Shown here: in pieces, positions 1 through 64,000 of the stretch
How the letters are laid out: each line of letters opens with the position of its first letter
How positions within the stretch are numbered: position 1 is the first letter of the stretch
NCBI RefSeq assembly: GCF_900141755.1
Contig: NZ_LT670844.1
Coordinates: 310,001 to 374,000 of the forward strand
DNA: 64,000 nucleotides
DNA from: Bradyrhizobium lablabi
GTDB lineage: Bacteria; Pseudomonadota; Alphaproteobacteria; Rhizobiales; Xanthobacteraceae
Reading direction: 5' to 3'
The notes under the pieces: model-generated
What the model was told of the DNA's origin: nothing
Seen by the model: the letters and a program-made list of their open reading frames with translations, nothing else
Database searches by the model: none
Position numbers and translations under genes: made by a program

Positions 1-1
1 C

Positions 2-1414
2 ATCAAATTCGCCTTCAACAAGTGGACGTTCGGTGAGGACTTCCTCCGCGATACCCTGAAGATCGACCCCGAAGCCATTGCCGCGCCTAACTTTGACCTG
101 CTCACCGCGATCGGCTTCACAAAGCGTGAGATCGAGGCCGCCAACGTGCACATCTGCGGCGCGATGACGGTGGAAGGCGCGCCGCATCTCAAGGCCGAGC
201 ACTACAACGTGTTCGACTGCGCCAATCCCTGCGGCAAGGTCGGCAAGCGCTATCTGTCTGTGGAAAGCCACATCCGCATGATGGCGGCATCGCAGCCGTT
301 CATTTCGGGTGCGATCTCAAAAACCATCAACATGCCGAACGACGCCACGGTGGAGGATTGCAAGGAAGCCTATCTCCTGTCCTGGAAACTCGCGCTGAAA
401 GCCAACGCGCTCTATCGCGACGGCTCAAAACTCTCGCAGCCTTTGAACTCGCAACTGATCAGCGACGAGGACGAGGAAGAGGATGCCGTCGAGGCGTTCT
501 ACGACAAGCCGATGGCCGCGCGCACCGCGCAGATTTCGGAAAAGGTGGTGGAGCGGCTGGTCGAGCGCATCATCGTGATGCGCGAGCGCGAAAAAATGCC
601 GGATCGCCGCAAGGGCTACACGCAAAAGGCCGTGGTCGGCGGCCACAAGGTCTATTTGCGCACCGGCGAATATGATGACGGCCGTCTCGGCGAGATCTTC
701 ATCGACATGCACAAGGAAGGCGCGGCGCTTCGTTCGTTCATCAACAACTTCGCCATCGCGGTGTCGCTGGGTCTGCAATACGGTGTGCCGCTGGAAGAAT
801 ATGTCGACGCCTTCACCTTCACCCGCTTCGAGCCCGCCGGCCCCGTGCAGGGCAACGACTCGATCAAATACGCGACCTCGATCCTCGACTATGTCTTCCG
901 CGAACTCGCGGTCAGCTACATGAGCCGGTTTGACCTCGCCCATGTCGACCCCTCCGAGTCGAATTTCGACGCCATGGGTAGAGGCGTCGAGGAAGGCAAG
1001 GTGCCGGAGGGCAACAAGTACCTGTCGAAGGGCCTGACCCGCTCGCGCACGGATAATCTCGTCGTCATGCGCGGCGCCACCGAACCGCAAACCGAAGCGC
1101 GCCCGCCCAGCAACGTCACCTCGATGTCCTCCCACAGCGCATCCGCCCGCGCCTCCGACGCCGTGGAAGGCGCGGTGGCGCTGAAGCAGGAAGCCCTGCA
1201 CGATCTGTCGCCGACGGAAAAGCTGGAGGCGTTGCAGTGGAGCAAGGCGGGAGCCGCGCAACAAGCGGCACCGTCAAAGGCCGAACGCCGGGCGGAAGCC
1301 AAGGCCAAAGGCTATGAGGGCGAGATGTGCGGGGAGTGCGGGAATTTTACGCTGGTGCGGAATGGCACCTGCATGAAGTGCGATACGTGTGGGTCCACGA
1401 CGGGGTGTTCGTGA
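2..1414 (+). CDS. nrdJ: Class II (cobalamin-dependent) ribonucleotide reductase, 3' part
   Basis: The reading frame is open from the window edge, so the N-terminal part lies outside; about 470 C-terminal residues are present. Class II reductases make deoxyribonucleotides from ribonucleotides using adenosylcobalamin and need no oxygen or tyrosyl-radical subunit. Visible are the late catalytic-barrel region (HICGAM, then EHYNVFDC and PCGKVGKR), the segment [20 protein letters not shown] typical of the C-terminal part of this family, and a C-terminal zinc-ribbon-like tail with CGEC and CMKCDTCG, where the terminal cysteines probably shuttle reducing equivalents. A low-complexity Ala/Glu linker precedes the tail. 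A strong hairpin follows the stop within 30 bases. Family assignment is confident; the 5' end cannot be judged. Confidence 0.93.
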
Positions 1415-1440
1415 GGTAAATACAACAGACAGAATAGCAA

Positions 1441-1469
1441 AAGGCCGCTCTCACGAGCGGCCTTCGGTT
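1441..1469 (+). terminator. Rho-independent terminator after nrdJ
   Basis: A perfect 10-bp stem (AAGGCCGCTC / GAGCGGCCTT) with a TCAC loop at 1441-1464 is followed by a short T-containing tract. It lies 26 bases after the nrdJ stop. It sits immediately before the earliest possible start of the next gene, so that gene would need a promoter inside or after the hairpin, or a later start. Confidence 0.75.
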
Positions 1470-1470
1470 T

Positions 1471-2544
1471 ATGTGCATGATCGACGCGACACGCAAAATG
1501 AATGAAGCCGACGTCCGCGAAGATGTTGCTATGCCACTTCTCCGAGCGTTGGGCTATGCGGCCGGAACTGCAAACGACATCATCCGTGAAAAGGCACTTG
1601 AATATCCAAATAACTTTCTTGGCAGGAAAAAGAAGGCTGACCCGCCTCTCCGCGGCCGGGCCGATTATATATTGACTGTACTCGGCGCAGGCTCTTGGAC
1701 ATTAGAAATTAAGGCAGAGGAAGTCGAAATAGACAGGGACGCAATCGAGCAAGCCATTACATACGCGCGTCACCCACAAGTTTCAGGCAGCTACGCAGCG
1801 GTCCTAAATGGACGACGCTTCGTTGCGTTTCACAACACGCAGCGATCAGACGAACCGCTGCTAATTGACTTGCCAGTAGCGGAGATCACCGAACTCGCAA
1901 AGGCGTTAGAGAATACATTATCGCCGCACGCTGTTCGGCAAAATTGCTCTCCGCCCAAAGTCGATTTGGAAATGCCACTAGCTGCGGGACTTAGGTCCAG
2001 CGCAACAATTTCCAAGGCCTCGATTCTCTATGACAGATTCTCCTGGCGCAGCAACATCCCAGTCCCAAAGGAAGCCGTGGCTACTCTCGACGAAAGTTGC
2101 CGGAGGATGTCCGGACTTCGAGTGAGCGCTTCAGGAGGTTGGATAAAGCGAGACGAAAGGTCACGCATAACCGCCAAACTAGAATGGCTTTTTCCGAACG
2201 ATGATCTGCGGAAATTTGCCGAGCAAAAACAAATCGCAGATATGGAATATGTTTGCCTGACTTCAACGCTCTCCGAAGATCCGCTTAAACCGACCATTTT
2301 TCATATCGTGGGAAAGATCGATATCGAAGCAGGCGATAGTCTATTCGATATGGCCACCTGGAGAACAAAAATTGCTGGGATCGACGCTGTATTGGCGTAC
2401 GGCGGACAAGCTACAGGCTTTCTCGAGGCGGGAATATTCCAAGGCACCGTCGAGGCAAAATATGAAATTACGTTCCCCACAATGCCTGCGCTTCGGATAA
2501 TTCAATCTGGGTTTGGAAAACTAGAGCTTTCCATACTTCGTTAG
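1471..2544 (+). CDS. Orphan HsdR-N-type PD-(D/E)XK nuclease-like protein
   Basis: A 357-residue protein whose first ~125 residues resemble the N-terminal nuclease domain of type I restriction HsdR subunits. Visible are D65 in GRADYIL, E79-I-K81 in WTLEIKAEE (the D...ExK core) and Q94-x3-Y98, a QxxxY motif seen in RecB-like nucleases. The remaining ~230 residues show no helicase motifs, and no hsdM, hsdS or methylase lies nearby, so it is not a complete type I system. The gene is visibly poorer in GC than its neighbours, suggesting acquisition. The start is uncertain: ATG codons at 1471, 1477 and 1498 are in frame, none with a good ribosome site, and the first lies directly behind the nrdJ terminator. 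The palindromic repeat at 2550 follows the stop. Role as a defence nuclease is inference. Confidence 0.7.
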   Translation: MCMIDATRKMNEADVREDVAMPLLRALGYAAGTANDIIREKALEYPNNFLGRKKKADPPLRGRADYILTVLGAGSWTLEIKAEEVEIDRDAIEQAITYARHPQVSGSYAAVLNGRRFVAFHNTQRSDEPLLIDLPVAEITELAKALENTLSPHAVRQNCSPPKVDLEMPLAAGLRSSATISKASILYDRFSWRSNIPVPKEAVATLDESCRRMSGLRVSASGGWIKRDERSRITAKLEWLFPNDDLRKFAEQKQIADMEYVCLTSTLSEDPLKPTIFHIVGKIDIEAGDSLFDMATWRTKIAGIDAVLAYGGQATGFLEAGIFQGTVEAKYEITFPTMPALRIIQSGFGKLELSILR

Positions 2545-2549
2545 TAAGC

Positions 2550-2633
2550 GTAGCCCGGATGGAGCGCAGCGAAATCCGGGGCAGTCTCATTGACATCGCG
2601 ATCCCGGATTGCACCGCGCTCCATCCGGGCTAC
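2550..2633. repeat. Palindromic intergenic repeat, family R1 (simple form)
   Basis: An inverted repeat: GTAGCCCGGATGGAGC at the left end pairs with GCTCCATCCGGGCTAC at the right end, with inner arms AATCCGGG/CCCGGATT. It begins six bases after the stop of the HsdR-N-like gene and could fold as a terminator. A related copy at about 14893-14998 carries an extra module between the same arms, so this copy is the reference for the uninterrupted form. Confidence 0.85.
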
Positions 2634-2673
2634 GATCGAGCTCGATTGCATCGAGAGATTGCAGTCGACAGCC

Positions 2674-2788
2674 CGTAGGGCGGAATAGCGGAGCGTATTC
2701 CGCCAATCTACGCGCACCGGTCGGCGCAATACGCGGAGCCTGTCATCGGGCGCGTTCGCGCGACCCGTTGGCTATTGCGCCCTACGCG
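2674..2788. repeat. Palindromic repeat, family R2, carrying the GGAG-linked module
   Basis: Outer arms are CGTAGGGCG (left) and GCGCCCTACG (right). The left half holds GGCGGAATA / TATTCCGCC. At 2733-2773 a 41-bp module runs from GCGGAGCC to GTTGGCT, containing GTCATCGGGCGCG and CGCGCGACCCG. The same module occurs at 8674, 9497 and, inverted, 14906, inside different repeat families. Confidence 0.8.
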
Positions 2789-2810
2789 CTTCCGCTTTCC
2801 CCCGATAGAA

Positions 2811-3035
2811 CTACCCTTCCAGTGTGAATCCAACTCGCAACGTGACCTGGTAATGTCGGACAGACCCATTTTCGATATGGCCTCTCGTTTGCACGACTTC
2901 GAACCATTTCATCTCGCGAATGGTCTTTGATGCGCGGGTGATGGCATTTTGAACGGCATCTTCGATACTTTTTTCGGAAGATCCCACGAGTTCTAGTATC
3001 TTATAAACGTGATCCTTCATTTCAGTTGCTGGCAT
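2811..3035 (-). CDS. Dodecin-family protein
   Basis: A 74-residue protein of normal dodecin length. Dodecins form hollow dodecamers that bind flavins (or related ligands) in the cytoplasm and buffer them. The sequence shows the family pattern: [19 protein letters not shown], the amphipathic helix [18 protein letters not shown], then TRGHIENG and the last strand [12 protein letters not shown]. The Trp in MKWFEV is where flavin stacking normally occurs. The start at 3035 is supported by GGAGG six bases upstream (CCTCC at 3042-3046 on the plus strand). An unusual array of seven 16-bp tandem repeats starts about 18 bases upstream of the start codon, in what should be the promoter or leader. Confidence 0.88.
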
Positions 3036-3052
3036 GGCGAGCCTCCGCTGGT

Positions 3053-3164
3053 GAGCCAGGTCTATTTTGAGCCAGGTCTATTTTGAGCCAGGTCTATTTT
3101 GAGCCAAGTCTATTCTGAACGACGTCTATTCTGAACGAGGTCTATTCTGAACGAGGTCTAACCT
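3053..3164. repeat. Tandem array of seven 16-bp repeats
   Basis: Units start at 3053, 3069, 3085, 3101, 3117, 3133 and 3149. The first three are identical (GAGCCAGGTCTATTTT). The later ones drift in a graded way to GAACGAGGTCTATTCT, and the last is degenerate. The conserved core is GGTCTATT. The array lies directly upstream of the dodecin gene on the other strand. A repeat protein binding site or a replication-slippage tract are both possible. Confidence 0.95.
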
Positions 3165-3670
3165 CTCGAGTTCCGCTACTTCCGCGAGGGGAGCTGGAGC
3201 GGACCGCAGGGATCGAACTCTACACCTTCAGAATGTCCGCAAGGGATCAATCGCTTTGGTTTGGCGATGTCCGCGCTAAAACGCGCGAGAGGCGCCGGGA
3301 TGTCCCCGGCGGCTCGCGCGTTGCGTAGCGATGTGTTGCGACGCGCAGCGTCGCGTGGTGGAACGTTGCGATGCGCCAGGGGATGAGCCGAGGCGCGCCG
3401 CGTTGCCGACCGTGGTGTCGATAAGTCCTACGCCTCTCATCGACCAGGCTAACATGGCTGGTCGCGGGGCGACATCAAGACAGCGCTGCTGCCGTAGTCA
3501 CCATCTTTTTCGATCGCGCCTAAAAAGCCGCGACTGCTGGAACGGGATGTAACAAAATCTGCAACGGCCGGTTTTGGCGCTGACGACTGCGATGCTTGCG
3601 CATGGTGCCGCTGAGCCACCGTGCCTGTCAAAAGCGTGATATGCTTAGGGTAAAGCAGCGGGAGGCCTGG
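3165..3670. other. Gene-poor stretch with repeat remnants
   Basis: About 500 bases without a convincing gene. It holds a hairpin-rich part (GCGCGAG ... CTCGCGC around 3280-3320), an Arg/Cys-rich open frame at 3331-3552 with no ribosome site that I do not accept, and one copy of an 84-bp dispersed repeat at 3457-3540. It reads like accumulated fragments of mobile or repetitive DNA. Confidence 0.6.
3457..3540. repeat. 84-bp dispersed repeat, copy 1
   Basis: It matches 7327-7410 in the same orientation at 80 of 84 positions, from GCTGGTCGCGGGGCGAC to GCCGCGACTGCTGG. The flanks do not match. Copy 2 abuts and truncates an epimerase fragment, which suggests that the 84-bp unit or its carrier has moved. 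Confidence 0.9.
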
Positions 3671-3877
3671 ATGCCAGAAGACGCCCTTATCGTCATAACA
3701 AGCGCCATCAAAACCGCTTTCATTGATCATCCCGGTTCTGGACACGGTACGACGTGGGACCAAGTCACGAAAAGTGACGAAGAAAGTATTCATCTCGCCA
3801 AGGCTGTGCTGGTTGCTCTTCGCAAAGCCGGATATTCCGTCACCAAGGTCGAGGACCAGAATGCCCCGAAGCCCTAG
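3671..3877 (+). CDS. Small conserved-type hypothetical protein (68 aa)
   Basis: The start ATG has GGGAGG five bases upstream (3660-3665). The protein (MPEDALIVITSAIKTAF...) is amphipathic with a helical N-terminal part, a DHPGSGHGTTWDQV segment and a C-terminal helix (HLAKAVLVALRKAGYSVTKV). No signal peptide or membrane segment. I do not recognise a named domain. Its TAG stop is shared with the first bases of a RIME-like element, so the element boundary may have created this stop. Confidence 0.65.
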   Translation: MPEDALIVITSAIKTAFIDHPGSGHGTTWDQVTKSDEESIHLAKAVLVALRKAGYSVTKVEDQNAPKP

Positions 3878-4002
3878 AGCATGATCCGGAAAAGTGGGCA
3901 CCGGTTTTCCCTCGCGACAAACGCGAAGCGTTTGCGCGGAGATCACGCTCAAACAAAACGATAGAGCGGGATGACGATTCGAAGAAAAGTCATCACGCTC
4001 TA
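3876..4002. repeat. RIME-like mosaic element E1
   Basis: It starts AGAGCATGATCCGGAAAAG, contains CACCGGTTTTCC, a CGCGACAAACGCG...CGTTTGCGCG hairpin, CTCAAACAAAA, then GATAGAGCGGGATGACG and TCATCACGCTCTA, the last two pairing as an outer inverted repeat. Relatives lie at 4466 and 7034. The layout matches what I remember of rhizobial intergenic mosaic elements. Confidence 0.85.
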
Positions 4003-4098
4003 AGGGCGAGAAGCTCCTGCCGACTTGATCGGGGATGCCATTTTCCGGTGCCGCGTCTGCGTACGGGGCTACGGAAATAAAGCAGGAGGGGTCTGCCG

Positions 4099-4467
4099 AT
4101 GATCGAAGGGATCAGCGCGGTCACACTGGGCACCCACGAGATGGCCCGAGCTTTCCGGTTCTACCGCGCGCTGGGGTTTGAGGTCCTGCATGGCGGCGAA
4201 GATTCGTCATTCGCCAGCTTTCGAGCAGGGACGAGCTATCTCAACCTCATCGCCCAGCCTGCCGAGCGGCGCTGGTCCTGGTGGGGGCGGGTAATCTTCT
4301 ACGTTGCCGACGTTGACGCATTTTACGACCGTGCGCTCGCAGCGGGATATCTGCCAGCTACCGTGCCCCGCGATGCCGAATGGGGTGAGCGCTTCTTCCA
4401 CCTCAATGACCCCGACGGCCACGAACTCAGTTTCGCCCGGCCTTTGTCCCCGGTTTCCGTCCAATAG
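4099..4467 (+). CDS. VOC (glyoxalase/dioxygenase) superfamily protein
   Basis: A 122-residue single-module vicinal oxygen chelate protein with two beta-alpha-beta-beta-beta repeats. The first begins GISAVTLGTHEMARAFRFYR; the second includes VIFYVADVDAFYDRAL and ends NDPDGHELSFARP, the usual C-terminal metal-site strand. One expected metal ligand, often His in the first strand, is replaced here by SAVTLG, so metal binding and enzymatic activity are uncertain; the E of GHELSF is retained. AGGAGG at 4083 supports the start. Substrate unknown. Its stop TAG is the first triplet of a RIME-like element. Confidence 0.82.
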   Translation: MIEGISAVTLGTHEMARAFRFYRALGFEVLHGGEDSSFASFRAGTSYLNLIAQPAERRWSWWGRVIFYVADVDAFYDRALAAGYLPATVPRDAEWGERFFHLNDPDGHELSFARPLSPVSVQ

Positions 4468-4552
4468 AGCATGATCCGGAAAAGCATGCCCTCGGGCTTG
4501 GCCCGAGGGTGGAAACCGGTTTTCCCTCGCGACAAACGCCAAGCGCGCGGAG
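4466..4552. repeat. RIME-like mosaic element E2 with an internal insertion
   Basis: Same left end as E1 (AGAGCATGATCCGGAAAAG). The central hexamers are split by GCATGCCCTCGGGCTTGG and a self-complementary CCTCGGGCTTGGCCCGAGG hairpin, followed by GGAAACCGGTTTTCC. The right half breaks off after GCGCGGAGAT and runs straight into a partial copy of the 9928 small gene. Confidence 0.8.
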
Positions 4553-4663
4553 ATGATCGATGCGGCCTGCGATCCCTATCGGCCCGAGCGTCACTACATG
4601 CGCGGGCCAGGCCCGAAATGGCACGCGAGGCAACAAACCCTCGTGGAAGCCGGTGCGCTCTGA
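4553..4663 (+). pseudogene. Partial second copy of the PYRPERHYM small-protein gene
   Basis: A 36-residue frame starts inside the end of a RIME-like element and contains DPYRPERHYMRGPGPKW, almost identical to NPYRPERHYMRGPGPKW of the intact gene at 9928-10077. The ~20-residue N-terminal helix of the intact copy is missing, replaced by MIDAAC from the repeat, and the C-terminus differs. No proper ribosome site. I read it as a truncated duplicate, although a short peptide could still be made. Confidence 0.6.
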
Positions 4664-4772
4664 ACCAGCGTGGCCCAAACGAAGCCAGCTGGTCGCGCTT
4701 CCGCCCATTGAACCTTTGCCCGGCCATCAGCGTCAAATCCTTCGGGCAAAGCCATGATGCGAGCGGAAGGCC

Positions 4773-5906
4773 ATGTTTATCAGCACAGCCGGGTGGAGTG
4801 GTCGGTTTGGCCTGGCGCTTGCGTCGCTGATCGCAGCGGGAGCATGTTCCATTGCCTTGGCCGCCCCGGTCGAAAAATCCGTGGCCGGCAAACAACTGCA
4901 CTTTCCCGAGGGTCACTGGAGCGCGCTGCCGCAGGTCGGCCCTGACGGCAAGGTGCGGCAATGCGTCCTCGTCGCGCTGCGGCAGCGCACCGGCAAGGAT
5001 GGCCCGGTCGATACGCATTTCTCGCTGAACATCAGCCGCGGCAGCGGTCTCACCTTCGCGATCCAGGATGACGGCCTGCCGATGGAAGAAGTTCTGGACG
5101 ACCAGGCCGAGATCCTGATCGACAACACCGCCTTTCCCGCGGTCGGCTTCCCGGTCGCGAATGTAGCCTTCGCCTTCCACCCGGGCGATGCCGCTGGTAG
5201 CCTCGCGGCGCTCCGCAAGGCGATGCACATCACGCTGCGCTCGGATGGTGCTGGCATTGACTCCGGCGCCGTCAACATCGACCTGCCGGCGGAAGCCGTG
5301 AGCTGGCTCAGGCAGTGCGGCAAGACGTTCGACATCCCGATCGACAAGCCGACCGATCCCAATGCCCCGGATATGCCGGTGCCGCGGCAGCGCTCGGCGA
5401 AGATTGCGATCATGCCGGCGACACCGGCTGGAGCGCCGGGTATCGAGGACAAGCAGAAGATCGAGGGCTGGAATGCCTCCGAGCTGCGCGGCAGCGACGG
5501 CAGCATCCAGGCCTGCTACATCCGCCGCCATTATCTGCTGACAGGCTCGGAGCCGTTCTCGCGCACGTTGGGCACCTTGCTGATGCTGAGCCGCCGCCAG
5601 GGCCTCATCGTGGTATTGAAGGACTCCAAGCTCGATCTGCCCGAAGGTCAGCCGGTCGAGGCGACACTGAAGGTCGGCGAAGAGCCCTTCACGGCATTCT
5701 CCGCGCATGTGGTGGGCCACGACGAGATCGGCATATATCCGCAGCACGCTACGACGCTTGCCACTGTCCTGGAAAAAGGCGCCCAGCTCATCTTCAAGGC
5801 AGCGCCGAGCGACCGGATGGAGTTTCCGGTGCAGGCAGGCGTCGTCCCCTGGCTGCGCGCCTGCGCTCGCCGCAACGGCATATCGATCGAACCCGTCGGG
5901 CAGTGA
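4773..5906 (+). CDS. Secreted protein with two related domains (unknown function)
   Basis: 377 residues. An N-terminal signal peptide ends about residue 30 (LALASLIAAGACSIALAAP). Two domains of about 130 residues follow, each with a Cys near the start and a closing signature: VSWLRQCGKTF near residue 190 and VPWLRACARRNG near 365. Between them lies a Pro-rich linker. The paired layout is reminiscent of IalB-like (invasion-associated locus B) periplasmic domains, but I cannot confirm it. The four Cys could give one disulphide per domain. It is flanked by repeats on both sides and has no obvious operon partner. Confidence 0.7.
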   Translation: MFISTAGWSGRFGLALASLIAAGACSIALAAPVEKSVAGKQLHFPEGHWSALPQVGPDGKVRQCVLVALRQRTGKDGPVDTHFSLNISRGSGLTFAIQDDGLPMEEVLDDQAEILIDNTAFPAVGFPVANVAFAFHPGDAAGSLAALRKAMHITLRSDGAGIDSGAVNIDLPAEAVSWLRQCGKTFDIPIDKPTDPNAPDMPVPRQRSAKIAIMPATPAGAPGIEDKQKIEGWNASELRGSDGSIQACYIRRHYLLTGSEPFSRTLGTLLMLSRRQGLIVVLKDSKLDLPEGQPVEATLKVGEEPFTAFSAHVVGHDEIGIYPQHATTLATVLEKGAQLIFKAAPSDRMEFPVQAGVVPWLRACARRNGISIEPVGQ

Positions 5907-5957
5907 CGGGCATTGCACCCTGGCGCATGAGTTGAATCGTCGCCTGCGCAAGTTCGA

Positions 5958-6170
5958 TCACCTCGCCCCGCTTGCGGGGAGAGGCATAGGCCGCCTTCGG
6001 CGGCCGTCCTTAGACAAGAAGAACGCCGAAGCGAAGCTTCGGCTATGTCGCGCAGCGATCCGGGTGAGGGGGATTCTCCGCATAATTTGTGCTTCCGCAT
6101 TCGCGGAAACAGCCCCTCTCCCCAACCCTCTCCCTGCAAGAGCGGGGCGAGGGAGAAGTCACCGCTGCGC
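5958..6170. repeat. Large palindromic repeat region
   Basis: It begins ACCTCGCCCCGCTTGCGGGG and ends with CTCTCCC...GCGGGGCGAGGG, forming an outer inverted repeat. Inside are GGCCGCCTTCGGCGGCC, CGAAGCGAAGCTTCGG and CTTCCGCATTCGCGGAA hairpins. It separates the secreted two-domain protein from the cupin gene and contains no credible gene. Confidence 0.75.
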
Positions 6171-6278
6171 CTCAACCTAAAGTCATCACGCTCTGGCGGC
6201 TCGAAGCGGCCCGCCATTCCAGGAGGCGCTGGGAGAGCGTATGGTGCTCCGATTATCCGCTGAACCTGGGAGGCAATC

Positions 6279-7031
6279 ATGCAGTTCAGGACAACCGGAC
6301 TATTGTTGCTCGGCGCGATGGCGCTTCCCGTCTCCGCGACCGCACAAACCACCCCCACAGCGCCGGCAATTACGCGAACAGTGGTCGCCGCAACCAAACT
6401 GCCGACCGTCACCGACGTGCCGCTGCATTTCAAAGCGGTGAGCGTCACTCTTCAGCCGGACCAGAAGAGCGGCGTGTCGGCGGCCAGCGGCATCCTCTAC
6501 CAGTTGTCAGGATCGACCGAGGTCTCGCTTGGTGGCGAGGCCAAAATGCTCAACGCCGGAGACGGGCTGTTCATCGCCGGCGGAAAGACCGCGGCGCTAA
6601 CGGCGGGTAGCGGAGGGCCGTCAACTTTTCTCCACTTCTTCCTTGTCCCCGCTGCCGACTTGGGTCGGCCTGTCGAGACGGCACCTGCCGCGGTGAGAGA
6701 GCTATATCGCACAGCGACTCCGATCCCCGACCTGCAGTCAGGCGGTTATGATCTCAATCTCACGCGAGTTACATTTCCGGCGCAGATGCCCTCCAACCCG
6801 CCGCACCATCGGTCAGGCGCGGCTCTATACTTCATCATCTCCGGCACCGGGGCCAACACGGTCGACGGCAAGACAGAAGCAAGGGGACCGGGTTCCCTGA
6901 TCTATGAACCGTACGCCCTCGTGCACCAATGGGGAAACCCAGGCAACGAGCCGTTGATATTCCTGGCCTTCAACATCAATCCGGAAGGTATAGCGGCCGT
7001 GCTTCCGGGCGCACCAGCAAAGAAACAATAG
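6279..7031 (+). CDS. Exported bicupin-fold protein
   Basis: 250 residues with a signal peptide (LLLLGAMALPVSATAQ, cleavage near residue 23). Two cupin-like modules: residues ~60-125 (GILYQLSGSTEVSLGGE...LNAGDGLFIAGG) and ~165-235 (PPHHRSGAALYFIISGTG...GPGSLIYEPYALVHQWGN). The second module keeps a His pair (PPHHRSG) and a later His (LVHQW), suitable as metal ligands; the first lacks them. Start supported by GGGAGG eight bases upstream. Probably a periplasmic metal-binding or sugar/small-molecule protein; no substrate can be named. Confidence 0.8.
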   Translation: MQFRTTGLLLLGAMALPVSATAQTTPTAPAITRTVVAATKLPTVTDVPLHFKAVSVTLQPDQKSGVSAASGILYQLSGSTEVSLGGEAKMLNAGDGLFIAGGKTAALTAGSGGPSTFLHFFLVPAADLGRPVETAPAAVRELYRTATPIPDLQSGGYDLNLTRVTFPAQMPSNPPHHRSGAALYFIISGTGANTVDGKTEARGPGSLIYEPYALVHQWGNPGNEPLIFLAFNINPEGIAAVLPGAPAKKQ

Positions 7032-7033
7032 CT

Positions 7034-7136
7034 AGAGCATGATCCGGAAAAGTGGGTACCGGTTTTCCGAAAAGATCATGCTCAAACAAAAAGATAGAGC
7101 GGGATGACGATTCGAAGAAAAGTCATCGCGCTCTAG
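7034..7136. repeat. RIME-like mosaic element E3
   Basis: Same ends as E1, with a shorter middle: TACCGGTTTTCCGAAAAGATCATGCTCAAAC replaces the CGCGACAAACGCG segment. It starts three bases after the cupin stop codon. Confidence 0.85.
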
Positions 7137-7199
7137 TGGCGGGCGGCCCACCGCATCCGGAGGGCCGTTCGATCTCATATGAGTTGGCGAATTTGAATC

Positions 7200-7367
7200 A
7201 TGGTGGCAACGAACGATCGCATCGTCACCGTGTTCGGCGGAACTGGTTTTCTTGGCCGCCGCATCGTTCGGCATCTATCCGATGTTCGGCCGCGGCGAGA
7301 CCAGATTGCAGCCGGCCTATGTGGAGGCTGGTCGCGGGGCGACTTCAAGACAGCGCTGCTGCCGTAG
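7200..7367 (+). pseudogene. Truncated NAD(P)-binding epimerase/NmrA-like gene fragment
   Basis: ATG at 7200 opens IVTVFGGTGFLGRRIVRHL, a clean Rossmann N-terminus (GGTGFLG) of the extended SDR / NDUFA9-like family. After about 28 codons the homology jumps: QPAYVE is readable in another frame at about 7308-7325, a motif normally found over 100 residues later in such proteins, and then the 84-bp dispersed repeat begins at 7327. So most of the gene is deleted and the remnant ends in the repeat. The identity of the second motif is inference. Confidence 0.65.
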
Positions 7368-7410
7368 TCGCCATCTCTTTCGATCGCGCCAAAAAAGCCG
7401 CGACTGCTGG
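7327..7410. repeat. 84-bp dispersed repeat, copy 2
   Basis: The partner of 3457-3540 (four mismatches). Its left edge coincides with the end of recognisable epimerase sequence. Confidence 0.9.
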
Positions 7411-7471
7411 ATTCGGCGTGATTTCCAGAAGCTCGATCGACGAAAATCCGTACGACCCACCTGCTGCCCCG

Positions 7472-8275
7472 CTACGCCGGATCACCGTTGTTCGACAATA
7501 TCTGCGCAGCGCCGCCGATGGCGCGTCGGAAGGCTTCATCGAAGGTCACACCGCGAAGCTGCCATCGGTGCGGCCGGCCCTGCCACTCCAGTTGCCACTC
7601 GGTGGCCCATCCGAGCTCCTGATCGTCCCACACCAGCCGCCCGACCAAAGCGACCTCCCCACCCTGCTCGGCTGCGCGAGAGGCCCATGTCGAGGGCGGC
7701 ACCGCCGTCAACCCGGCACCATCGATGCCCGACTTCGCCAATGCCGCACCGCTCGGCAACACAATGGTCATCCCGCGCCTGGCGGCTGCGGCGAGCAGTG
7801 AGTCGCGCGGCGCTGCGGAACGCTCCGCATCAGCCGTGACGATGTATTTTGTTGGGCCCTGCTCCATCTCGACAAAGACTCCAAGGATCGGACGGTGCGA
7901 AAGCCACGGCGTGAGGCCAAGTGCCTTGAGCAGGCCGTCGATTTTCTTTTCATCGAAGTCGACAATCAGATCGTAGGGCCGGTCACGGGTGCCCTGCTCG
8001 TCGCGCGTCGGCGTGCCGGACATCTGGTCGTGATAGCGATACGCCCTAACAAAATCTCCCGCGCGCGATTTGTAGACCGCCAGTCGAGGGTCGCCGGCAA
8101 GTTTTAGCGCGCCCGACACTTTGATGAGGACATCCTCCAGACATGAGACAAAGCCGATGATGCGATTGGCCTCGCCCTGGCCTGTGACGACGGCCTGCGC
8201 TCGATATAGATCCGCCGCGGCCGCCATGGTGACGGTGAAACACATCAACGCTGCCAAAATCGATGTCCTGATCAT
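7472..8275 (-). CDS. DUF2066-family exported protein
   Basis: About 267 residues from the chosen start, where GGAGG lies five bases upstream of the ATG at 8275; the frame extends further upstream but without coding character. A signal peptide is evident (ILAALMCFTVTMAAAADLYRAQ). The mature N-terminus YRAQAVVTGQGEANRIIGFVSC..VLIKVSG and the later PYDLIVDFDEKKIDGLLKALG and WLSHRPILGVFVEM match DUF2066 proteins of alphaproteobacteria. The C-terminal third ends WQLEWQGRPHRWQLRGVTFDE. Function of the family is unknown; periplasmic or envelope-associated. Confidence 0.8.
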   Translation of the reverse strand: MIRTSILAALMCFTVTMAAAADLYRAQAVVTGQGEANRIIGFVSCLEDVLIKVSGALKLAGDPRLAVYKSRAGDFVRAYRYHDQMSGTPTRDEQGTRDRPYDLIVDFDEKKIDGLLKALGLTPWLSHRPILGVFVEMEQGPTKYIVTADAERSAAPRDSLLAAAARRGMTIVLPSGAALAKSGIDGAGLTAVPPSTWASRAAEQGGEVALVGRLVWDDQELGWATEWQLEWQGRPHRWQLRGVTFDEAFRRAIGGAAQILSNNGDPA

Positions 8276-8489
8276 GATCGCCTCCGCTACGCAGGCACAT
8301 TGCGTCCGCAGCATATCGCGCCGTCTCCCGAACCAACTGCTGTTGCACCGCACCCGTTGCTCCGCAAAAAATATCATCTTCCTGCCCGGCTCGCCGCCAG
8401 TTCCAACAGCCGCCTTGAAAGATTGATCCGGAACAAACATGATATGATACGCGCTTAGCTTAGAGATCGGTCGCGGAGAAATCCCGATG

Positions 8490-8597
8490 TTACAACGCGC
8501 CCTCCCGGTACAGCATCCGCCCTTCGCGCTTGGTGAAAAGCTCGGAGTTCACGCGCCGTCGAGGGCGCGCGCGCTCGTTCGTGTTTTTGTCGGCCAT
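8490..8597 (-). CDS. Small basic protein (35 aa), possible
   Basis: A short frame encoding MADKNTNERARPRRR... and ending REGRMLYREGAL. It is Arg-rich, has consistently GC-rich third positions like coding sequence here, and reads more naturally than any other frame in this stretch. Ribosome site is weak. Not recognised; could be a nucleic-acid-associated small protein or chance. Confidence 0.35.
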   Translation of the reverse strand: MADKNTNERARPRRRVNSELFTKREGRMLYREGAL

Positions 8598-8652
8598 TGC
8601 CTGCGGTTGCTGCGATTGTTGGGCCAGTTCGCCGCGGCCGGTGGTCCTCTTT

Positions 8653-8732
8653 CGTAGGCGCGTACCGCAACACGCGGAGTTCGTCGTCAGGCACCCAGTC
8701 GCGCGATCCGTTGGCTATGGCGCCCTACGCGC
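8653..8732. repeat. Family R2 palindromic repeat with degenerate module
   Basis: Outer arms CGTAGGCGCG / GGCGCCCTACGCG. At 8674-8716 it contains a diverged copy of the GGAG-linked module (GCGGAGTTCGTCGTCAGG ... CGCGCGATCCGTTGGCT). It lies just upstream of the SnoaL-like gene. Confidence 0.7.
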
Positions 8733-8788
8733 TTTGCAGCAGGGACCTTCTCGTCCTACTTGGCGGTAGAAGGACCGAGGCAATTACC

Positions 8789-9175
8789 GTGATTAAAACC
8801 GACCTCTCCGAAATCTACCGGGACTACATCGCCTGCTTGAACAGGCAGGACTGGCCGAAGCTGGAACAGTTCGTTCAGGATGACGTGCACTACAACGGTC
8901 GGCGGATCGGATTGTCAGGTTATCGCGAGATGCTGGTGAGAGACTTTGATGAAATTCCGGACCTGTATTTCAACATTCATCTGCTGATTTCCGATCCGCC
9001 TTATATCGCAAGCCGGCTGGGCTTCGACTGTACGCCTAAGGGAATGTTCCTTGGCCTCGACGTAAACGGAAAGCGAGTTTCCTTTACCGAAAACGTCTTC
9101 TATGAATTTCGGAGCGAAAAGATCGATCAAGTATGGTCTGTGATAGATAAGGCCGCTATCGAAGCTCAGCTCTAG
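8789..9175 (+). CDS. SnoaL-like (ester cyclase-type) protein
   Basis: 128 residues from a GTG start; the in-frame sequence further upstream is repeat DNA and is excluded. The NTF2-like pattern is clear: an opening helix (LSEIYRDYIACLNRQDWPKLEQFV), DDVHYNGRRIGLSGYREML, DIPDLYFNIHLLI-like strand and VSFTENVFYEFRSEKIDQVWSVID. SnoaL-like proteins are cone-shaped small enzymes or binding proteins; here the catalytic role is unknown. A structured element begins immediately after the stop. Confidence 0.75.
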   Translation: MIKTDLSEIYRDYIACLNRQDWPKLEQFVQDDVHYNGRRIGLSGYREMLVRDFDEIPDLYFNIHLLISDPPYIASRLGFDCTPKGMFLGLDVNGKRVSFTENVFYEFRSEKIDQVWSVIDKAAIEAQL

Positions 9176-9176
9176 A

Positions 9177-9405
9177 GCCAGGGACGGTGGCAAAAGAGCC
9201 CGGTCACCGGGGAGAGCACGAAGGAAACCGTTAAAACCATTGCGTGCGGGAATGCCGGGTTGATCCCGGTGAGCCCGTGGTGACTACTCGTGTGCTTTCT
9301 ACCTTTGCACACGAGGCTGCGGGTGCACTGGGCACCCGGCATTCCCCACGCCCTCCTGGGGCGGAAGATTCATCCAGGCCTCGGGCGCATCGCGCCGCGA
9401 GATCG
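9177..9405 (+). ncRNA. Structured dispersed element, copy 1 (3' part)
   Basis: It aligns with the 3' half of 21936-22432: ACGGTGGCAA..AGCCCGG, TCACCGGGGAGAGCACGA, CCATTGCG, GGGAATGCCGGG (9248-9259) pairing with CCCGGCATTCCC (9335-9346), an enclosed hairpin CTCGTGTGC (9287-9295) / GCACACGAG (9307-9315), and CTCGGGCGCATC...CGCGAGATC at the end. The inner hairpin differs from copy 2 by a compensatory T-A to G-C change. Transcription is not shown; the ncRNA label is an inference. Confidence 0.55.
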
Positions 9406-9421
9406 CCAAGTCATATCTATC

Positions 9422-9552
9422 CGTCATTGCGAGGAGCGCTTGCGACGAAGCAATCCAGCTTTCTTTTTCCCGGCGCCAAAGCTGGATTGCTTCGTCGCGG
9501 AGCCTGTCATCGGGCGCGCGTTCGCGCGACCCGTTGGCTCCTCGCAATGACG
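9422..9552. repeat. Palindromic repeat, family R3, with module
   Basis: Outer arms CGTCATTGCGAGGAGC / CTCCTCGCAATGACG; inner arms GCGACGAAGCAATCCAGC / GCTGGATTGCTTCGTCGC. The 43-bp module at 9497-9539 sits between the inner right arm and the outer right arm. It follows directly on the structured element, as a shorter R3 repeat follows copy 2 at 22443. Confidence 0.85.
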
Positions 9553-9684
9553 ACGTCGCCGCACGACCGCTAAAATTGTTCGGATTTCCCGTACTTTCCC
9601 CTACCGTACTCGCCCGGAATATCCCGATACCCTTTCCGCTGCTATCCCTGAGTCGCACTTCGCTTTTTCATTAGGAGGCGGAAC

Positions 9685-9918
9685 ATGGCTCAGGTCTTTT
9701 TCCACTGCTCCAACGCCGAAGAGATATGGGTCGACGGGCGCGGCATCGCCGTCGGCAATCTCGCCGAGGCGCATCAGCAGGCCGCGATCGTGGTGCGCTC
9801 GCTGCTCATGACGGCGGGCACGGAAGATTGGCGCGAGTGGGTGCTGCACGCCAACGACGATCTCGGCGAAGAGATTTTTGCCGTGCCGTTCGTCTCCCTG
9901 CTCGGCAAGCTGCATTGA
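9685..9918 (+). CDS. DUF6894-like small protein
   Basis: 77 residues, start supported by AGGAGG upstream (about 9671-9677). The pattern VFFHCSNAEEIWVDGRGIAVGNLAEAHQQA and the later DWREWVLHANDDLGEEIFAVPF match the small DUF6894 family common in Bradyrhizobium and relatives, cytoplasmic and of unknown function. The next small gene starts nine bases after its stop, suggesting co-transcription. Confidence 0.75.
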   Translation: MAQVFFHCSNAEEIWVDGRGIAVGNLAEAHQQAAIVVRSLLMTAGTEDWREWVLHANDDLGEEIFAVPFVSLLGKLH

Positions 9919-9927
9919 GAGGCCACC

Positions 9928-10077
9928 ATGTTTCGCCAGCGCCTCCATGCGATCGTGACGAAGTGGCAGCGGCTGATCGAAATTGCCCGTAATCCCTATC
10001 GGCCCGAGCGTCATTACATGCGCGGTCCCGGCCCGAAATGGCGCGCCAAGCACAAGACCCAAAGCGGCGTGCTTTGA
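9928..10077 (+). CDS. Small basic protein, PYRPERHYM family (49 aa)
   Basis: An intact short gene in the same direction as and nine bases after the DUF6894-like gene. It has an N-terminal amphipathic helix (MFRQRLHAIVTKWQRLIEIA) followed by the block NPYRPERHYMRGPGPKW and a Lys-rich tail. The same block recurs in a damaged copy at 4553-4663, so at least the block is a real unit. GAGAGGCC lies upstream as a modest ribosome site. Highly basic; function unknown. Confidence 0.65.
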   Translation: MFRQRLHAIVTKWQRLIEIARNPYRPERHYMRGPGPKWRAKHKTQSGVL

Positions 10078-10147
10078 ACCGGCCTGCCTAGCCGGCGTGC
10101 CATCCGGCGGCCTATAAGAGGCATCGGATGTCCCCCTGGCAGGCAGC

Positions 10148-11011
10148 ATGACCGTCATTTCGATTCAGTCGCAGGTCGCCTACGGCCATGTCGGCAACAG
10201 CGCCGCCGCCTTTCCCCTGCAGATGCACGGCATCGACGTGATCGCGGTGCCCACCACTTTGCTGAGCAACCGGCCGGGTTACCCGACCGTCCGCGGCCGG
10301 GTGCTCGACGCGCCACTGGTCGCCGATCTCCTGCGCGGGGTCGAGGAACGCGGCGCGGTCGAGACCTGCCAGATGATCCTGTCGGGCTATCTCGGCTCGC
10401 CTGACATTGCTGCCGTCGTCGCGGAATTCGTGCAGCGGGCCCGGGCCCGCAACCCGGCGATATCCTATTGCTGCGATCCCGTGCTCGGCGATCGCGATCG
10501 GGGCCTGTTCGTCCACGCCGACATCCCGCCGCTGGTTCGTGACCGGCTGTGCCGGCTTGCGGACCTCATCACCCCCAATCATTTCGAGTTCGAATGGCTG
10601 TGCGGCGCGAGGGCCACCACGATCGATGAAGTGATCGCGCAGGCGCAAGTCCTGATCGCGCGCGGTCCGTCGACGGTCGTCGTCACCAGCGCCGAACTCG
10701 CCGATACGCCGGCAGGTCATATCGATACGCTTGCCGTCGAACCGGCCAAGGCCTGGCGCGTACGCACGCCGAAACTGCCGATCAGCCCCTCCGGGACCGG
10801 CGATCTGTTTGCCGCGCTTTTGGTGTCGGCGCGCGTGCGCGGATCGGACACGCCGGCCGCGCTCGCTCACGCGGCATCGGCCGTCTTCGCCGTGCTGGAA
10901 TGCACCGCAGCCGGTGGCACCGAGGAAATGCGCATCGTCGAGACGGCTTCGCTGCTCGTCCACCCGCCGCGACGGTTCGACGCCGTCGCCGTGCGCAGCA
11001 GCTCTTCGTAA
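10148..11011 (+). CDS. pdxY: Pyridoxal kinase
   Basis: 287 residues, normal length. Phosphorylates pyridoxal (and related vitamers) with ATP in the B6 salvage pathway. It shows the PfkB/ribokinase-fold signatures of PdxY: ISIQSQVAYGHVGNSAA at the N-terminus, the substrate loop VPTTLLSNRPGY, YCCDPVLGDRDRGLFV, TPNHFEFEWLCG, and the anion-hole motif SPSGTGDLFAALL with the catalytic Asp. It is convergent with rlpA, separated by a single base between the two stop codons. Confidence 0.93.
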   Translation: MTVISIQSQVAYGHVGNSAAAFPLQMHGIDVIAVPTTLLSNRPGYPTVRGRVLDAPLVADLLRGVEERGAVETCQMILSGYLGSPDIAAVVAEFVQRARARNPAISYCCDPVLGDRDRGLFVHADIPPLVRDRLCRLADLITPNHFEFEWLCGARATTIDEVIAQAQVLIARGPSTVVVTSAELADTPAGHIDTLAVEPAKAWRVRTPKLPISPSGTGDLFAALLVSARVRGSDTPAALAHAASAVFAVLECTAAGGTEEMRIVETASLLVHPPRRFDAVAVRSSSS

Positions 11012-11012
11012 C

Positions 11013-11501
11013 CTACTGCACGACGTCGAGCTTGACGTTCGCAACCCCCTTGTTGACCATTCCCAGCGCATTGGCCGCCGAATAGGAGACGTCGACGACC
11101 CGCCCGTGCACGTACGGGCCGCGGTCATTGACCCGGACGGTTACGGACCGCCCGGTCGCGGTGTTGGTCACGCGCAATTTGGTGCCGAACGGCAAGGTCG
11201 GATGGGCGGCGGTCAGTTCGTGCGTATCGAATTTTTCGCCGCTCGCGGTCTCGGTTCCCTCGGTGTAGAAGCTCGCCACTCCCTGCGAGGCAACCTGCGT
11301 CCCACCCGCATTCTTCTTCGCCGCGAACGGCGTATGCTTTTTCACGGACGCGACATGCCTGCGCATGGGCAGCGACGCGTGCCGGCTGGCGCCAACAAAT
11401 TCGGAATGTCTGGTGACCACGGAGGACTGGGCGCAAGCCCCCAACAACGCCCCTCCGAGCGCGACGGCAAACAATCGAACGACACAACGCATGGAAAACA
11501 T
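11013..11501 (-). CDS. rlpA: RlpA-like septal ring lytic transglycosylase lipoprotein
   Basis: About 162 residues from the ATG at 11501, which follows GGGGGA; the upstream extension lacks coding character. The N-terminus is a lipoprotein signal with lipobox LLGAC. The double-psi beta-barrel covers the C-terminal ~90 residues: GVASFYTEGTETASGEKFD, LTAAHPTLPFGTKLRVTN and VRVNDRGPYVHGRVVDVS, with the HP and ND-RGP residues expected for glycan-strand cleavage. There is no SPOR domain, so septal targeting by denuded glycans may be absent or supplied otherwise. Confidence 0.88.
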   Translation of the reverse strand: MFSMRCVVRLFAVALGGALLGACAQSSVVTRHSEFVGASRHASLPMRRHVASVKKHTPFAAKKNAGGTQVASQGVASFYTEGTETASGEKFDTHELTAAHPTLPFGTKLRVTNTATGRSVTVRVNDRGPYVHGRVVDVSYSAANALGMVNKGVANVKLDVVQ

Positions 11502-11675
11502 GTCGCATCCCCCAATCTGTGCCCCCGCGCCCAAACCGAAATCCGACATGGTTAAGAGCGGAGCCCAATGAGGGCGGAACGGTGGCCGGACGAGTCCAGC
11601 CCCACACGATTCCTTGCGAGTGTGATTATTGCGCCACAGTCATCCAGGCAGCGCGGCGGGTGGCGATTCCAACGA

Positions 11676-12335
11676 TCAGCCGTGGGGACCTGCGATCGGT
11701 CCGTTCCACGCGCTCCGCCCCGGCGGAAGCACGACGACGGTCGCACCCTGCCTCACCCGATCGAAGAGATCGATGACATCCTCGTTGGTCATGCGGATGC
11801 AGCCGGATGAGATGGCCTGCCCGATATATTCCGGCTGGTTGGTGCCGTGAATACGATACAGCGTGTCCTTGTTGCCCTCGTAGAGATAGAGCGCCCGCGC
11901 GCCAAGCGGATTGGCCGGGCCTCCGGCAATGCGTGGCGGGTAAGGACCGAGCCGCGCCTGAATCTCCGGTGTCGGGATCCAGTCTGGCCATTCCGCCATC
12001 TTGCCGACGGTTGCGACGCCGGAGAACGCCATCGCTTCCTCCCCGACCGCCACGCCGTAGCGGATCGCCTTGCCGGCGGGCAGGACGTAGTAGAGAAACC
12101 GCGACTCGGTATCGACCAGGATCGTGCCCGGCGCCTCTCTGCGCGAATAGTCGACGATATGTCGGCGATAGGACTCAGGAATGTCCGCCCGCGCATAAGG
12201 CGGATGTGCCAGCAACTGCCGGTCGCGCGGCGTAAAACTGGCATCCGACGACGGCGCGAGCGTCGCCTGCATGCAGCCGCCGAGCGCAAGCCCGACAAGC
12301 CCCATCAGCAACAACGCGAGCCTGGAACTCGGCAC
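11676..12335 (-). CDS. L,D-transpeptidase (YkuD) lipoprotein
   Basis: 219 residues. Lipobox LGGC at about residue 21. The YkuD catalytic domain spans ~75-205: ILVDTESRFLYYVLPAG, then IHGTNQPEYIGQAISSGCIRM containing the His and catalytic Cys, and the closing strand GATVVVLPPG. Such enzymes form 3-3 cross-links in peptidoglycan or attach proteins to it. It lies 175 bases beyond the rlpA start on the same strand, so both could be part of an envelope-maintenance cluster, though probably separately transcribed. Confidence 0.9.
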   Translation of the reverse strand: MPSSRLALLLMGLVGLALGGCMQATLAPSSDASFTPRDRQLLAHPPYARADIPESYRRHIVDYSRREAPGTILVDTESRFLYYVLPAGKAIRYGVAVGEEAMAFSGVATVGKMAEWPDWIPTPEIQARLGPYPPRIAGGPANPLGARALYLYEGNKDTLYRIHGTNQPEYIGQAISSGCIRMTNEDVIDLFDRVRQGATVVVLPPGRSAWNGPIAGPHG

Positions 12336-12530
12336 CGCCCCGCCTCCAAAGCATTAGGTTGCGCCCATATGCTTCCCCAATCGTGCAGAAATCATGGCGA
12401 TAATTTGTGAAACAACGCCTTGCCGCCCGGCGAATTCTTCCCGGCATTGAGCAAAATCCGGCGCACGCGGCAAAAAAATTCCACAATCGTTCAAAAAAAA
12501 ATTGCCTCCCCTGGAGAAGGAGGACCTGAC

Positions 12531-12653
12531 ATGCGGATCGTAACCGCGATCATCTCTGGTTCGATGGCTCTGGCGGTTCTGACGACGCCGGCGCTCGCAA
12601 AACATTCCGACGCTCACCCAGCCCAAGTCCCTGCCCAAGTCCGCGACCCATGA
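12531..12653 (+). CDS. Small exported peptide, possibly frameshifted
   Basis: Forty residues with a good ribosome site (GAAGGAGG) and a signal peptide (AIISGSMALAVLTTPALA), then only ~16 residues. A second frame starts with an ATGA overlap at the stop (12650) and adds MKPATKPADKPDPAMAW, which would be a natural Pro/Lys-rich continuation. Either the mature peptide is very short or a frameshift has split the gene. Confidence 0.5.
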   Translation: MRIVTAIISGSMALAVLTTPALAKHSDAHPAQVPAQVRDP

Positions 12654-12778
12654 AACCGGCCACCAAACCCGCTGATAAGCCCGATCCGGCGATGGCCTGG
12701 TAGCCCGCTGCCATCAGTGTAAACCAGAGATTAATTCCCGCCATCTACGATGGAGGACCTCGTCCTCTACCATCGCGA

Positions 12779-14878
12779 ATGGCGCACAGACTCATGAAAA
12801 TCGGGACCCTGCTCACGGCTGCAATCATCTCGCTTTCCACCGTCGGCGGCGGTCTCGCGCTCTATGTGGCGGTGACGAAATACCAGACCATGGACAAGAT
12901 TTCGGTGGCGCAGAGCCGGCTCGAGGTGGTGCGCGCCGTCGGCGACATTCCGCGTTATCTGAACCCCGAGCGCGGGTTCGCCACCAACATCCTGTTCGGG
13001 CCTGCCGCGGTCGATCCGAAGCAGCGCGCCGAACTTGTCGACAAATACCGCAAGCAGACCGACGGCGCGCGCGACAAGATGAATGCCGTCAGGAAGAGCC
13101 TGCCCGGGCCGCTCGACGACGGTGACACTGTCGGCGCCGGAATCGACACACTCAACGCGAAATTCGTTAGCCTCCGCGTAGAGATCGATAAAGCCATCGA
13201 CGGCCCGGCCGAAGCCCGCAAGGATGCCGCGAAGAAAATCGTTTCAGACAATGCGGCCTTCAACAATGCGGTCACCGCGCTGCTCGACGGCCAGGTCCGC
13301 AAGATCGCAAAACTCGACGGCGACGCCTACCGGCAGGCGAGCTATGCCAACATCGCCTGGACGCTGCGCGACGTCGGCGGCTTCAATGCCAGCCTGCACA
13401 AGAGCCTGGTCGGCGCCAAGCGGGCGGCGACCGAAGCCGAAAAGATCGAGCTCGCCCGCTCGCAGGGGCGGAGCGATCAGATCCTGATGTCGCTGCAGGA
13501 GTTGCGCGGCAATCCCGCAACGCCCGCCAACGTCGCCTCCGCGCTCGAGCGCATGAACGACGCCTATGTCGAGCGCTTCGGCAAGGAATTGAAACTTGCC
13601 AAGGAAGGCGCCGTCAGCGGCAAATACGAGCACGATCTCGATACTTACTTCACGGAGTCGCAGGTCGGCCTTGCCGCGATCGTCGAGGTACGCGATGCCT
13701 TCTACGACAATGCCGAACAGATCCTCTCCGCAGCCTATTCCTCGGCGCGCTTTAGCTTCCTGATCGCGCTCGCGGGGCTCTTGGCGGTCGTAGTCGCCAG
13801 CGCCGGCCTCGTGGTGATGGTGCGCCGCCGGATCTGCCAGCCGATCGTCGATCTCACCGGCACGATGTCGCGGCTTGCCGGCGGCAACGTCTCAGAGGAA
13901 ATTCCAGGCGCCGAGCGCAGCGACGAGATCGGCGCCATGGCGGCCGCCGTGCAGGTCTTCAAGGACAACAAGATCGAGGCCGATCGGTTGGCCGCGGAGC
14001 AGGAAGCCGAAAACGACGTCAAGATGCGGCGCGCCCGCCTGCTCGACGATCTCACCCGCGCGTTCGAAACCAAGGTGAGCGAACTGGTCGGCGGGCTGTC
14101 GCAGGCGTCGGCCGCGATGGAAGAGACGGCGCAGTCGATGTCGTCGACCGCGGCCGCCACCAACCGTCAGGCCGCGGTCGTGGCCGCGGCTTCCGAACAG
14201 ACCTCGACCAATGTGCAGGCGGTCGCGAGCGCCACCGAGGAACTGACATCCTCGATCACCGAGATCGGCCGCCAGGTCACGCAGTCCACCGAGATCGCGG
14301 CGCGCGCGGTCGAGAACGCCCGCCGCACCGGCGATACCGCGCGCTCGCTCGCCGAGGGCGCACAGAAGATCGGCGACGTCGTGACGCTGATCCAGACCAT
14401 CGCCGCCCAGACCAATTTGCTCGCCCTCAACGCCACCATCGAGGCCGCGCGCGCCGGCGAAGCCGGACGCGGATTCGCCGTGGTCGCCTCCGAGGTCAAA
14501 TCGCTGGCCGGCCAGACCGCCAAGGCCACCACCGAAATCTCCGAGCAGATCGCAGCGATCCAGGCCGCCAGCGACGAGACGGTGACGGCGATCAAGAACG
14601 TCGTCGACGTCATCACCGAGATCGATCAGATCGGCATTGCGATTGCATCCGCGATCGAGGAACAGGGCTCCGCGACCAAGGAAATCTCCCGCAGCGTCCA
14701 GGAAGCCGCGCGCGGCACCCAGGAAGTCAACGCCAACATTTCCGGCGTGCAGCGCGCCGCCGACGAAACCGGCGCCGCCGCCAACCGGGTGCTCGGCGCC
14801 GCCGAACAATTGTCGTCCCAGTCAAGCGATCTCGCCGGCCAGTTCAACCGCTTCCTGTCCGAGGTGCGGGCGGCGTAG
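12779..14878 (+). CDS. Methyl-accepting chemotaxis protein
   Basis: 699 residues. Transmembrane helix 1 at ~8-30, a large periplasmic helical sensor region (~35-315), transmembrane helix 2 at ~325-348 ([22 protein letters not shown]), HAMP at ~350-402 and a long cytoplasmic coiled-coil signalling domain (~425-695). The hairpin tip with the conserved [23 protein letters not shown] segment is present, which contacts CheA and CheW. No C-terminal pentapeptide for CheR/CheB tethering. The ATG at 12794 is an alternative start. Ligand unknown; the sensor is not a PAS or Cache domain that I can recognise. Confidence 0.93.
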
Positions 14879-14892
14879 GTCCAACGCTACCC

Positions 14893-14998
14893 GTAACCCG
14901 GATGGAGCCAACGGGTCGCGCGAATGCGCGCCCGATGACAGGCTCCGCGAAATCCGGGGCCCGACCTGCGCATCGCCTTCCCAGCGCTCCATCGGGAC
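14893..14998. repeat. Family R1 palindromic repeat with inverted module
   Basis: It has the same arms as 2550-2633 (CCCGGATGGAGC ... AATCCGGGG ... GCGCTCCATC), but at 14906-14948 the inverse of the 43-bp module is inserted between GGATGGAG and GCGAAATCC. The module is identical to the one at 9497 except for one base. Confidence 0.85.
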
Positions 14999-15141
14999 CA
15001 CGATTAGGGAGCTTGATTGGTGCAGGCTTGACCAATGCCAGCTATGCCCCGGTAGCAACCAAATTCCGCATCGCAGCGAAATGATGCGACGTGCCAAAAG
15101 GCGACGTCGCGCCGGCCACCTCGGAGCTGTCAGCTCAAGGA

Positions 15142-15453
15142 TCAGGGGCTCCATCCGTTGTGGGCCACCTTGTTCATGAGCGCTCGAAGTCTAACGACGA
15201 TTTCGGCTGCTCGCTTACCGTCGATAGCGATACCATTGAGCGCCTGGCGGACTCCTTCCAGATCTGGCTGTTCAGCGCACAGCCAGTTTAACCCGGCCTC
15301 TGCATTAGTGACCGCCGCCGTGATCGCGTCGACGATCTCGTGAGCTTGCGCATTATAGGTGCGCACGAATTCCGCCGAGGTCTGCAATGGCACTTGACCC
15401 TTCGCGTCGCTCACGCTTCCTTCCGGCCGGAACGAGTGTTGATCAGTTAGCAT
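15142..15453 (-). CDS. Orphan histidine-kinase dimerisation-domain fragment
   Basis: About 103 residues from the ATG at 15453, which has GAGGAG upstream. The core AHEIVDAITAAVTNAEAGLNWL followed by QPDLEGVRQALNGIAIDGKRAAEIVVRLRALMNK closely follows the HisKA/DHp region of PAS-type sensor kinases, which read roughly AHE-NQPLAA..TNA. The phospho-accepting His is kept but the Asn-Gln-Pro is replaced (IVD), and no ATPase domain follows. It may be a remnant or a stand-alone phosphotransfer/dimerisation module. Confidence 0.6.
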   Translation of the reverse strand: MLTDQHSFRPEGSVSDAKGQVPLQTSAEFVRTYNAQAHEIVDAITAAVTNAEAGLNWLCAEQPDLEGVRQALNGIAIDGKRAAEIVVRLRALMNKVAHNGWSP

Positions 15454-15702
15454 GACAAATCTCCTCGACCGTAGAGGTGTTGAAGGTACGGAGATGCCGC
15501 GCAACCCGCCGGCGCAACGAAGCAGTAGCCTCGGCCGGAACCGTTCGTCACATAGCCCTCGCCTCCCTGACCGTCACTTAGGGCACGCCGCAGCTGCTGT
15601 CCGGTGTGGCCGTTTGCCGCCAGACGGGGAATGCCGTCAACTCTCGCGCGGATCATCGGCGTGCTCCAAAGTTCGGCGTTGGATTGGTGAGCAGAACTGT
15701 GC

Positions 15703-16107
15703 TCACGATGGCGTTGTTGCCTTGCTTGCAATCGCTTTCAATGCGGCTGCCATAGCGTTGACTGTCGTGTTGTTCGCACCGTCCAGGCCGTGGCGGTGCG
15801 CAAGAAATGCAGGATCGTTGTACGACAGCCAAGTGGTGCCCGACGCGTCCTGCCAGACCAAAGCCTTGAGTGGTAGATCGATGCCGAACGTCTGAGTCGA
15901 CTGCATCAGCGGTGTGCCGGTCTTTGCATTGCCGAAGATCAGGAGTTCTGTTGGCCGCAGCGGCAGCCCGACGGCAGTCGCGCCCGCGGCGTGATCAATA
16001 TGGGCAAAGACCGTCATTCCCCTGGCCCTGACCTCGGCCTCGAACCGGTTCATCGTTTCCTCCGGTCCATAGCGACTTTCGATCGTAATCAATCCATCTG
16101 GAGCCAT
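15703..16107 (-). CDS. DUF302-family protein
   Basis: About 134 residues from the ATG at 16107 (a TTG at 16122 is possible). The sequence LITIESRYGPEETMNRFEAEVRARGMTVFAHIDHAAGA, LRPTELLIFGNAKTGTPLMQ and IDLPLKALVWQDASGTTWLSYNDP are the three typical DUF302 blocks. The family is a small cytoplasmic or periplasmic alpha-beta fold of unknown function. No signal peptide seen. It is divergent from the large regulator, with about 160 bases between starts. Confidence 0.85.
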   Translation of the reverse strand: MAPDGLITIESRYGPEETMNRFEAEVRARGMTVFAHIDHAAGATAVGLPLRPTELLIFGNAKTGTPLMQSTQTFGIDLPLKALVWQDASGTTWLSYNDPAFLAHRHGLDGANNTTVNAMAAALKAIASKATTPS

Positions 16108-16268
16108 TGCTTGGTGTCCCAAAGCATTTGCGATGGACTGACCTTACCGTCAGCGGACGCATCCATCCTTGAGGCAGTTCTGAAAAGTTCTGAAAAGCGT
16201 CGCCCAACGACCACAGATTCCTGCTCGAAACTGTCCAAATGGCCTTAAAATGTCCGAAGGGAGCACCG

Positions 16269-19127
16269 ATGCCAGGCCAGGACCGACGGCCCGTCTACAA
16301 GTTCGGCGCGTGGGAAATCGATCTCGCGCGCCGTGAGATGCGGTTGAACGGCGTTCCGACTGACGTTGGCAGCCGGGCGTTCGAAATTGTCGAGACGCTG
16401 GTCCAGTCGGCCGGCGAGCTGATCGACAAGTATGAGTTGATGAACCGTGTATGGCCGGGTGCAGCGGTCGAGGAAAACACTCTACAGGCTCAAATCTCCG
16501 CGATACGCCGGGCGTTGGGTCCCGATCGAGGACTATTGAAGACAATCGCGGGTCGTGGCTACCGATTGCTGGGAGACTGGATAATTCAGCAGGAGGATTT
16601 TGCCGCGGCCGGCATGCCCACTGCTGAACCCGCTCGAAGCTATGTCACAAATCTTACCGCCCCACCCAGCGCATTGATTGGCAGAAACACAGCCGAGGCC
16701 CAATTATTAGAGCTGCTTTCGACCTATCGAATGGTCACCATGACCGGGCCCGGCGGTATCGGGAAGACCGTACTCGCGCAGGCGGTTGCCCGCAATCTGC
16801 TCGCGACTTTCGGAGGTGACGGTTTGCTCGTCGAACTGGTCTCGCTGTCGGACCCTGCGCTGGTGCCATTTGCGGTCGCGACTGTTCTCGGCCTCAGACT
16901 GGGCGGCGACGAGATTTCTTTTGAATCCATTGCGCGAGAAATCGGAGCAAGAAAACTCCTGCTCGTGCTGGATAATTGCGAGCATCTGATTGAAGGGGCT
17001 GCGAGGTTAGCGGAGACGCTCGTACGATCGTGTCCAAATACGACGATTCTGGCGACGAGCCGCGAGGTGCTTCGCATCGACGGCGAGTATGTCTATCGCG
17101 TTCCCCCGCTCGATGTTCCGGTACGGGGCGGAGATGGAGATCACGATATCCTCGGACGCAGCGCAGTGCAGCTCCTGATTGCCAGGACAAAGGCATTGAA
17201 CGCCGACTTTTCGCCGCGCGGGGAAAGCCTTCAGCTGGTCGCTGCGATTTCGCGTCAGCTCGATGGCATCCCGCTGGCCATCGAATTCGCGGCGGCTCGC
17301 GTCGCAACGCTTGGGTTGCAACAGGTCGCCGCGCGCTTGCACGATCGCTTCAACCTGCTGACCCGCGGCTTCCGAACGGCGTTACCGCGACACCAGACCC
17401 TGCTTGCGGCCCTCGATTGGAGTTATGAACTGCTGTCTGAGACGGAGGCGCGGGTGCTGCGCCACCTTGCGGTGTTCAACGGCGATTTTTCCCTCGATGC
17501 CGCTGCCGCAGTGATGGGAAATCTCGACGCCGTCTCGGTCGCGGATAGCCTGGCAGGCCTGGTCGTCAAGTCGCTCGTCGCCGCGGACTTTCAAGCCGGG
17601 GACGATCACTATCGTCTGCTTGACACGACGCGTGCCTACGCCCTCGAAAAGCTGCGCGGTGCGGGAGAGCACCGGGAAGCCGCACGTCGCCATGCGGAAT
17701 ACTTCCGGGAAGCCCTCATTCAGGCTGAGGCAGAAGGCAATTCCTTACCGCAAACCGATTGGCAGAGACGCTATGGCCGACACCTCGGCAATGTCCGCGC
17801 CGGCCTCGAATGGGCATTCTCGGCGGACGGCGACTCGCAGATCGGCGCGGCGTTGACTGCCGCTGCAGTGCCGCTATGGGTCCACCTGTCGCTGTTCGGC
17901 GAATGTCGCGAACGCGCCGAATTGGCGCTCGCGAAGCTGGACGATGGCGCTATAGATCCGACACGCTTGCGCATGCAGCTCTCGGCGGCACTCGGCTGGT
18001 CGCTGATGTACGGCCAGGGTCGTGCGCGAGATGCGGGCCCAACACTCGCGATCACCCTCGAATTGGCGGACCGGCTCGACGACAAGCATTATCGCCTGCG
18101 CGCCCTCTGGGGCCTTTGCATCGACCAGTTCAACAATGGCGAATTTATCAAGGCACTCGAGTTCGCTCAGCGCTTCACGAAAGCAGCGGAGGGCTCTGCC
18201 GATCCGACCGACTTGATGCTGGCCGATCGCCTTCTCGCCGTGTCGCTGCACTTTCTTGGCGACCAAAACGGCGCACGTCGCCACATCGACCGGGTCGACG
18301 CGTCCCTCGATCTCCTGGCCGAGAAGCCCAAGATTTTCCCGCTCGATCTGCGGATCTCGACGCACTATTTCCGTGCCCGCATCCTGTGGATGCAAGGTCT
18401 CGCCGATCAGGCGCTGCGCCTTGTCGAGCACAACATCGAGGAGGGACGCGCGAATGGCCACGCCTTGACCTTCTGCAGTGTGCTGGGGCAGGGCGCGTGC
18501 CCGATCACCTTCCTGGCCGGTGATTTCGACGCGGCGGAGCGCTACGGTGAAGTGCTATTCGAGCACACTGAGCGCCACGCGATAAGCCTTTGGCGGCTTT
18601 GGGCGGGCTGTTTCAAGGGCATGGTTATGGCCAAACGCGGCAACATCGACGCTGGGCTGGTGCTCTTGCGGAGTGAAATCGATCGGGCGGGCGACGCCAG
18701 GTTCTTGCCGCGCTTCCTGCTTCCGCTGGGCGAACTGGCGGCCTGTCTCGGCGAAGCAAATCAGATCGAAAAAGGGCTTGCAGCGGCCGACGAAACCTTG
18801 GAGCGCTGCAAAGCCAGGCAGGAACAGTGGTACGTCCCGGAGCTCTTGCGCATCAAGGGCGAATTGATGCTGAAGGACCCGCAACATCAACCGGCCTCGT
18901 CGGTGGAACGATGCTTCATCGAGGCCTTGAAGCTGGCAAAGCAGCAGGGCGCGCTCTTCTGGGAGTTGAGAAACGCGCTAAGCCTTGCGCGTCTCTGGGT
19001 TGGGCAGGACCGGAAGACCGACGCAAGGCAGATCCTTGAACCGCTGTACGGGGCATTCACGGAGGGCTTTCAGATTGCTGACGTTCGCGAGGCAAAAACG
19101 CTGCTTGACGGGCTTGACGCTGACTGA
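16269..19127 (+). CDS. Large winged-helix / NTPase / TPR transcriptional regulator
   Basis: About 952 residues from the ATG at 16269 (GGGAG five bases upstream); an in-frame ATG at 16239 has no ribosome site. Residues ~5-100 are an OmpR/PhoB-type winged helix (VYKFGAWEIDLARREMRLNG ... IRRALG ... IAGRGYRLLG). Residues ~145-400 form a STAND-type NTPase with Walker A GPGGIGKT and Walker B LLLVLDNCEH, then ATSREVLRIDGEY. The last ~500 residues are TPR-like helices. This architecture is a signal-integrating activator of unknown input, and the divergent DUF302 gene is a possible target. Confidence 0.88.
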   Translation: MPGQDRRPVYKFGAWEIDLARREMRLNGVPTDVGSRAFEIVETLVQSAGELIDKYELMNRVWPGAAVEENTLQAQISAIRRALGPDRGLLKTIAGRGYRLLGDWIIQQEDFAAAGMPTAEPARSYVTNLTAPPSALIGRNTAEAQLLELLSTYRMVTMTGPGGIGKTVLAQAVARNLLATFGGDGLLVELVSLSDPALVPFAVATVLGLRLGGDEISFESIAREIGARKLLLVLDNCEHLIEGAARLAETLVRSCPNTTILATSREVLRIDGEYVYRVPPLDVPVRGGDGDHDILGRSAVQLLIARTKALNADFSPRGESLQLVAAISRQLDGIPLAIEFAAARVATLGLQQVAARLHDRFNLLTRGFRTALPRHQTLLAALDWSYELLSETEARVLRHLAVFNGDFSLDAAAAVMGNLDAVSVADSLAGLVVKSLVAADFQAGDDHYRLLDTTRAYALEKLRGAGEHREAARRHAEYFREALIQAEAEGNSLPQTDWQRRYGRHLGNVRAGLEWAFSADGDSQIGAALTAAAVPLWVHLSLFGECRERAELALAKLDDGAIDPTRLRMQLSAALGWSLMYGQGRARDAGPTLAITLELADRLDDKHYRLRALWGLCIDQFNNGEFIKALEFAQRFTKAAEGSADPTDLMLADRLLAVSLHFLGDQNGARRHIDRVDASLDLLAEKPKIFPLDLRISTHYFRARILWMQGLADQALRLVEHNIEEGRANGHALTFCSVLGQGACPITFLAGDFDAAERYGEVLFEHTERHAISLWRLWAGCFKGMVMAKRGNIDAGLVLLRSEIDRAGDARFLPRFLLPLGELAACLGEANQIEKGLAAADETLERCKARQEQWYVPELLRIKGELMLKDPQHQPASSVERCFIEALKLAKQQGALFWELRNALSLARLWVGQDRKTDARQILEPLYGAFTEGFQIADVREAKTLLDGLDAD

Positions 19128-19541
19128 CGGCCAGACAGCACTCGGTCAACCTGAAAATGGCCAGTCGCTTGCTTCAGTCGTTTCGGCTCGCGCTCCTGGA
19201 TCGTTCGCATGATGCTGAGCTGAGGCATCTTTTGGAGGCGGATCAATCTGATCCAATCGGCCGACAGTTGAGACGCAGTCGTACATGAATTTGTAACGTT
19301 TCTTAAACGGCCGCGATCAACTTGCCAGAGCGAGCGCAGATAGCCCCAAACCGCGGATCCGGACCACTTGCAACTGCTGGTTTTTCGGGAGCACGACGTG
19401 CGGCTCAAACGAGTACTTTGATAGGGCTGAAACCGGGATCGAGAGGACTGCCGTTGGGCGCGGCTAATGTCGCAGTTGGGTCTTGGCAAAACATGATATA
19501 GTAGGAGACGTGCGAGAGAAACGCGATGAGGGAGGCTGCTC
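19128..19541. other. Intergenic region before the MFS gene
   Basis: About 410 bases. It contains one short frame (19157-19288, 43 residues, MASRLLQSFRLALLDRSHD...) without a ribosome site, which I do not call. The last ~60 bases carry GGGAGG, the ribosome site of the MFS gene. No clear promoter, repeat or terminator identified. Confidence 0.5.
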
Positions 19542-20849
19542 ATGACTGAGGCAATCGGGCGCCAAGCGATCGCAAAGGTCTCGCGTCGATTACTCCCGTT
19601 CATGGCCCTGCTTTATTTCGTAAACTTCCTTGATCGCATCAACCTCGGTTTTGCTGCGCTCACTATGAACAAGGACTTGGGGCTCAGCGCGTACGTGTAC
19701 GGGCTGGGGGCCGGCATATTTTTCTTCGGTTATTTTATCTTCGAGGTGCCAAGCAACCTCATCCTGGAGCGTGTAGGAGCGCGTCTGTGGATCGCCCGAA
19801 TCATGCTGACCTGGGGCTTCATTTCGGCTGGCATGGCGTTTGTCACGGGCGAGACGAGCTTCATCGTTATGCGTTTTCTCCTGGGCGTAGCTGAGGCCGG
19901 CTTCTTTCCGGGCATGATCCTCTATCTAACCTATTGGTACCCCGCTCCATATCGCGCCCGCGTCATTGCTGGATTTATGCTGGCCATTCCGGTCTCGATC
20001 GCTATTGGAGCACCGATATCGACGACCATCCTTGGCCTCGACGGTCTGCTCGGGCTTAAGGGTTGGCAGTGGCTGTTCATTATCGAAGGGGCTCCCGCGG
20101 TGGTTCTTTCGGCCGCCGTACTGTACTTCATGACCGACCGACCCGCACACGCGAAATGGCTCACTGCAGCCGAACGGGATTGGCTCGAACGAGCGCTGCG
20201 GGACGAACGCGAAGCGATCAATGCAGCTCACGGTACTTACAATCCCTTCCGTGCGCTAATCGACCCACGTGTGCTTGCTCTGTCGTTTATTTACCTTTGT
20301 CTCGTGGCTGCCGGCTACGGAACGGTTTACTTTCTGCCGCAGATCATCAAGGGACTCGGTTTCTCCAATTTTCAGACGGGGTTCGTGACCTCCGTACCCT
20401 CCATCGCAGGCTCCGTCGGCATGCTGGTCTGGGGCTGGTATTCGGATCGAATTGGCGAGCGGCGCTGGAACCTGGCGGTGGCCAGCTTATGCGGCGCAGT
20501 AGGACTCGCCGGCGCCGGCCTGTTTAATGCTTCGTACTGGGGCCTGTTGGCCATGTGTATCGCGAGCATCGGTCTGAATGGCACAAAGCCATGTTTTTGG
20601 CCGCTTCCGTCAACGCTCATGACTGGTACTGCCGCGGCAGCCAGCATTGCGGCGATCAATTCGATAGGAAATCTTGGCGGCTTTGTCGGACCCTATGTTG
20701 TGGGTTGGATCAAGGACACGACCCAGAGCTTTGAAGCGGGGCTCTATTTCCTAAGCGTCTGCGCCGTACTGGCGGCAATTGTGACCACGCTGGCGATGCG
20801 TCCATCCAGCCAGAGGGTCGCATCCCAAAGCATCAGTCATCCGGCATAA
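19542..20849 (+). CDS. MFS transporter, anion:cation symporter (ACS) type
   Basis: 435 residues with about 12 hydrophobic segments. The N-terminal signature LYFVNFLDRINLGFAALTMNKDLGLS and FFFGYFIFEVPSNLILERVGAR are characteristic of the ACS family (phthalate, tartrate, glucarate and related carboxylates). The second half has FGVYFLPQIIKGLGFS-like and GWYSDRIGERRWN motifs. Start supported by GGGAGG at about 19531. It stands alone, with no catabolic partner genes, so the substrate (probably an organic acid) cannot be named. Confidence 0.9.
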   Translation: MTEAIGRQAIAKVSRRLLPFMALLYFVNFLDRINLGFAALTMNKDLGLSAYVYGLGAGIFFFGYFIFEVPSNLILERVGARLWIARIMLTWGFISAGMAFVTGETSFIVMRFLLGVAEAGFFPGMILYLTYWYPAPYRARVIAGFMLAIPVSIAIGAPISTTILGLDGLLGLKGWQWLFIIEGAPAVVLSAAVLYFMTDRPAHAKWLTAAERDWLERALRDEREAINAAHGTYNPFRALIDPRVLALSFIYLCLVAAGYGTVYFLPQIIKGLGFSNFQTGFVTSVPSIAGSVGMLVWGWYSDRIGERRWNLAVASLCGAVGLAGAGLFNASYWGLLAMCIASIGLNGTKPCFWPLPSTLMTGTAAAASIAAINSIGNLGGFVGPYVVGWIKDTTQSFEAGLYFLSVCAVLAAIVTTLAMRPSSQRVASQSISHPA

Positions 20850-21111
20850 ATCGGCCAGTTCGTGGCACGGGATACGGGCGATGTCGCAGTCGGGTCATTC
20901 GCGACGGAGTCCGGCGGCCAACAAGCCCGGCCACGTCCGCTGTGCTGCCGAAAGCGGACGTAAATTCAGAGCATTAGCGGCTCCGCGACGGACGTGATTC
21001 AAGCTGCGAAACCGGAGCCTTGCGCTACGACCTCAGCGACTTTGAATGGACCGCCAGTTATTGCGCCCCCACACCCTTTTGTGTGTCGCGCGCGAATGCT
21101 AAATCGCCGAC

Positions 21112-21312
21112 ATGCTCACCGCCGAAGACATCGAAAAAGCCGTCGAACAACTCGCCCCGCGCGAGCTAGCGCGGCTTCGCGCCTGGTTCGAAGTGTTCGA
21201 TGCCCGGCAATTCGACGCCGCCATTGAGCGGGGGGCACGCGTCGGCAAGCTCGATGCTCATGCCGCCGAGGCGATTTCCGCGCACCGCGCCGGACTATCA
21301 CGCGAGTTTTAA
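21112..21312 (+). CDS. Solo antitoxin-like protein
   Basis: 66 residues reading EDIEKAVEQLAPRELARLRAWFEVFDARQFDAAIERGARVGKLDAHAAEAISAHRAG. This matches the small antitoxins that pair with RelE/ParE-type toxins (LSPEELA-FRxWFxxFDAxxWDxQIExDxxAGKLDxLAxEAL). The toxin gene expected immediately downstream is missing; instead a YciI gene follows. Ribosome site weak. Either a remnant or a chromosomal orphan antitoxin. Confidence 0.7.
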   Translation: MLTAEDIEKAVEQLAPRELARLRAWFEVFDARQFDAAIERGARVGKLDAHAAEAISAHRAGLSREF

Positions 21313-21378
21313 TGTCGGGATCGGCCGCCGCCAATCGTCCTTCGGGCATCCACTGGCCCAACCCGAACGAGGCAACCG

Positions 21379-21771
21379 ATGCTCTACGCTATCTTGGCCT
21401 ATCACGTTGAAGAGGAAGTCGCGTCCTGGACCCCGGAAGAGGACGCAACAGTGATGCGCGACCTCAACAAGGTGCACGGCCGCCTCAACGAATTGGGACG
21501 CCTCGGGCCCGCGGCGCGGCTCGGGGCAACCGAGGGCGCCTGCGTGCTGCGCGGCCCGCGCAAAGGCGTGGTTACCGACGGCCCCTTTACCGAGTCAAAA
21601 GAGCAGCTTCTCGGTTTCTACATCCTCGACTGCGCCGACCGCGACGCCGCCATATCAGCCGCGCGCGATCTGCGCCAGGTCAATCCCTCTGCGATGTATG
21701 AGATACGGCCCGTAAAACTCTATCTTCCCGGCGTGCCGTTTCCGAGAACGGAGGATGGCGTCGACGCGTAG
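21379..21771 (+). CDS. YciI-family protein
   Basis: 130 residues. Starts MLYAILAYHVEEEVASWTPEED and contains VTDGPFTESKEQLLGFYILDC, the strand-turn with the DGPF motif typical of YCII-related (PhnB/DGPF) proteins. These are dimeric ferredoxin-fold proteins sometimes coupled to ECF sigma factors, but no sigma factor gene is adjacent here. Catalytic function unknown. Confidence 0.85.
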   Translation: MLYAILAYHVEEEVASWTPEEDATVMRDLNKVHGRLNELGRLGPAARLGATEGACVLRGPRKGVVTDGPFTESKEQLLGFYILDCADRDAAISAARDLRQVNPSAMYEIRPVKLYLPGVPFPRTEDGVDA

Positions 21772-21796
21772 CCGTAACGCGACTGCGCATCCACCA

Positions 21797-21914
21797 GTCG
21801 TCCCGGCGAAAGCAGGGACCCATAGCCACCGATGTAAGTTGTTGGAAAGCCGTCTGGCCGCAGCGCTAAACAGAGAGGCCGCGGCGTATGGGTCCCTGCT
21901 TTCGCAGGGACGAC
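21797..21914. repeat. Palindromic repeat (GTCGTCCC type)
   Basis: The left arm GTCGTCCCGGCGAAAGCAGG with GGACCCATA pairs with the right arm TATGGGTCC and CTGCTTTCGCAGGGACGAC, around a ~45-base centre containing CTGGCCGC...GCGGCCTC. It is the first of three consecutive repeats (this one, the structured element, R3) before the membrane-protein gene. Confidence 0.85.
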
Positions 21915-21935
21915 ATCAAGAAGATTGTCTCGCTC

Positions 21936-22432
21936 AGGTGATTTGCCCGTCAGGCAAAAACCTGTCCAGCCTCTTTTGCAAAAATATTTCTGTTTTTCCG
22001 AAATGCAAATCAGACTATATGATTTGCCGTCCTGTCCCACAGAGGGGCGGCTCGAGATCGTCACGGACGCGGGACAGGATGCGGTGGACGCGGATGCGCT
22101 CTTGACGAACGGCGCTGACGCGGACGGCGAAGTCGTGTGGTCCTGACACCCCGACGCTGGTGTCAAGTTCTTGAGAAGCAAGCTTCTCAGGGGCGACGGT
22201 GGCAAGAAAGCCCGGCTCACCGGGGAGAGCACGATATAAGCCGTAAAACCATTGCGCGGGGAATGCCGGGTGATTCCGGTGTGACCTGACCAACGCGTGT
22301 GCGTTCTACCACTGCCATTGCACACGCGGCTATCGGGCGCATCGGGCGCCCGGCATTCCCTGCGCCCTCTGACTGGAGGGTAAGGAAATTTATAGCAAAC
22401 CTCGGGCGTATCCGGCCGCGAGATCGTGAAAT
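21936..22432 (+). ncRNA. Structured dispersed element, copy 2 (long form)
   Basis: A ~500-base stretch with no credible gene but a chain of hairpins: TTTGCC/GGCAAA (21942-21958), GCAAATCA/TGATTTGC (22005-22027), CCTGTCCC (22031) with GGGACAGG (22071), GACACC/GGTGTC near 22145-22162, TGAGAAG/CTTCTCA near 22172-22190, GGGAATGCCGGG (22259-22270) with CCCGGCATTCCC (22349-22360) and an enclosed CGCGTGTGC (22294) / GCACACGCG (22320). The 3' half matches 9177-9405. I remember close relatives in many Bradyrhizobium genomes, but know no accepted function. Confidence 0.6.
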
Positions 22433-22442
22433 TGTATCTAAA

Positions 22443-22488
22443 CGTCATGGCGAGGCGCAAAGCCGTCACTGCGCTCCTCGCAATGACG
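22443..22488. repeat. Short family R3 palindromic repeat
   Basis: CGTCATGGCGAGG ... CTCCTCGCAATGACG with a short centre GCGCAAAGCCGTCACTGCG. It follows directly on the structured element, repeating the arrangement at 9422. Confidence 0.8.
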
Positions 22489-22556
22489 GCCCCATTTGAA
22501 CTTGCCGCCGACCGGGCGCGACTAGCAATAGTCCGACGCTATCAAAGGGGTAAGCC

Positions 22557-22877
22557 ATGACCGATCCGCGAACGCAAGCATCCGATGGCACCGGCCGCAA
22601 CCCCATCATCTCGCTCGTGCTGCCCTGCCTCCTGATCGGGCATTTTCTCTGGAACCTGCTGACGCCGGCCCACGAATACGCGATGCGCTCCGAGCAGCGC
22701 CTGACCATGACGCTCGATTTTCTCTTGCTCGCTGGCCTATTCGGCTTGAGGCGCTCGATGCCGGCGGCGTTGTTCTGGATTGCGCTTATCGCCGGGATCG
22801 GGCTATTCGCGCTCCGCATGACCAGCGACGCCGGCTGGTGGACCGGCCATCTCGTCTATTCCATTCCACCGCGCTGA
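22557..22877 (+). CDS. Small membrane protein
   Basis: 106 residues, start supported by AAAGGGG six bases upstream. Hydrophobic segments at ~18-36 (ISLVLPCLLIGHFLWNLL), ~53-65 (LDFLLLAGLFGL) and ~70-88 (AALFWIALIAGIGLFAL) indicate three inner-membrane helices. Ends HLVYSIPPR. Not recognised. The next gene begins 12 bases after its stop in the same direction. Confidence 0.65.
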   Translation: MTDPRTQASDGTGRNPIISLVLPCLLIGHFLWNLLTPAHEYAMRSEQRLTMTLDFLLLAGLFGLRRSMPAALFWIALIAGIGLFALRMTSDAGWWTGHLVYSIPPR

Positions 22878-22889
22878 CCCCATCGGTCC

Positions 22890-23342
22890 ATGCCCAGAAC
22901 CGTCGACGATATCATTGCCGAGGCAGCCGCGCTGCCGCTGCGCGACGCAGCTTATGCGATCTGGCGGGAGAAAATCACGTTCGAGCGGCTGGAGGGCCGC
23001 ATCTGGCCGCAGCGCGATTTCAGCACGCCGGAAGCGAGCGAAAAATCCATGCAGGAGATTTCCGCGCGGCTTAAATACGAGCACGATTTCGCGCAGGACG
23101 GGCCGACCTTCGACCGTTTGAAGCGGGCGCACCCGCGCGCCAGCGATGCCGAACTGAAGCAGGCGATCGTCGAGGCCGTAAAATTCGACGACGATTGCTT
23201 CAAATATTTCTCATACGGCAGCGGTGAGAATTATCTCGACAATACACCACGCGCCGTCGCCCGCGCGGCGCGCGAAAATCCGCCGTATCTGGAAACCACC
23301 TACCGCGATGCCGAGAACTGGGTCGCCTACAACATGAAGTGA
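22890..23342 (+). CDS. Conserved-type hypothetical protein (150 aa)
   Basis: A soluble, charged protein: MPRTVDDIIAEAAALPLRDA at the start, then ERLEGRIWPQRDFSTPEASEK, a helical middle (RLKYEHDFAQDGPTFDRLKR; ASDAELKQAIVEAVKFDDDC) and an aromatic C-terminus (FKYFSYGSGENYLD). No signal or membrane helix. No domain recognised. Placed 12 bases after the small membrane protein, so likely in one transcript. Confidence 0.65.
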   Translation: MPRTVDDIIAEAAALPLRDAAYAIWREKITFERLEGRIWPQRDFSTPEASEKSMQEISARLKYEHDFAQDGPTFDRLKRAHPRASDAELKQAIVEAVKFDDDCFKYFSYGSGENYLDNTPRAVARAARENPPYLETTYRDAENWVAYNMK

Positions 23343-23350
23343 TGGCGAAC

Positions 23351-24205
23351 CTAGAAGCAAAGATTGGTGACAAAATTACCGCGCTTGTCCTTGATCACGT
23401 AGGGGCATTCAATGCGCTTCAGCGCTTTCTTGGCGTCCTCATCGCCGAGGGCTGCGGCGCGCTCGTAATAGGCTTTGGCGGCGGCCGCATCCTTTGGCCC
23501 GCCGCGCCCTTCCTGGGTGAAGGCGCCCATCCGTTCCAGCGCACCGGGATGATTTTGCGCCGCCGCTTTCTCGAACAAAGCGCGCGCGCCGGAATCATCC
23601 TGGGCGCCGCCGGTGCCCTCCGCCAACATCAACCCCAACTGATACTGCGCCTCCGCATTGGTCTCGGCGGCTTTTGCCAGGAGCTCCCTCGCCCGCGCAG
23701 GATCCGGCGACGCACCGCCGCTGCCGCCGAGCGCCGCGAGGTTGCTGACGCCGCGCGGATTGCCGGCTTGCGCGGCGCGCTCGAACAATTTCCGGGCTTG
23801 CGCTTCATCCCGCGCGACGCCCGCGCCGGTGCCATAGAGCACACCGAGTTCGACCATCGCCGAGGTGGAACCTTTGTCTGCCGCCTTGCGCCAGGCGGCG
23901 ATCGCTTCCGGCATTTGATGGTTGGCGGCGTAGGCGCGGCCCAATTGATAGAGCGCGCGCCGCGACGAGCCGGAGGCAATCTTACAGAATTTGATCGCGG
24001 TCGCGATATCGGGTGCCATGACTTCCGGCGTACCCTTGACATCGGCCGGCTTGTCCGGATCGGCGGGATCAGCGGCAAGCCGGTCGCACAGCACGAGATC
24101 GGCGGATTGCGCGAGCGCTACTCTGGGAGCCGCAACGATCGCGATCGCCGAGACGGCGACGCAGCCGATCGCAGCAAATACATTCGCGTGGGATCGTTTT
24201 GTCAT
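23351..24205 (-). CDS. Exported Sel1-repeat protein
   Basis: About 284 residues. Signal peptide to ~residue 32 (VAVSAIAIVAAPRVALAQ). From ~85 onward there are four to five Sel1-like repeats of ~36 residues, for example AMVELGVLYGTGAGVARDEAQARKLFERAA, then AQYQLGLMLAEGTGGAQDD and ALERMGAFTQEGRGGPKDAAAAKAYYERAA. These form an alpha-helical solenoid for protein contacts in the periplasm. It ends convergently with the 150-residue gene. Confidence 0.85.
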   Translation of the reverse strand: MTKRSHANVFAAIGCVAVSAIAIVAAPRVALAQSADLVLCDRLAADPADPDKPADVKGTPEVMAPDIATAIKFCKIASGSSRRALYQLGRAYAANHQMPEAIAAWRKAADKGSTSAMVELGVLYGTGAGVARDEAQARKLFERAAQAGNPRGVSNLAALGGSGGASPDPARARELLAKAAETNAEAQYQLGLMLAEGTGGAQDDSGARALFEKAAAQNHPGALERMGAFTQEGRGGPKDAAAAKAYYERAAALGDEDAKKALKRIECPYVIKDKRGNFVTNLCF

Positions 24206-24250
24206 GGCGCACATCGGAACGGCAAGGTTAGCTTCGAAGAACGGGCGGAT

Positions 24251-24937
24251 TCAAGGCTCGAGCCCGGCCGCGCGCAGCACCGGAGCGACTTCGGCCGAGG
24301 CGAGGTAGGCCAACAACGCGTCGGCCTGAACCGCCCTTACGGAGGCCGCAAGGCGCCCGGCGGAAAACACCGCGGGCGTTTGCAATTCGCGCGGGATCGG
24401 TCCGACCACTTCAACGCCCCTGACCTGCATCAATTCGCTGAGCTGCTGCACGGCGAGATCCGCCTCGCCCGACACCAGCCGTTCGGCGGTCAAACCCGAC
24501 GGCACGATCCGCGCGCCGGCGTTGATCTCGGAGGCGATCCCCATCCGCTCGATCAGTTGCGCAAAGAAAATGCCGCTGGCGCCGATCCGCGAATAGGCGA
24601 CCGCGCGAGCATTAAGCAGCGTCGCGCGAAGCGCGGCGACGCTCGCGATATCGGGATGAACCGCACCGGCCTTTACCGCAATGCCCACGTAAGAGCTTGC
24701 CAGATCGACGCAACTTGCGGCGACCACCCTTCCCTGCGCAGCGAGACCTTCGAGCCCTTCGCGGGTGAGGATGACAACGTCGGCTTCCTCCCCACCGCGC
24801 AGTCGATCGAGCAATCCCAGTGTCGGCGCGAAATCCGCATCAAGGCGCGCGCCGCCGGCCGCCTGATAGGGTCCGGCAAGGGTTTGCACCGCCCCCTTCA
24901 GCGCGAGCGTCGAGAGCACCCGAACCACCTTCTCCAT
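24251..24937 (-). CDS. ModA-like substrate-binding protein without signal peptide
   Basis: About 228 residues from the ATG at 24937, which follows TAAGGGA. It begins at once with the first strand of a type II periplasmic-binding fold (VVRVLSTLALKGAVQTLAGPYQ) and continues DADFAPTLGLLDRL, ADVVILTREGLEGLAAQG, SRIGASGIFFAQLIERMGI and VSGEADLAVQQLSEL, the pattern of molybdate/tungstate-type binders. No leader sequence and no ABC permease or ATPase nearby. A cytoplasmic sensor or a protein exported from an unrecognised start are the alternatives. Confidence 0.75.
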   Translation of the reverse strand: MEKVVRVLSTLALKGAVQTLAGPYQAAGGARLDADFAPTLGLLDRLRGGEEADVVILTREGLEGLAAQGRVVAASCVDLASSYVGIAVKAGAVHPDIASVAALRATLLNARAVAYSRIGASGIFFAQLIERMGIASEINAGARIVPSGLTAERLVSGEADLAVQQLSELMQVRGVEVVGPIPRELQTPAVFSAGRLAASVRAVQADALLAYLASAEVAPVLRAAGLEP

Positions 24938-25040
24938 CGCGCGTCCCTTACCGCGGCCCCGCAGGCTGCGCCCACAAGCGCGGTCCGTTCTAGCAAACGC
25001 GCAAGCCGGCGCAATGGCGTGCGGTGTCTCCAAAACGCAA

Positions 25041-25074
25041 TGATCCGCCAAAGCGCTCAAGCTCTGGCGGATCA
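25041..25074 (-). terminator. Hairpin downstream of glnII
   Basis: A perfect 10-bp inverted repeat TGATCCGCCA / TGGCGGATCA with a 14-base loop, 44 bases past the glnII stop. Read on the minus strand it is followed by TTGCGTTTT, a modest T tract. Confidence 0.55.
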
Positions 25075-25117
25075 GGATGCAGCCTGGAAGGCCCCAGCCC
25101 CTAGGCCTTATCGAGGC

Positions 25118-26155
25118 TTAGGCCGCGGCCGCCTTGGCCGCGGTCGGGACGGAAGCAATCGTCTTCAGGATCTGCGAAGCGATCTGGTAGGGGTCGCCTT
25201 GCGAGTTCGGGCGGCGGTCTTCCAGATAACCCTTGTAGCCGTTGTTGGCGAAGCTGTGGGGAACGCGGATCGAGGCGCCGCGGTCGGCGATACCCCAGCT
25301 GAAAGTGTCGATCGAAGCGGTCTCGTGCTTGCCGGTCAGGCGCAAATGGTTGTCCGGGCCGTAGACCGCGATGTGATCGGCGCGGTTAGCCTTGAAGGCA
25401 TCCATGAGCTTCTCGAAGTACTCCTTGCCGCCGACTTCGCGCATGTACTTGGTGGAGAAGTTGGCGTGCATGCCGGAGCCGTTCCAGTCGGTGTCGCCGA
25501 GCGGCTTGCAGTGGTACTCGATGTCAATGCCATACTTCTCGGTCAGCCGCTGCATCAGATAGCGGGCCATCCACATTTCGTCAGCGGCCTTCTTGGAGCC
25601 TTTGCCGAAGATCTGGAATTCCCACTGGCCTTTCGCCACCTCGGCGTTGATGCCTTCGTGGTTGATGCCGGCGGCGAGGCAGAGGTCGAGATGCTTGTCG
25701 ACGATCTCGCGCGCGACCGCGCCGACGTTCGAATAGCCGACGCCGGTGTAATACGGTCCCTGCGGCGCGGGATAGCCGCTGGTCGGAAAGCCGAGCGGAC
25801 GGCCGTCCTTGTACATGAAATATTCCTGCTCGAAGCCGAACCAGGCGCCTTCGTCGTCCAGAATGGTGGCACGCTTGTTGGTGGGATGCGGGGTCTTGCC
25901 GTCGGGCATCATCACTTCGCACATCACCAGCGCGCCGTTGGTGCGCGCGCCGTCCGGATAGACAGCGACCGGCTTGAGCACGCAATCGGAGCTGTGGCCC
26001 TCGGCCTGCATGGTCGAGCTTCCGTCGAAGCCCCAAAGCGGAAGCTGCTCGAGCGTCGGAAATGCGTCGAATTCCTTGATTTGCGTTTTGCCGCGCAGAT
26101 TCGGTGTCGGCGTATAGCCGTCGAGCCAGATATACTCGAGCTTATACTTTGTCAT
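25118..26155 (-). CDS. glnII: Glutamine synthetase type II
   Basis: 345 residues, the usual length of the eukaryote-like GSII found in rhizobia, which makes glutamine from glutamate, ammonia and ATP. Signatures include YIWLDGYTPTPNLRGKT, WGFDGSSTMQAEGHSSDC, FGFEQEYFMYKDGRPLGFP, the Glu/His metal and ATP residues in INAEVAKGQWEFQIFG, and LRLTGKHETASIDTFSWGIADRGASIRVP. An Ala-rich tail closes the protein. Regulation is visible: a perfect sigma-54 -24/-12 element lies about 100 bases upstream, consistent with nitrogen control by NtrC. GAGAGAGG precedes the ATG. Confidence 0.96.
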   Translation of the reverse strand: MTKYKLEYIWLDGYTPTPNLRGKTQIKEFDAFPTLEQLPLWGFDGSSTMQAEGHSSDCVLKPVAVYPDGARTNGALVMCEVMMPDGKTPHPTNKRATILDDEGAWFGFEQEYFMYKDGRPLGFPTSGYPAPQGPYYTGVGYSNVGAVAREIVDKHLDLCLAAGINHEGINAEVAKGQWEFQIFGKGSKKAADEMWMARYLMQRLTEKYGIDIEYHCKPLGDTDWNGSGMHANFSTKYMREVGGKEYFEKLMDAFKANRADHIAVYGPDNHLRLTGKHETASIDTFSWGIADRGASIRVPHSFANNGYKGYLEDRRPNSQGDPYQIASQILKTIASVPTAAKAAAA

Positions 26156-26252
26156 TGAGCCTCTCTCATAGTTTGATGATGCGAAAGGTGGGAAACCGAA
26201 GCTTATTGGTCACCACAAGCGTACCCGGCCACCATCGGCCATTTCTTTCTAA

Positions 26253-26267
26253 GCAATTAAGGTGCCA
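26253..26267 (-). promoter_or_regulatory. Sigma-54 (-24/-12) promoter of glnII
   Basis: On the minus strand TGGCAC (26262-26267) is followed by five bases and TTGC (26253-26256), a perfect match to the RpoN consensus. Transcription would start near 26241, giving a leader of ~85 bases. Known rhizobial glnII genes are RpoN/NtrC dependent. Confidence 0.85.
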
Positions 26268-26715
26268 AACGCTGCGTTGCGGGATAGCGCTACCGGACGG
26301 CAAATCCACCCCGCCTCTCCGCCGCGGATTCGCGTTTGGGGGTGCGGCAAAGGCGCGCGGGGGGCCTCACGGGCAGGCACCCGGGCAAGGCGACTTATCC
26401 CCTATCTACGCCCGATTGCGCAGCACTCGGCAGACCGGTCCATCGCTTCGATTAAAACCGCGCCATCGGCCGGCAACAATCGGCAAGAAAGCAAGCCGCC
26501 TCCGGCAACCTCTGCGATGGCCCACGCGTTAGCCAGACGGGGACTGCTCCCCCGGGTGCAAAACCAGAACTGCCTAGAAATTATACAGTAAATGACTTTG
26601 CCTTGGTCAGGTTGCACCGGCGACGCGCACCGACGATATCGATTTCAGTAACCAGTCGAGAACGAGTCGGGCGCAGCATGAGTCTAATGCGCATCGACAC
26701 ATTGGAGAGACGATC
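26268..26715. other. Control region between glnII and the DUF2735 gene
   Basis: About 450 bases between divergent genes, no gene seen. It carries a weak NtrC-like site at 26613-26629 (TGCACC, five bases, CGCGCA; four of six matches in the second half site). No second sigma-54 element was found for the rightward gene. Confidence 0.45.
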
Positions 26716-26928
26716 ATGAACACGAGTCTGAATCACGGGTCTGCAAAGATCTACCAATTCCCTCCCGGGGGCCGCGCGGCTCTCGGCGGACGTCGCTATG
26801 AGGAGACCAAGCAATCAGCCGAGCAAAGCTCGTCGCGCGTGAACGAGGCGGCGCTTAGCGGCAGCTGGTATCACGAAGCGGCCATCCAGGCGGCAATGCA
26901 GGAATCCAAGCCGGCGTGGGAGCGCTGA
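26716..26928 (+). CDS. DUF2735-like small protein
   Basis: 70 residues: SAKIYQFPPGGRAALGGRRYEETK near the N-terminus is the DUF2735 signature (AKIYQFP-GGR), and the C-terminal half holds VNEAALSGSWYHEAAIQAA. GGAGAG precedes the ATG. I recall DUF2735 genes next to glnII in other rhizobia, so a nitrogen-regulated role is plausible, but the function is unknown. A strong terminator follows 60 bases after the stop. Confidence 0.78.
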   Translation: MNTSLNHGSAKIYQFPPGGRAALGGRRYEETKQSAEQSSSRVNEAALSGSWYHEAAIQAAMQESKPAWER

Positions 26929-26988
26929 TGCCAGTCGCAAGCTCGATACCGATGGGTGGCGGGTCTTGGGTGGGATATCAAAAGTTAA

Positions 26989-27023
26989 AAAAGGGTCGGG
27001 ACCTCAGCGTTCCGGCCCTTTTT
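26989..27023 (+). terminator. Terminator shared by the converging DUF2735 and MliC-like genes
   Basis: AAAAGGGTCGGGAC / GTTCCGGCCCTTTTT with a CTCAGC loop; A-rich on the left and T-rich on the right, so it can act in both directions. The minus-strand gene stops at its right edge. Confidence 0.85.
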
Positions 27024-27337
27024 CATGTCAATGCGCACGCCGTCGTCGGCCTTCTCGCGTGCCTGACCGTGGTGCCCGTCTTGGTGATGTTTAACGTGAT
27101 CCCGCCGCCCGAATAGCGCGCCCCCGACAGCGTGATGCGCCTGTTGAGCGTCACCGCCTGGCCGTCGATCTGCAGAAAGGCGCGCCGGTCATAGGCGAAA
27201 AATCCGACGATAAACTGCGTGCCATCGGCGCAGCGATAATTCTGGAAGGTCTGGGCGAAAGCAGACGATGACCCCGCCGCCGCAATGCCGGCAAAAAGTA
27301 AAGCCGCACCGAAAATTGAACGCTGTCGCCAATTCAT
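27023..27337 (-). CDS. MliC/PliC-like lysozyme inhibitor protein
   Basis: About 104 residues from the ATG at 27337 (GGGGG six bases upstream). Signal peptide through residue ~29 (AALLFAGIAAAGSSSAFAQ). The mature domain YRCADGTQFIVGFFAYDRRAFLQIDGQAVTLN ... GARYSGGGITLNITKTG matches membrane-bound/periplasmic inhibitors of C-type lysozyme, with the conserved Cys of YRCADG and a second Cys in the C-terminal TTACAL. It would protect peptidoglycan from host or competitor lysozymes; activity is inferred. Confidence 0.78.
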   Translation of the reverse strand: MNWRQRSIFGAALLFAGIAAAGSSSAFAQTFQNYRCADGTQFIVGFFAYDRRAFLQIDGQAVTLNRRITLSGARYSGGGITLNITKTGTTVRHARRPTTACALT

Positions 27338-27433
27338 CTTTGCCCCCACGAGCGGCTAGTATAGACGAGACCCGTCCGCCCGCCACGCCCGTCAGTCATT
27401 TCTCCGCCGCAGAGGATGGCTTAAGCTAAGCCG

Positions 27434-28192
27434 ATGTCAGATCAACCCGCCCCTCCGCCTGCCCGCCATCTCAACCTCGCCGGCGCAAGCAATTTCCGCG
27501 ACCTCGGCGGTTACGCCGCGAGCGACGGCCGCCGGGTGCGCTGGCGGCAGCTCTTCCGTTCCAACCATCTCGGCCATGTCACATCAGCCGATATCGAGAT
27601 TTTGCGCGGCCTTGGCCTGAAGAACGCGTTCGATTTTCGCGGCACCGGGGAGCGCGTCGCCGCTTTGTGCGCGATATCGGAGATCGCGGTTCATTCGCTG
27701 CCGATCGAGCCGACCGTGGTCGCCGCGCTGCGGGCCCGCGCTTCCGACGGCGTCGTGCTGTCGTCGACCGACGCGGTAGATGTGATGCGCGATTCCTACC
27801 GCAACTACGTGCATCAAAACACGCAAAGCTTCCGGGCGCTGTTTACGCATTTGCTCGAGGACCGTGCACCGCTGGTGATCCATTGCACCGCCGGCAAGGA
27901 TCGTACCGGCTTTGCCTGCGCGCTGATCCTGCAGGTGCTAGGCGTACCCGACGAGGTGATCGCCGAGGATTACCTGCTCACCAACCGCTTCTATCGCCGC
28001 GATCCCTCCGCGAGCTCCGAGCTTCCCGACGATGTCAGGCAGGTACTGGGCTCGGTGGAGACATCCTTCCTCGCCGCCGCCTATGACGCTATCCGGGCCG
28101 ACTATGGCGATCTCGAAAACTATTTCAGCGATGGGTTGGGCGTCGGCGAACGCCAACGCGCGACGCTTCAGGCGCGCTATCTGGAATCCTGA
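27434..28192 (+). CDS. Tyrosine-protein phosphatase (DSP-like)
   Basis: 252 residues. N-terminal signature LNLAGASNFRDLGGYAASDGRRVRWRQLFRS and the P-loop IHCTAGKDRTGFACALIL, a CX5R motif with Cys and Arg for phosphocysteine catalysis. Belongs to the bacterial Y_phosphatase3 group (related to Mycobacterium PtpB), which can also act on phosphoinositides. Cytoplasmic. It stands alone; substrate unknown. Confidence 0.92.
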   Translation: MSDQPAPPPARHLNLAGASNFRDLGGYAASDGRRVRWRQLFRSNHLGHVTSADIEILRGLGLKNAFDFRGTGERVAALCAISEIAVHSLPIEPTVVAALRARASDGVVLSSTDAVDVMRDSYRNYVHQNTQSFRALFTHLLEDRAPLVIHCTAGKDRTGFACALILQVLGVPDEVIAEDYLLTNRFYRRDPSASSELPDDVRQVLGSVETSFLAAAYDAIRADYGDLENYFSDGLGVGERQRATLQARYLES

Positions 28193-28229
28193 ACGCCTCC
28201 CCGCATCTCGGGAAGCGGGGCAGAGCTGC

Positions 28230-28427
28230 TTAGGCCGCCGCTTCCATTTCGGCATCGAGATCGGCGATGACGTCCTCGAACGCCGAGATCGCCTGTTGGA
28301 TCGCCGCGATCTGCATCAGTTCCCACCCGCTCACCGGACCGACGCGATTCTGCAGCGCGACAACCAAATCCCGCCGCTGCTCCTTGAGCTGAACAAGCGG
28401 TAAACCGTGGTCAGGCAGATGTCTCAT
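28230..28427 (-). CDS. Small hypothetical protein (65 aa)
   Basis: From the ATG at 28427: MRHLPDHGLPLVQLKEQRRD followed by two helices (VALQNRVGPVSGWELMQIAA, IQQAISAFEDVIADLDAEM). A compact helical, acidic protein with no signal peptide. A longer frame to 28508 exists but is less likely. Unrecognised. Confidence 0.55.
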   Translation of the reverse strand: MRHLPDHGLPLVQLKEQRRDLVVALQNRVGPVSGWELMQIAAIQQAISAFEDVIADLDAEMEAAA

Positions 28428-28537
28428 GATAGCTTTCCCAGCCCTTGGATTGAATCGCCACTCCCTATAGCGCGTTGATTCTGCCGTCCGCTTACAAAAC
28501 TCCGGCAAATTTTAGCGATCGGCCCCGATCCGTATTC

Positions 28538-29248
28538 CTAAGTGGCGCCTTGCGCCGCCGCGACCGCCTTCATGATTGTATCGCACAAGCCTCTGGAAAG
28601 CCGGAGCGTGCTTGCATCGCTCTGATGCAGCCTGTCGGGGTCGGTCGGATCGAGCATCCGCTCGAACGATATGTTGTTGTGCACGTGCCAGTGCCGCATC
28701 AGCGCCCAGCGGTGAAAAACATTGACGCGTATCCGCTCCGCCACAGCCGATATCAGTGACACCATGCGTTCGGAGAGACCGGCCCTGTCGTCGAGGAGCA
28801 TCGCCGGGACGTATTGCGGATCGATCAGCATCACGTCGAGCGGGTGGGCGCGCAGCTGATCCAGGCCGATGGCAATTTTGTCGGCGATGTCGTCGATATT
28901 GTAATCCTCCTTGTGGAATACCGCGTTGGTCCCGACCTGCCAGATCACCAGCAACGGTGTTTCGGAGAAAATGTCGGCTTGGAAGCGGAGTAATTCCTTG
29001 TCTGCTTCTTGGCCGCCTATTCCCCGGTTGAGCACATCGATATTCGGATTGTTTCTGGCGGCCCTCAGATACATCTCCAGCCGGTAGGGATAAGGCACGA
29101 CGTCTCCCCTACCCGCCGTCGACGACGATCCCATCGCAATGATCTTGATCCGGCCACTGCCTCGAAGTGCTTCGGCCAGGCGCGGAAATGGGTACTTGAA
29201 GCCGATGACTTCATCAGGGAGATCGGCGAAGGCAAAATTGTCGACCAT
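28538..29248 (-). CDS. SGNH/GDSL-family hydrolase
   Basis: About 236 residues from the ATG at 29248 (the frame runs back to 29293). The four SGNH blocks are visible: I with the nucleophile IIAMGSSSTAGRG, II VLNRGIGGQEA, III WQVGTNAVF and V DPDRLHQSD with the catalytic Asp/His. These are lipases, esterases or acetyl-xylan type hydrolases. No signal peptide from the chosen start, so it may act in the cytoplasm. Divergent from the SDR gene. Confidence 0.85.
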   Translation of the reverse strand: MVDNFAFADLPDEVIGFKYPFPRLAEALRGSGRIKIIAMGSSSTAGRGDVVPYPYRLEMYLRAARNNPNIDVLNRGIGGQEADKELLRFQADIFSETPLLVIWQVGTNAVFHKEDYNIDDIADKIAIGLDQLRAHPLDVMLIDPQYVPAMLLDDRAGLSERMVSLISAVAERIRVNVFHRWALMRHWHVHNNISFERMLDPTDPDRLHQSDASTLRLSRGLCDTIMKAVAAAQGAT

Positions 29249-29378
29249 TGGAACCGTCCGCTCGTGACAACCATCTAACGCTGGCACCCTCATTTGGGCG
29301 CAATTTTTCGGAGCATTGCAAATGAATTTCGCCTGGCGATAGTGTGCACACTTTCATGCGCTGGCCCGGAGAGCAATC

Positions 29379-30059
29379 ATGGACGGAAAAGTCGTTGTCG
29401 TGACCGGCGCCCTCGGCGCCCTCGGCAAGGTGGTTGCGGAGATGGCGCTGGCGCGAGGCGCCAAGGTCGCCGGAGTCGATCACGCGGCGTCGCAGACACC
29501 GCCAACGGAGACCCGAATAGAACTCGGCGGCGTCGATCTCTCGGATGCGGCGCAGGCCAAAAAGGTGATCGACGCCGTCGCGTCGCGCTTCGGCAGATTG
29601 GATGCGCTGATCAATATCGCCGGCGGCTTTGCGTTCGAGACCGTCGCGGAGGGCGATCCAAAGACCTGGCAGCGCATGTACGCGCTCAACGTGCTCACCG
29701 CACTGAATACGTCGCGGTCGGCGCTGCCGTATCTTGCTGCCTCCACGTCGGGGCGGATCGTCAATATCGGCGCGATGGGCGCGTTGCAGGCGGGTGCCGG
29801 CATGGGCCCCTACGCCGCATCCAAAGCCGGCGTGCACCGCCTGACCGAGGCGCTCGCCGCCGAATGGAAAGGCAAGATCACGGTCAATGCGGTGCTGCCC
29901 TCGACCATCGACACTCCAGCCAATCGCGCCAGCATGCCGAAAGCGGATTTTACGAAATGGGTGACGCCGCAGGAACTCGCCAACGTAATCCTGTTTCTTG
30001 CGAGCGACGCCGCCAGCGGCGTCACGGGAGCGCTATTGCCGGTAAGCGGGCGGGTGTAG
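29379..30059 (+). CDS. Short-chain dehydrogenase/reductase
   Basis: 226 residues, a minimal classical SDR. Cofactor motif TGALGALG (a variant of TGxxxGxG), NIAGG strand, catalytic Ser within NIGAMG region and Y-x3-K as YAASK, with downstream NAVLPSTIDTPANR. Binds NAD(P) and reduces or oxidises an alcohol/ketone. Converges closely with the GrlR-family gene (stops three bases apart). Confidence 0.9.
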   Translation: MDGKVVVVTGALGALGKVVAEMALARGAKVAGVDHAASQTPPTETRIELGGVDLSDAAQAKKVIDAVASRFGRLDALINIAGGFAFETVAEGDPKTWQRMYALNVLTALNTSRSALPYLAASTSGRIVNIGAMGALQAGAGMGPYAASKAGVHRLTEALAAEWKGKITVNAVLPSTIDTPANRASMPKADFTKWVTPQELANVILFLASDAASGVTGALLPVSGRV

Positions 30060-30062
30060 CTC

Positions 30063-30770
30063 TCACGCCTCGGCCAGCCTCTTCAAGACCGCGCTGAAAC
30101 GGATGCTGCGCTTGCCGGCGAGCGCGGTGGCTTCCCCGACCGCGCCGTCATCGGTGTAGGTGCCGGAAAAGCCGATGCCGACCTCGTAGCCGCCGAATAC
30201 AGGCCGCTCTCCCTGGTTCGGGGTGTGCTCGTGATTGATGAGTTCGCCTTTCCACCGGCCATTGCCGCTCGTGTAGGCGCCGATATAATCGAAGAAGCCG
30301 TCGCCGCCGCGAATGCGGCCATTGTGCAGCAGCATGACGCCGGTGTTGCCGCCGTCGATGCCGTCGAGCATCCGGATGTGAATGGAGTAGAGCCCGTTGC
30401 GGATGCCGCCCTCCTTGTAGGGCGGAACGGGCGGCGCGGCCGCTTCGCTGATCGGCGTCATCACCGAGTTGAAGGCAACGCCGGGCAGTTGCGGCGTGCC
30501 GCCCTCAAAATGATATTGCTCGCCCTGCCGCCGGCCTGTGAGCGACAGCGTGATGTGATCGGTCTTCAAGAGCGGCTGGAAATTCGGATCGTTATTATGA
30601 CGTATGGTCGACATCTCGGCCGATACTTCACCTTGAGCGGTCTCATGGTAGGTGCCGACGAACCCGAAAGCCGAATTTCCGCCCATCATCTTGCCGTCAT
30701 AGCAATAGAGGACGCCGCGGCGCGAACCGTGCACCGTATGCATCTCGACCTTGTAAAGTCCCTTCAGCAT
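30063..30770 (-). CDS. GrlR-family protein, two domains
   Basis: About 235 residues from the ATG at 30770. The N-terminal domain (~1-100: LKGLYKVEMHTVHGSRRGVLYCYDGKMMGGNSAFGFVGTY) and the C-terminal domain (~115-230: IRNGLYSIHIRMLDGIDGGNTGVMLLHNGRIRGGDGFFDYIGAY) share the same layout: GLY-x-VE-M, G-L-Y-x-DG-x-GGD/N-F-x-Y-x-G-Y. GrlR was described as a negative regulator in the enteropathogen LEE type III secretion locus. No T3SS or GrlA-like gene is present here. The next gene on the same strand is a single-domain paralogue. Confidence 0.78.
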   Translation of the reverse strand: MLKGLYKVEMHTVHGSRRGVLYCYDGKMMGGNSAFGFVGTYHETAQGEVSAEMSTIRHNNDPNFQPLLKTDHITLSLTGRRQGEQYHFEGGTPQLPGVAFNSVMTPISEAAAPPVPPYKEGGIRNGLYSIHIRMLDGIDGGNTGVMLLHNGRIRGGDGFFDYIGAYTSGNGRWKGELINHEHTPNQGERPVFGGYEVGIGFSGTYTDDGAVGEATALAGKRSIRFSAVLKRLAEA

Positions 30771-30868
30771 TACGACCTGCGACCTTTCGGTCCGCAACCT
30801 CTGGTCTCTCAATAACCTATCTCAAATGGCCCATCTCAAATGTGAAGCAAAACGGGCGCCCGCTCCGT

Positions 30869-31216
30869 TCAGTCCGGAACCAATAACCGCAGCTTCGATT
30901 TGAATCGAATGCTCTGTTTGCCGGCGAGCGAGATGCCGTCGGTTTCGGCGCCCTCATCGGTATAGGTTCCGGTAAATCCGATGGTCACGACCTTGCGCTC
31001 CCAGATCGGACGGGCGCCGAAGGTCGGCGAGTGTTCCTGGTTGGTGACCTCGCCCTTCCATTTGCCGTTCGCGCAAGTGTAGGTGCCATAGGCATAAAAG
31101 AAGGAATCGCCGCCGCGCAGCGTCCCGTCGCGCACGACCATGACGCCCTGATTGCCGCCCTTGACGCCGTCGAGCATCTCTACGGTGATATGGTAGAGGC
31201 CGTTCCTGATCGTCAC
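30869..31216 (-). CDS. GrlR-family protein, single domain
   Basis: 115 residues from a GTG start. NGLYHITVEMLDGVKGGNQGVMVVRDGTLRGGDSFFYAYGTYT, then FGARPIWERKVVTIGFTGTYTD and AGKQSIRFKSKLRLL are the same elements as the C-terminal domain of 30063-30770 (its IGFSGTYTDDG and GKRSIRFSAVLKRL), so the two genes arose by duplication. Soluble lipocalin-like beta barrel expected. Confidence 0.78.
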   Translation of the reverse strand: MTIRNGLYHITVEMLDGVKGGNQGVMVVRDGTLRGGDSFFYAYGTYTCANGKWKGEVTNQEHSPTFGARPIWERKVVTIGFTGTYTDEGAETDGISLAGKQSIRFKSKLRLLVPD

Positions 31217-31354
31217 GTTCGTCGCGCCCGTCTTTGTCCCGAGCGCTAGGATACCCGTTCCGGTGTCGTTTGATCAAATCACACTGCAGGCGCCGCCGGG
31301 GCCGATCCGGGCTAGACTCGGACACTGAGTCGCACGCCTGACATTGGGGCCCCC

Positions 31355-32041
31355 TTGGAAACCGCGCTGTATTTGCCCGTCAAACGCTTCCTGGAAAAGC
31401 TCGGCTTCACGGTCAAGGGCGAAGTCGGCGGCTGCGACCTGGTGGCGCTGAGCGGCGACGATCCCCCGATCGTCGTGATCGGCGAATTGAAACTTTCATT
31501 CAATCTGGAGCTGGTGCTGCAGGCTGTCGACCGCGCCGGTGCCTGCGACGAGGTTTGGCTGGCCGCCAGGATGTCGATACGCGGCAAGGGCCGCGAGAGC
31601 GACGCGCGCTATCGCAATCTGTGCCGCCGGCTCGGCTTTGGCATGCTGGCGGTGACCAATACCGGCGATGTCGAGGTCATCGTCAAACCGCCGACCACGA
31701 GCCCGCGCCGCGATCCGAAGAAGCGTTCCCGCCTGGTTGCCGAGCATCGGCGCCGCCAAGGCGATCCGGCGCTGGGCGGAAGCACGCGCGCGCCGATCAT
31801 GACGGCCTACAGGCAGCAGGCGCTGGCCTGCGCGGCGGCGCTGGCGCGGGGTCCGCGGCGGGTGCGCGACCTCAAGCCCGCCATTCCCGACGCCCCGAAA
31901 ATCCTGCAGCACAACGTCTATGGCTGGTTCGACCGCGCCGAGCGTGGCATTTATCAGCTGACCGATGCCGGACGCGCTGCGCTGAAACGCTGGCCGCAGC
32001 AACCGCTCTCCTTTGCAAGCGCCGGCGATTCCATTCCTTGA
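31355..32041 (+). CDS. DUF2161-family PD-(D/E)XK-like protein
   Basis: 228 residues from a TTG start. The N-terminal 100 residues (ALYLPVKRFLEKLGFTVKGEVGGCDLVAL...IVVIGELKLSFNLELVLQAV) show the D...ExK core of PD-(D/E)XK enzymes: D in GGCDLVA and E-L-K in GELKLS. The C-terminal part is basic and has a winged-helix-like AALARGPRRVRDLKPAIPDAPKILQHNVYGWFDRAERGIYQLTDAG. Known as a putative phosphodiesterase family; substrate unknown. It may take part in DNA processing. Confidence 0.8.
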   Translation: METALYLPVKRFLEKLGFTVKGEVGGCDLVALSGDDPPIVVIGELKLSFNLELVLQAVDRAGACDEVWLAARMSIRGKGRESDARYRNLCRRLGFGMLAVTNTGDVEVIVKPPTTSPRRDPKKRSRLVAEHRRRQGDPALGGSTRAPIMTAYRQQALACAAALARGPRRVRDLKPAIPDAPKILQHNVYGWFDRAERGIYQLTDAGRAALKRWPQQPLSFASAGDSIP

Positions 32042-32063
32042 ACGAAAGCCGCGGGAGGACACC

Positions 32064-32363
32064 ATGATCGTGGTAACCGGCAGCGTGACGGCGAAGGAAG
32101 ATTGTTTCGACGAGGTCCGCGGATTGAGCCTCGAACATGTCCGTCGTTCGCGCAGCGAGCCCGGATGCATCTCCCACGCGGTGCATGTCGATTGCGAGAA
32201 TCCGATGCGGCTGGTGTTCGTCGAGCAATGGGCCGATCGCCCCGCGCTGTTGGCCCATTTCGCGGTGCCGGAGTCGCGGCAGTTCGTCCGCGCGCTGCAG
32301 CCGCTCGCCGCGGCCGCAACAACGATCGAGATTTATGACGCTACAAGAGTGGAAAACTTTTAA
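32064..32363 (+). CDS. Antibiotic-biosynthesis-monooxygenase (ABM) family protein
   Basis: 99 residues from the ATG at 32064 with GGGAGGAC upstream. The dimeric alpha-beta barrel pattern is clear: VVTGSVTAKEDCFDEVRGLSLEHVRRSRSEPGCISHAVHVD, then RLVFVEQWADRPALLAHFA and FVRALQPLAAAATTIEIYDA. Such proteins act as quinol monooxygenases or heme-independent oxygenases. It begins 22 bases after the DUF2161 gene, so the two may be co-transcribed. Confidence 0.85.
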   Translation: MIVVTGSVTAKEDCFDEVRGLSLEHVRRSRSEPGCISHAVHVDCENPMRLVFVEQWADRPALLAHFAVPESRQFVRALQPLAAAATTIEIYDATRVENF

Positions 32364-32455
32364 TTCGCGAACGCATAGCTGGATTGCCATATCAATTTCA
32401 TATTGCAATGCAACATGAGGACTTCTAGGTATTCCGGACCAAACGAGAGGCCCCG

Positions 32456-32758
32456 ATGAGCGAAGACTGGAATACGAAATATGGAACGCGGCGCGTCCGG
32501 CGCGATCCGCCGACGCTGGATGAAGCAATTTTTGCCGCGATCGGTATCACCGACGATCAGAATGAGCAGGCCGAGATCGCCGCGTCGCTGATGGGGCTGC
32601 CGATCGAGGCCGTGACTGCGGAAGTGAAGAAGATGGCGCGCACGTCGGCGCGCTCGACGACGCGGGTTATCGCAGGCGAACAAGGCGCGCAGCGCTCGGT
32701 CGTGGTCGAGCGCCGGGTGATCCGAAAGTTCGGCAACGACAAACGCACCGGGACCTAA
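32456..32758 (+). CDS. Small hypothetical protein (100 aa)
   Basis: A soluble charged protein: MSEDWNTKYGTRRVRRDPPT, DEAIFAAIGITDDQNEQAEIAASLMGLPIEAVTAEVKKMA, then a basic tail with VVVERRVIRKFGNDKRTG. The middle reads like a helix-turn-helix or UBA-like helical bundle. A weak GAGG lies upstream. I do not recognise a named family. Confidence 0.65.
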   Translation: MSEDWNTKYGTRRVRRDPPTLDEAIFAAIGITDDQNEQAEIAASLMGLPIEAVTAEVKKMARTSARSTTRVIAGEQGAQRSVVVERRVIRKFGNDKRTGT

Positions 32759-32820
32759 CCGCGCCTTTGGCGAGCGGCTGGAATTCGCGCCTTGCCTGAC
32801 AGCAAAGCGCGATTTTTTTA

Positions 32821-33453
32821 TCAGGTCCGCTCGGCCGTCTGGCCCAAGCCATACATTTGCAGGACAAGCTTCCAGTACATCCGATTGAATTTGATCATCG
32901 CGCGCGCCGCATCGGCCGGGGTTGCGATGGCTACGCTTGCGGATTCGGCCCGAGGTTGCTGCGTCAGATCAATGCTGCCGGTGGATTCGCCGTAACGGAA
33001 GGTCAGGTTCGCGCCGAATTTCTGGGCGAGCGCCCGCATCGCCTGGTTTTGCGCACCGGTCGTGATCCGCAAGGAGCGGTAACCCTTGGCTCGGGCTTCC
33101 GCGATTAGCTTCTTGAACAGGATGCTGCCGACGCCCTGCCGGCGCACGCTCGCCTCCACGCTGAAAGCGATCTCGGGGAGTGAATCCGGGGATTGATCCG
33201 GCGGATGCAGTTCCGCCGCACCGCGCACCACGCCGTTTTCGAAATAGGCGATGATGACGGTGCCATCTTCCGCGCATTTCGCGGCATAGCGTTCGATAAA
33301 ACTGTCATCGAGGAAGCCATGGAAGCGATCGCGACGGCTTTCCGGATCGAGCCGCAACAGATGATCGCGCAACAGCGGCAATTCTTCTTGCTGACGCAGT
33401 GTCCGAACGTAGCCCTTGGCCGGCGCCGAACGGGTAGAGTCTTGGTAGTTCAC
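32821..33453 (-). CDS. GNAT-family N-acetyltransferase
   Basis: About 210 residues from a GTG at 33453 with AGGAG upstream; the frame runs back to 33561 but without a ribosome site. GNAT motif A is clear: EIAFSVEASVRRQGVGSILFKKLIAEARAKGYRSLRITTGAQNQAMRALAQKFG, with Q/R-x-x-G-x-G/A as RRQGVG. It starts VNYQDSTRSAPAKGYVRTLRQQEELPLLRDHLLRLDPESRRDRFHGF, a segment typical of rhizobial GNAT proteins. Substrate unknown. Divergent from the AraC gene across ~240 bases. Confidence 0.85.
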   Translation of the reverse strand: MNYQDSTRSAPAKGYVRTLRQQEELPLLRDHLLRLDPESRRDRFHGFLDDSFIERYAAKCAEDGTVIIAYFENGVVRGAAELHPPDQSPDSLPEIAFSVEASVRRQGVGSILFKKLIAEARAKGYRSLRITTGAQNQAMRALAQKFGANLTFRYGESTGSIDLTQQPRAESASVAIATPADAARAMIKFNRMYWKLVLQMYGLGQTAERT

Positions 33454-33654
33454 TTCATAACTCCTCTTGGAAATCCCTCGAGGAGGCGTCGAATCCCTAG
33501 TTCCCTGATATTGCATTGCAGCACGAAATTCAAGGCCGTTTTCCGCCTCAAATAACGGCAACTATTCGACATCATTAACGCCCCCTCGGACCGCTGCGCC
33601 GTTAACATTTCCTTGACGCCTGTGCCGATCGGCAAGCTACTTGCAAGCGCTGGA

Positions 33655-33676
33655 TTGGCGCCAGACTTTGGCGCCA
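33655..33676. promoter_or_regulatory. Paired TTGGCGCCA sites upstream of the AraC gene
   Basis: TTGGCGCCA occurs at 33655-33663 and 33668-33676, in direct repeat 13 bp apart; each contains the palindrome TGGCGCCA. If the AraC gene starts at GTG 33697, these sites lie 21-42 bases upstream and could be an operator for autoregulation or for the divergent GNAT gene. If translation starts at the ATG overlapping the second site, the pair would be coding instead. Confidence 0.45.
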
Positions 33677-33696
33677 TGGATTCCTGGAGCTCCATC

Positions 33697-34650
33697 GTGG
33701 CTGTCGTGCTCGACACGAGTACTTCGGTTCCGGATCGCCGACTTGCGGTCTGGCAGGACATCGTCTGCGACACCTTTGTCGGGCTCGATTGCCGCTCGGA
33801 CATGGACGATTCGTTCTGGGGTGCGGTTACGCAGTCGACGATCGGGCCGGTGTCGTGCACGCGGGTCGATTCCTGCGCCCAGCGGGTGTTCCGCACGCCG
33901 TCCAGGATCGCGCGCGCCAGCGAGGATTACGTGCTGGTGGCCCTGGGCAACAGTGGCGTCAACGGCGTGTTCCAGGACGGCCGCGAAGCCGTCGTATCCG
34001 CGGGCCAGTTCGTCATTTACGACACCACCCGGCCCTATGAGTTGCGCTTCGACGAGGGCTTTTCGCAGACCATCTTTCAGATGCCGCGAAAACTTCTGCA
34101 TCAGCGCATCGGCGCGTTCAACGCGCTAACGGCGACCACGTTCTCCGCAAATCGTCCCCTCGAACGACTGGCCTATGAATTCCTGATCGGCTTGAGCAGG
34201 ACCATCGACCAGGTCGATCCGGCCACGGCCAATCGATTGATGGACCAGGGGCTCGATCTCATCGCAATGGTCTTCGCCGACCGGATGCATCAGCATTCGC
34301 ATGACCAGTCGTTTCACAGATCGGCGCTGCTTTATCGTCTCAAGAACTACATCCTCAGCCATCTGCGCGATCCCGAACTCTCGATGCCGCGGGCTGCCGC
34401 GGCACTCGGCATCTCGCCGCGCTACGCCAGCGATCTGATCGCCGCCGAACAGACCTCGTTCCGCAGCTACGTCCAGATGCAGCGTCTTGAGCGATGCAAG
34501 CGCGATCTGGCCGACCCCGCCCACGCGGCCCGGCATGTCAGCGATATCGCATTCGCGTGGGGTTTTAACGACCTCGCTCATTTCAGCCGCATCTTCAAGC
34601 AAAGGTTCGGCGTCGCGCCGCGCGAATGGCGCGAGCACCCGACGCCATAG
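33697..34650 (+). CDS. AraC-family regulator of the nitrile pathway (predicted)
   Basis: About 317 residues from the GTG at 33697, which has GGAG seven bases upstream. The N-terminal ~170 residues are an AraC-type ligand-binding region (VPDRRLAVWQDIVCDTFVGLDCR; YVLVALGNSGVNGVFQDGREAVVSAGQFVIYDTTRPYELRF). The last ~100 residues hold two helix-turn-helix units: ALGISPRYASDLIAAEQTSFRSYVQMQRLERCKRDL and HVSDIAFAWGFNDLAHFSRIFKQRFGVAPREWR. It lies 130 bases upstream of the nitrilase gene. Related AraC regulators govern nitrilase and aldoxime dehydratase genes elsewhere. Confidence 0.88.
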   Translation: MAVVLDTSTSVPDRRLAVWQDIVCDTFVGLDCRSDMDDSFWGAVTQSTIGPVSCTRVDSCAQRVFRTPSRIARASEDYVLVALGNSGVNGVFQDGREAVVSAGQFVIYDTTRPYELRFDEGFSQTIFQMPRKLLHQRIGAFNALTATTFSANRPLERLAYEFLIGLSRTIDQVDPATANRLMDQGLDLIAMVFADRMHQHSHDQSFHRSALLYRLKNYILSHLRDPELSMPRAAAALGISPRYASDLIAAEQTSFRSYVQMQRLERCKRDLADPAHAARHVSDIAFAWGFNDLAHFSRIFKQRFGVAPREWREHPTP

Positions 34651-34781
34651 TCGGGCGCCCCCGGCTCCTTTGCCAGTTACGACAAGTTTTCGTTCCGCCG
34701 CGGACAAGCGGCGCGGCGGCACATCGCTGTAGGCTTCGGGCCAGTGGTCTCCTGTCTCCTGATTGCGAAAGGATGATTTCG

Positions 34782-35795
34782 ATGGGTCTTGTTCATCAGA
34801 AATACAGGGTTGCGGTGGTTCAGGCGGCGCCGGTTTGGCTCGATCTCGATGCGACCGTCGACAAAACGATCGCCCTGATCGAGCAGGCCGCAGCCGAGGG
34901 CGCGAAGCTGATCGCGTTTCCCGAAACCTTCATCCCCGGATATCCGTGGCAGATCTGGCTCGGCGCTCCCGCCTGGGCGATCGGCCGTGGCTTCGTGCAG
35001 CGCTATTTTGACAATTCGCTTTCGTACGACGGCCCAGAGGCCGAAAAGATCCGCAAGGCCGTGAAGCGCGCCAAGTTAACCGCAGTCATCGGCCTGTCCG
35101 AACGCGAAGGCGGCAGCCTGTACATCGCGCAGTGGCTGATCGGCCCCGACGGCGAGACCATCGCCAAGCGGCGCAAGCTGCGGCCGACCCATGCCGAACG
35201 CACCGTGTTCGGCGAGGGCGACGGCAGCGACCTCGCCGTCCATGATCGCGCCGACGTCGGACGGCTCGGCGCATTGTGCTGCTGGGAGCATCTGCAGCCG
35301 CTATCGAAATACGCGATGTACGCACAGAACGAGCAGGTTCACGTCGGCGCCTGGCCGAGCTTCTCGCTTTACGACCCGTTCGCGCATGCGCTGGGCTCCG
35401 AGGTCAACAACGCTGCAAGCAAGGTCTACGCCGTTGAGGGCTCATGTTTCTTCCTCGGCCCCTGCGCGGTGGTCTCGCAAGCCATGATCGACGAGCTCTG
35501 CGACAGCCCTGAGAAACACGCATTCCTGCACGCCGGCGGCGGCCATGCGGTGATCTATGGGCCGGACGGTAGTTCGCTTGCCGAAAAACTTCCGCCGGAT
35601 CAGGAAGGCATTCTGTATGCCGATATCGATCTCGGCATGATCGGCGTGGCGAAGAATGCCGCCGATCCCGCCGGACACTATTCCAGGCCGGACGTCACGC
35701 GGCTCCTGCTCAACTCCTCCCGCGCCAACCGCGTTGAACATTTTACGCTTCCCGTCGATGCGGAGGTCATGAGCGAAATAAGGCTGCAGGCCTGA
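34782..35795 (+). CDS. Nitrilase
   Basis: 337 residues from the ATG at 34782, where AAAGG is nine bases upstream. It converts nitriles to the carboxylic acid and ammonia. The Glu-Lys-Cys triad is visible: Glu in LIAFPETFIPGYPW, Lys in AKRRKLRPTHAER and Cys in GALCCWEHLQPL. GxxCWE-x-LQPL is the nitrilase signature that separates it from amidases. Its length and the PWQIWLGAPAW segment fit aryl-aliphatic (arylacetonitrile-type) nitrilases. It is 24 bases upstream of the aldoxime dehydratase gene, so the product of one enzyme would be the substrate of the other. Confidence 0.93.
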   Translation: MGLVHQKYRVAVVQAAPVWLDLDATVDKTIALIEQAAAEGAKLIAFPETFIPGYPWQIWLGAPAWAIGRGFVQRYFDNSLSYDGPEAEKIRKAVKRAKLTAVIGLSEREGGSLYIAQWLIGPDGETIAKRRKLRPTHAERTVFGEGDGSDLAVHDRADVGRLGALCCWEHLQPLSKYAMYAQNEQVHVGAWPSFSLYDPFAHALGSEVNNAASKVYAVEGSCFFLGPCAVVSQAMIDELCDSPEKHAFLHAGGGHAVIYGPDGSSLAEKLPPDQEGILYADIDLGMIGVAKNAADPAGHYSRPDVTRLLLNSSRANRVEHFTLPVDAEVMSEIRLQA

Positions 35796-35819
35796 CGACA
35801 ACCTCAAGAGGAGCCCGCC

Positions 35820-36869
35820 ATGGAATCCGCGATCCCGGAGCATCTTCGAACCACCCGCACGCGCCACCGCCGCATTCCTGACGACTACGCGCCGCCCTAT
35901 CCGTCGTTCGTGGCGCGCCACAAGCCTGGCGTTGCGCGGGTCGTGATGGCCTATTTCGGCGTCCAGGCCCGCGATGCCTCTTCGAAAGCCGCGGGCGAGG
36001 CGCTGGCGTGGATCACCACCTGTTTCGAGTCCGATGCTGGCCCAACGCATTGGGATCGGGCGCGCTATATCGACGAAGCCGGTTTTAGCAATATCGTGAC
36101 GGTTGCGTATTGGGACGACCGCGCAAAGTTCGATGGCTGGTTTCCGACGGCACGCGACGGCTGGACCGGCGACCGGCGCGCCTTGGACGGTGTCGGCACG
36201 TTCATCGAGGTGCTCTATCCATCCGTCGAAGGCTACGAAACCCTGTTCTCCTCGTTAGGAAGGCCAGAAGGCATTGCCGTTCTTGCCGACGGCATGAGCG
36301 GTGAAGTCCAGGAGCATGCCTATTGGGGCGGCATGCGCGATCGCATCCCGTTGTCGCAGACCAGCGAGTTGGCGCCCGCGGGCGCGGCCCGCGCCATTCG
36401 TGACGGCGCGCGCATCCGCGTCATCCCGCACGACAATTTATGCTTGATCCGCTCTGGTCAGGATTGGGTCGATACGGAAGCATCAGAGCGCAATATGTAT
36501 CTCGGGGACGTCGAGCCGGTCTTGAGGGAAGGCATGGACTTTTTGCGCGATGAAGGCCGCTCGATCGGTTGTTATGCCAACCGTTACATGACGGTGACCG
36601 CGCCCGACGGCCGGCCAATCGAAAAGTCCTACGGCATGAGCTGGTGGAAAAGCCTGGCGGCGCTGGAGCGTTGGGCTGAATCGCATCCGACCCATGTCAG
36701 GATTTTTGGCGCGGCGATGAAATATCTGTCGACGCTAGGGCCGGCCGCGAAGTTACGGCTTTATCATGAGGTCACCGTCGCACGCACCGATGAAGCGTTT
36801 TTCGAATATTTCGACTGTCATCCACAAACCGGAATGTTGAATGCGGTGCAGAGGGCCGACACGGCGTAA
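35820..36869 (+). CDS. Phenylacetaldoxime dehydratase (heme aldoxime dehydratase)
   Basis: 349 residues, the normal length of Oxd enzymes, which remove water from aldoximes to give nitriles using a heme b whose ferrous form binds the substrate nitrogen. Signatures include the N-terminal IPEHLRTTRTRHRRIP, YPSFVARHKPGVARVVMAYFGVQ, SGEVQEHAYWGGMRDRIPLSQ, the His-rich segment ESHPTHVRIFGAAMKYL near 300 and LYHEV near residue 324, which contain the axial and distal His. AGGAG precedes the start. Co-transcription with nitrilase is likely. Confidence 0.92.
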   Translation: MESAIPEHLRTTRTRHRRIPDDYAPPYPSFVARHKPGVARVVMAYFGVQARDASSKAAGEALAWITTCFESDAGPTHWDRARYIDEAGFSNIVTVAYWDDRAKFDGWFPTARDGWTGDRRALDGVGTFIEVLYPSVEGYETLFSSLGRPEGIAVLADGMSGEVQEHAYWGGMRDRIPLSQTSELAPAGAARAIRDGARIRVIPHDNLCLIRSGQDWVDTEASERNMYLGDVEPVLREGMDFLRDEGRSIGCYANRYMTVTAPDGRPIEKSYGMSWWKSLAALERWAESHPTHVRIFGAAMKYLSTLGPAAKLRLYHEVTVARTDEAFFEYFDCHPQTGMLNAVQRADTA

Positions 36870-36891
36870 CCACGATCCGCGCGCCTGCTCG

Positions 36892-37290
36892 TTACAACAC
36901 CATCTGTGTTTGCGTGACGATGGCAACCAGGCGGCCCTCCTCCGTCTCCAGCCGGGTTTGCCAGACCTGGGTGCGCCGGCCCCGATGCACCGGCGTCGCG
37001 GTGGCGACGACGGTCATGCCCTCTTTCGCACCGCCGATGAAATTGGTCTTGCTTTCGATCGTTGTGGTGCCCTTGGCATCCTCGGGCAAATTTATCACCG
37101 TCGCCGCAGCGCCGACCGAATCCGCCAGCGCCATGATGGCGCCGCCATGAATGGTGTGGCCGAGGGTGCAGAGATCCGGCCGCACCAGCATCCTTGCCAC
37201 CACGCGATCTTTGTCGGCTTCGGTGAAAGTCACGCCTTTCAGCTCCGCAAAAGGCATTTTCATCGAATTCACTTTTTCGAGTGGCGTCAT
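36892..37290 (-). CDS. PaaI-type hotdog thioesterase
   Basis: 132 residues. The hotdog core is visible: LCTLGHTIHGGAIMALADSVGAAATVINL, with the HGGAxMALAD motif and Asp of the active site, and SKTNFIGGAKEGMTVVATATPVHRGRRTQVWQTRLETEEGRLVAIVTQTQ. Members hydrolyse acyl-CoA, including phenylacetyl-CoA-pathway intermediates. The location beside the aldoxime genes is suggestive only; orientation is opposite and the gene has no operon link. Confidence 0.88.
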   Translation of the reverse strand: MTPLEKVNSMKMPFAELKGVTFTEADKDRVVARMLVRPDLCTLGHTIHGGAIMALADSVGAAATVINLPEDAKGTTTIESKTNFIGGAKEGMTVVATATPVHRGRRTQVWQTRLETEEGRLVAIVTQTQMVL

Positions 37291-37320
37291 GATCGGCGAT
37301 CCTCCAGCTCTTCCCTACGG

Positions 37321-37402
37321 CGTCATTCCGGGATGGTCCGAAGGACCAGACCCGGAATCTCGAGATTCCGGGTTCGATGCTTCGCATCGCCCCGGAATGA
37401 CG
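37321..37402. repeat. Palindromic repeat (CGTCATTCCGGG type)
   Basis: CGTCATTCCGGG (37321) pairs with CCCGGAATGACG (37391). Inside are GGTCCGAAGGACC, CCCGGAATCTCGAGATTCCGGG and GATGCTTCGCATC hairpins. It lies between two divergent genes. Confidence 0.88.
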
Positions 37403-37453
37403 TCTTATCGCGAAGACGTTCTTGAAACGATTACCTGCGAGGTAAGGCCGGTA

Positions 37454-38287
37454 ATGACGTTCTCCGGCCGTGACAGGCGATTTATTATCGGCCACCCTCT
37501 CGCCATGCGCCAGTTCCCTCCCCGCCGGATCGTATGTCTCACGGAAGAAACCGTCGAGACGCTGTATCTGCTTGGCGAGCAGGACCGGATCGTCGGCGTT
37601 TCCGGCTACGCGGTGCGACCGCCGCAGGTCCGGCGCGAAAAGCCGCGGGTATCGGCCTTTATCTCGGCCGATATTCCGAAAATTCTCGCGCTCGAGCCGG
37701 ACCTCGCTCTCGCTTTCTCGGATTTGCAGGCGGATATCGTCGCCGACCTGGTGCGCGCCGGCGTCGACATCCATGTCTTCAACCAGCGCGACATCGCGGG
37801 CATCCTTTCGATGATCCGCACCGTCGGCGCGCTGGTCGGGGCGGCCGAGCGCGCCGATCAGCTCGCGGCCAGCTATGAGATGCGCCTCGCCGGCATCGCG
37901 TCCATTGCGCGGCCCGCGGCAAAGCCAAAGGTCTATTTCGAGGAATGGGACGATCCGCTGATCTCCGGCATCGGCTGGGTTTCCGAACTGATCGAGATCG
38001 CGGGCGGCGAAGACATCCTGCCAAGACTGCGGTTTCAACAGGCCGCCAAGGATCGCATTATTTTGCCCGACGTTGTGCGCGCCGCTGCGCCCGATGTGAT
38101 CCTGGCGTCGTGGTGCGGCAAGAAGGTCGTGCCCGACAAGATCAGGAAGCGGCCGGGCTGGAACGAAATTCCCGCTGTCCGCAACGACCGAATCATCGAG
38201 ATAAAATCGACGCTGATCCTGCAGCCCGGTCCCGCCGCGCTGACGGACGGGCTGGATGCGATTGTCACGGCGTTGTGGCCTGCTTGA
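37454..38287 (+). CDS. ABC-type cobalamin/Fe-siderophore-binding-like protein (BtuF type)
   Basis: About 277 residues from the ATG at 37454 (AAGG six bases upstream); an in-frame ATG at 37505 is an alternative. It shows the class III binding fold: RRIVCLTEETVETLYLLGEQDRIVGVSGYAVRP, IPKILALEPDLALAFSDLQADIVADL, RIIEIKSTLILQPGPAALTDGLDAIV. The two long helical/beta lobes fit vitamin B12 or ferric-siderophore binders. There is no signal peptide and no permease or ATPase next to it. Confidence 0.8.
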   Translation: MTFSGRDRRFIIGHPLAMRQFPPRRIVCLTEETVETLYLLGEQDRIVGVSGYAVRPPQVRREKPRVSAFISADIPKILALEPDLALAFSDLQADIVADLVRAGVDIHVFNQRDIAGILSMIRTVGALVGAAERADQLAASYEMRLAGIASIARPAAKPKVYFEEWDDPLISGIGWVSELIEIAGGEDILPRLRFQQAAKDRIILPDVVRAAAPDVILASWCGKKVVPDKIRKRPGWNEIPAVRNDRIIEIKSTLILQPGPAALTDGLDAIVTALWPA

Positions 38288-38292
38288 ATAAT

Positions 38293-38397
38293 CCTCATCC
38301 TGAGGAGCGGCCACTTGGCCGCGTCTCGAAGGATGAGGATAGACCCGTGGCCTCGTGGTTCGAGACGCGCGCAAGGCGCGCTCCTCACCATGAGGGT
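38293..38397. repeat. Palindromic repeat (CCTCATCCTGAGGAGC type)
   Basis: CCTCATCCTGAGGAGC at the left pairs with GCTCCTCACCATGAGG at the right, with inner arms CGCGTCTCGAA/TTCGAGACGCG. It separates the convergent binding-protein and M20 genes and may terminate both. Confidence 0.85.
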
Positions 38398-38398
38398 C

Positions 38399-39679
38399 TT
38401 ACACCTTCTCCACCCCGCACCATTCGGCGATGAACAGCGCGGTCGCCTTGGTCGATTTGCGCAGCGAGTCGAGATCGACATATTCATTGAAGCCGTGCAT
38501 GGCCGCGCCGCTCGCACCGAAACACAGGCTCGGAATGTTGTAGTTCAAGCCATAAAACCGCGTATCGGTAAGCGCGGTGAAGACGAGATCCTGTACCGCG
38601 CCGCCATAGACCGCCGCAAATGCCTTGCCGAACGCGGCTTCGGCTTCAGCCGAATCCTTCAATTCATAGCCCTCGGACAGAAAGCCGGACCATTCGACCT
38701 CGGGCGGATTGTTGGAGAGGAAGCGATGATCGCGCGCGGCGGCCGAGACGCAACTGCGAATCTCGGCCTGGCAATCGGCGACCGACCAGCCGGGCAGGAT
38801 CGCGATCCGGCAATCGACGTCGCACCACGCCGGCACGCTGGAGGCCCAGTCGCCGCCCTTGATGATGCCCGGATTGAAATTGATCGGATGCGTGAGCGCC
38901 TTGAAGTAGCGATCGCTTTTCGCGCGCTCGTTCCATTCGATCTCGAGCTTTTGCAGCGCCTCGATCAGATGGTAGGCCGCGGTGATCGCGTTGGCGCCTG
39001 AGCCTGCCTCGAACACGTGCACGGGATGGCCGCGTACTTTCAGGCGAAACCAGATCACGCCAACCTGCGAGCGCACCATCTTGCCGGATGTCGGCTCGGG
39101 AATGAGACACGCATCGGCGCGGTAGCCGCGCTGCAAGGTCGAGAGCGCGCCGACGCCGGTGCTCTCCTCCTCGATCACGGACTGGAAGTGGATCCGTGCG
39201 GTCGGCTTCAATCCCGCCGCCTTGATCGCGTCGAGCGCATAGAGCGCGCCGATGGTGCCGGACTTCATGTCGCAGGCGCCGCGGCCGTACATCTTGCCGT
39301 CTTTGATGACCGGCGAAAACGGCGGCGTCTCCCACATCTCGAGCGGTCCGGTCGGCACCACATCACAATGTCCCTGCAGGATCAGCGACCGACCGGCATT
39401 GGTCGAAGGCCGGTAAGTGCCGACGACCGTGCGCGCCTTGGAAAAATCATGCTCGATCGGCCCAAAACCGCGCAAATCTTTCAAGTCGTCGACATCGATA
39501 TGCCAGTCGTCGACCTCGTAGCCGCGCTGCCGCAAGAGATCGCCGATCATGTCCTGGCACGGCCCTTCGGCGCCGCGGGTCGAGGGAATGGCAACGAAAT
39601 CGCGCGTGGTCGCAAGCTGCGCGTCGAAACCGGCATCGACGGCGTCGAGGATTTTTTGCTTGGTATCGATGGCGTTCAT
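38399..39679 (-). CDS. M20-family deacylase (ArgE/DapE-type)
   Basis: 426 residues from the ATG at 39679. Two-zinc peptidase/deacylase of the ArgE/DapE/ACY1/CPG2 clan. Zinc ligands and general base are visible: GHCDVVPTGPLEMW, KDGKMYGRGACDMKSGTIGAL and the EE pair in FQSVIEEESTGVGALS; the C-terminal FGASGAAMHGFNEYV supplies the last His. The inserted dimerisation domain spans ~190-310. The specific substrate (N-acyl amino acid or dipeptide) cannot be told. An unrelated longer upstream frame is not used. Confidence 0.9.
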   Translation of the reverse strand: MNAIDTKQKILDAVDAGFDAQLATTRDFVAIPSTRGAEGPCQDMIGDLLRQRGYEVDDWHIDVDDLKDLRGFGPIEHDFSKARTVVGTYRPSTNAGRSLILQGHCDVVPTGPLEMWETPPFSPVIKDGKMYGRGACDMKSGTIGALYALDAIKAAGLKPTARIHFQSVIEEESTGVGALSTLQRGYRADACLIPEPTSGKMVRSQVGVIWFRLKVRGHPVHVFEAGSGANAITAAYHLIEALQKLEIEWNERAKSDRYFKALTHPINFNPGIIKGGDWASSVPAWCDVDCRIAILPGWSVADCQAEIRSCVSAAARDHRFLSNNPPEVEWSGFLSEGYELKDSAEAEAAFGKAFAAVYGGAVQDLVFTALTDTRFYGLNYNIPSLCFGASGAAMHGFNEYVDLDSLRKSTKATALFIAEWCGVEKV

Positions 39680-39767
39680 TGCAGTCGGTTTTCCTGTTGT
39701 CGCTTTCAGAATCACCCGCCCGCCAATAAACTTCGCGGGCGAGATTTCGCGCCCCATGGAGACACAG

Positions 39768-40022
39768 ATGCAAGGCAACCGCAATATTCTGCATCTCGTG
39801 GTCGGCGCGCTCTGCGGTTGCGCGCCGCTGGTGCTCGCAACCCCGGTAATGGCGGAACAGGTGTCGCGCGAGCAGGACACCGTGAACTTGCGGCTCGGAC
39901 AACGAATCCAGGTCGATGACGGATCGTGCCCCGCCGGCCAGATCAAGGAAGTCTCGGGCGCGCGGATGACCGCGAACGGAATCCTTCGGGCGGTAAATTG
40001 CGTTCCACGCACGAAGAGGTAA
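39768..40022 (+). CDS. Small exported protein with a DGSCPAGQIKEV motif
   Basis: 84 residues from the ATG at 39768, with GGAG seven bases upstream. Signal peptide to ~residue 28 (CGCAPLVLATPVMAEQ). The mature part DTVNLRLGQRIQVDDGSCPAGQIKEVSGARMTANGILRAVNCVP is conserved-looking, with two Cys (SCPAG, NCVPR) that could form a disulphide. It resembles DUF6719-type small proteins as I remember them. Divergent from the M20 gene. Confidence 0.65.
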   Translation: MQGNRNILHLVVGALCGCAPLVLATPVMAEQVSREQDTVNLRLGQRIQVDDGSCPAGQIKEVSGARMTANGILRAVNCVPRTKR

Positions 40023-40092
40023 GCGAGCGCGGCGACGCCCGTGGGCGCCGCTGCCAGCCAAACCAGGATTTCGAAATTCGGGGGGAGCGAGC

Positions 40093-40482
40093 CTAGTTCA
40101 GCGGCTCAAACATGCATTGCAGCGTCGGCTTCGCAATCTTGGTAAAGGTTGCGCCGATCTCAGATTGTTTCGATGCCGGCACCCATTCGGTTTCGATGGT
40201 CGGCACGCCGGTTTCGCTGATGCCGCGGAGCAGCGCTTCGCGAAGATCGTCATCTTCGACGGCGGCGGCCGCATAGTCATGCAGGCAGTCGCAAACGGAT
40301 TCGGGATGCGCCCAGCGTCCCATCATATGAGGCACGCACTGCCGCACGAACTCCGCGCGTGGATCGGGCATGCTCTTCAATGACCGGAATTGTACGGGCT
40401 CAATCTGCTCGACCTGGGCCTGAGCCGAACCGCCGAGAAGACAGCACGCGATAAAAGCTGCAGCACTGATACGAAACAACAT
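40093..40482 (-). CDS. Small exported protein (129 aa), unknown
   Basis: From the ATG at 40482 (AAGG six bases upstream). Signal peptide to about residue 23 (AAAFIACCLLGGSAQAQ). The mature protein is acidic with several Cys: FVRQCVPHMM, SVCDCLHDYA and LQCMFEPLN. Cys-x-Cys patterns suggest a redox-active or disulphide-stabilised periplasmic protein. Not recognised. Same strand as the next small gene. Confidence 0.65.
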   Translation of the reverse strand: MLFRISAAAFIACCLLGGSAQAQVEQIEPVQFRSLKSMPDPRAEFVRQCVPHMMGRWAHPESVCDCLHDYAAAAVEDDDLREALLRGISETGVPTIETEWVPASKQSEIGATFTKIAKPTLQCMFEPLN

Positions 40483-40524
40483 GAACCGCCTTACGAGCAA
40501 CCAATGTCAGAGATCAATTGCGCC

Positions 40525-40686
40525 TTAACGGGCGGCAACCACGAGAGCCTGGGGCGCCGGCGAAGCGATCGGCGAGCCGCTATAGGCAAAGGTGCCGACG
40601 CCCGGCAGGCTGGTATCCGCAGAACCGGCGATCGAGGGGCCCGCGAGCAGGAAAGCGAAGGCGAGGATGAAGCTCAAATTCCGCAT
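40525..40686 (-). CDS. Small exported peptide (53 aa)
   Basis: Starts at ATG 40686 behind GAGAGA: MRNLSFILAFAFLLAGPS is a signal peptide with cleavage near IAGSA; the mature ~30-residue peptide runs DTSLPGVGTFAYSGSPI and ends VVAAR. It lies 42 bases before the exported 129-residue protein on the same strand, possibly co-transcribed. Function unknown. Confidence 0.6.
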   Translation of the reverse strand: MRNLSFILAFAFLLAGPSIAGSADTSLPGVGTFAYSGSPIASPAPQALVVAAR

Positions 40687-41167
40687 TTGACTCTCTCCGG
40701 TTTGAATACCGGCGCTGCCCGCCGTTTTTGTTGCCGGGATTGATAATCATCCGTTGTTTCCGGACGTCTGCGCCAAAGCGGGAAATGGTTTCGTCGGGCG
40801 GGAGAATTGTTTCGTCGGCAGCGGTCCGACGAAACAGAATTACGAAAACATCAATGATTTCAGACAACCGATCTGACCGTAGGCCACTGACCGAGAGGTC
40901 GTTCAGTGGCCTAGCGCGGCCCTTCTCGGACCATCCAACGCGCATTGGACAACTGCACTGACCTTTGTCGAAGGGCGAAATATCCGCAAGCATCAGCCGT
41001 TTCCATGCAATGGACCACTTTTTAACCTTTATCTGGTGGAGAAGCGGCTCGAACCGCTCGACGCCCGTGAACCGAAGCGTCGCGGCGGCCGACAAATCAG
41101 ACTGCGTGCAACCATTCTAGGCTGTCGCGCGTTTAACAAGGTGACCTCAAACAGGGGGAATCCAGTC
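40687..41167. other. Intergenic region with an 11-bp inverted repeat
   Basis: About 480 bases with no gene I accept. A direct repeat of TTTCGTCGG occurs at ~40788 and ~40811, with its complement CCGACGAAAC at ~40825. A clean hairpin (40880-40913) follows. The right end leads to the GTG of a small frame at 41168. Confidence 0.5.
40880..40913. repeat. Perfect inverted repeat
   Basis: TAGGCCACTGA and TCAGTGGCCTA, 11 bp each, with a 12-base loop CCGAGAGGTCGT. No T tract follows on either strand, so it is not a classical terminator; it could be an operator or RNA hairpin. Confidence 0.8.
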
Positions 41168-41434
41168 GTGGGCAATGGCAACAACGATGTTGGCAATAAG
41201 ACCGCGACCCGCAAAGCCGGCCGGATCGGCCTCGCCGGCGGTGCTTCCGAGCCACGGATCGACAAATCCGGGCCGCTGAGGGTAGAGCGGCCGAGGATTT
41301 GCGGCGCGATGCTGCAGCAATGCGCCGACAGCGGCAATTTCTCGACGCCGCAAAAATTCGTGCGGTTGGTCGGCTGCCGCGATCCGAAGCCTAAAGCTTG
41401 GGTGCGCCCCCGCGCGGCGCCGCAGAAGCAGTGA
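41168..41434 (+). CDS. Small basic protein with four Cys (88 aa), possible
   Basis: GTG start with GGGGGAA eight bases upstream. The protein begins VGNGNNDVGNKTATRKAGRIG, continues GGASEPRIDKSGPLRVERPRICGAMLQQCADSG, FVRLVGCRDPKPKAW and ends in a Pro/Arg-rich tail. The Cys spacing and GC-rich third positions suggest a real gene, but I do not recognise it. It converges with creA. Confidence 0.45.
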   Translation: MGNGNNDVGNKTATRKAGRIGLAGGASEPRIDKSGPLRVERPRICGAMLQQCADSGNFSTPQKFVRLVGCRDPKPKAWVRPRAAPQKQ

Positions 41435-41463
41435 ACAAGCTTTCCGTTGCTGCAAGTTTTCCG

Positions 41464-42012
41464 TTACTGAATGAAATCGCCGCATTTCTGGAGCGCGGTA
41501 TCCGCGGCGCCCCAGGGCATGATCGGTACCGAGGAGGTCGAATTCTTCGGCGAGCCGTCGATCAGCTTGTCCGAATAGACCATGTAAACCAGCACGTTCC
41601 GCTTGGCGTCGCAGCCGCGGACGATCTGCATCTTCTTGAAGAACATGGAACGGCGTTGCCGGAACATATCGTCGCCCTGCTCCATCTTGCCCTTGAAATG
41701 GATCGGGCCGATCTGGCGGCAGGCCAGCGAAATATCCGAGACCTGCTCGGCGAGCCCAAGCCAGCCCGTAAATCCGCCCTTTTCCGGGACCGTGAAATGG
41801 CAGGCGACGCCCTCGACCTCGGGGTCGTCGACGCCATAGGTCGCAAGCTTGTCGTTCGGGCTGACCCACTTGAAGACGGTCGAACGGCGGAAGATCAGAT
41901 CCGGCTCGTCAGCCGCGGAAGCTTGCGAGACCGGCCAAAGCAGAACCACAAGCGCCAGCAAGGCCAGCGATATCCACCTCTTGTCACATAGGCTTAAGGT
42001 TTTGGATGTCAT
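41464..42012 (-). CDS. CreA-family exported protein
   Basis: About 182 residues from the ATG at 42012, preceded by GGAG six bases upstream. Signal peptide to ~34 (SLALLALVVLLWPVSQASA). The core DLIFRRSTVFKWVSPNDKLATYGVDDPEVEGVACHFTVPEKGGF, ISLACRQIGPI and FFKKMQIVRGCDAKRNVLVYMVYSDKLIDGSPKNSTSSVPI matches CreA proteins. The family is widespread in proteobacteria; despite the name, its function is not settled. Periplasmic. Confidence 0.92.
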   Translation of the reverse strand: MTSKTLSLCDKRWISLALLALVVLLWPVSQASAADEPDLIFRRSTVFKWVSPNDKLATYGVDDPEVEGVACHFTVPEKGGFTGWLGLAEQVSDISLACRQIGPIHFKGKMEQGDDMFRQRRSMFFKKMQIVRGCDAKRNVLVYMVYSDKLIDGSPKNSTSSVPIMPWGAADTALQKCGDFIQ

Positions 42013-42215
42013 GGATATCTCCGTTGGCGTGGCTCGACCCATTTAAGTGCGCGAGAGCGCGTGAGGAAGGCTGGCGGTAGCGGGTGCATCCGCCGTTTAA
42101 CGCAATGTGAGGCTTTTTTGCTACGCTGCAGGCGAAAATCGTTGGGATTGGAACCGCTACGCTGGTGAACGCGTATCTCGTCTGCAACACTAAATATCGA
42201 AATCCGAGGATTCGA

Positions 42216-44099
42216 ATGATGCGCGTACGCGGGCACGGGGTTTTGGGCGGCACCAAGCGGTTTTGGCGAATTGCGGCCCTATCCGCCGCCGGTGCGATCG
42301 GTGCCGCATCCCAAGCGGAAGCCGCGCTGTATTACTGGTCGGACTACGACCCCGGATATTATCGACCCGCGCCGATGGCGCCGCAACGGCGGCCAAAGCT
42401 TCGTCCCCAGCAAGCCAAAAAGCCCGCGGTGCCGGAAAAGGAATCCGCCAAACCGCAGGGGCCGGTGATCATCGCGATCTCGATCGATCAGCAAAAACTC
42501 AGGCTCTACGACGCCAACGGGTTTTTTGCCGAGTCGCCGATTTCGACGGGTATGAAGGGCCACCCGACGCCGATGGGCGTGTTCAGCGTTATTCAAAAAC
42601 AGAAGCTGCATCACTCCAACATCTATAGCGGCGCGCCGATGCCCTATATGCAGCGGATCACCTGGTCGGGCGTCGCCATCCATGCCGGCGTGCTGCCCGG
42701 CTATCCGGCTTCCCATGGCTGCATCCGCATGCCCATGGCCTTTGCCATCAAGATGTGGAACTGGACCAAGATGGGCGCGCGGGTCGTCGTCGTTCCCGGC
42801 GAATTGACGCCTTCGAACTTCTCGCATCCGCTGCTCGCCACCCGGAAGGTCGTGCCGCAGCCGGTTGCCGCCAGCGAGCCGCAAGCCGATGCGCCGGCCG
42901 CCGCCAAAGGCGACAAGGCCGCCGATGCCGCCGCGATCAAGCCTGCGATCGAGCCTACAATCAAGGAGGCGAGCCTCGAACTGCGATCGACCGTCGGGCA
43001 TCATGACAGCGCCAAGCCCGCCATCGACGAGCCGTCGGCGTCCACGCCGCTGCGCGATCAGACCCATACTGCGGACGCCTCTGGCGAGATGTCGGCAAGA
43101 AATTCGGTCACGATGTCGGACGCGGCACCGTCCGGCGGCAGCACGCCCACGCACGATGAAGCTTCGGCCGCCAACGACAGCGCGCTGCCGGCCGCCGCCG
43201 ACACCGCCAAGGCAGGCGGCGCGTCGAACATGGAAGCGAACTCAGAGACTGGCGCTTCAACAGCGAAGCACGACGAGATCGCTTCGCCTGACGACAAACC
43301 AGCCGCGACCAAATCGGCCGAAGCGCTCGCGGAGGAAATTGAATCTCCGGAGACCGGCGCGCCTAACGACGCTACCAAGACCGCGGATCACGCGCAGACT
43401 TCCGCCGATGCCGTAAAGGCTGAAGCCAAAGCCGAGGCGACAAAGCGCGAAGCCAAGGCGGATGACATCAAGACAGAACCGCAAAAAGCCGACCCGCCCA
43501 AATCGAACGAGAAGCCTGACGCCAGCGTCAAGGCCGTCAGCGATGCGGGCGCTGGCGTTCCCGCGAAAAAAGATCAGAACCGCCTGACCGACGCGGAAAA
43601 ACCGGCCGCGGCAAAGCCCGATCCGGCAGCGGTCTTGGCGTTAAAGCGCCCGGGCCAGATCGCGGTGTTCGTCAGCCGCAAGGATTCAAAGCTCTATGTG
43701 CGGCAGAATTTCTCGCCGCTGTTCGAGATGCCGATCGCGATCGCGCCGAGCGACCGGCCCTTGGGCACGCACATCTTCACCGCGCAGGTCGACAAGGACG
43801 ACGCCAATGTCCTGCACTGGTCGGTAGTCTCGCTTCCGGCGCCCGCGAGGCATGTCGAGCGCCGCGACGAGGACGATCGCGCCTCGCGCCGGCGCAAGGT
43901 CGCGGGCGCGGTCGAGATGAAGCCGATGCCGAAACCGGACAGCCCCGCCGAAGCACTGGATCGCCTCGGCATCCCAGCTGAGACGATGGCGCGCATTACT
44001 GAGGCGCTTTCGACCGGCAGCTCGATCATCGTCTCCGATCAGGGCATCGCCGCCGGCGAGACCGGCGAAGGCACCGATTTTATCGTTTCGCTGCGCTAG
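42216..44099 (+). CDS. L,D-transpeptidase with tandem YkuD-type domains
   Basis: About 627 residues from the ATG at 42216 (GAGG six bases upstream). A membrane anchor or signal (~15-35), then an active YkuD domain at ~75-200: IAISIDQQKLRLYDANGFF, TPMGVFSVIQKQ, VAIHAGVLPGYPASHGCIRMP with His and Cys. A ~290-residue Ala/Asp/Lys/Pro-rich linker follows. The C-terminal ~130 residues look like a second YkuD half-domain, IAVFVSRKDSKLYVRQNF and SDRPLGTHIFTA, but without the SHGC nucleophile, and end DQGIAAGETGEGTDFIV. Periplasmic peptidoglycan cross-linking; the second domain is probably non-catalytic. Confidence 0.88.
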   Translation: MMRVRGHGVLGGTKRFWRIAALSAAGAIGAASQAEAALYYWSDYDPGYYRPAPMAPQRRPKLRPQQAKKPAVPEKESAKPQGPVIIAISIDQQKLRLYDANGFFAESPISTGMKGHPTPMGVFSVIQKQKLHHSNIYSGAPMPYMQRITWSGVAIHAGVLPGYPASHGCIRMPMAFAIKMWNWTKMGARVVVVPGELTPSNFSHPLLATRKVVPQPVAASEPQADAPAAAKGDKAADAAAIKPAIEPTIKEASLELRSTVGHHDSAKPAIDEPSASTPLRDQTHTADASGEMSARNSVTMSDAAPSGGSTPTHDEASAANDSALPAAADTAKAGGASNMEANSETGASTAKHDEIASPDDKPAATKSAEALAEEIESPETGAPNDATKTADHAQTSADAVKAEAKAEATKREAKADDIKTEPQKADPPKSNEKPDASVKAVSDAGAGVPAKKDQNRLTDAEKPAAAKPDPAAVLALKRPGQIAVFVSRKDSKLYVRQNFSPLFEMPIAIAPSDRPLGTHIFTAQVDKDDANVLHWSVVSLPAPARHVERRDEDDRASRRRKVAGAVEMKPMPKPDSPAEALDRLGIPAETMARITEALSTGSSIIVSDQGIAAGETGEGTDFIVSLR

Positions 44100-44167
44100 C
44101 CGGCATCGAGCATAGCCCTCCAGCCGCCGTCGCTTTGCCGCGGCGGCTAGGCTAAAAGACCGCCGGC

Positions 44168-45808
44168 ATGAACCAGATTTCCAACCCGGCCCTAACCACC
44201 GCGCCAAAGAACGACGCCACCAGGGATGCGTTCGACCGCCTGACGTTCCTTGGCTGGCGCTGGGGGTTAGCGGCGATTGTCGGCGGCCTTGCGGTATCGT
44301 TTTTCCTGTTCGGCTATGCGCTCATCTACTGGCGCAATGCCGACATGGATTTCATGGTGATCTACAACGCGCTTGCGCTGAACGACGGCAAGCCGCAGCT
44401 GTTCTTCGATCACACCGCCTATCTGACGATCCTGGCGCTAAAAGCCTGGTTTCAATTGCTGCACGGGCTCGGGCTGCTCGACGCCTATTCGCTGTCGGCG
44501 ATGCCGCCGGCGTCCAATCCGGCCGCCTTCGATGCCGCGATGTCGAGCGCGGTTCGCGCCGGGCGCGTGCTGGCGTTCTTGATCGCGACCGGCTGCGTGC
44601 TGATTTTTGCCGCGCTGGCCCGGCTCATGCTGCGCGACTGGCGCGTCGCGCTGATCGCAACGCTTGCCTTCGCGTTCTCGGGCGGCGTCGCCGTGCATTC
44701 GCGGATCCTGCGCAGCGAGCTGGTCGCGGCGTGCCCGGTGATTTTTGCGCTGATGCTTTTGATCGTGGCCGGACGCCGCGCCACCCCCACGCGACCCCTC
44801 GCGCTGGCGGCCGCGGCGGCCTTATGCGTGCTCGGTCTGGAGAACAAGGTGCAGGCGATCCTGCTGATTGGCGCGTTGCCACTCATGGTGCTGCCATTCG
44901 GCAGCGGGAACAGCGCAGGCGTCGCGTTCTGGCGCCAATCGCGCTTGCGTTGGCTCTTGACCGGCATCGCGGCACTGGCCGCGATCGCGGCGGCCGGGGC
45001 CGCGTGGCCGCTGATCGCAACCGGGCTGGATCGCGCTTTGCTTGACGCTGGGCAGTTTCATCCGCTGTTGCTCGGTCGCTTCGGCATCTATCAGGTCGCG
45101 CTTGCGACCCTGATCGGCGGATGCATGACCGCCTATGCGATGATCTGGCGCGTCAGCGCCGCGGAGACGCTGGCGTCGATGTCTGCGGTCATTGCCGGTG
45201 CAGCCATTGCGTTGCTCGTGCTCGATCTCGATTACAACACCAGCAATGTGATTGCCGTGATCAATCCGCTGGAGAAAATGCTGACCTTTGCGGACACGAC
45301 CACCACCGATGCCGCGAACGGCTCGAACCTCCTGAGTATTTTTCTGTTGCTCTTCGACGGGGTCGGATCGGTTCTCGCGCGCTACACCTTCGTGCTGCAT
45401 TCCTCGCCGCGTCCGACCGTGTTTCTGACCTGGCTGATCGTGCCCGGCATCATCCTGGCATGGCGGCGCGGCGAAAGGCTGGTGGCGATCCAGGCGCTCG
45501 TGCTGTTGCTCGGCGCGATCGGGATCGATTCGCTCGGGGTGCGGCGCGGACTGAAATCCGAATATTTTATCTTCACCGACCCGCTGATCATCCTGTCAGG
45601 CGCGATCCTGCTCGATTGCTTAAGCGATCTGCGTTTTCACAAATGGGCCTATCCGATTGCGGCTGTCCTGTTCGGCCTGCATATCGCGGTCGGCCAGGCC
45701 GAGCCGATCAAATACGCGTTCATGCGCAGGGGCCCCGAATCGGCGTGCGCGTGGCAAGGCTATTACATGCCGCTGATGCCGTTGCCCTGGTGTCCGGCCC
45801 GGCCATAA
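44168..45808 (+). CDS. Polytopic inner-membrane protein (GT-C-like?)
   Basis: 546 residues with about 11-12 hydrophobic segments spread over the whole length. After the first helix (IVGGLAVSFFLFGYALIYW) comes NADMDFMVIYNAL, a loop position where GT-C glycosyltransferases carry acidic catalytic residues. No other motif is recognised. It could be a lipid-linked glycosyltransferase or a transport protein. Its neighbours (transpeptidase upstream, GPx downstream) give no clear lead. Confidence 0.6.
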   Translation: MNQISNPALTTAPKNDATRDAFDRLTFLGWRWGLAAIVGGLAVSFFLFGYALIYWRNADMDFMVIYNALALNDGKPQLFFDHTAYLTILALKAWFQLLHGLGLLDAYSLSAMPPASNPAAFDAAMSSAVRAGRVLAFLIATGCVLIFAALARLMLRDWRVALIATLAFAFSGGVAVHSRILRSELVAACPVIFALMLLIVAGRRATPTRPLALAAAAALCVLGLENKVQAILLIGALPLMVLPFGSGNSAGVAFWRQSRLRWLLTGIAALAAIAAAGAAWPLIATGLDRALLDAGQFHPLLLGRFGIYQVALATLIGGCMTAYAMIWRVSAAETLASMSAVIAGAAIALLVLDLDYNTSNVIAVINPLEKMLTFADTTTTDAANGSNLLSIFLLLFDGVGSVLARYTFVLHSSPRPTVFLTWLIVPGIILAWRRGERLVAIQALVLLLGAIGIDSLGVRRGLKSEYFIFTDPLIILSGAILLDCLSDLRFHKWAYPIAAVLFGLHIAVGQAEPIKYAFMRRGPESACAWQGYYMPLMPLPWCPARP

Positions 45809-45870
45809 CGGCTTGTTGAGCAGCGCCCGCGCGCCGGTTGCGATAGCTTGGCCCATCCGGAGAGAGCACG

Positions 45871-46446
45871 ATGATCCATCGCAGGACGATTTTGTCGGCG
45901 GGCCTGGCCGCAATCGCGGGGCCGCTGTTGACCCGCAAGGCTTTGGCACAGGCCGCCATGAGCCGCATCACCGCGTATGCGTTTTCGTTTCCGGCGCTTG
46001 AGGGCGGCGATATCAGGCTTGCCGAATTCGCCGGGCGCCCGCTGATGGTCGTCAACACCGCCTCACTATGCGGCTACACGCCGCAATATGCCGGATTGCA
46101 GGAGTTGTGGACCGAATTCCACGATCGCGGCCTGATGATGATCGGGGTTCCCTCCAACGATTTCGGTGGACAGGAACCGGGCGGCGCGAGCGAAATCAAG
46201 GAAACCGCACAGCACCAATATGGGGTTACCTTTCCGATCGCCGCCAAAGCGGTGGTAAAGGGCCCAAACGCCCATCCGTTCTACCGATGGGCCGCCGACG
46301 CTCGGCCCAAGGACGTCCCGCATTGGAACTTTCACAAATATCTCATCGGCCGCGACGGCTACATCGCGGAAGCGTTCCCCGAGACCGTCGAGCCTGCGGA
46401 TACACGCGTCAAAACCGCGATTGCGCGGGCGCTGGCGGATACCTGA
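45871..46446 (+). CDS. Glutathione peroxidase-family protein, exported
   Basis: 191 residues. A twin-arginine-like leader (MIHRRTILSAGLAAIAGPLL) suggests Tat export, unusual for a glutathione peroxidase. The family motifs are intact: VVNTASLCGYTPQY with the catalytic Cys, VPSNDFGGQEPG with the Gln and WNFHKYLIGRDG with the Trp/Asn of the tetrad. It probably reduces hydroperoxides using thioredoxin-like partners in the periplasm. Stands alone in the transcript. Confidence 0.9.
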   Translation: MIHRRTILSAGLAAIAGPLLTRKALAQAAMSRITAYAFSFPALEGGDIRLAEFAGRPLMVVNTASLCGYTPQYAGLQELWTEFHDRGLMMIGVPSNDFGGQEPGGASEIKETAQHQYGVTFPIAAKAVVKGPNAHPFYRWAADARPKDVPHWNFHKYLIGRDGYIAEAFPETVEPADTRVKTAIARALADT

Positions 46447-46620
46447 CGCACGAGGCGTCTCGGCGTGAATTAACCTGTTCACCGACAAATCCGCAGCCCC
46501 TGATAAAACCCGTTGCCGTGGCGGCGCGGGTCCAACTAGGCTAATATGGTCAGGGGTAGGAATTAGCTCGGGCGACGGCCAAAAGCCTGAAACGGGCGGG
46601 ATCAGCTTAAGGGGAATACG

Positions 46621-47556
46621 ATGCGTATTGCGGCAGGATTGATCTTTGCAAGCGCGGTTTCACTGTGTGCGTCGGGGATGGCCTGGGCCCAGACGCCAGC
46701 TCCCAAGGCCGCGGCAGCGCCGCAGGCAGCGCCTGCGGCGGCTCCAGCACCTGCCCCTGCAAAGGCCGCTTGCGCCAATCCCAATGCGCTCGGGATCGCT
46801 CGCACCGTCGAAATCGACACCACGGGCGGGCCGGGCTTCGGTTTCGAGCACTTCAAGCAGCTCGATTTCCTGCGCGACCATGAGGTGGTGCTGACGTTCG
46901 ACGACGGCCCCTGGCCGGTCAATACGCCTTCGGTGCTGAAGACGCTCGCTGACGAATGCACGACCGGGATTTTCTTCCCGATCGGCAAGCACTCGACCTA
47001 CTATCCGGAAATCCTCAAAGAGGTTTTGGCGGCCGGGCATACCGTCGGCTCGCACACCTGGTCGCACGCCACGCTGACCAACAAGAAACTGACCGAAGAC
47101 CAGCGCAAGGAAGAAATCGAGAAAGGTTTTAGCGCGGTGAAGTGGGCGCTCGGCGGCACCGCGCCCTCGCCGTTCTTCCGCTTCCCGGCGCTGCAGCATC
47201 CGCCGGAAATGGTGACCTATCTCGGCACCAGAAATATCGCGATGTTCTCCTGCGACCTCGATTCCTTCGATTTCAAGGCGCGCAATGCGCAGCAGGTGAT
47301 CGACGTCACCATGAAGAAGCTCGACAAGCTCGGCAAAGGCATCATCCTGCTGCACGATTTCCACAAGCATACGGCCGAAGCCCTGCCCGACCTGCTGCAC
47401 CGGCTGAAGGCCGGCGGCTACAAGGTCGTCAAGATGATCGCCAAAGCCCCGGTGGAAACGCTAGCGCAGTACGACGACGAGGTCCTCAAGGACGCCAAGC
47501 TGCCGACCGTGAGCTCGCGGCCAGTCTCCAGCGTGGTGCAGACGATTTCGGAATAA
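46621..47556 (+). CDS. Exported polysaccharide deacetylase
   Basis: 311 residues. Signal peptide to ~22, then an Ala/Pro linker. NodB-homology domain at ~90-285: motif 1 VVLTFDDGPWPVN (catalytic base Asp and metal Asp), motif 2 HTVGSHTWSHATL (H-x3-H), motif 3 PFFRFPALQHP, motif 4 DSFDF and motif 5 IILLHDFHKHT. Removes acetyl groups from peptidoglycan, chitin-like or exopolysaccharide chains in the periplasm. GGGGAA before the ATG supports the start. Confidence 0.93.
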   Translation: MRIAAGLIFASAVSLCASGMAWAQTPAPKAAAAPQAAPAAAPAPAPAKAACANPNALGIARTVEIDTTGGPGFGFEHFKQLDFLRDHEVVLTFDDGPWPVNTPSVLKTLADECTTGIFFPIGKHSTYYPEILKEVLAAGHTVGSHTWSHATLTNKKLTEDQRKEEIEKGFSAVKWALGGTAPSPFFRFPALQHPPEMVTYLGTRNIAMFSCDLDSFDFKARNAQQVIDVTMKKLDKLGKGIILLHDFHKHTAEALPDLLHRLKAGGYKVVKMIAKAPVETLAQYDDEVLKDAKLPTVSSRPVSSVVQTISE

Positions 47557-47580
47557 CTTCCGCCGCGCACGACAACGCCG

Positions 47581-48138
47581 ATGCCGGGTTTGCGTATTGA
47601 CGGCTACGTCATCGTGTCGGCGGACGGCATGCTGGCGAACGCCGACCACGTGATGCCGGATCAGTTGAATTTCGAGGGCGACAAGCGGTTCTTCACCGCA
47701 GCCCTTGATCGCGCCGACCTGATCGTGCACGGCCGACATTCCGGCGAGGACCAGCCGAACGCGCCAAACCGACGACGCGTTATCGTGACCCGCTCGATCG
47801 CTGGGCTCGCGCCCGATCCGTCCAATCGGAGGGCGATCTTGTGGAATCCCGCAGGTGCTGCGTTCGAGGCCGCCTGCGATCTGGCCGGCGTGGATTCCGG
47901 CACGGTCGCGATCATCGGCGGACCGGATGTGTTCGGAATGTTCATGGACCGCTACGACACGTTCTTTTTATCGCAGGCGCCACGGGTACGGCTGCCCGGC
48001 GGTGAGCCCTGCTTCCCCGGTGTGCCAGAACGTTCGCCGCAGCAGATTCTGGCCTCTCACGGCTTAAAGGCCGGCGAAGCTCGGGTCCTCGATCCCGCAC
48101 ATGATGTCACCGTCACGCCGTGGCGGCGCGCTGCATAG
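47581..48138 (+). CDS. Dihydrofolate reductase-like (RibD-C type) protein
   Basis: 185 residues with no signal peptide. LRIDGYVIVSADGMLANADHVMP, ADLIVHGRHSGED, RRVIVTRSIAGL and TVAIIGGPDVFGMFMDRYDTFFLSQA follow the Rossmann-like DHFR/RibD C-terminal fold with a pyridine-nucleotide site in IIGGPDVFG. Which of folate or riboflavin substrate is used cannot be told, since active-site residues are not the canonical DHFR set. It begins 24 bases after the deacetylase gene. Confidence 0.8.
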   Translation: MPGLRIDGYVIVSADGMLANADHVMPDQLNFEGDKRFFTAALDRADLIVHGRHSGEDQPNAPNRRRVIVTRSIAGLAPDPSNRRAILWNPAGAAFEAACDLAGVDSGTVAIIGGPDVFGMFMDRYDTFFLSQAPRVRLPGGEPCFPGVPERSPQQILASHGLKAGEARVLDPAHDVTVTPWRRAA

Positions 48139-48154
48139 AAGAACGCCTTACGCG

Positions 48155-48607
48155 CTAAACATCGCCATAGGCAGGCTCCGCCATCCGCGACCCGCGGCCA
48201 TAGCCTGCGATCATGAACAACCCACCGATGATCGACAGATTTTTCAGCGCCTCGACCAGGGTCTTGGCATTGTCGGGCGGCGATTGATTCCAGAAATCGT
48301 GGAAATAGAAGGTTACCGCCGCCACGAAGAAGATCAGCAGAATGGCAAAGAACCGCGCGCCGAAATTCAGCGCGATCATCAAGCCGCTGACGACCTCGAA
48401 GACGCCGACCGCAATGGCGAGCAGTTGCGGCGTCGTCATTCCCGTCATGGACTCGATCTGCGAGGTATAGGGGGCCAATAACGCCGGGACTGTCACCTTG
48501 GCGGCGATAAAATCGGCAGTGGCCTGGATCGCGAAAAGCTTGGTTGCGCCCGAATAGACAAACAACACCGCGAATAAAACGCGCCCGAAAGTAATAAACG
48601 CTGGCAT
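48155..48607 (-). CDS. DoxX-family membrane protein
   Basis: About 150 residues from the ATG at 48607 (GAGG six bases upstream). Four hydrophobic segments: FGRVLFAVLFVYSGATKLF, LLAIAVGVFEVVSGLMIAL, ARFFAILLIFFVAAVTFYF and LSIIGGLFMIAGYG. The first with G-A-T-K is typical of DoxX proteins, which act in redox and membrane stress in several systems. Convergent with the DHFR-like gene. Confidence 0.88.
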   Translation of the reverse strand: MPAFITFGRVLFAVLFVYSGATKLFAIQATADFIAAKVTVPALLAPYTSQIESMTGMTTPQLLAIAVGVFEVVSGLMIALNFGARFFAILLIFFVAAVTFYFHDFWNQSPPDNAKTLVEALKNLSIIGGLFMIAGYGRGSRMAEPAYGDV

Positions 48608-48770
48608 GGTTGGCCTCATTTCAAGTGCTTGCAATAGAAGGTGTCGCAACAGGCGAAGCGATTATGGGCGTTCCGCCCTGGGTTTTCAAACAGTCAAATC
48701 TGGTCCGACGCGCGAGCTTGCGCCGCAACAAAAACTCCCGCGCAAAAACTCCCGCGATTGAATCTATAAT

Positions 48771-51080
48771 TTAGCCGAACAAGGTCGGCTGCTGGCGGCC
48801 GGCGCGCTCCTGGGCTTCGACCGCGGCGACCGCGGTCATGTTGAGAACACCGCGCGCAGTCACCGAGGGGGTGAGGATATGCGCCGGCCGCGCCGGGCCG
48901 ATCAGGATCGGCCCGACCGGCAGCGCATCCGCCAAGGCCTTGATCATCTGATACGCGACGTTGGCGGTATCGAGGTTCGGCATGATCAGGATATTGGCCT
49001 CACCTTCCAGTTTCGAATGCGGCAGGATCAGTTTCCTTGCGGCTTCGGAGAGCGCGGTATCGCCCTGCATTTCGCCGTCGGCCTCGATTTCCGGATGGTT
49101 CTGCTTCAGAAGCGCGGTAGCGCGGCGCATCTTGCGCGAGGATTCGGTATCATAACTGCCAAAGTCAGAATGTGACACGAAGGCGATTTTAGGCTTGATA
49201 TTGAACCGCTGCACATGGATCGCCGCCAGCGCCGCCATTTCGGCGATCTCCTCGGCGCTCGGGTTCGGCCGCACCTGGGTGTCGGCGATGAAATAGGCGC
49301 CCTTGCTGGTGATCATCAGCGCCAGCGCCGCGAAATCGCTGACCCCCGGGAGGAAGCCGACGATCTCCCGCACATGGCGCAGATGGCTCATGTAGCGGCC
49401 CTCGACGCCGCAGATCATCGCGTCGGCCTCGCCGCGGATCACCGCAAGCGCCGCGATCACCGTGGCATTGGTGCGCACGACGGTTCGGGCGGCATCGGGG
49501 GTGACGCCGTGCCGGCCGGCGACGTCGATATAGGATTGCACATAGGACCGATAGCGCGGATCATCCTCGGGATTGATCAGATCGAAATCGCGGCCGGCCT
49601 TGATGGCAAGGCCATAGCGCTTGATCCTGGCTTCGACGACCGAGGGACGTCCGACCAGGATCGGCCGCGCCAGTTTCTCTTCCAGCACCACCTGCGTCGC
49701 GTGCAGGACGCGCTCGTCCTCGCCTTCGGCATAGATCACTCGGACCGGCTGGGTTTTTGCCTTGGCAAACACCGGCTTCATGACCAGGCCGGAGCGGAAT
49801 GCGAAGCGCTCCAGCTGGGCCCGATAGTCCTCGAAATTCTTGATCGGACGAGAGGCGACGCCAGATTCCATCGCCGCCTTCGCAACCGCCGGCGCGATGC
49901 GCAGGATCAGCCGCGGATCGAACGGGCTCGGTATCAGCGATCCCGGGCCGAACCCCTGCGCTTCGCCGCTGTCGAAACCGGGAGCGATCGCGTCCACCGG
50001 CGGATCGCGCGCGAGCTGCGCAATGGCATCGACCGCGGCCTTCTTCATTTCCTCGTTGATCGCGGTGGCGCCGACATCGAGCGCGCCGCGGAAGATGAAG
50101 GGGAAGCAGAGGACGTTGTTGACCTGATTGGGGAAGTCGGAACGTCCGGTGCAGATCATGGCATCGGGACGGGCTTTGCGGGCTTCGTCCGGCATGATTT
50201 CCGGTGTCGGATTGGCCAGCGCCATCACCAATGGCTTGTCCGCCATCCGCTTGACCATGTCAGGCGTCAGCACGTTGGGCGCCGACAGCCCCAGAAAAAT
50301 GTCGGCGCCGTCGATCACGTCCCCCAAGGTGCGCTTGTCGGTCTTCTGGGCATAGACGGCCTTCCAGCGGTCCATCAGGGTGTTGCGGCCCTCATGCACC
50401 ACGCCGTCGATATCGCAAACCCAGATATTCCTGCGCTGAGCGCCCAGCGAAACCAGAAGATTGAGGCAGGCGATCGCCGCGGCACCGGCACCCGAGGCGA
50501 CGATCTTGACGTCCTTGAGCTTCTTGCCGTTCAACAATAGCGCGTTGGTGATCGCGGCGCCGACGATGATGGCGGTGCCATGCTGGTCGTCATGAAACAC
50601 CGGGATCTTCATCCGCTCCTTGAGCCGCGCCTCGATCTCAAAACATTCCGGGCCCTTGATGTCCTCGAGATTGATGCCGCCGAAGGTGGGCTCCAGCGCC
50701 GCGACCGTCTCGACCACGCGCTCGATGGTGTCGGCCGCGATCTCGATATCGAACACGTCGATGCCGGCGAATTTCTTGAACAGAACCGCCTTTCCCTCCA
50801 TCACCGGCTTCGATGCCAGGGGACCGATATTGCCCAGGCCGAGAACGGCGGTGCCGTTCGAGACGACGGCGACAAGGTTGGCACGGGTCGTCAGCGAAGC
50901 CGCTTCCGCCGGGTTTTTGGCGATCTCCATGCAAGCCGCGGCCACGCCCGGCGAATAGGCGAGCGCAAGGTCGCGCTGGTTGGCGAGCGGCTTGATCGCC
51001 TGAATTTCGAGCTTACCCGGCCGCGGCAGGCGGTGATAGGCGAGCGCCGCGGAATGAAGATCTTCGGAATAGGACGACAT
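48771..51080 (-). CDS. maeB: NADP-dependent malic enzyme with phosphotransacetylase-like domain
   Basis: 769 residues, the length of the two-domain MaeB/Tme enzymes. N-terminal malic domain (~1-430): [101 protein letters not shown] and [14 protein letters not shown] for NAD(P). C-terminal PTA-like domain (~440-760): [27 protein letters not shown] and [21 protein letters not shown]. It turns malate into pyruvate and CO2, feeding NADPH and pyruvate; the PTA domain regulates rather than catalyses. Confidence 0.97.
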
Positions 51081-51138
51081 ACATTTCCCCCGCGGGCCCG
51101 TTCGGCCCCGAAATTAAGGCTTTGTCGGTGGCTGGTCT

Positions 51139-52911
51139 TCAGTTCTGGGGCAGATTGAGCCGGATGTGAAGCTCACGCAACTGCTTCGGCGTGACCTCCG
51201 AGGGCGCTCCCATCAGCAGGTCTTCGGCCCGTTGGTTCATCGGGAACAGCGAGATTTCACGTAGGTTCGTGGTGCCGCACAGGAGCATGACGATGCGATC
51301 GAGCCCGGCCGCCATGCCGCCATGCGGCGGAGCGCCGTACTGGAAGGCCCGGTACATGCCGCCAAAACGCTCGACCACGTCCTTCTCGCCGTAGCCCGCG
51401 ATCTCGAACGCCTTCACCATCGCTTCGGGCCGATGATTGCGGATACCACCGGAAGCGATCTCATAGCCGTTGCAAGTGATGTCGTATTGAAACGCCTTGA
51501 TGGTCAGCGGGTCCTGGGTTTGCAACGCCTCGAGCCCGCCCTGCGGCATCGAGAACGGATTGTGCGAGAAGTCGACCTTCTTCTCTTCCTCGTTGTATTC
51601 ATACATCGGGAAGTCGACGATCCAGGCGAGCTCGAACCGATCCTTGTCGATCAGGTTCAATTCCTCGCCCAGTTTTGTCCGCGCCAGCCCTGAAAACTTC
51701 CAGAACTTTTCGGGATCGCCGGCGACGAAGAAGGCCGCATCGCCCTCCTTCAAGCCGAGCTGCGCGCGGATCGCTGCCGTCCGTTCGGGGCCGATGTTGT
51801 TGGCAAGCGGGCCTGCGCCCTCGCCGCCCTCGCGCCACATGATGTAGCCGAGCCCGGGCTGACCCTCGCCCTGCGCCCATGAGTTCATCCGGTCGCAAAA
51901 CGCGCGCGAGCCGCCACCGGGTCCGGGAATGGCCCAAACCTGGTTCTTCGGGTCTTCCAGCATCCGCGCGAACACCTTGAAGCCGGAGCCGCGGAAATGT
52001 TCGGAGACGTCCTGCATGACGAGCGGATTGCGCAGATCGGGCTTGTCGCTGCCGTATTTACGTAAGGCCTCGGCGAACGGAATCCGCGGCCAGTTCTTCG
52101 TGACCGGCTTGCCCTTGGCAAAATCCTCGAACACGCCCGTGATGACCGGCTCCATCGCCGCGAACACGTCGTCCTGGGTGACAAAGCTCATCTCGACGTC
52201 GAGCTGATAAAACTCGCCGGGCAGACGGTCCGCGCGCGGGTCCTCGTCGCGAAAACAAGGCGCGATCTGGAAATAACGGTCGAAGCCCGACATCATCAAA
52301 AGCTGCTTGTACTGCTGCGGCGCCTGCGGCAGCGCGTAGAATTTTCCCGGATGAATCCGTGACGGCACCAGGAAGTCGCGCGCGCCCTCCGGAGAAGACG
52401 CCGTCAGGATCGGGGTCTGGAATTCGAAGAAACCCTGATCCTTCATGCGCTTGCGCATGGAATCGACGATTCTGCCGCGGGTCATGATGTTCTGGTGTAG
52501 TTTCTCTCGCCGAAGGTCGAGGAAACGGTACTTAAGCCTTATGTCTTCGGGATATTCCTGCTCGCCGAACACCGGCAGCGGCAGCTCGCCGGCCGGACCC
52601 AGCACCTCGATCTCGCTGACATAGACTTCGACCGCGCCGGTCGGCAGCTCCGGATTGTCGGTGCCTTCGGGGCGGCGGCGGACCTTGCCGTCGATCCGCA
52701 CCACCCATTCCGAGCGCAGTTTCTCGGCCTCCTTGAAGGCCGGCGAATCCGGGTCGGCTACGACTTGGGTGATGCCGTAATGGTCGCGCAAATCGATGAA
52801 CAGCACGCCGCCATGGTCGCGGATGCGATGGCACCAGCCCGACAGCCGGACTGTCTCGCCGATATGGCTTTCGCGGAGCGCGCCGCAGGTGTGGGACCGG
52901 TAACGATGCAT
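51139..52911 (-). CDS. aspS: Aspartyl-tRNA synthetase (probably AspRS/AsnRS type)
   Basis: 590 residues from the ATG at 52911 ([19 protein letters not shown]). OB-fold anticodon domain (~1-100: [31 protein letters not shown]), catalytic class II core with motif 2 [24 protein letters not shown] and motif 3 [32 protein letters not shown], and a bacterial insertion between. Genomes lacking asparagine synthetase use a nondiscriminating version of this enzyme; this cannot be decided here. It is divergent from selO and upstream of maeB on the same strand. Confidence 0.97.
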
Positions 52912-53101
52912 GAATAGTCCAAAAACTGATGTGGAGGTTCGAATCGGGTGGCCTCGGGGCAGCCCCTTCAAAGTTGGGCAGGGTTTACCCGAGGCAGCGC
53001 AGGGCGGCAACCGAATGCGCCGTCAAATATGGGCCCTCCGGGAATGATCTGACCCCCCGCAAATCGATTGTCTAATCGCTGGCTATGCCTATCTTGGAGC
53101 C

Positions 53102-54580
53102 ATGACGGTCCATTTCCCCTTCCAAAACACCTACACGGCGCTGCCGGCGAACTTTTTTGCGCGCGTCGTGCCGACGCCCGTCGCCTCGCCCAAACTGATA
53201 AAACTGAACCGGCCGCTCGCGGTCCATCTCGGCCTCGACCCGGATCGGCTCGAAAGCCCCGAAGGCGCCGAGATACTGGCGGGAAAGCGCGTTCCAGACG
53301 GCGCGGACCCGATCGCGATGGCCTATGCCGGCCACCAGTTCGGGCATTTCGTTCCACAATTAGGTGACGGCCGGGCCATTCTGCTCGGCGAGGTGATCGA
53401 TGCCGACGGCATCCGCCGCGACATTCAGCTCAAGGGATCGGGCCCGACACCGTTTTCGCGCCGTGGCGACGGCCGGGCGGCGCTCGGGCCGGTGTTGCGC
53501 GAATATGTCGTCAGCGAAGCGATGGCTGCGCTTGGCATTCCGACCACCCGCTCGCTCGCCGCCGTCATGACCGGCGAGAGCGTGCTGCGCGAGACGCTGT
53601 TGCCGGGCGCCGTCCTGACCCGCGTCGCCTCCAGCCACATTCGCGTCGGCACGTTCCAGTATTTTGCCGCCCGCGGCGATACCGACGGCGTGCGGCGGCT
53701 CGCCGATCACGTCATCGCCAGGCATTATCCGCAATTGGCGAACGCCGACCGCCCCTATCATGCGCTGCTTTCAGCCGTCATCACGCGGCAAGCGGAGCTG
53801 GTCGCGCGCTGGCTCTTGGTCGGCTTCATCCATGGCGTCATGAACACCGACAATACCTCGATCTCGGGCGAGACCATCGATTACGGTCCGTGTGCCTTCA
53901 TGGACCATTACGATCCGGCAACGGTGTTTTCCTCGATCGACGAGCAAGGCCGTTACGCCTACGGCAATCAGCCGCGGATCGCGCTCTGGAACCTGACGCG
54001 GCTGGCGGAATGCCTGTTGCCGCTATTTTCCGAGGCGCAGGAGAAGGCCATCGAAGAGGCGCAAACAGCGCTCGGCGATTTCATCGAGACGTTCGACACG
54101 GCCTACCAGGCGGGCCTGCGGAGCAAGCTCGGCCTGTTCACCGCGCGCGAGGAGGACCGTACGTTGGCGCAGGACCTGCTCGACGCGATGGCCAAAAACC
54201 AGGCCGACTTCACCCTCACCTTCAGGCGGTTGAGCGATGCGGCGTCCGATCCGGCGGGCGATGACCTTGTGAGGCAGTTGTTCGCTGATCCCACCGCCTA
54301 TGACGAATGGGCGGCGCGCTGGCGGCAAAGGACCAGCGAGGAACTGCAGCAACCCGCGGCAAGGCAGACCGCGATGCGCGCGGTCAATCCCGCCTTCATT
54401 CCAAGGAACCACCGGGTGGAGGCCGTGATCGACGCCGCCGTCAACCGCGACGATTTTGCCCCCTTCGAGGAGCTTCTCGCGGTCTTGTCGAGGCCGTATC
54501 AGGACCAGGCTGCGTTCGCCGCCTATGCCGAGCCGCCCGAACCGCACCAGCGCGTGCTGCAGACGTTTTGCGGGACCTGA
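53102..54580 (+). CDS. selO: Protein adenylyltransferase SelO (YdiU/UPF0061)
   Basis: 492 residues. Pseudokinase that transfers AMP to Ser/Thr/Tyr on redox-related proteins. Conserved blocks: [104 protein letters not shown] and [25 protein letters not shown] with the catalytic Asp/Asn. The C-terminus lacks the eukaryotic Sec/Cys tail, ending instead in FCGT. Normal length. Opposite to aspS. Confidence 0.95.
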
Positions 54581-54692
54581 GCCGTTAACCCGGCGTTCAA
54601 CACGTCAAGAAACCCCCGCTCGTCCGCCGCCAGGAATTAAGCAAGGATTAGCGCCTCCCCTACAAATCTATCGTTTTGCCGGGGGGATTGCC

Positions 54693-54803
54693 GTGGACGG
54701 ATTGGTGTTTGAATTCATCGGATTGGCGATCCTGGCGCTCTGCATCATCGTGCTTGCCGTTCCGGCGCGGCGGTCGCCTGGCCGGCAAATCCGCGACACC
54801 TGA
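54693..54803 (+). CDS. Very small membrane protein (36 aa), possible
   Basis: GTG start with GGGGGG six bases upstream; VDGLVFEFIGLAILALCIIVLAVPARRS is one hydrophobic helix followed by a short basic tail RRSPGRQIRDT, giving an N-out/C-in single-span protein. Lies between selO and rnd. Real or chance cannot be decided from the sequence. Confidence 0.35.
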   Translation: MDGLVFEFIGLAILALCIIVLAVPARRSPGRQIRDT

Positions 54804-54979
54804 ATCCGGCTCCGAAGGCAGCGTCCTGAGCGACCCCGCCGCCCGCCGGCGCGGCCAGGGGGCGCGTCGGCCCCGAAAAACTGTTGCCAGACGGAAATGC
54901 AAGGCTCGAATTCGCTGCAAGACCCTTGACATATCAGCGCTTTCGGCAGAACGCGTCACCTAAGCGTTATGGACCGTTC

Positions 54980-56128
54980 ATGCATTTGATTACCACCACT
55001 TCGGAACTCGCCGCCGTTTGCGCCCGCCTCGCCAAACACCCGGTCATCACCGTCGATACGGAGTTCCTGCGCGAAACGACCTATTATCCCCTGCTCTGCG
55101 TCGTGCAGATGGCGAGCGCCGAGGAGGCGGTCGTGGTGGACACGTTGGCCGAGGGCATCGACCTCAAGCCGTTCTTCGAGCTGATGGCAAATGAGGCGGT
55201 GCTGAAGGTCTTTCATGCCGCCCGGCAGGATATCGAAATCGTCTGGCATCAGACCGGCATCGTTCCGCACCCGATTTTCGACACACAGGTCGCGGCCATG
55301 GTGCTCGGCTATGGCGATAGCATCGCCTATGACCAATTGGTCGAGCGCATCACCGGCCACCGGCCCGACAAGACCCACCGCTTCACCGACTGGTCGCGGC
55401 GGCCGCTGACCGCAGAACAGATGCATTACGCAGTCTCGGACGTCACCCATTTGCGCGACGTGTTCGCGGCACTCGACGCCGACTTAAAGAAGCGCGGGCG
55501 CAGCGATTGGGTCAGCGAGGAGATGGAAGTTCTGACCTCGCCGAAGACCTACGACTTTCATCCCGAGCGCGCCTGGGAGCGGTTGAAGACGCGGGTCCGC
55601 AAGCCCCGAGAGCTTGCGGTCCTGATGGAAGTCGCGGCATGGCGCGAACAGGAAGCGCAAAGCCGCGACGTTCCGCGCAGCCGCGTGCTGAAAGACGATG
55701 CGGTCGGCGACATCGCTACCCATGCGCCGACCAGCCTCGAGCGGCTCGCCAATCTGCGCTCGCTGCCGAAGGGTTTTGACCGCTCGAAATGGGGCACCGA
55801 TATCGTCGCCGCCGTGCAGCGCGGCCTCGCGCGCGATCCGGCGACATTGCCGAAACTCGAAAAGCCGCGCAGCAATTCGAACGGCGCCGCGATCGTCGAA
55901 TTGTTGAAGGTGTTGTTGCGCATGACGTCGGAGCGCCACGCTGTCGCCAGCAAGGTGATCGCAACCGTTGACGATCTCGAGCAGATCGCGGCCGACGATC
56001 ACGCCGACGTGGCTGCCCTGCACGGCTGGCGCCGCGAGCTGTTCGGCGAAGCGGCGCTGTCGCTGAAACACGGCCGGCTGGCATTGGCGATCGAAAAGGG
56101 ACGGGTCGTCAAGGTGGACCGGAACTGA
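54980..56128 (+). CDS. rnd: Ribonuclease D
   Basis: 382 residues from the ATG at 54980. 3'-5' exoribonuclease for tRNA and stable-RNA 3' ends. DEDDy motifs: Exo[17 protein letters not shown], Exo[17 protein letters not shown], Exo[16 protein letters not shown] with the Tyr-x3-Asp. Two helical HRDC-like domains follow (~205-290 and ~300-380). The proposed longer N-terminus would add non-conserved residues, so the internal Met is preferred. Confidence 0.95.
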
Positions 56129-56219
56129 CGCGAACTCCGTGCATCGCGATCGCGCCTCATTTTACCGCTCAGATCGACCACGACAGAGGCAATTGCACGG
56201 GATCGATGCACCGAAGGCG

Positions 56220-56396
56220 CTATCGCGTCGTATCGTCCGTGCGGTGGTCCGGCGGGGTTCTCAATAGTTGCGATACTTCCACCAGGACCATCGATAGAAT
56301 ATAAGCGCTGGTGGGCAAATCCAACTGGCGAGCCTTCGAGATCGCGGCCGAGACGTCGATTGCCAGCTCGTTGAGATCGTCCTCTCGGGTTGCCAT
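56220..56396 (-). CDS. Small protein (58 aa), half of a divergent pair
   Basis: MATREDDLNELAIDVSAAIS then ARQLDLPTSAYILSMVLVEVSQLL: two helices, acidic N-terminus, mostly soluble. It starts 27 bases from the divergent 57-residue gene at 56424. Ribosome site weak. Not recognised. Confidence 0.5.
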   Translation of the reverse strand: MATREDDLNELAIDVSAAISKARQLDLPTSAYILSMVLVEVSQLLRTPPDHRTDDTTR

Positions 56397-56423
56397 CTGT
56401 CATTCGCTTCTGGAGCTTTAACT

Positions 56424-56597
56424 GTGAGCACCGACGATTCCGATGATCCCGGTGACAAACTACTGCGGTTACTTCGGGACAATCAGATCGATCTGAACGT
56501 GGTTGAGGGTTTGCGGCTGGTAATTGCATTTAGAAAAATCAAGGACTCCACGGATCGGCGCGTGCTCATCGAGCTGGCCGAGCGACTTGCAAAATGA
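56424..56597 (+). CDS. Small protein (57 aa), half of a divergent pair
   Basis: GTG start with GGAG eight bases upstream. VSTDDSDDPGDKLLRLLRDN then VVEGLRLVIAFRKIKDSTDRRVLIELAERLAK: two helices with a basic end, suggestive of a small regulator or adaptor. Same length as its divergent neighbour. Not recognised; conserved-looking composition. Confidence 0.55.
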   Translation: MSTDDSDDPGDKLLRLLRDNQIDLNVVEGLRLVIAFRKIKDSTDRRVLIELAERLAK

Positions 56598-56628
56598 CCG
56601 TCAGCCCACCGCGATGGCGTCGCTTCCG

Positions 56629-57210
56629 TCACACCGCAATCTTACCGCTCGCGCCGATAAGATCGGTACTTGCCTGAACCCGCGCATAGTTGCCGATCAC
56701 TTTGACCACCGCCAGCTTGTAGGAGGCCGCCTCGCCGACGCCGGGCCGCCGACAGGCGACCGCGTCGCTGACCACCTGATAGCGATGACTGCGGTGAAAG
56801 CCGTCGACCACGGTCGACAGGATGGTTTCATCGAGCGAAAACCCGCATAGCACGCAGCGAATGTCTCTCATATTGGCCATGTATTCGGCAAAACGCGACG
56901 AGCTGTAGGCTGACGGCAGCGGATGCTCGAAGGCGAGCTCCCCCGGACGCGGCTTCAGCTCCGCGATCCAGTCCGTCAGGTTCGACGCCGGGTTGAACCA
57001 CGCGGCCTGGGCGATCCGTTTCAGATGCATCACCGGCCAGAGATTGCTGCGCCAGACCGTCATCAATTCAAGGCAGCGCGACGTAATCGCTTCGGCATCC
57101 GAGATGACGTGGCTGCGGCCTTCCGTGAGATACTCGGTCTGCAGATCCGCGCAGATCAGGATCGGCGGATCATCATGGATCGAAATTGTCATTTTGCGGT
57201 TCGCGATCAT
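56629..57210 (-). CDS. Isochorismatase-fold protein without the usual catalytic Cys
   Basis: About 193 residues; its ATG overlaps the stop of the upstream GNAT gene (ATGA at 57207-57210), so translation is probably coupled. The cysteine-hydrolase fold is visible: ILICADLQTEYLTEG (Asp), VMHLKR (Lys position) and VLCGFSLDETILSTVVDGFHRSHRYQVVSDAV, where the usual Cys in GxxxxxCVxxTA is a Thr/Ile (ETILST). Loss of the Cys is seen in isochorismatase-type (EntB, PhzD) enzymes, so activity may differ from amide hydrolysis. Third gene of a three-gene operon. Confidence 0.75.
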   Translation of the reverse strand: MIANRKMTISIHDDPPILICADLQTEYLTEGRSHVISDAEAITSRCLELMTVWRSNLWPVMHLKRIAQAAWFNPASNLTDWIAELKPRPGELAFEHPLPSAYSSSRFAEYMANMRDIRCVLCGFSLDETILSTVVDGFHRSHRYQVVSDAVACRRPGVGEAASYKLAVVKVIGNYARVQASTDLIGASGKIAV

Positions 57211-57830
57211 GTTTCGGCCAGCGCCGCCGTGCGAAGTGGCGACGTCACGTCGCGACCTGACGAGATATCGAGCACGCCGGGCCGGTCCCAATCGCCCTCG
57301 GGGCGGATGATCACGTAGGGGTCGCTCTCCAGCGTGATGGCGTCGGGACCCGGTTCGATGTCGAGCACCATTTCCGTGTAGGAGAAATCGGAAAACGTGA
57401 TCTTGCGGTTATGGCCAAGCGGCCGGGCGCCGAAATGCGCCCAGAAGTCGACCAGGCGATCCTGGGCCTGACCATAGATTTTCCTAAAGCCCTTGCGCTT
57501 GATGTAGTCGACGCTTGCCTGCACCAATTTGAACGACACGCGCGAGCGCCGGAACTGATGGCGGACGGCGAGCCGTTCGACCTTGGCGAACTCACCAAAG
57601 AACCGTACCCGAAGGCAGCCCGCGGGTTCCCTTCCGACAAATCCGATGAAATGCGCCGCGACCAGATCGTTGCCGTCGAACTCTTCCTCGATCGGGCAAT
57701 CCTGCTCGGCGAGGTAAACGGCGGCGCGGATGGCGGTGACCAGCATGAGGTCGTTGGGATCACGCGCGATGCGGACCGAGATCGCGCGCGGGTTCGAGGT
57801 GGCCGATGATGAAGACCTAGTGCCATGCAT
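57207..57830 (-). CDS. GNAT-family N-acetyltransferase (operon gene 2)
   Basis: 207 residues. Motif A/B region: ACLRVRFFGEFAKVERLAVRHQFRRSRVSFKLVQASVDYIKRKGFRKIYGQAQDRLVDFWAHFGARPLG, with the acetyl-CoA-binding RRSRVS loop shortened from Q/RxxGxG. The C-terminus EMVLDIEPGPDAITLESDPYVIIRPEGDWDRPGVLD is typical of a subgroup found beside LysR genes in rhizobia. The start is 14 bases inside the end of the upstream gene. Substrate unknown. Confidence 0.8.
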   Translation of the reverse strand: MHGTRSSSSATSNPRAISVRIARDPNDLMLVTAIRAAVYLAEQDCPIEEEFDGNDLVAAHFIGFVGREPAGCLRVRFFGEFAKVERLAVRHQFRRSRVSFKLVQASVDYIKRKGFRKIYGQAQDRLVDFWAHFGARPLGHNRKITFSDFSYTEMVLDIEPGPDAITLESDPYVIIRPEGDWDRPGVLDISSGRDVTSPLRTAALAET

Positions 57831-58443
57831 CTGCAGAACTCCTTGCTGGGAAACCCGATGCCGCTAGACGCGTCGGGACGCGGTTCCAGGGCCGCTCGTA
57901 ACACCAGAGGTCGGGCTGGAAGCTCGGTATCTGCTTGAAGCAAGTCGAAATCAGCCAATCGCGTCCTGCCTTGGTCGATGGCTGGGCGAAGCAATTGGCG
58001 TTGACATAGCGCCGCGTTCGCAAATGCGCCGAGATCTTGCCGGATGCGGCGACACCGCGACCGGTTGCCGCAAGTGCCCAAAGGTAGATCGCCGACACCT
58101 CCTCGTCGCTCGGCGCAAGCAGGCTGATATCCGGCTGCGTCAGGCAAATCTCGTCGAGAATGAGAGCGTCGTGTCCGCGACTGTTGAGATAAAGAAACGC
58201 AATGCCGCCGAGCAATTGCTCACGTCGGCTGAACGTTAGAATGCATTCAGGATCAAAAGCGAAGTATTTGCCGAGCATCGGCGCCGTCATCTGAACTCCC
58301 GGAACCAGGCGATGGGCCATATCGGCCAGGATTGAAATCTCCTGATATCGCGCCGGTCGGACCTCAACATCCGAACTGATCGGCAGTGAATCGAAATCGT
58401 GCCTTGCAGCGAAACAGGCTCTTTCCATAGTCTCGTTGCGCAT
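57817..58443 (-). CDS. Operon gene 1: GNAT-like protein of unknown function
   Basis: 208 residues. DVEVRPARYQEISILADMAHRLVPG at ~25-50 and CILTFSRREQLLGGIAFLYLNSRGHDALILDEICLTQPDIS at ~70-110 follow the first part of a GNAT fold; the second half (GRGVAASGKISAHLRTRRYVNANCFAQPSTKAGRDWLI) replaces the normal acyl-CoA loop. I read it as a diverged acetyltransferase. First gene of the operon, 52 bases from the divergent LysR gene. Confidence 0.6.
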   Translation of the reverse strand: MRNETMERACFAARHDFDSLPISSDVEVRPARYQEISILADMAHRLVPGVQMTAPMLGKYFAFDPECILTFSRREQLLGGIAFLYLNSRGHDALILDEICLTQPDISLLAPSDEEVSAIYLWALAATGRGVAASGKISAHLRTRRYVNANCFAQPSTKAGRDWLISTCFKQIPSFQPDLWCYERPWNRVPTRLAASGFPARSSADAWH

Positions 58444-58495
58444 CTATCGTTACTCCTGCCCGCAACGAGCATCATAACGGGTGGGAGTTTGGGGT

Positions 58496-59560
58496 ATGCA
58501 GCAACTATTGCATCGGGGTGCTGCGATGATGCAGCACCGGACTGAGGAAGCTCCGGATGCGTCCTGGGACGATCTGAAAGCGTTTCTCGTTTGCACGCGA
58601 TACAAGAGTTTCCGGAACGCCGGTGAAGTGCTTGGCCTGACGAGCACGACCTTGATGCGAAGGATCGATCGGCTCGAGGAGCGGATCGGCTGCAAATTGT
58701 TTCTGCGCGATCAGAGTGGATTGACGCTGAGCGAAGACGGAGCCGCGATGATTGCGGACGTGACTGAAATGGAGCGTCACGCCTTCAACATTTTCCGGCG
58801 CGCGTCGCAGTCGTCGAATGATCCTGCGGGTACGGTGCGGATTGCCGTGACCGAGGGGCCGGGCAATTTCTGGATTCTTCCAAGGCTGATCGATTTCCAG
58901 AAAACCTACCGCAAGATCACCGTCGACCTTCGCTGCGCGATGGAGCAATCGGACGTGGCACGGCTGGAATCCGATATTGCCATTCAGCTCGAACCGCCGA
59001 CCAACCCCGACCTCATCGTCGCCAAGCTCGGCAGGCTGCACATCTACCCCTTCGTTTCCGCAGGCTACCAGAAGCTCTACGGCATTCCCGCATCGCTATC
59101 TGAGCTCAAAAGTCACCGAATTATCAAGCAAAGCGCGCCGCAGGTCGATGATACCGCGTATGCGCGGATTTTCGGACTGACCTCGCTGGAAGGCGTCGTC
59201 GGAATAAAGACAAACTCCAGCATCGGCGTTCTATACGCGGTTGAACGAGGCGCAGGCGTTGGTTTCCTGCCAACTTCGTCGATCGCCTTAGGGGCGCCGC
59301 TGGTCGCGGTCGATATGGGCTTTAGTCATCATGCCGAACTTTGGCTTACCTATCACAAGGAATTTCGCAACTCGGATCGGCATAAGATCGTCATCGATTG
59401 GCTCAAGAAGATATTCGATCCCAAAACGTATCCGTGTTTCCGGGACGAGTTTATTCACCCAAACGACCTCGTGCCCCTGATGGCCGGACCGAGAGAGAAT
59501 TTCGGGCTGGTGGGATATGCCGCTGCCAACCCGTTTAATGGCGCCAAGGAACTGCTCTGA
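58496..59560 (+). CDS. LysR-family transcriptional regulator
   Basis: About 354 residues from the ATG at 58496, preceded by GGGAG; the in-frame GTG at 58481 is less likely. Winged helix-turn-helix ~25-85: DDLKAFLVCTRYKSFRNAGEVLGLTSTTLMRRIDRLEERIGCKLFLRDQSGLTLSEDG. The effector domain VRIAVTEGPGNFWILPRLIDFQKTYRKITVDLRCAM follows. It is longer than typical LysR proteins (~300), with a C-terminal extension (~310-354: FIHPNDLVPLMAGP..). Divergent from the GNAT operon with only 52 bases between, a classical arrangement for regulating it. Confidence 0.92.
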   Translation: MQQLLHRGAAMMQHRTEEAPDASWDDLKAFLVCTRYKSFRNAGEVLGLTSTTLMRRIDRLEERIGCKLFLRDQSGLTLSEDGAAMIADVTEMERHAFNIFRRASQSSNDPAGTVRIAVTEGPGNFWILPRLIDFQKTYRKITVDLRCAMEQSDVARLESDIAIQLEPPTNPDLIVAKLGRLHIYPFVSAGYQKLYGIPASLSELKSHRIIKQSAPQVDDTAYARIFGLTSLEGVVGIKTNSSIGVLYAVERGAGVGFLPTSSIALGAPLVAVDMGFSHHAELWLTYHKEFRNSDRHKIVIDWLKKIFDPKTYPCFRDEFIHPNDLVPLMAGPRENFGLVGYAAANPFNGAKELL

Positions 59561-59584
59561 TCGTCGGGCGAGGCAGGCCGCGCG

Positions 59585-60769
59585 TCACCACTTCAGCTCC
59601 ACCCCGACCGTGCCCTGGTGCGACTGCGACGCGGCGCGGAACTTGCCGTCATAATTGGCGTAGAGGCGCGCGCTATTGCTCAGGAAGAGCGACGCCGACG
59701 CGCCGGCATCCGCGCCGTAGCGGCTTTCGCCGATACCTTGCAGGGTGATGCTCTGGGTGCCGAGGCTGACGGTGAGCGAACTGAAATTCTGCGCGACATT
59801 GTCGACGAACTTGCCGTAGGCGGACAGATCGAAAATCTTCTGATCGAAAACGAAGTAGTGCCCGATCTCCGCGCCGAGCAGGATCCGCGAACGCTCCGCC
59901 GTCGCACCGCTCGCCATCACCGGATCAAGTCCGCCGACCTCCGTAAACGATCCGGTCGAGGCGCGCACATATTCGAACGCGGCCTTCGGCACGATCCGGC
60001 TCTGGTCCATGTTCCAGTAGTAGCTGAGTTCGGTCAGCGCGCCGTCGATACGGCCGTCATAGCCGGCGGTCGCGAAGCCCACCCCGGTGTCGCGGCTGGA
60101 ATTGATTTTTCCAAAACCGTGGACCAGCGCGACGGCCCAGGTCCACGGACCCTTGTCCACAGAGGCGTTGAAGCCGATCTGGGTCAAGTCGAGGGTTGCC
60201 GACTGCAGCGAAACCGGAACGTCGATGGCGGTGCCGCTTTGGTCGACCGAAACCCCGACATTGACGCCGGGTGCGATGCGCGCGCCGAGGCCCGCGACAC
60301 CGCCCCAGGTCTGGCGATGGTCGCCGGCGAAATCGCCTTGCATGCCGGTCCTGGCCGAAATTCCGTAGGTCTCACCCCAGGTCCGGAAACGCGGCGCCTC
60401 GGTTGCCTCGGAGGCGCCGCCGCCGCCGGGATTGTTGCGGGCGGCGCGGGCGAAACCGTTGGTCGCCTGGTCGCCAAGCCGCTCGAGGAAATTGCTGCCG
60501 AGATTGGTCAGCGCAGCGCCCGCCGACAGGTCGGTGTTGGCATCGGTGCGCGATGGCACCGGTGGCGGAGGCAGCGGCGGCGGCGGGGGTGGCGGGGGCG
60601 GGGGCGGTGCTGGGGGTCGTGGCGGCACAAGAACGGCAATCTGGGCCTGAGCCGGCGGCGACGTCGCGGCACCTGCCAAAACGACGACAAACGCGACCGC
60701 AACGGTCCTCGAAAGCCCGCCGCCAGCACCCGTCCCCTTAGCGCGCGAAGGCTGCGATGAGCCGCACAT
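59585..60769 (-). CDS. Minimal autotransporter-type outer-membrane beta-barrel protein
   Basis: About 394 residues from the ATG at 60769. Signal region ~20-42 (AVAFVVVLAGAATSPPAQAQ). A short low-complexity linker with a run of 11 Pro at ~55-75, then ~40 residues, and a C-terminal barrel of ~270 residues: FRTWGETYGISARTGMQG, WGGVAGLGARIAPGVNVGVSVDQSG, and the last strand QGTVGVELKW with a terminal aromatic. No long passenger, so it may be a surface porin-like barrel or a remnant autotransporter. Convergent with the LysR gene. Confidence 0.78.
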   Translation of the reverse strand: MCGSSQPSRAKGTGAGGGLSRTVAVAFVVVLAGAATSPPAQAQIAVLVPPRPPAPPPPPPPPPPPLPPPPVPSRTDANTDLSAGAALTNLGSNFLERLGDQATNGFARAARNNPGGGGASEATEAPRFRTWGETYGISARTGMQGDFAGDHRQTWGGVAGLGARIAPGVNVGVSVDQSGTAIDVPVSLQSATLDLTQIGFNASVDKGPWTWAVALVHGFGKINSSRDTGVGFATAGYDGRIDGALTELSYYWNMDQSRIVPKAAFEYVRASTGSFTEVGGLDPVMASGATAERSRILLGAEIGHYFVFDQKIFDLSAYGKFVDNVAQNFSSLTVSLGTQSITLQGIGESRYGADAGASASLFLSNSARLYANYDGKFRAASQSHQGTVGVELKW

Positions 60770-61140
60770 GAATGCTATTTCCCGAAACGGCGCCAACTCG
60801 AAACGATGCAAATCCTGTCGGCCGGTGCCGATTTGCCCCCAGTTCTCGCGGGGGGTCAATCGGTCTTGGTCCCGGGCTGCGGGCGATTAGCGGACATTGT
60901 TGTTCCGCTGCCACAGGTCGGAAAGCGGCGGTCTCATTCTTGAACAGACTTCCCAGGACACGCCGGAAGCTTGCTAACGCGCAAATTTCGTGTTGCAATA
61001 TGCAGCACAATCGGATTTAGGCCGATCGACTGTGCGTTTCGCGACTGAGAAATTGAGCAGACATCAGACAAGCCCGCTTGTGGCGTGGCACGCGAACAGC
61101 GTGGCCGCGTCTTTTTTACGTCTAGACCAGGAGACAGGCG
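60770..61140. other. Upstream region of the cold shock gene
   Basis: About 370 bases between divergent genes; no gene accepted. The stretch 60985-61130 is poor in stop-free frames and would form the cspA leader, which in cold shock genes is long and structured, but no cold-box motif can be asserted. A ~GGTGCC / GCAC pair lies near 60826. Confidence 0.4.
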
Positions 61141-61344
61141 ATGCAAAAAGGCACCGTCAAGTGGTTCAACCCGACCAAGGGTTATGGGTTCATCAAGCCG
61201 ATGGCCGGCGATAAGGACGTGTTCGTCCATATCTCGGCGGTCGAGCGTGCGGGGCTCTCAACCCTCAACGAGAATCAGGTAATCGAATATGACCTTGTGG
61301 AAAATCGCGGCAAGAGCTCCGCGGAAAATCTGAAGGTCACCTAA
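61141..61344 (+). CDS. Cold shock protein (CspA family)
   Basis: 67 residues, the exact size of CspA. RNP motifs GYGFI (RNP1) and VFVHI (RNP2) are intact: MQKGTVKWFNPTKGYGFIKP and KDVFVHISAVERAGLSTLNENQVIEYDLV, ending KSSAENLKVT. Single-stranded nucleic-acid chaperone that keeps mRNA open in the cold or in stationary phase. AGGAG lies upstream and a strong terminator follows. Confidence 0.97.
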   Translation: MQKGTVKWFNPTKGYGFIKPMAGDKDVFVHISAVERAGLSTLNENQVIEYDLVENRGKSSAENLKVT

Positions 61345-61378
61345 CTTCGTCACGATCCGCGCAAGCAATCCTGATGTA

Positions 61379-61410
61379 CCCCCGGCCTATGCCGGGGGAT
61401 TCTTATTTTT
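61379..61410 (+). terminator. Terminator after the cold shock gene
   Basis: CCCCCGGC / GCCGGGGG (61379-61398) with a CTAT loop, followed by ATTCTTATTTTT. Confidence 0.9.
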
Positions 61411-61477
61411 AAGCTAATTTTTTCGAACCATTGACGGCTAACCGAGCATCCGCCGCTCACGCTCCTTGCCCGACGCC

Positions 61478-62131
61478 TCAGCTTGCCGCGGGCGAAATCA
61501 AGATGGCGTCGGAACCCTTGCCGCCTGCGGCTTTGCATATATCGCCGTCAAGCCGGATCTGATCAGCCGCGACCAGCCGTAGCGCTTCGGGATAGATGCG
61601 GTGTTCGACCGCAAGAATCCGCGCCGCCAGCGTCTCCGGCGTATCGTCATCGCGCACCGCGACCGCGCCCTGCATCAGAATCGGGCCGGCGTCGGTTTCC
61701 GGAATGACAAAATGCACGGTCGCTCCCGAAATCTTTACCCCTGCGCGCAGCGCCTGCGCCTGCGGTTCGAGACCGGGAAATGACGGCAGCAATGAGGGAT
61801 GAATGTTGAGCATCCTGCCATACCAGCGCTGCACGAATCCGGCGGTGAACAGCCGCATGAAACCGGCGAGGCAAATCAGGTCGATCTTGTGCTGATCGAG
61901 CGTCGTCTGCAGCACGGCCTCGAACGCCGCGCGATCCTTGCCGAACGGCTTGCTCTCGATCGTGAGCGTCGGAATTCCGCTAGTCCTGGCCTTTTCGAGG
62001 CCCAAAGCGTCGGAGCGGTTGGAGATCACCACGACGATCTCGGCCGGGAAATCCACTTCGCTTGCCGCCTCGATCAATGCGGACATGTTCGATCCGCGCC
62101 CGGAAATCAGGATGGCGACACGGCGCTTCAT
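61478..62131 (-). CDS. purN: Phosphoribosylglycinamide formyltransferase
   Basis: 217 residues. Third step of purine synthesis (GAR to FGAR using 10-formyl-THF). VAILISGRGSNMSALIEAA at the N-terminus, the Asn-His catalytic block in MLNIHPSLLPSFPGLEPQAQAL, SGATVHFVIPETDAGPILMQGAV with the catalytic Asp, and a GHEIYPEAL-like C-terminus. Follows purM by four bases on the same strand, a conserved purMN operon. Confidence 0.96.
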   Translation of the reverse strand: MKRRVAILISGRGSNMSALIEAASEVDFPAEIVVVISNRSDALGLEKARTSGIPTLTIESKPFGKDRAAFEAVLQTTLDQHKIDLICLAGFMRLFTAGFVQRWYGRMLNIHPSLLPSFPGLEPQAQALRAGVKISGATVHFVIPETDAGPILMQGAVAVRDDDTPETLAARILAVEHRIYPEALRLVAADQIRLDGDICKAAGGKGSDAILISPAAS

Positions 62132-62135
62132 GGAC

Positions 62136-63209
62136 TCACCATGCCAGATCGAGATGACCGTTATAGACCACGCGGTGCTCGCCCTCGGCGGGGATCACCT
62201 CGCCGAGAAGCGTAACGCTCTCGCCGCCCTCGGCAAGAATCGCGGTGACCTGTTCGATCGCATCCGCTTTCACGATCGCGATCATGCCGATGCCGCAATT
62301 GAAGGTGCGCAGCAATTCGAGTTCGGCGATGCCGCCCTGCTCCGCCAGCCATTTGAACACCGGCAGCACTGGAAGCCTCGCCAGATCGATGCCGACGCCG
62401 AGATGCTTCGGCAGCACGCGCGGAATATTGTCGGTGAAACCGCCGCCGGTGATGTGGGCGAGCCCCTTGACCGCGCCGCTCTCGCGAATCGCGCGCAGGC
62501 ATGACCTCACATAGAGCCGCGTCGGCGTCAGCAGCGCGCCGCCCAATGTCATGACCGGGGAGAACGGCGCGGGCGCGTCTAAGCCGAGGCCGGATCGTTC
62601 GACGATCTTGCGGACCAGGGAAAAACCGTTGGAGTGAAGGCCCGACGAGGCAAGGCCGAGCACGGCGTCCCCGACCGCAATATCGGGCCGCGGCAACAGC
62701 GTGCCGCGTTCGGCCGCGCCGACCGCAAACCCCCCGAGGTCGTAGTCGCCATCCCTGTAGAGGCCGGGCATTTCGGCGGTTTCGCCGCCAATCAGCGCGC
62801 AGCCGGATTCGCGGCAGCCTTCCGCGACCCCTGCGACGATCGCCGCCGCCGCCTCCGGATCGAGCCTGCCGCATGCAAAATAGTCCAGAAAGAACAGCGG
62901 CTCCGCGCCCTGCACCACCAGGTCGTTGACCGACATCGCCACCAGGTCGATGCCGATGCCGCCGTGCAGGCCGGTCTCGATCGCGATCTTGACCTTGGTG
63001 CCGACGCCATCCGTGGCGGCGACCAGGACCGGGTCTTTGAAGCCCGCGGCCTTGAGATCGAACAGCCCGCCGAACCCGCCGATTTCGGCGTCGGCCCCGG
63101 CGCGGGCGGTAGCACGGACCATCGGCTTGATCAGGTCGACCAGCCGATTACCCGCATCGATGTCGACACCCGAATCCGCGTAAGTGAGCCCGTTTTTGCG
63201 GTCGATCAT
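62136..63209 (-). CDS. purM: Phosphoribosylformylglycinamidine cyclo-ligase
   Basis: 357 residues. Makes aminoimidazole ribotide from FGAM with ATP. Signatures: [39 protein letters not shown] with the ATP residues, [50 protein letters not shown] and [19 protein letters not shown]. Normal length. First gene of purMN, divergent from the pgsA-like gene. Confidence 0.96.
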
Positions 63210-63368
63210 GGCCTGTCCCAGATAATGCCGGCTGGTTACGTCGGATTCCGCGGATGCGCAATGGCTCGCAAGCGGTATGCCCGTGTACTATGTAGACAGG
63301 AACCGGTTCAGCCTGCAAAGAGCCGGACCTTCGTAAAAAACAAGGCCGGGAGCCGGGAAGCGACCGAG

Positions 63369-63911
63369 TTGAGTATTCCGAATATCATTACGCTGGGCCG
63401 CATCCTCCTGGTGCCGATCATCGTCTGGGCGATCGCCTCCAGCCAGATGGAAATCGCGTTCGCGATCTTCGTCATCGCCGGCGTCAGCGACGCCGTGGAC
63501 GGCTTCCTCGCCAAGCGTTTCAACATGGCGAGCGAGTTAGGCGCCCTGCTCGATCCCTTGGCCGACAAGGCGCTTCTGGTCTCGATCTACGTGGCGCTTG
63601 GTATCTGGGGCGCGGTGCCGCGCTGGATCGTCATCCTCGTGGTCTCGCGCGATATCATGATCGTGAGCGCCGTGATTGTGTCATGGTTGTTCGGCAAGCC
63701 GATCCCGATGAAGCCGTTGATGGTGTCAAAACTCAATACCGTGGCGCAGGTGGCATTCGCGGCATTGGTGCTGGCCGCGCTCGGCTTCGGCTTCCAGCCG
63801 AGGCCGTATGATCTGATCCTGATGGGCTTTGTAACGGTCTTTACTTTGGTCTCCGTCTCTCTCTATCTCGTGGAGTGGGTGCGGCACATGAGCACGATCG
63901 AAGCCAGCTAG
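63369..63911 (+). CDS. CDP-alcohol phosphatidyltransferase (PgsA-like)
   Basis: 180 residues from a TTG at 63369 (GGGAAG upstream); an in-frame ATG at 63261 would add an uncharacteristic 36-residue stretch. Four to five membrane helices. The CDP-alcohol signature reads DAVDGFLAKRFNMASELGALLDPLADK (DGxxAR-type with Lys for Arg, and GxxxDxxxD). Enzymes of this family join a CDP-activated lipid to glycerol phosphate or a similar alcohol, giving phosphatidylglycerol. Adjacent hdaA start supports the pgsA-hdaA order known in alphaproteobacteria. Confidence 0.88.
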   Translation: MSIPNIITLGRILLVPIIVWAIASSQMEIAFAIFVIAGVSDAVDGFLAKRFNMASELGALLDPLADKALLVSIYVALGIWGAVPRWIVILVVSRDIMIVSAVIVSWLFGKPIPMKPLMVSKLNTVAQVAFAALVLAALGFGFQPRPYDLILMGFVTVFTLVSVSLYLVEWVRHMSTIEAS

Positions 63912-63962
63912 AGCGCGATCGAAGCAAGTTGGATCGCCGAGATCCCGGTATGGAGCAACCGC

Positions 63963-64000
63963 GTGGCAGGCCGCGTCGAACCTCGTCAACTGGCATTTGC
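63963..64000 (+). CDS. hdaA: HdaA (DnaA-like regulatory inactivator), 5' end
   Basis: The frame VAGRVEPRQLAFA, cut by the window edge, matches the start of HdaA proteins of Bradyrhizobium, whose N-terminus has PRQLAFALPH. It is a replication-initiation regulator related to DnaA domain III that inactivates DnaA. Only 12 residues are visible and the start is not certain; the frame is open to an upstream GTA/TGG. Its position after the phosphatidyltransferase gene supports the call. Confidence 0.5.
   Translation, partial: MAGRVEPRQLAF

Follow-up and report, generated by a model that had tools for sequence, protein, structure and literature searches.

What is the element that stands twice in the intergenic DNA of this 64-kb stretch of the Bradyrhizobium lablabi genome (the whole stretch is called the window here), and do its hairpins act as DNA or as RNA? 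A preliminary description had reported two intergenic copies that share a skeleton of arms and hairpins, and these were found as described: copy 1 (9177-9407) and copy 2 (22028-22434) both lie on the plus strand, and the paired arms GGGAATGCCGGG / CCCGGCATTCCC and the hairpins CTCGTGTGC/GCACACGAG and CGCGTGTGC/GCACACGCG are found in them. Copy 1 lacks the 5' half, and its homology starts at approximately 9183, just past an upstream ORF that ends at 9175. The features listed below refer to A1, an alignment of 49 full-length copies of the window genome from which copy 1 was left out, and to the core model R1. R1 matched copy 2 at 22189-22371 (190 bits) and copy 1 at 9177-9357 (188.1 bits), both matches being circular because the model was built from copies of the same genome that include these two.

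9177..9407, plus strand: copy 1, 5'-truncated, with the 3' domain and terminal hairpin only (homology, R1 match)
21936..22027, plus strand: variable upstream module with a -10-like TATATG (22016-22021) and without a consensus -35
22028..22434, plus strand: copy 2, the full-length structured RNA as aligned in A1 (alignment, R1 core match)
22031..22078, plus strand: 5' helix CCTGTCCC..GGGACAGG (strands 22031-22038 / 22071-22078), 5 of 8 pairs with double-sided changes
22052..22056 with 22425-22429, plus strand: end-to-end helix, weakly supported (helix 2, 95.9% paired, 0 double-sided changes)
22145..22164, plus strand: hairpin GACACC/GGTGTC (helix 7, one pair A-U in 37 and G-C in 11 of 49 copies)
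22167..22194, plus strand: the most variable hairpin, its sequence rewritten between copies and its pairing kept (helix 8, 8 of 10 pairs double-sided)
22254..22365, plus strand: 3' domain, a long helix enclosing the hairpin of the preliminary description (22294-22328) and a second hairpin (22334-22352) (helices 10-13)
22401..22422, plus strand: 3' terminal hairpin (helix 15, 4 of 7 pairs with double-sided changes)

The sequence TGAGAAG/CTTCTCA sits inside the most variable hairpin, and the 3' domain is supported also by a cross-genus alignment. Among the extra hairpins that had been assigned to the long copy, CCTGTCCC/GGGACAGG covaries and belongs to the conserved RNA; GCAAATCA/TGATTTGC falls outside it, on its 5' side, and is present in only some copies. 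A coding reading of four ORFs that run across the window copies was rejected, as they had no credible Pfam or NCBIfam match.

Other repeats were noticed in the window. CGTC-type REP-like hairpins, read by eye, lie directly 3' of copy 1 (9422-9552) and of copy 2 (22443-22488), and a 28-nt inverted repeat (GTCGTCCCGGCGAAAGCAGGGACCCATA, 96% complementary) lies just 5' of copy 2 at 21797-21914. At 3052-3163 a tandem repeat (TGAGCCAGGTCTATTT, 16-nt period) degenerates in the direction of one of its ends.

Structure and strand

To judge the fold, we compared both strands of 22186-22440 with shuffled sequences. The plus strand folded at -121.1 kcal/mol (z -4.72, 0 of 200 shuffles as good) and the minus strand at -101.3 kcal/mol (z -2.35, 3 of 200 shuffles as good); the plus-strand fold of copy 1 had a z of -5.28 against its shuffles. 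RNAalifold predicted 100 pairs on A1, and 98.6% of the 4888 cells were paired, compared with only 36-56% when the partners were slid. Double-sided changes occurred in 25 pairs, giving 224 cells versus 67.5 after shuffling (0 of 500 shuffles as high, the shuffles ignoring relatedness). RNAalifold had placed a local hairpin with 0 double-sided changes where the 5' helix CCTGTCCC/GGGACAGG can form. Because this helix covaries, with 96.4% of 390 cells paired, it is the better choice. The same structure was followed in 57 sequences from several genera, in which 96.1% of cells were paired (in an alignment fitted to the structure) and 22 of 44 pairs were doubly changed, with 181 cells versus 54.3 shuffled (0 of 500, again with shuffles that ignore relatedness).

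The preliminary description had pointed to one compensatory change, from T-A to G-C, between the two window copies. This pair, 22295-22327 (columns 305-340 of A1), is G-C in 47 of the 49 aligned copies, U-A in 1 and unpaired in 1, and across genera (columns 184-220) it takes four forms, U-A in 27, U-G in 14, G-C in 11 and C-G in 5 of 57 sequences. Wobble pairs bear on the strand: A1 holds 606 G-T cells versus 13 A-C cells, of 4900. Read on the other strand, G-T cells become A-C mismatches, so selection likely acts on the plus-strand RNA; a caveat is that the predicted structure came from this same strand. Covariation beyond shuffles over many copies is what marks a structured noncoding RNA family, here against controls that ignore relatedness. 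Altogether, the structure is conserved with strong covariation, and the 49 copies, the 57 cross-genus sequences and the wobble count strongly support the earlier proposal that a folded RNA is under selection.

Distribution, promoter and neighbouring genes

Searches of the window genome with each window copy, in which approximately 40 candidates were scored each time, gave at least 41 and at least 40 matches, and the pooled searches reached at least 59 distinct places. In 40 evenly spaced 20-kb stretches (10% of the genome) we found 8 strong R1 copies, besides opposite-strand echoes and one weak match (20.3 bits), which extrapolates to approximately 79 copies per genome (Poisson range 34-156). 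R1 matches were present in at least 41 of 119 genomes and at least 17 of 47 genera of the family sample (22 candidates scored per genome), and in at least 4 of 150 genomes of the order sample, all of the window's genus (18 candidates scored per genome); because the filters were strict and few candidates were scored, a missing match does not prove absence. Named genomes scanned with a pattern gave 42 stretches, most of them carrying the labels Rhodopseudomonas, Afipia, Bradyrhizobium, Xanthobacteraceae or Hyphomicrobiales, together with single stretches labelled Actinomycetota, Thiospirillum and Proteobacteria that may reflect contamination or mislabelling. One locus (L128 of G045) carries two RNA copies on the same strand, 3.6 kb apart.

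From the family-sample matches we drew a set of 44 loci outside the genus. In many of them the conserved block starts with TTGACA, 16-18 bases and TATATT, often followed by CCTAT. Among the 39 loci that could be anchored (5 of the 44 could not), 26 scored at least 10 of 12 for a σ70-like promoter, compared with 0.7% of shuffles, and some loci open with another conserved start of the CTTATGTT type. In the 49 copies of the window genome the promoter score was not above chance (mean 7.35 versus 7.22 shuffled), and 2 of 49 reached at least 9 of 12, as did 6.8% of shuffles. The earlier idea of a stand-alone RNA is thus backed by a conserved promoter outside the genus and finds no above-chance promoter in the window genome, where the copies may be silent or use other promoters.

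Two further modules were observed at the edges of the RNA. Own-genome loci such as L018, L037, L038 and L043 have an upstream subtype with TTGA-N6-TCAA palindromes before the RNA, which we take to resemble an FNR/FixK box. Loci L091, L094, L103, L152 and L157 share a second conserved 3' module, CGCCCCCGCGCCGTCA.AACAACAGGGG.GATG followed by GGCTGTTTGA.A.T..AAT, the latter presumably resembling an rRNA boxA.

The DNA around the 44 loci is asymmetric. The adjoining 500 nt had less than 55% GC on the 5' side in 15 of 44 loci and on the 3' side in 3 of 44 (Fisher p = 0.0029), and the next 500 nt outwards on the 5' side did so in 17 of 44; among segments 3-5 kb away the count was 15 of 347 (p = 2.6e-8 for 5' versus far). 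The adjacent 5' 500 nt were not low in GC in the other 29 of the 44 loci. This asymmetry around the RNA outside the genus is firm. At 54 loci of the window genome there was no GC dip of note (means 0.59-0.61 upstream and 0.61-0.63 downstream); the asymmetry is nearly absent there and the copies have no low-GC neighbourhood.

The content of the 5' side is suggestive of defence. Genes found there encode an anti-phage dCTP deaminase (L123, 526 bits), RmrA (L152, 676 bits), the type IV restriction enzyme GmrSD (L144, 639 bits), a CAP12/Pycsar-type TIR protein (L132), a cyclase-NUDIX protein (L143) and a pYEATS protein (L124). The near ends of these six genes lie 262-1019 nt from the start of the core model, which itself falls approximately 200-300 nt inside the RNA gene. 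SieB (L151) and McrC (L155) are more distant, at 1.3 and 1.5 kb, and the intervening DNA has normal GC; a D12 methyltransferase (L118) stands without low GC. Other neighbours are unrecognised or not defence-specific (L131, L142, L150, L121, L149, two further ORFs of L152 and L153, and the 206-aa ORF of L162); among those not defence-specific are DUF4238 (L134), TPR proteins (L137, L146) and a ParA-like ATPase (L157). A SIR2 match at L133 stayed below the curated cut-off, and L120 is an exception with low-GC genes on the 3' side and a weak PDC-M24B match. In an unselected PADLOC comparison (E<=1e-40), the 77 ORFs of the 5' side gave RmrA, RmrT, mREase_IV, dCTPase and MTase_II types and the 84 ORFs of the 3' side one mad3 match, few defence matches in all.

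Sites, dispersal and competing explanations

If the RNA gene is mobile, copies at different sites should share the gene and little else. In several genomes the RNA lies 1.6-6.8 kb after groEL (G126, G104, G079, G132, G064) or after rpoD (G126, G079, G132, G111), at sites whose flanks are syntenic and whose content between differs (GroEL, RpoD, TopA and HigA were identified by eye from translations). Within single genomes, copies at different sites are 97.6% identical over -414..+285 relative to the core start (L140/L158), 91% over -263..+289 (L131/L124) and 95% over -200..+455 (L146/L154), and L143/L144, from different genera, are 86% identical over -381..+279. Scattered repeats aside, such copies are alike mainly in the RNA gene. 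Because they share little beyond it, the RNA gene probably moves.

A tree of the 44 loci outside the genus is consistent with movement. The groEL copies L157 and L134 fall together, and 4 of the 5 groEL copies lie in one 9-row clade that also includes copies of other sites. All three rpoD copies in the tree are apart from each other. L131 and L124, which occupy different sites of one genome, form a pair, as do L149 and L133, and close pairs span genera (L137/L153, L143/L144, L147/L151). At the site shared by L143 and L121 in two genomes the RNAs are similar and the neighbours different, and both this pair and L134/L157 show separate flank homology with different neighbours. In our reading, the tree and the pairs mean that the RNA gene arrived repeatedly, although an exchange of neighbours next to a copy that stayed in place is a real alternative.

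The preliminary description had proposed comparing filled and empty sites. The rpoD sites of G145 and G151 lack the RNA, but they differ from the filled site by more than an insertion and give no clean empty site; the groEL contig of G151 ends inside an apparent RNA copy and so is not an empty site. Integration by gene-end duplication was tried as an explanation, and at 8 of 9 sites the end of groEL, rpoD or topA did not recur. At one locus (L302 of G064), a 103-nt piece of the groEL 3' end (96%) is repeated past a low-GC tract, approximately 1.3-1.4 kb after groEL; this tract is different and free of the RNA, lies 5.4 kb before it, and is followed further on by shorter intergenic matches. The repeat suggests that an element lacking this RNA integrated site-specifically at the end of groEL.

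The explanation we favour, with rather more belief than doubt, is that the element would be a plus-strand structured RNA gene of approximately 400 nt that is spread as a unit, transcribed, and works as a folded RNA. Several other explanations account for part of the data. A host regulatory or structural RNA could be resident at some sites and duplicated within genomes, with accessory genes lying nearby through shared hot spots. Structure and promoter kept across genera agree with this, as do the same-site pairs L143/L121 and L157/L134 and the low-GC tracts that these hot spots hold where no strong RNA match is present (rpoD of G064, groEL of G145). However, no match was reported in 78 of the 119 family genomes (strict filters, 22 candidates scored per genome), and other same-site copies, such as L149 and the three rpoD copies, stand apart in the tree. 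We consider a resident RNA unlikely, though a serious contender.

The preliminary description had also raised a nonautonomous mobile element. Dispersed copies that share little beyond the RNA gene agree with this, but neither target duplications nor terminal inverted repeats were detected at the approximate element ends. As a non-autonomous DNA transposon (MITE or REP-like) with hairpins acting as DNA, the element would explain its roughly 80 dispersed copies, the REP-type repeats that adjoin the window copies and the IS1595-type transposase near 2 of the 44 loci (L153, L162). The 606:13 ratio of G-T to A-C cells and the better plus-strand fold point instead to RNA, for a structure predicted on that strand. 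The flanks held no excess of direct or inverted repeats, which were about as frequent within a locus as across loci, nor the terminal inverted repeats with target-site duplication that define a MITE, in a weak test with approximate ends, and 22026-22440, when searched by BLAST, had no counterpart among 72,556 plasmid and 50,697 phage records. The unit, at approximately 400 nt, also differs from the 20-40 bp palindrome with a GTAG or CGTC tag that defines REP/BIME sequences. A DNA transposon therefore seems improbable to us.

A SINE-like route, in which a trans-acting reverse transcriptase makes a DNA copy of the RNA, would suit a unit with a promoter, a structured RNA and no credible ORF, and copies truncated at the 5' end exist (copy 1 and L034). 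Two matches among those listed are truncated at the 3' end instead (position 179 of 244) and no target duplications were detected, which makes this route quite improbable. In the part of PMC10511110 available to us, AvcID is a single locus in which a noncoding RNA stands beside an antiviral deaminase. By analogy with AvcI, an RNA antitoxin or regulator of the adjoining defence gene would fit the anti-phage dCTP deaminase type next to L123, but is very unlikely: the present RNA family accompanies mutually unrelated proteins, similar RNAs stand beside different neighbours, the loci outside the genus have no fixed toxin partner of the kind that marks a type III toxin-antitoxin RNA, and the own-genome copies lack a low-GC neighbourhood.

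Relation to known systems and significance

OLE, GOLLD, ROOL and HEARO are large structured bacterial noncoding RNAs of unknown function, and HEARO has an Rfam model. The present RNA resembles them in its hundreds of nucleotides, its many helices and its conserved structure, and differs in having no Rfam match, in its restriction to one bacterial family in our samples, and in its many dispersed copies beside variable accessory genes. No family of Rfam 15 reached its gathering threshold in the window, and 13 loci searched in E-value mode gave best hits far below it. The model for HEARO, the omega RNA of IscB and IsrB, matched neither the window nor these 13 loci, and a search of the window genome with the IscB-type profile PF14239 gave no match, control profiles being likewise silent. 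A kinship with transposon guide RNAs, which had also been suggested, found no support in the Rfam searches. We found no description of this RNA in the literature searched, chiefly non-subscription papers, and word searches of PMC8632094 and PMC4842269 gave no mention; the approximately 400-nt RNA family is apparently undescribed.

Other repeats offer partial likenesses. Mobile/repeat sequence candidates (MRSC) are described, in the accessible portion of PMC11109978, as multi-copy structured motifs thought to be selfish and often associated with transposases, integrases, nucleases or helicases. The present RNA shares the structured motif and the multiple copies per genome, whereas an IS1595 transposase was near 2 of 44 loci, a comparison with the description of the category in that portion. 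Br-REP1 and Br-REP2 are short Bradyrhizobium palindromes with consensus lengths of 20 nt and approximately 40 nt, the second stated, not shown, to be part of a larger element (PMC5082802, from the sections at hand); they too are intergenic and structured in the same genus, but are shorter and of other sequence. The Br-REP1 consensus CCGGAATCTCGAGATTCCGG is absent from the element, its sole match in the window with up to 3 mismatches allowed being at 37352-37371. There, it occurs exactly within a composite inverted repeat (37316-37407), in which a Br-REP2-like sequence adjoins it by eye. GTAG/CGTC REPs, as far as the excerpt of PMC3733652 goes, are intergenic 20-40 bp palindromes in Bradyrhizobium and Rhodopseudomonas, compared with which the present element is approximately 10 times longer and has a structure of its own.

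Returning to the favoured explanation of a transcribed RNA gene, we infer from these sequences the following course. The gene, from promoter to 3' hairpin, would spread as a unit and enter intergenic hot spots that would also gather accessory genes, among them the ones that follow groEL and rpoD. Its RNA would be transcribed, fold as counted here, and act as RNA or as a ribonucleoprotein, probably with a protein partner, its task most likely being tied to mobile DNA and to defence loci. In the window lineage it would have multiplied to approximately 80 copies without such neighbours, behaving mainly as a repeat. It appears doubtful that the RNA takes part in antiviral immunity itself, or serves as the constant component of a new kind of mobile unit by which defence genes are collected; on this reading a promoter-driven, protein-free RNA gene with horizontal movement would mark the 3' edge of exchangeable defence genes, and the window lineage would have amplified it into a genome-wide repeat family.

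A dispersed repeat is better explained as a structured RNA gene family. Low-GC DNA with anti-phage genes in it adjoins the RNA on one side, which makes two questions testable: how an RNA gene without an ORF crosses genera, and whether its RNA takes part in defence.
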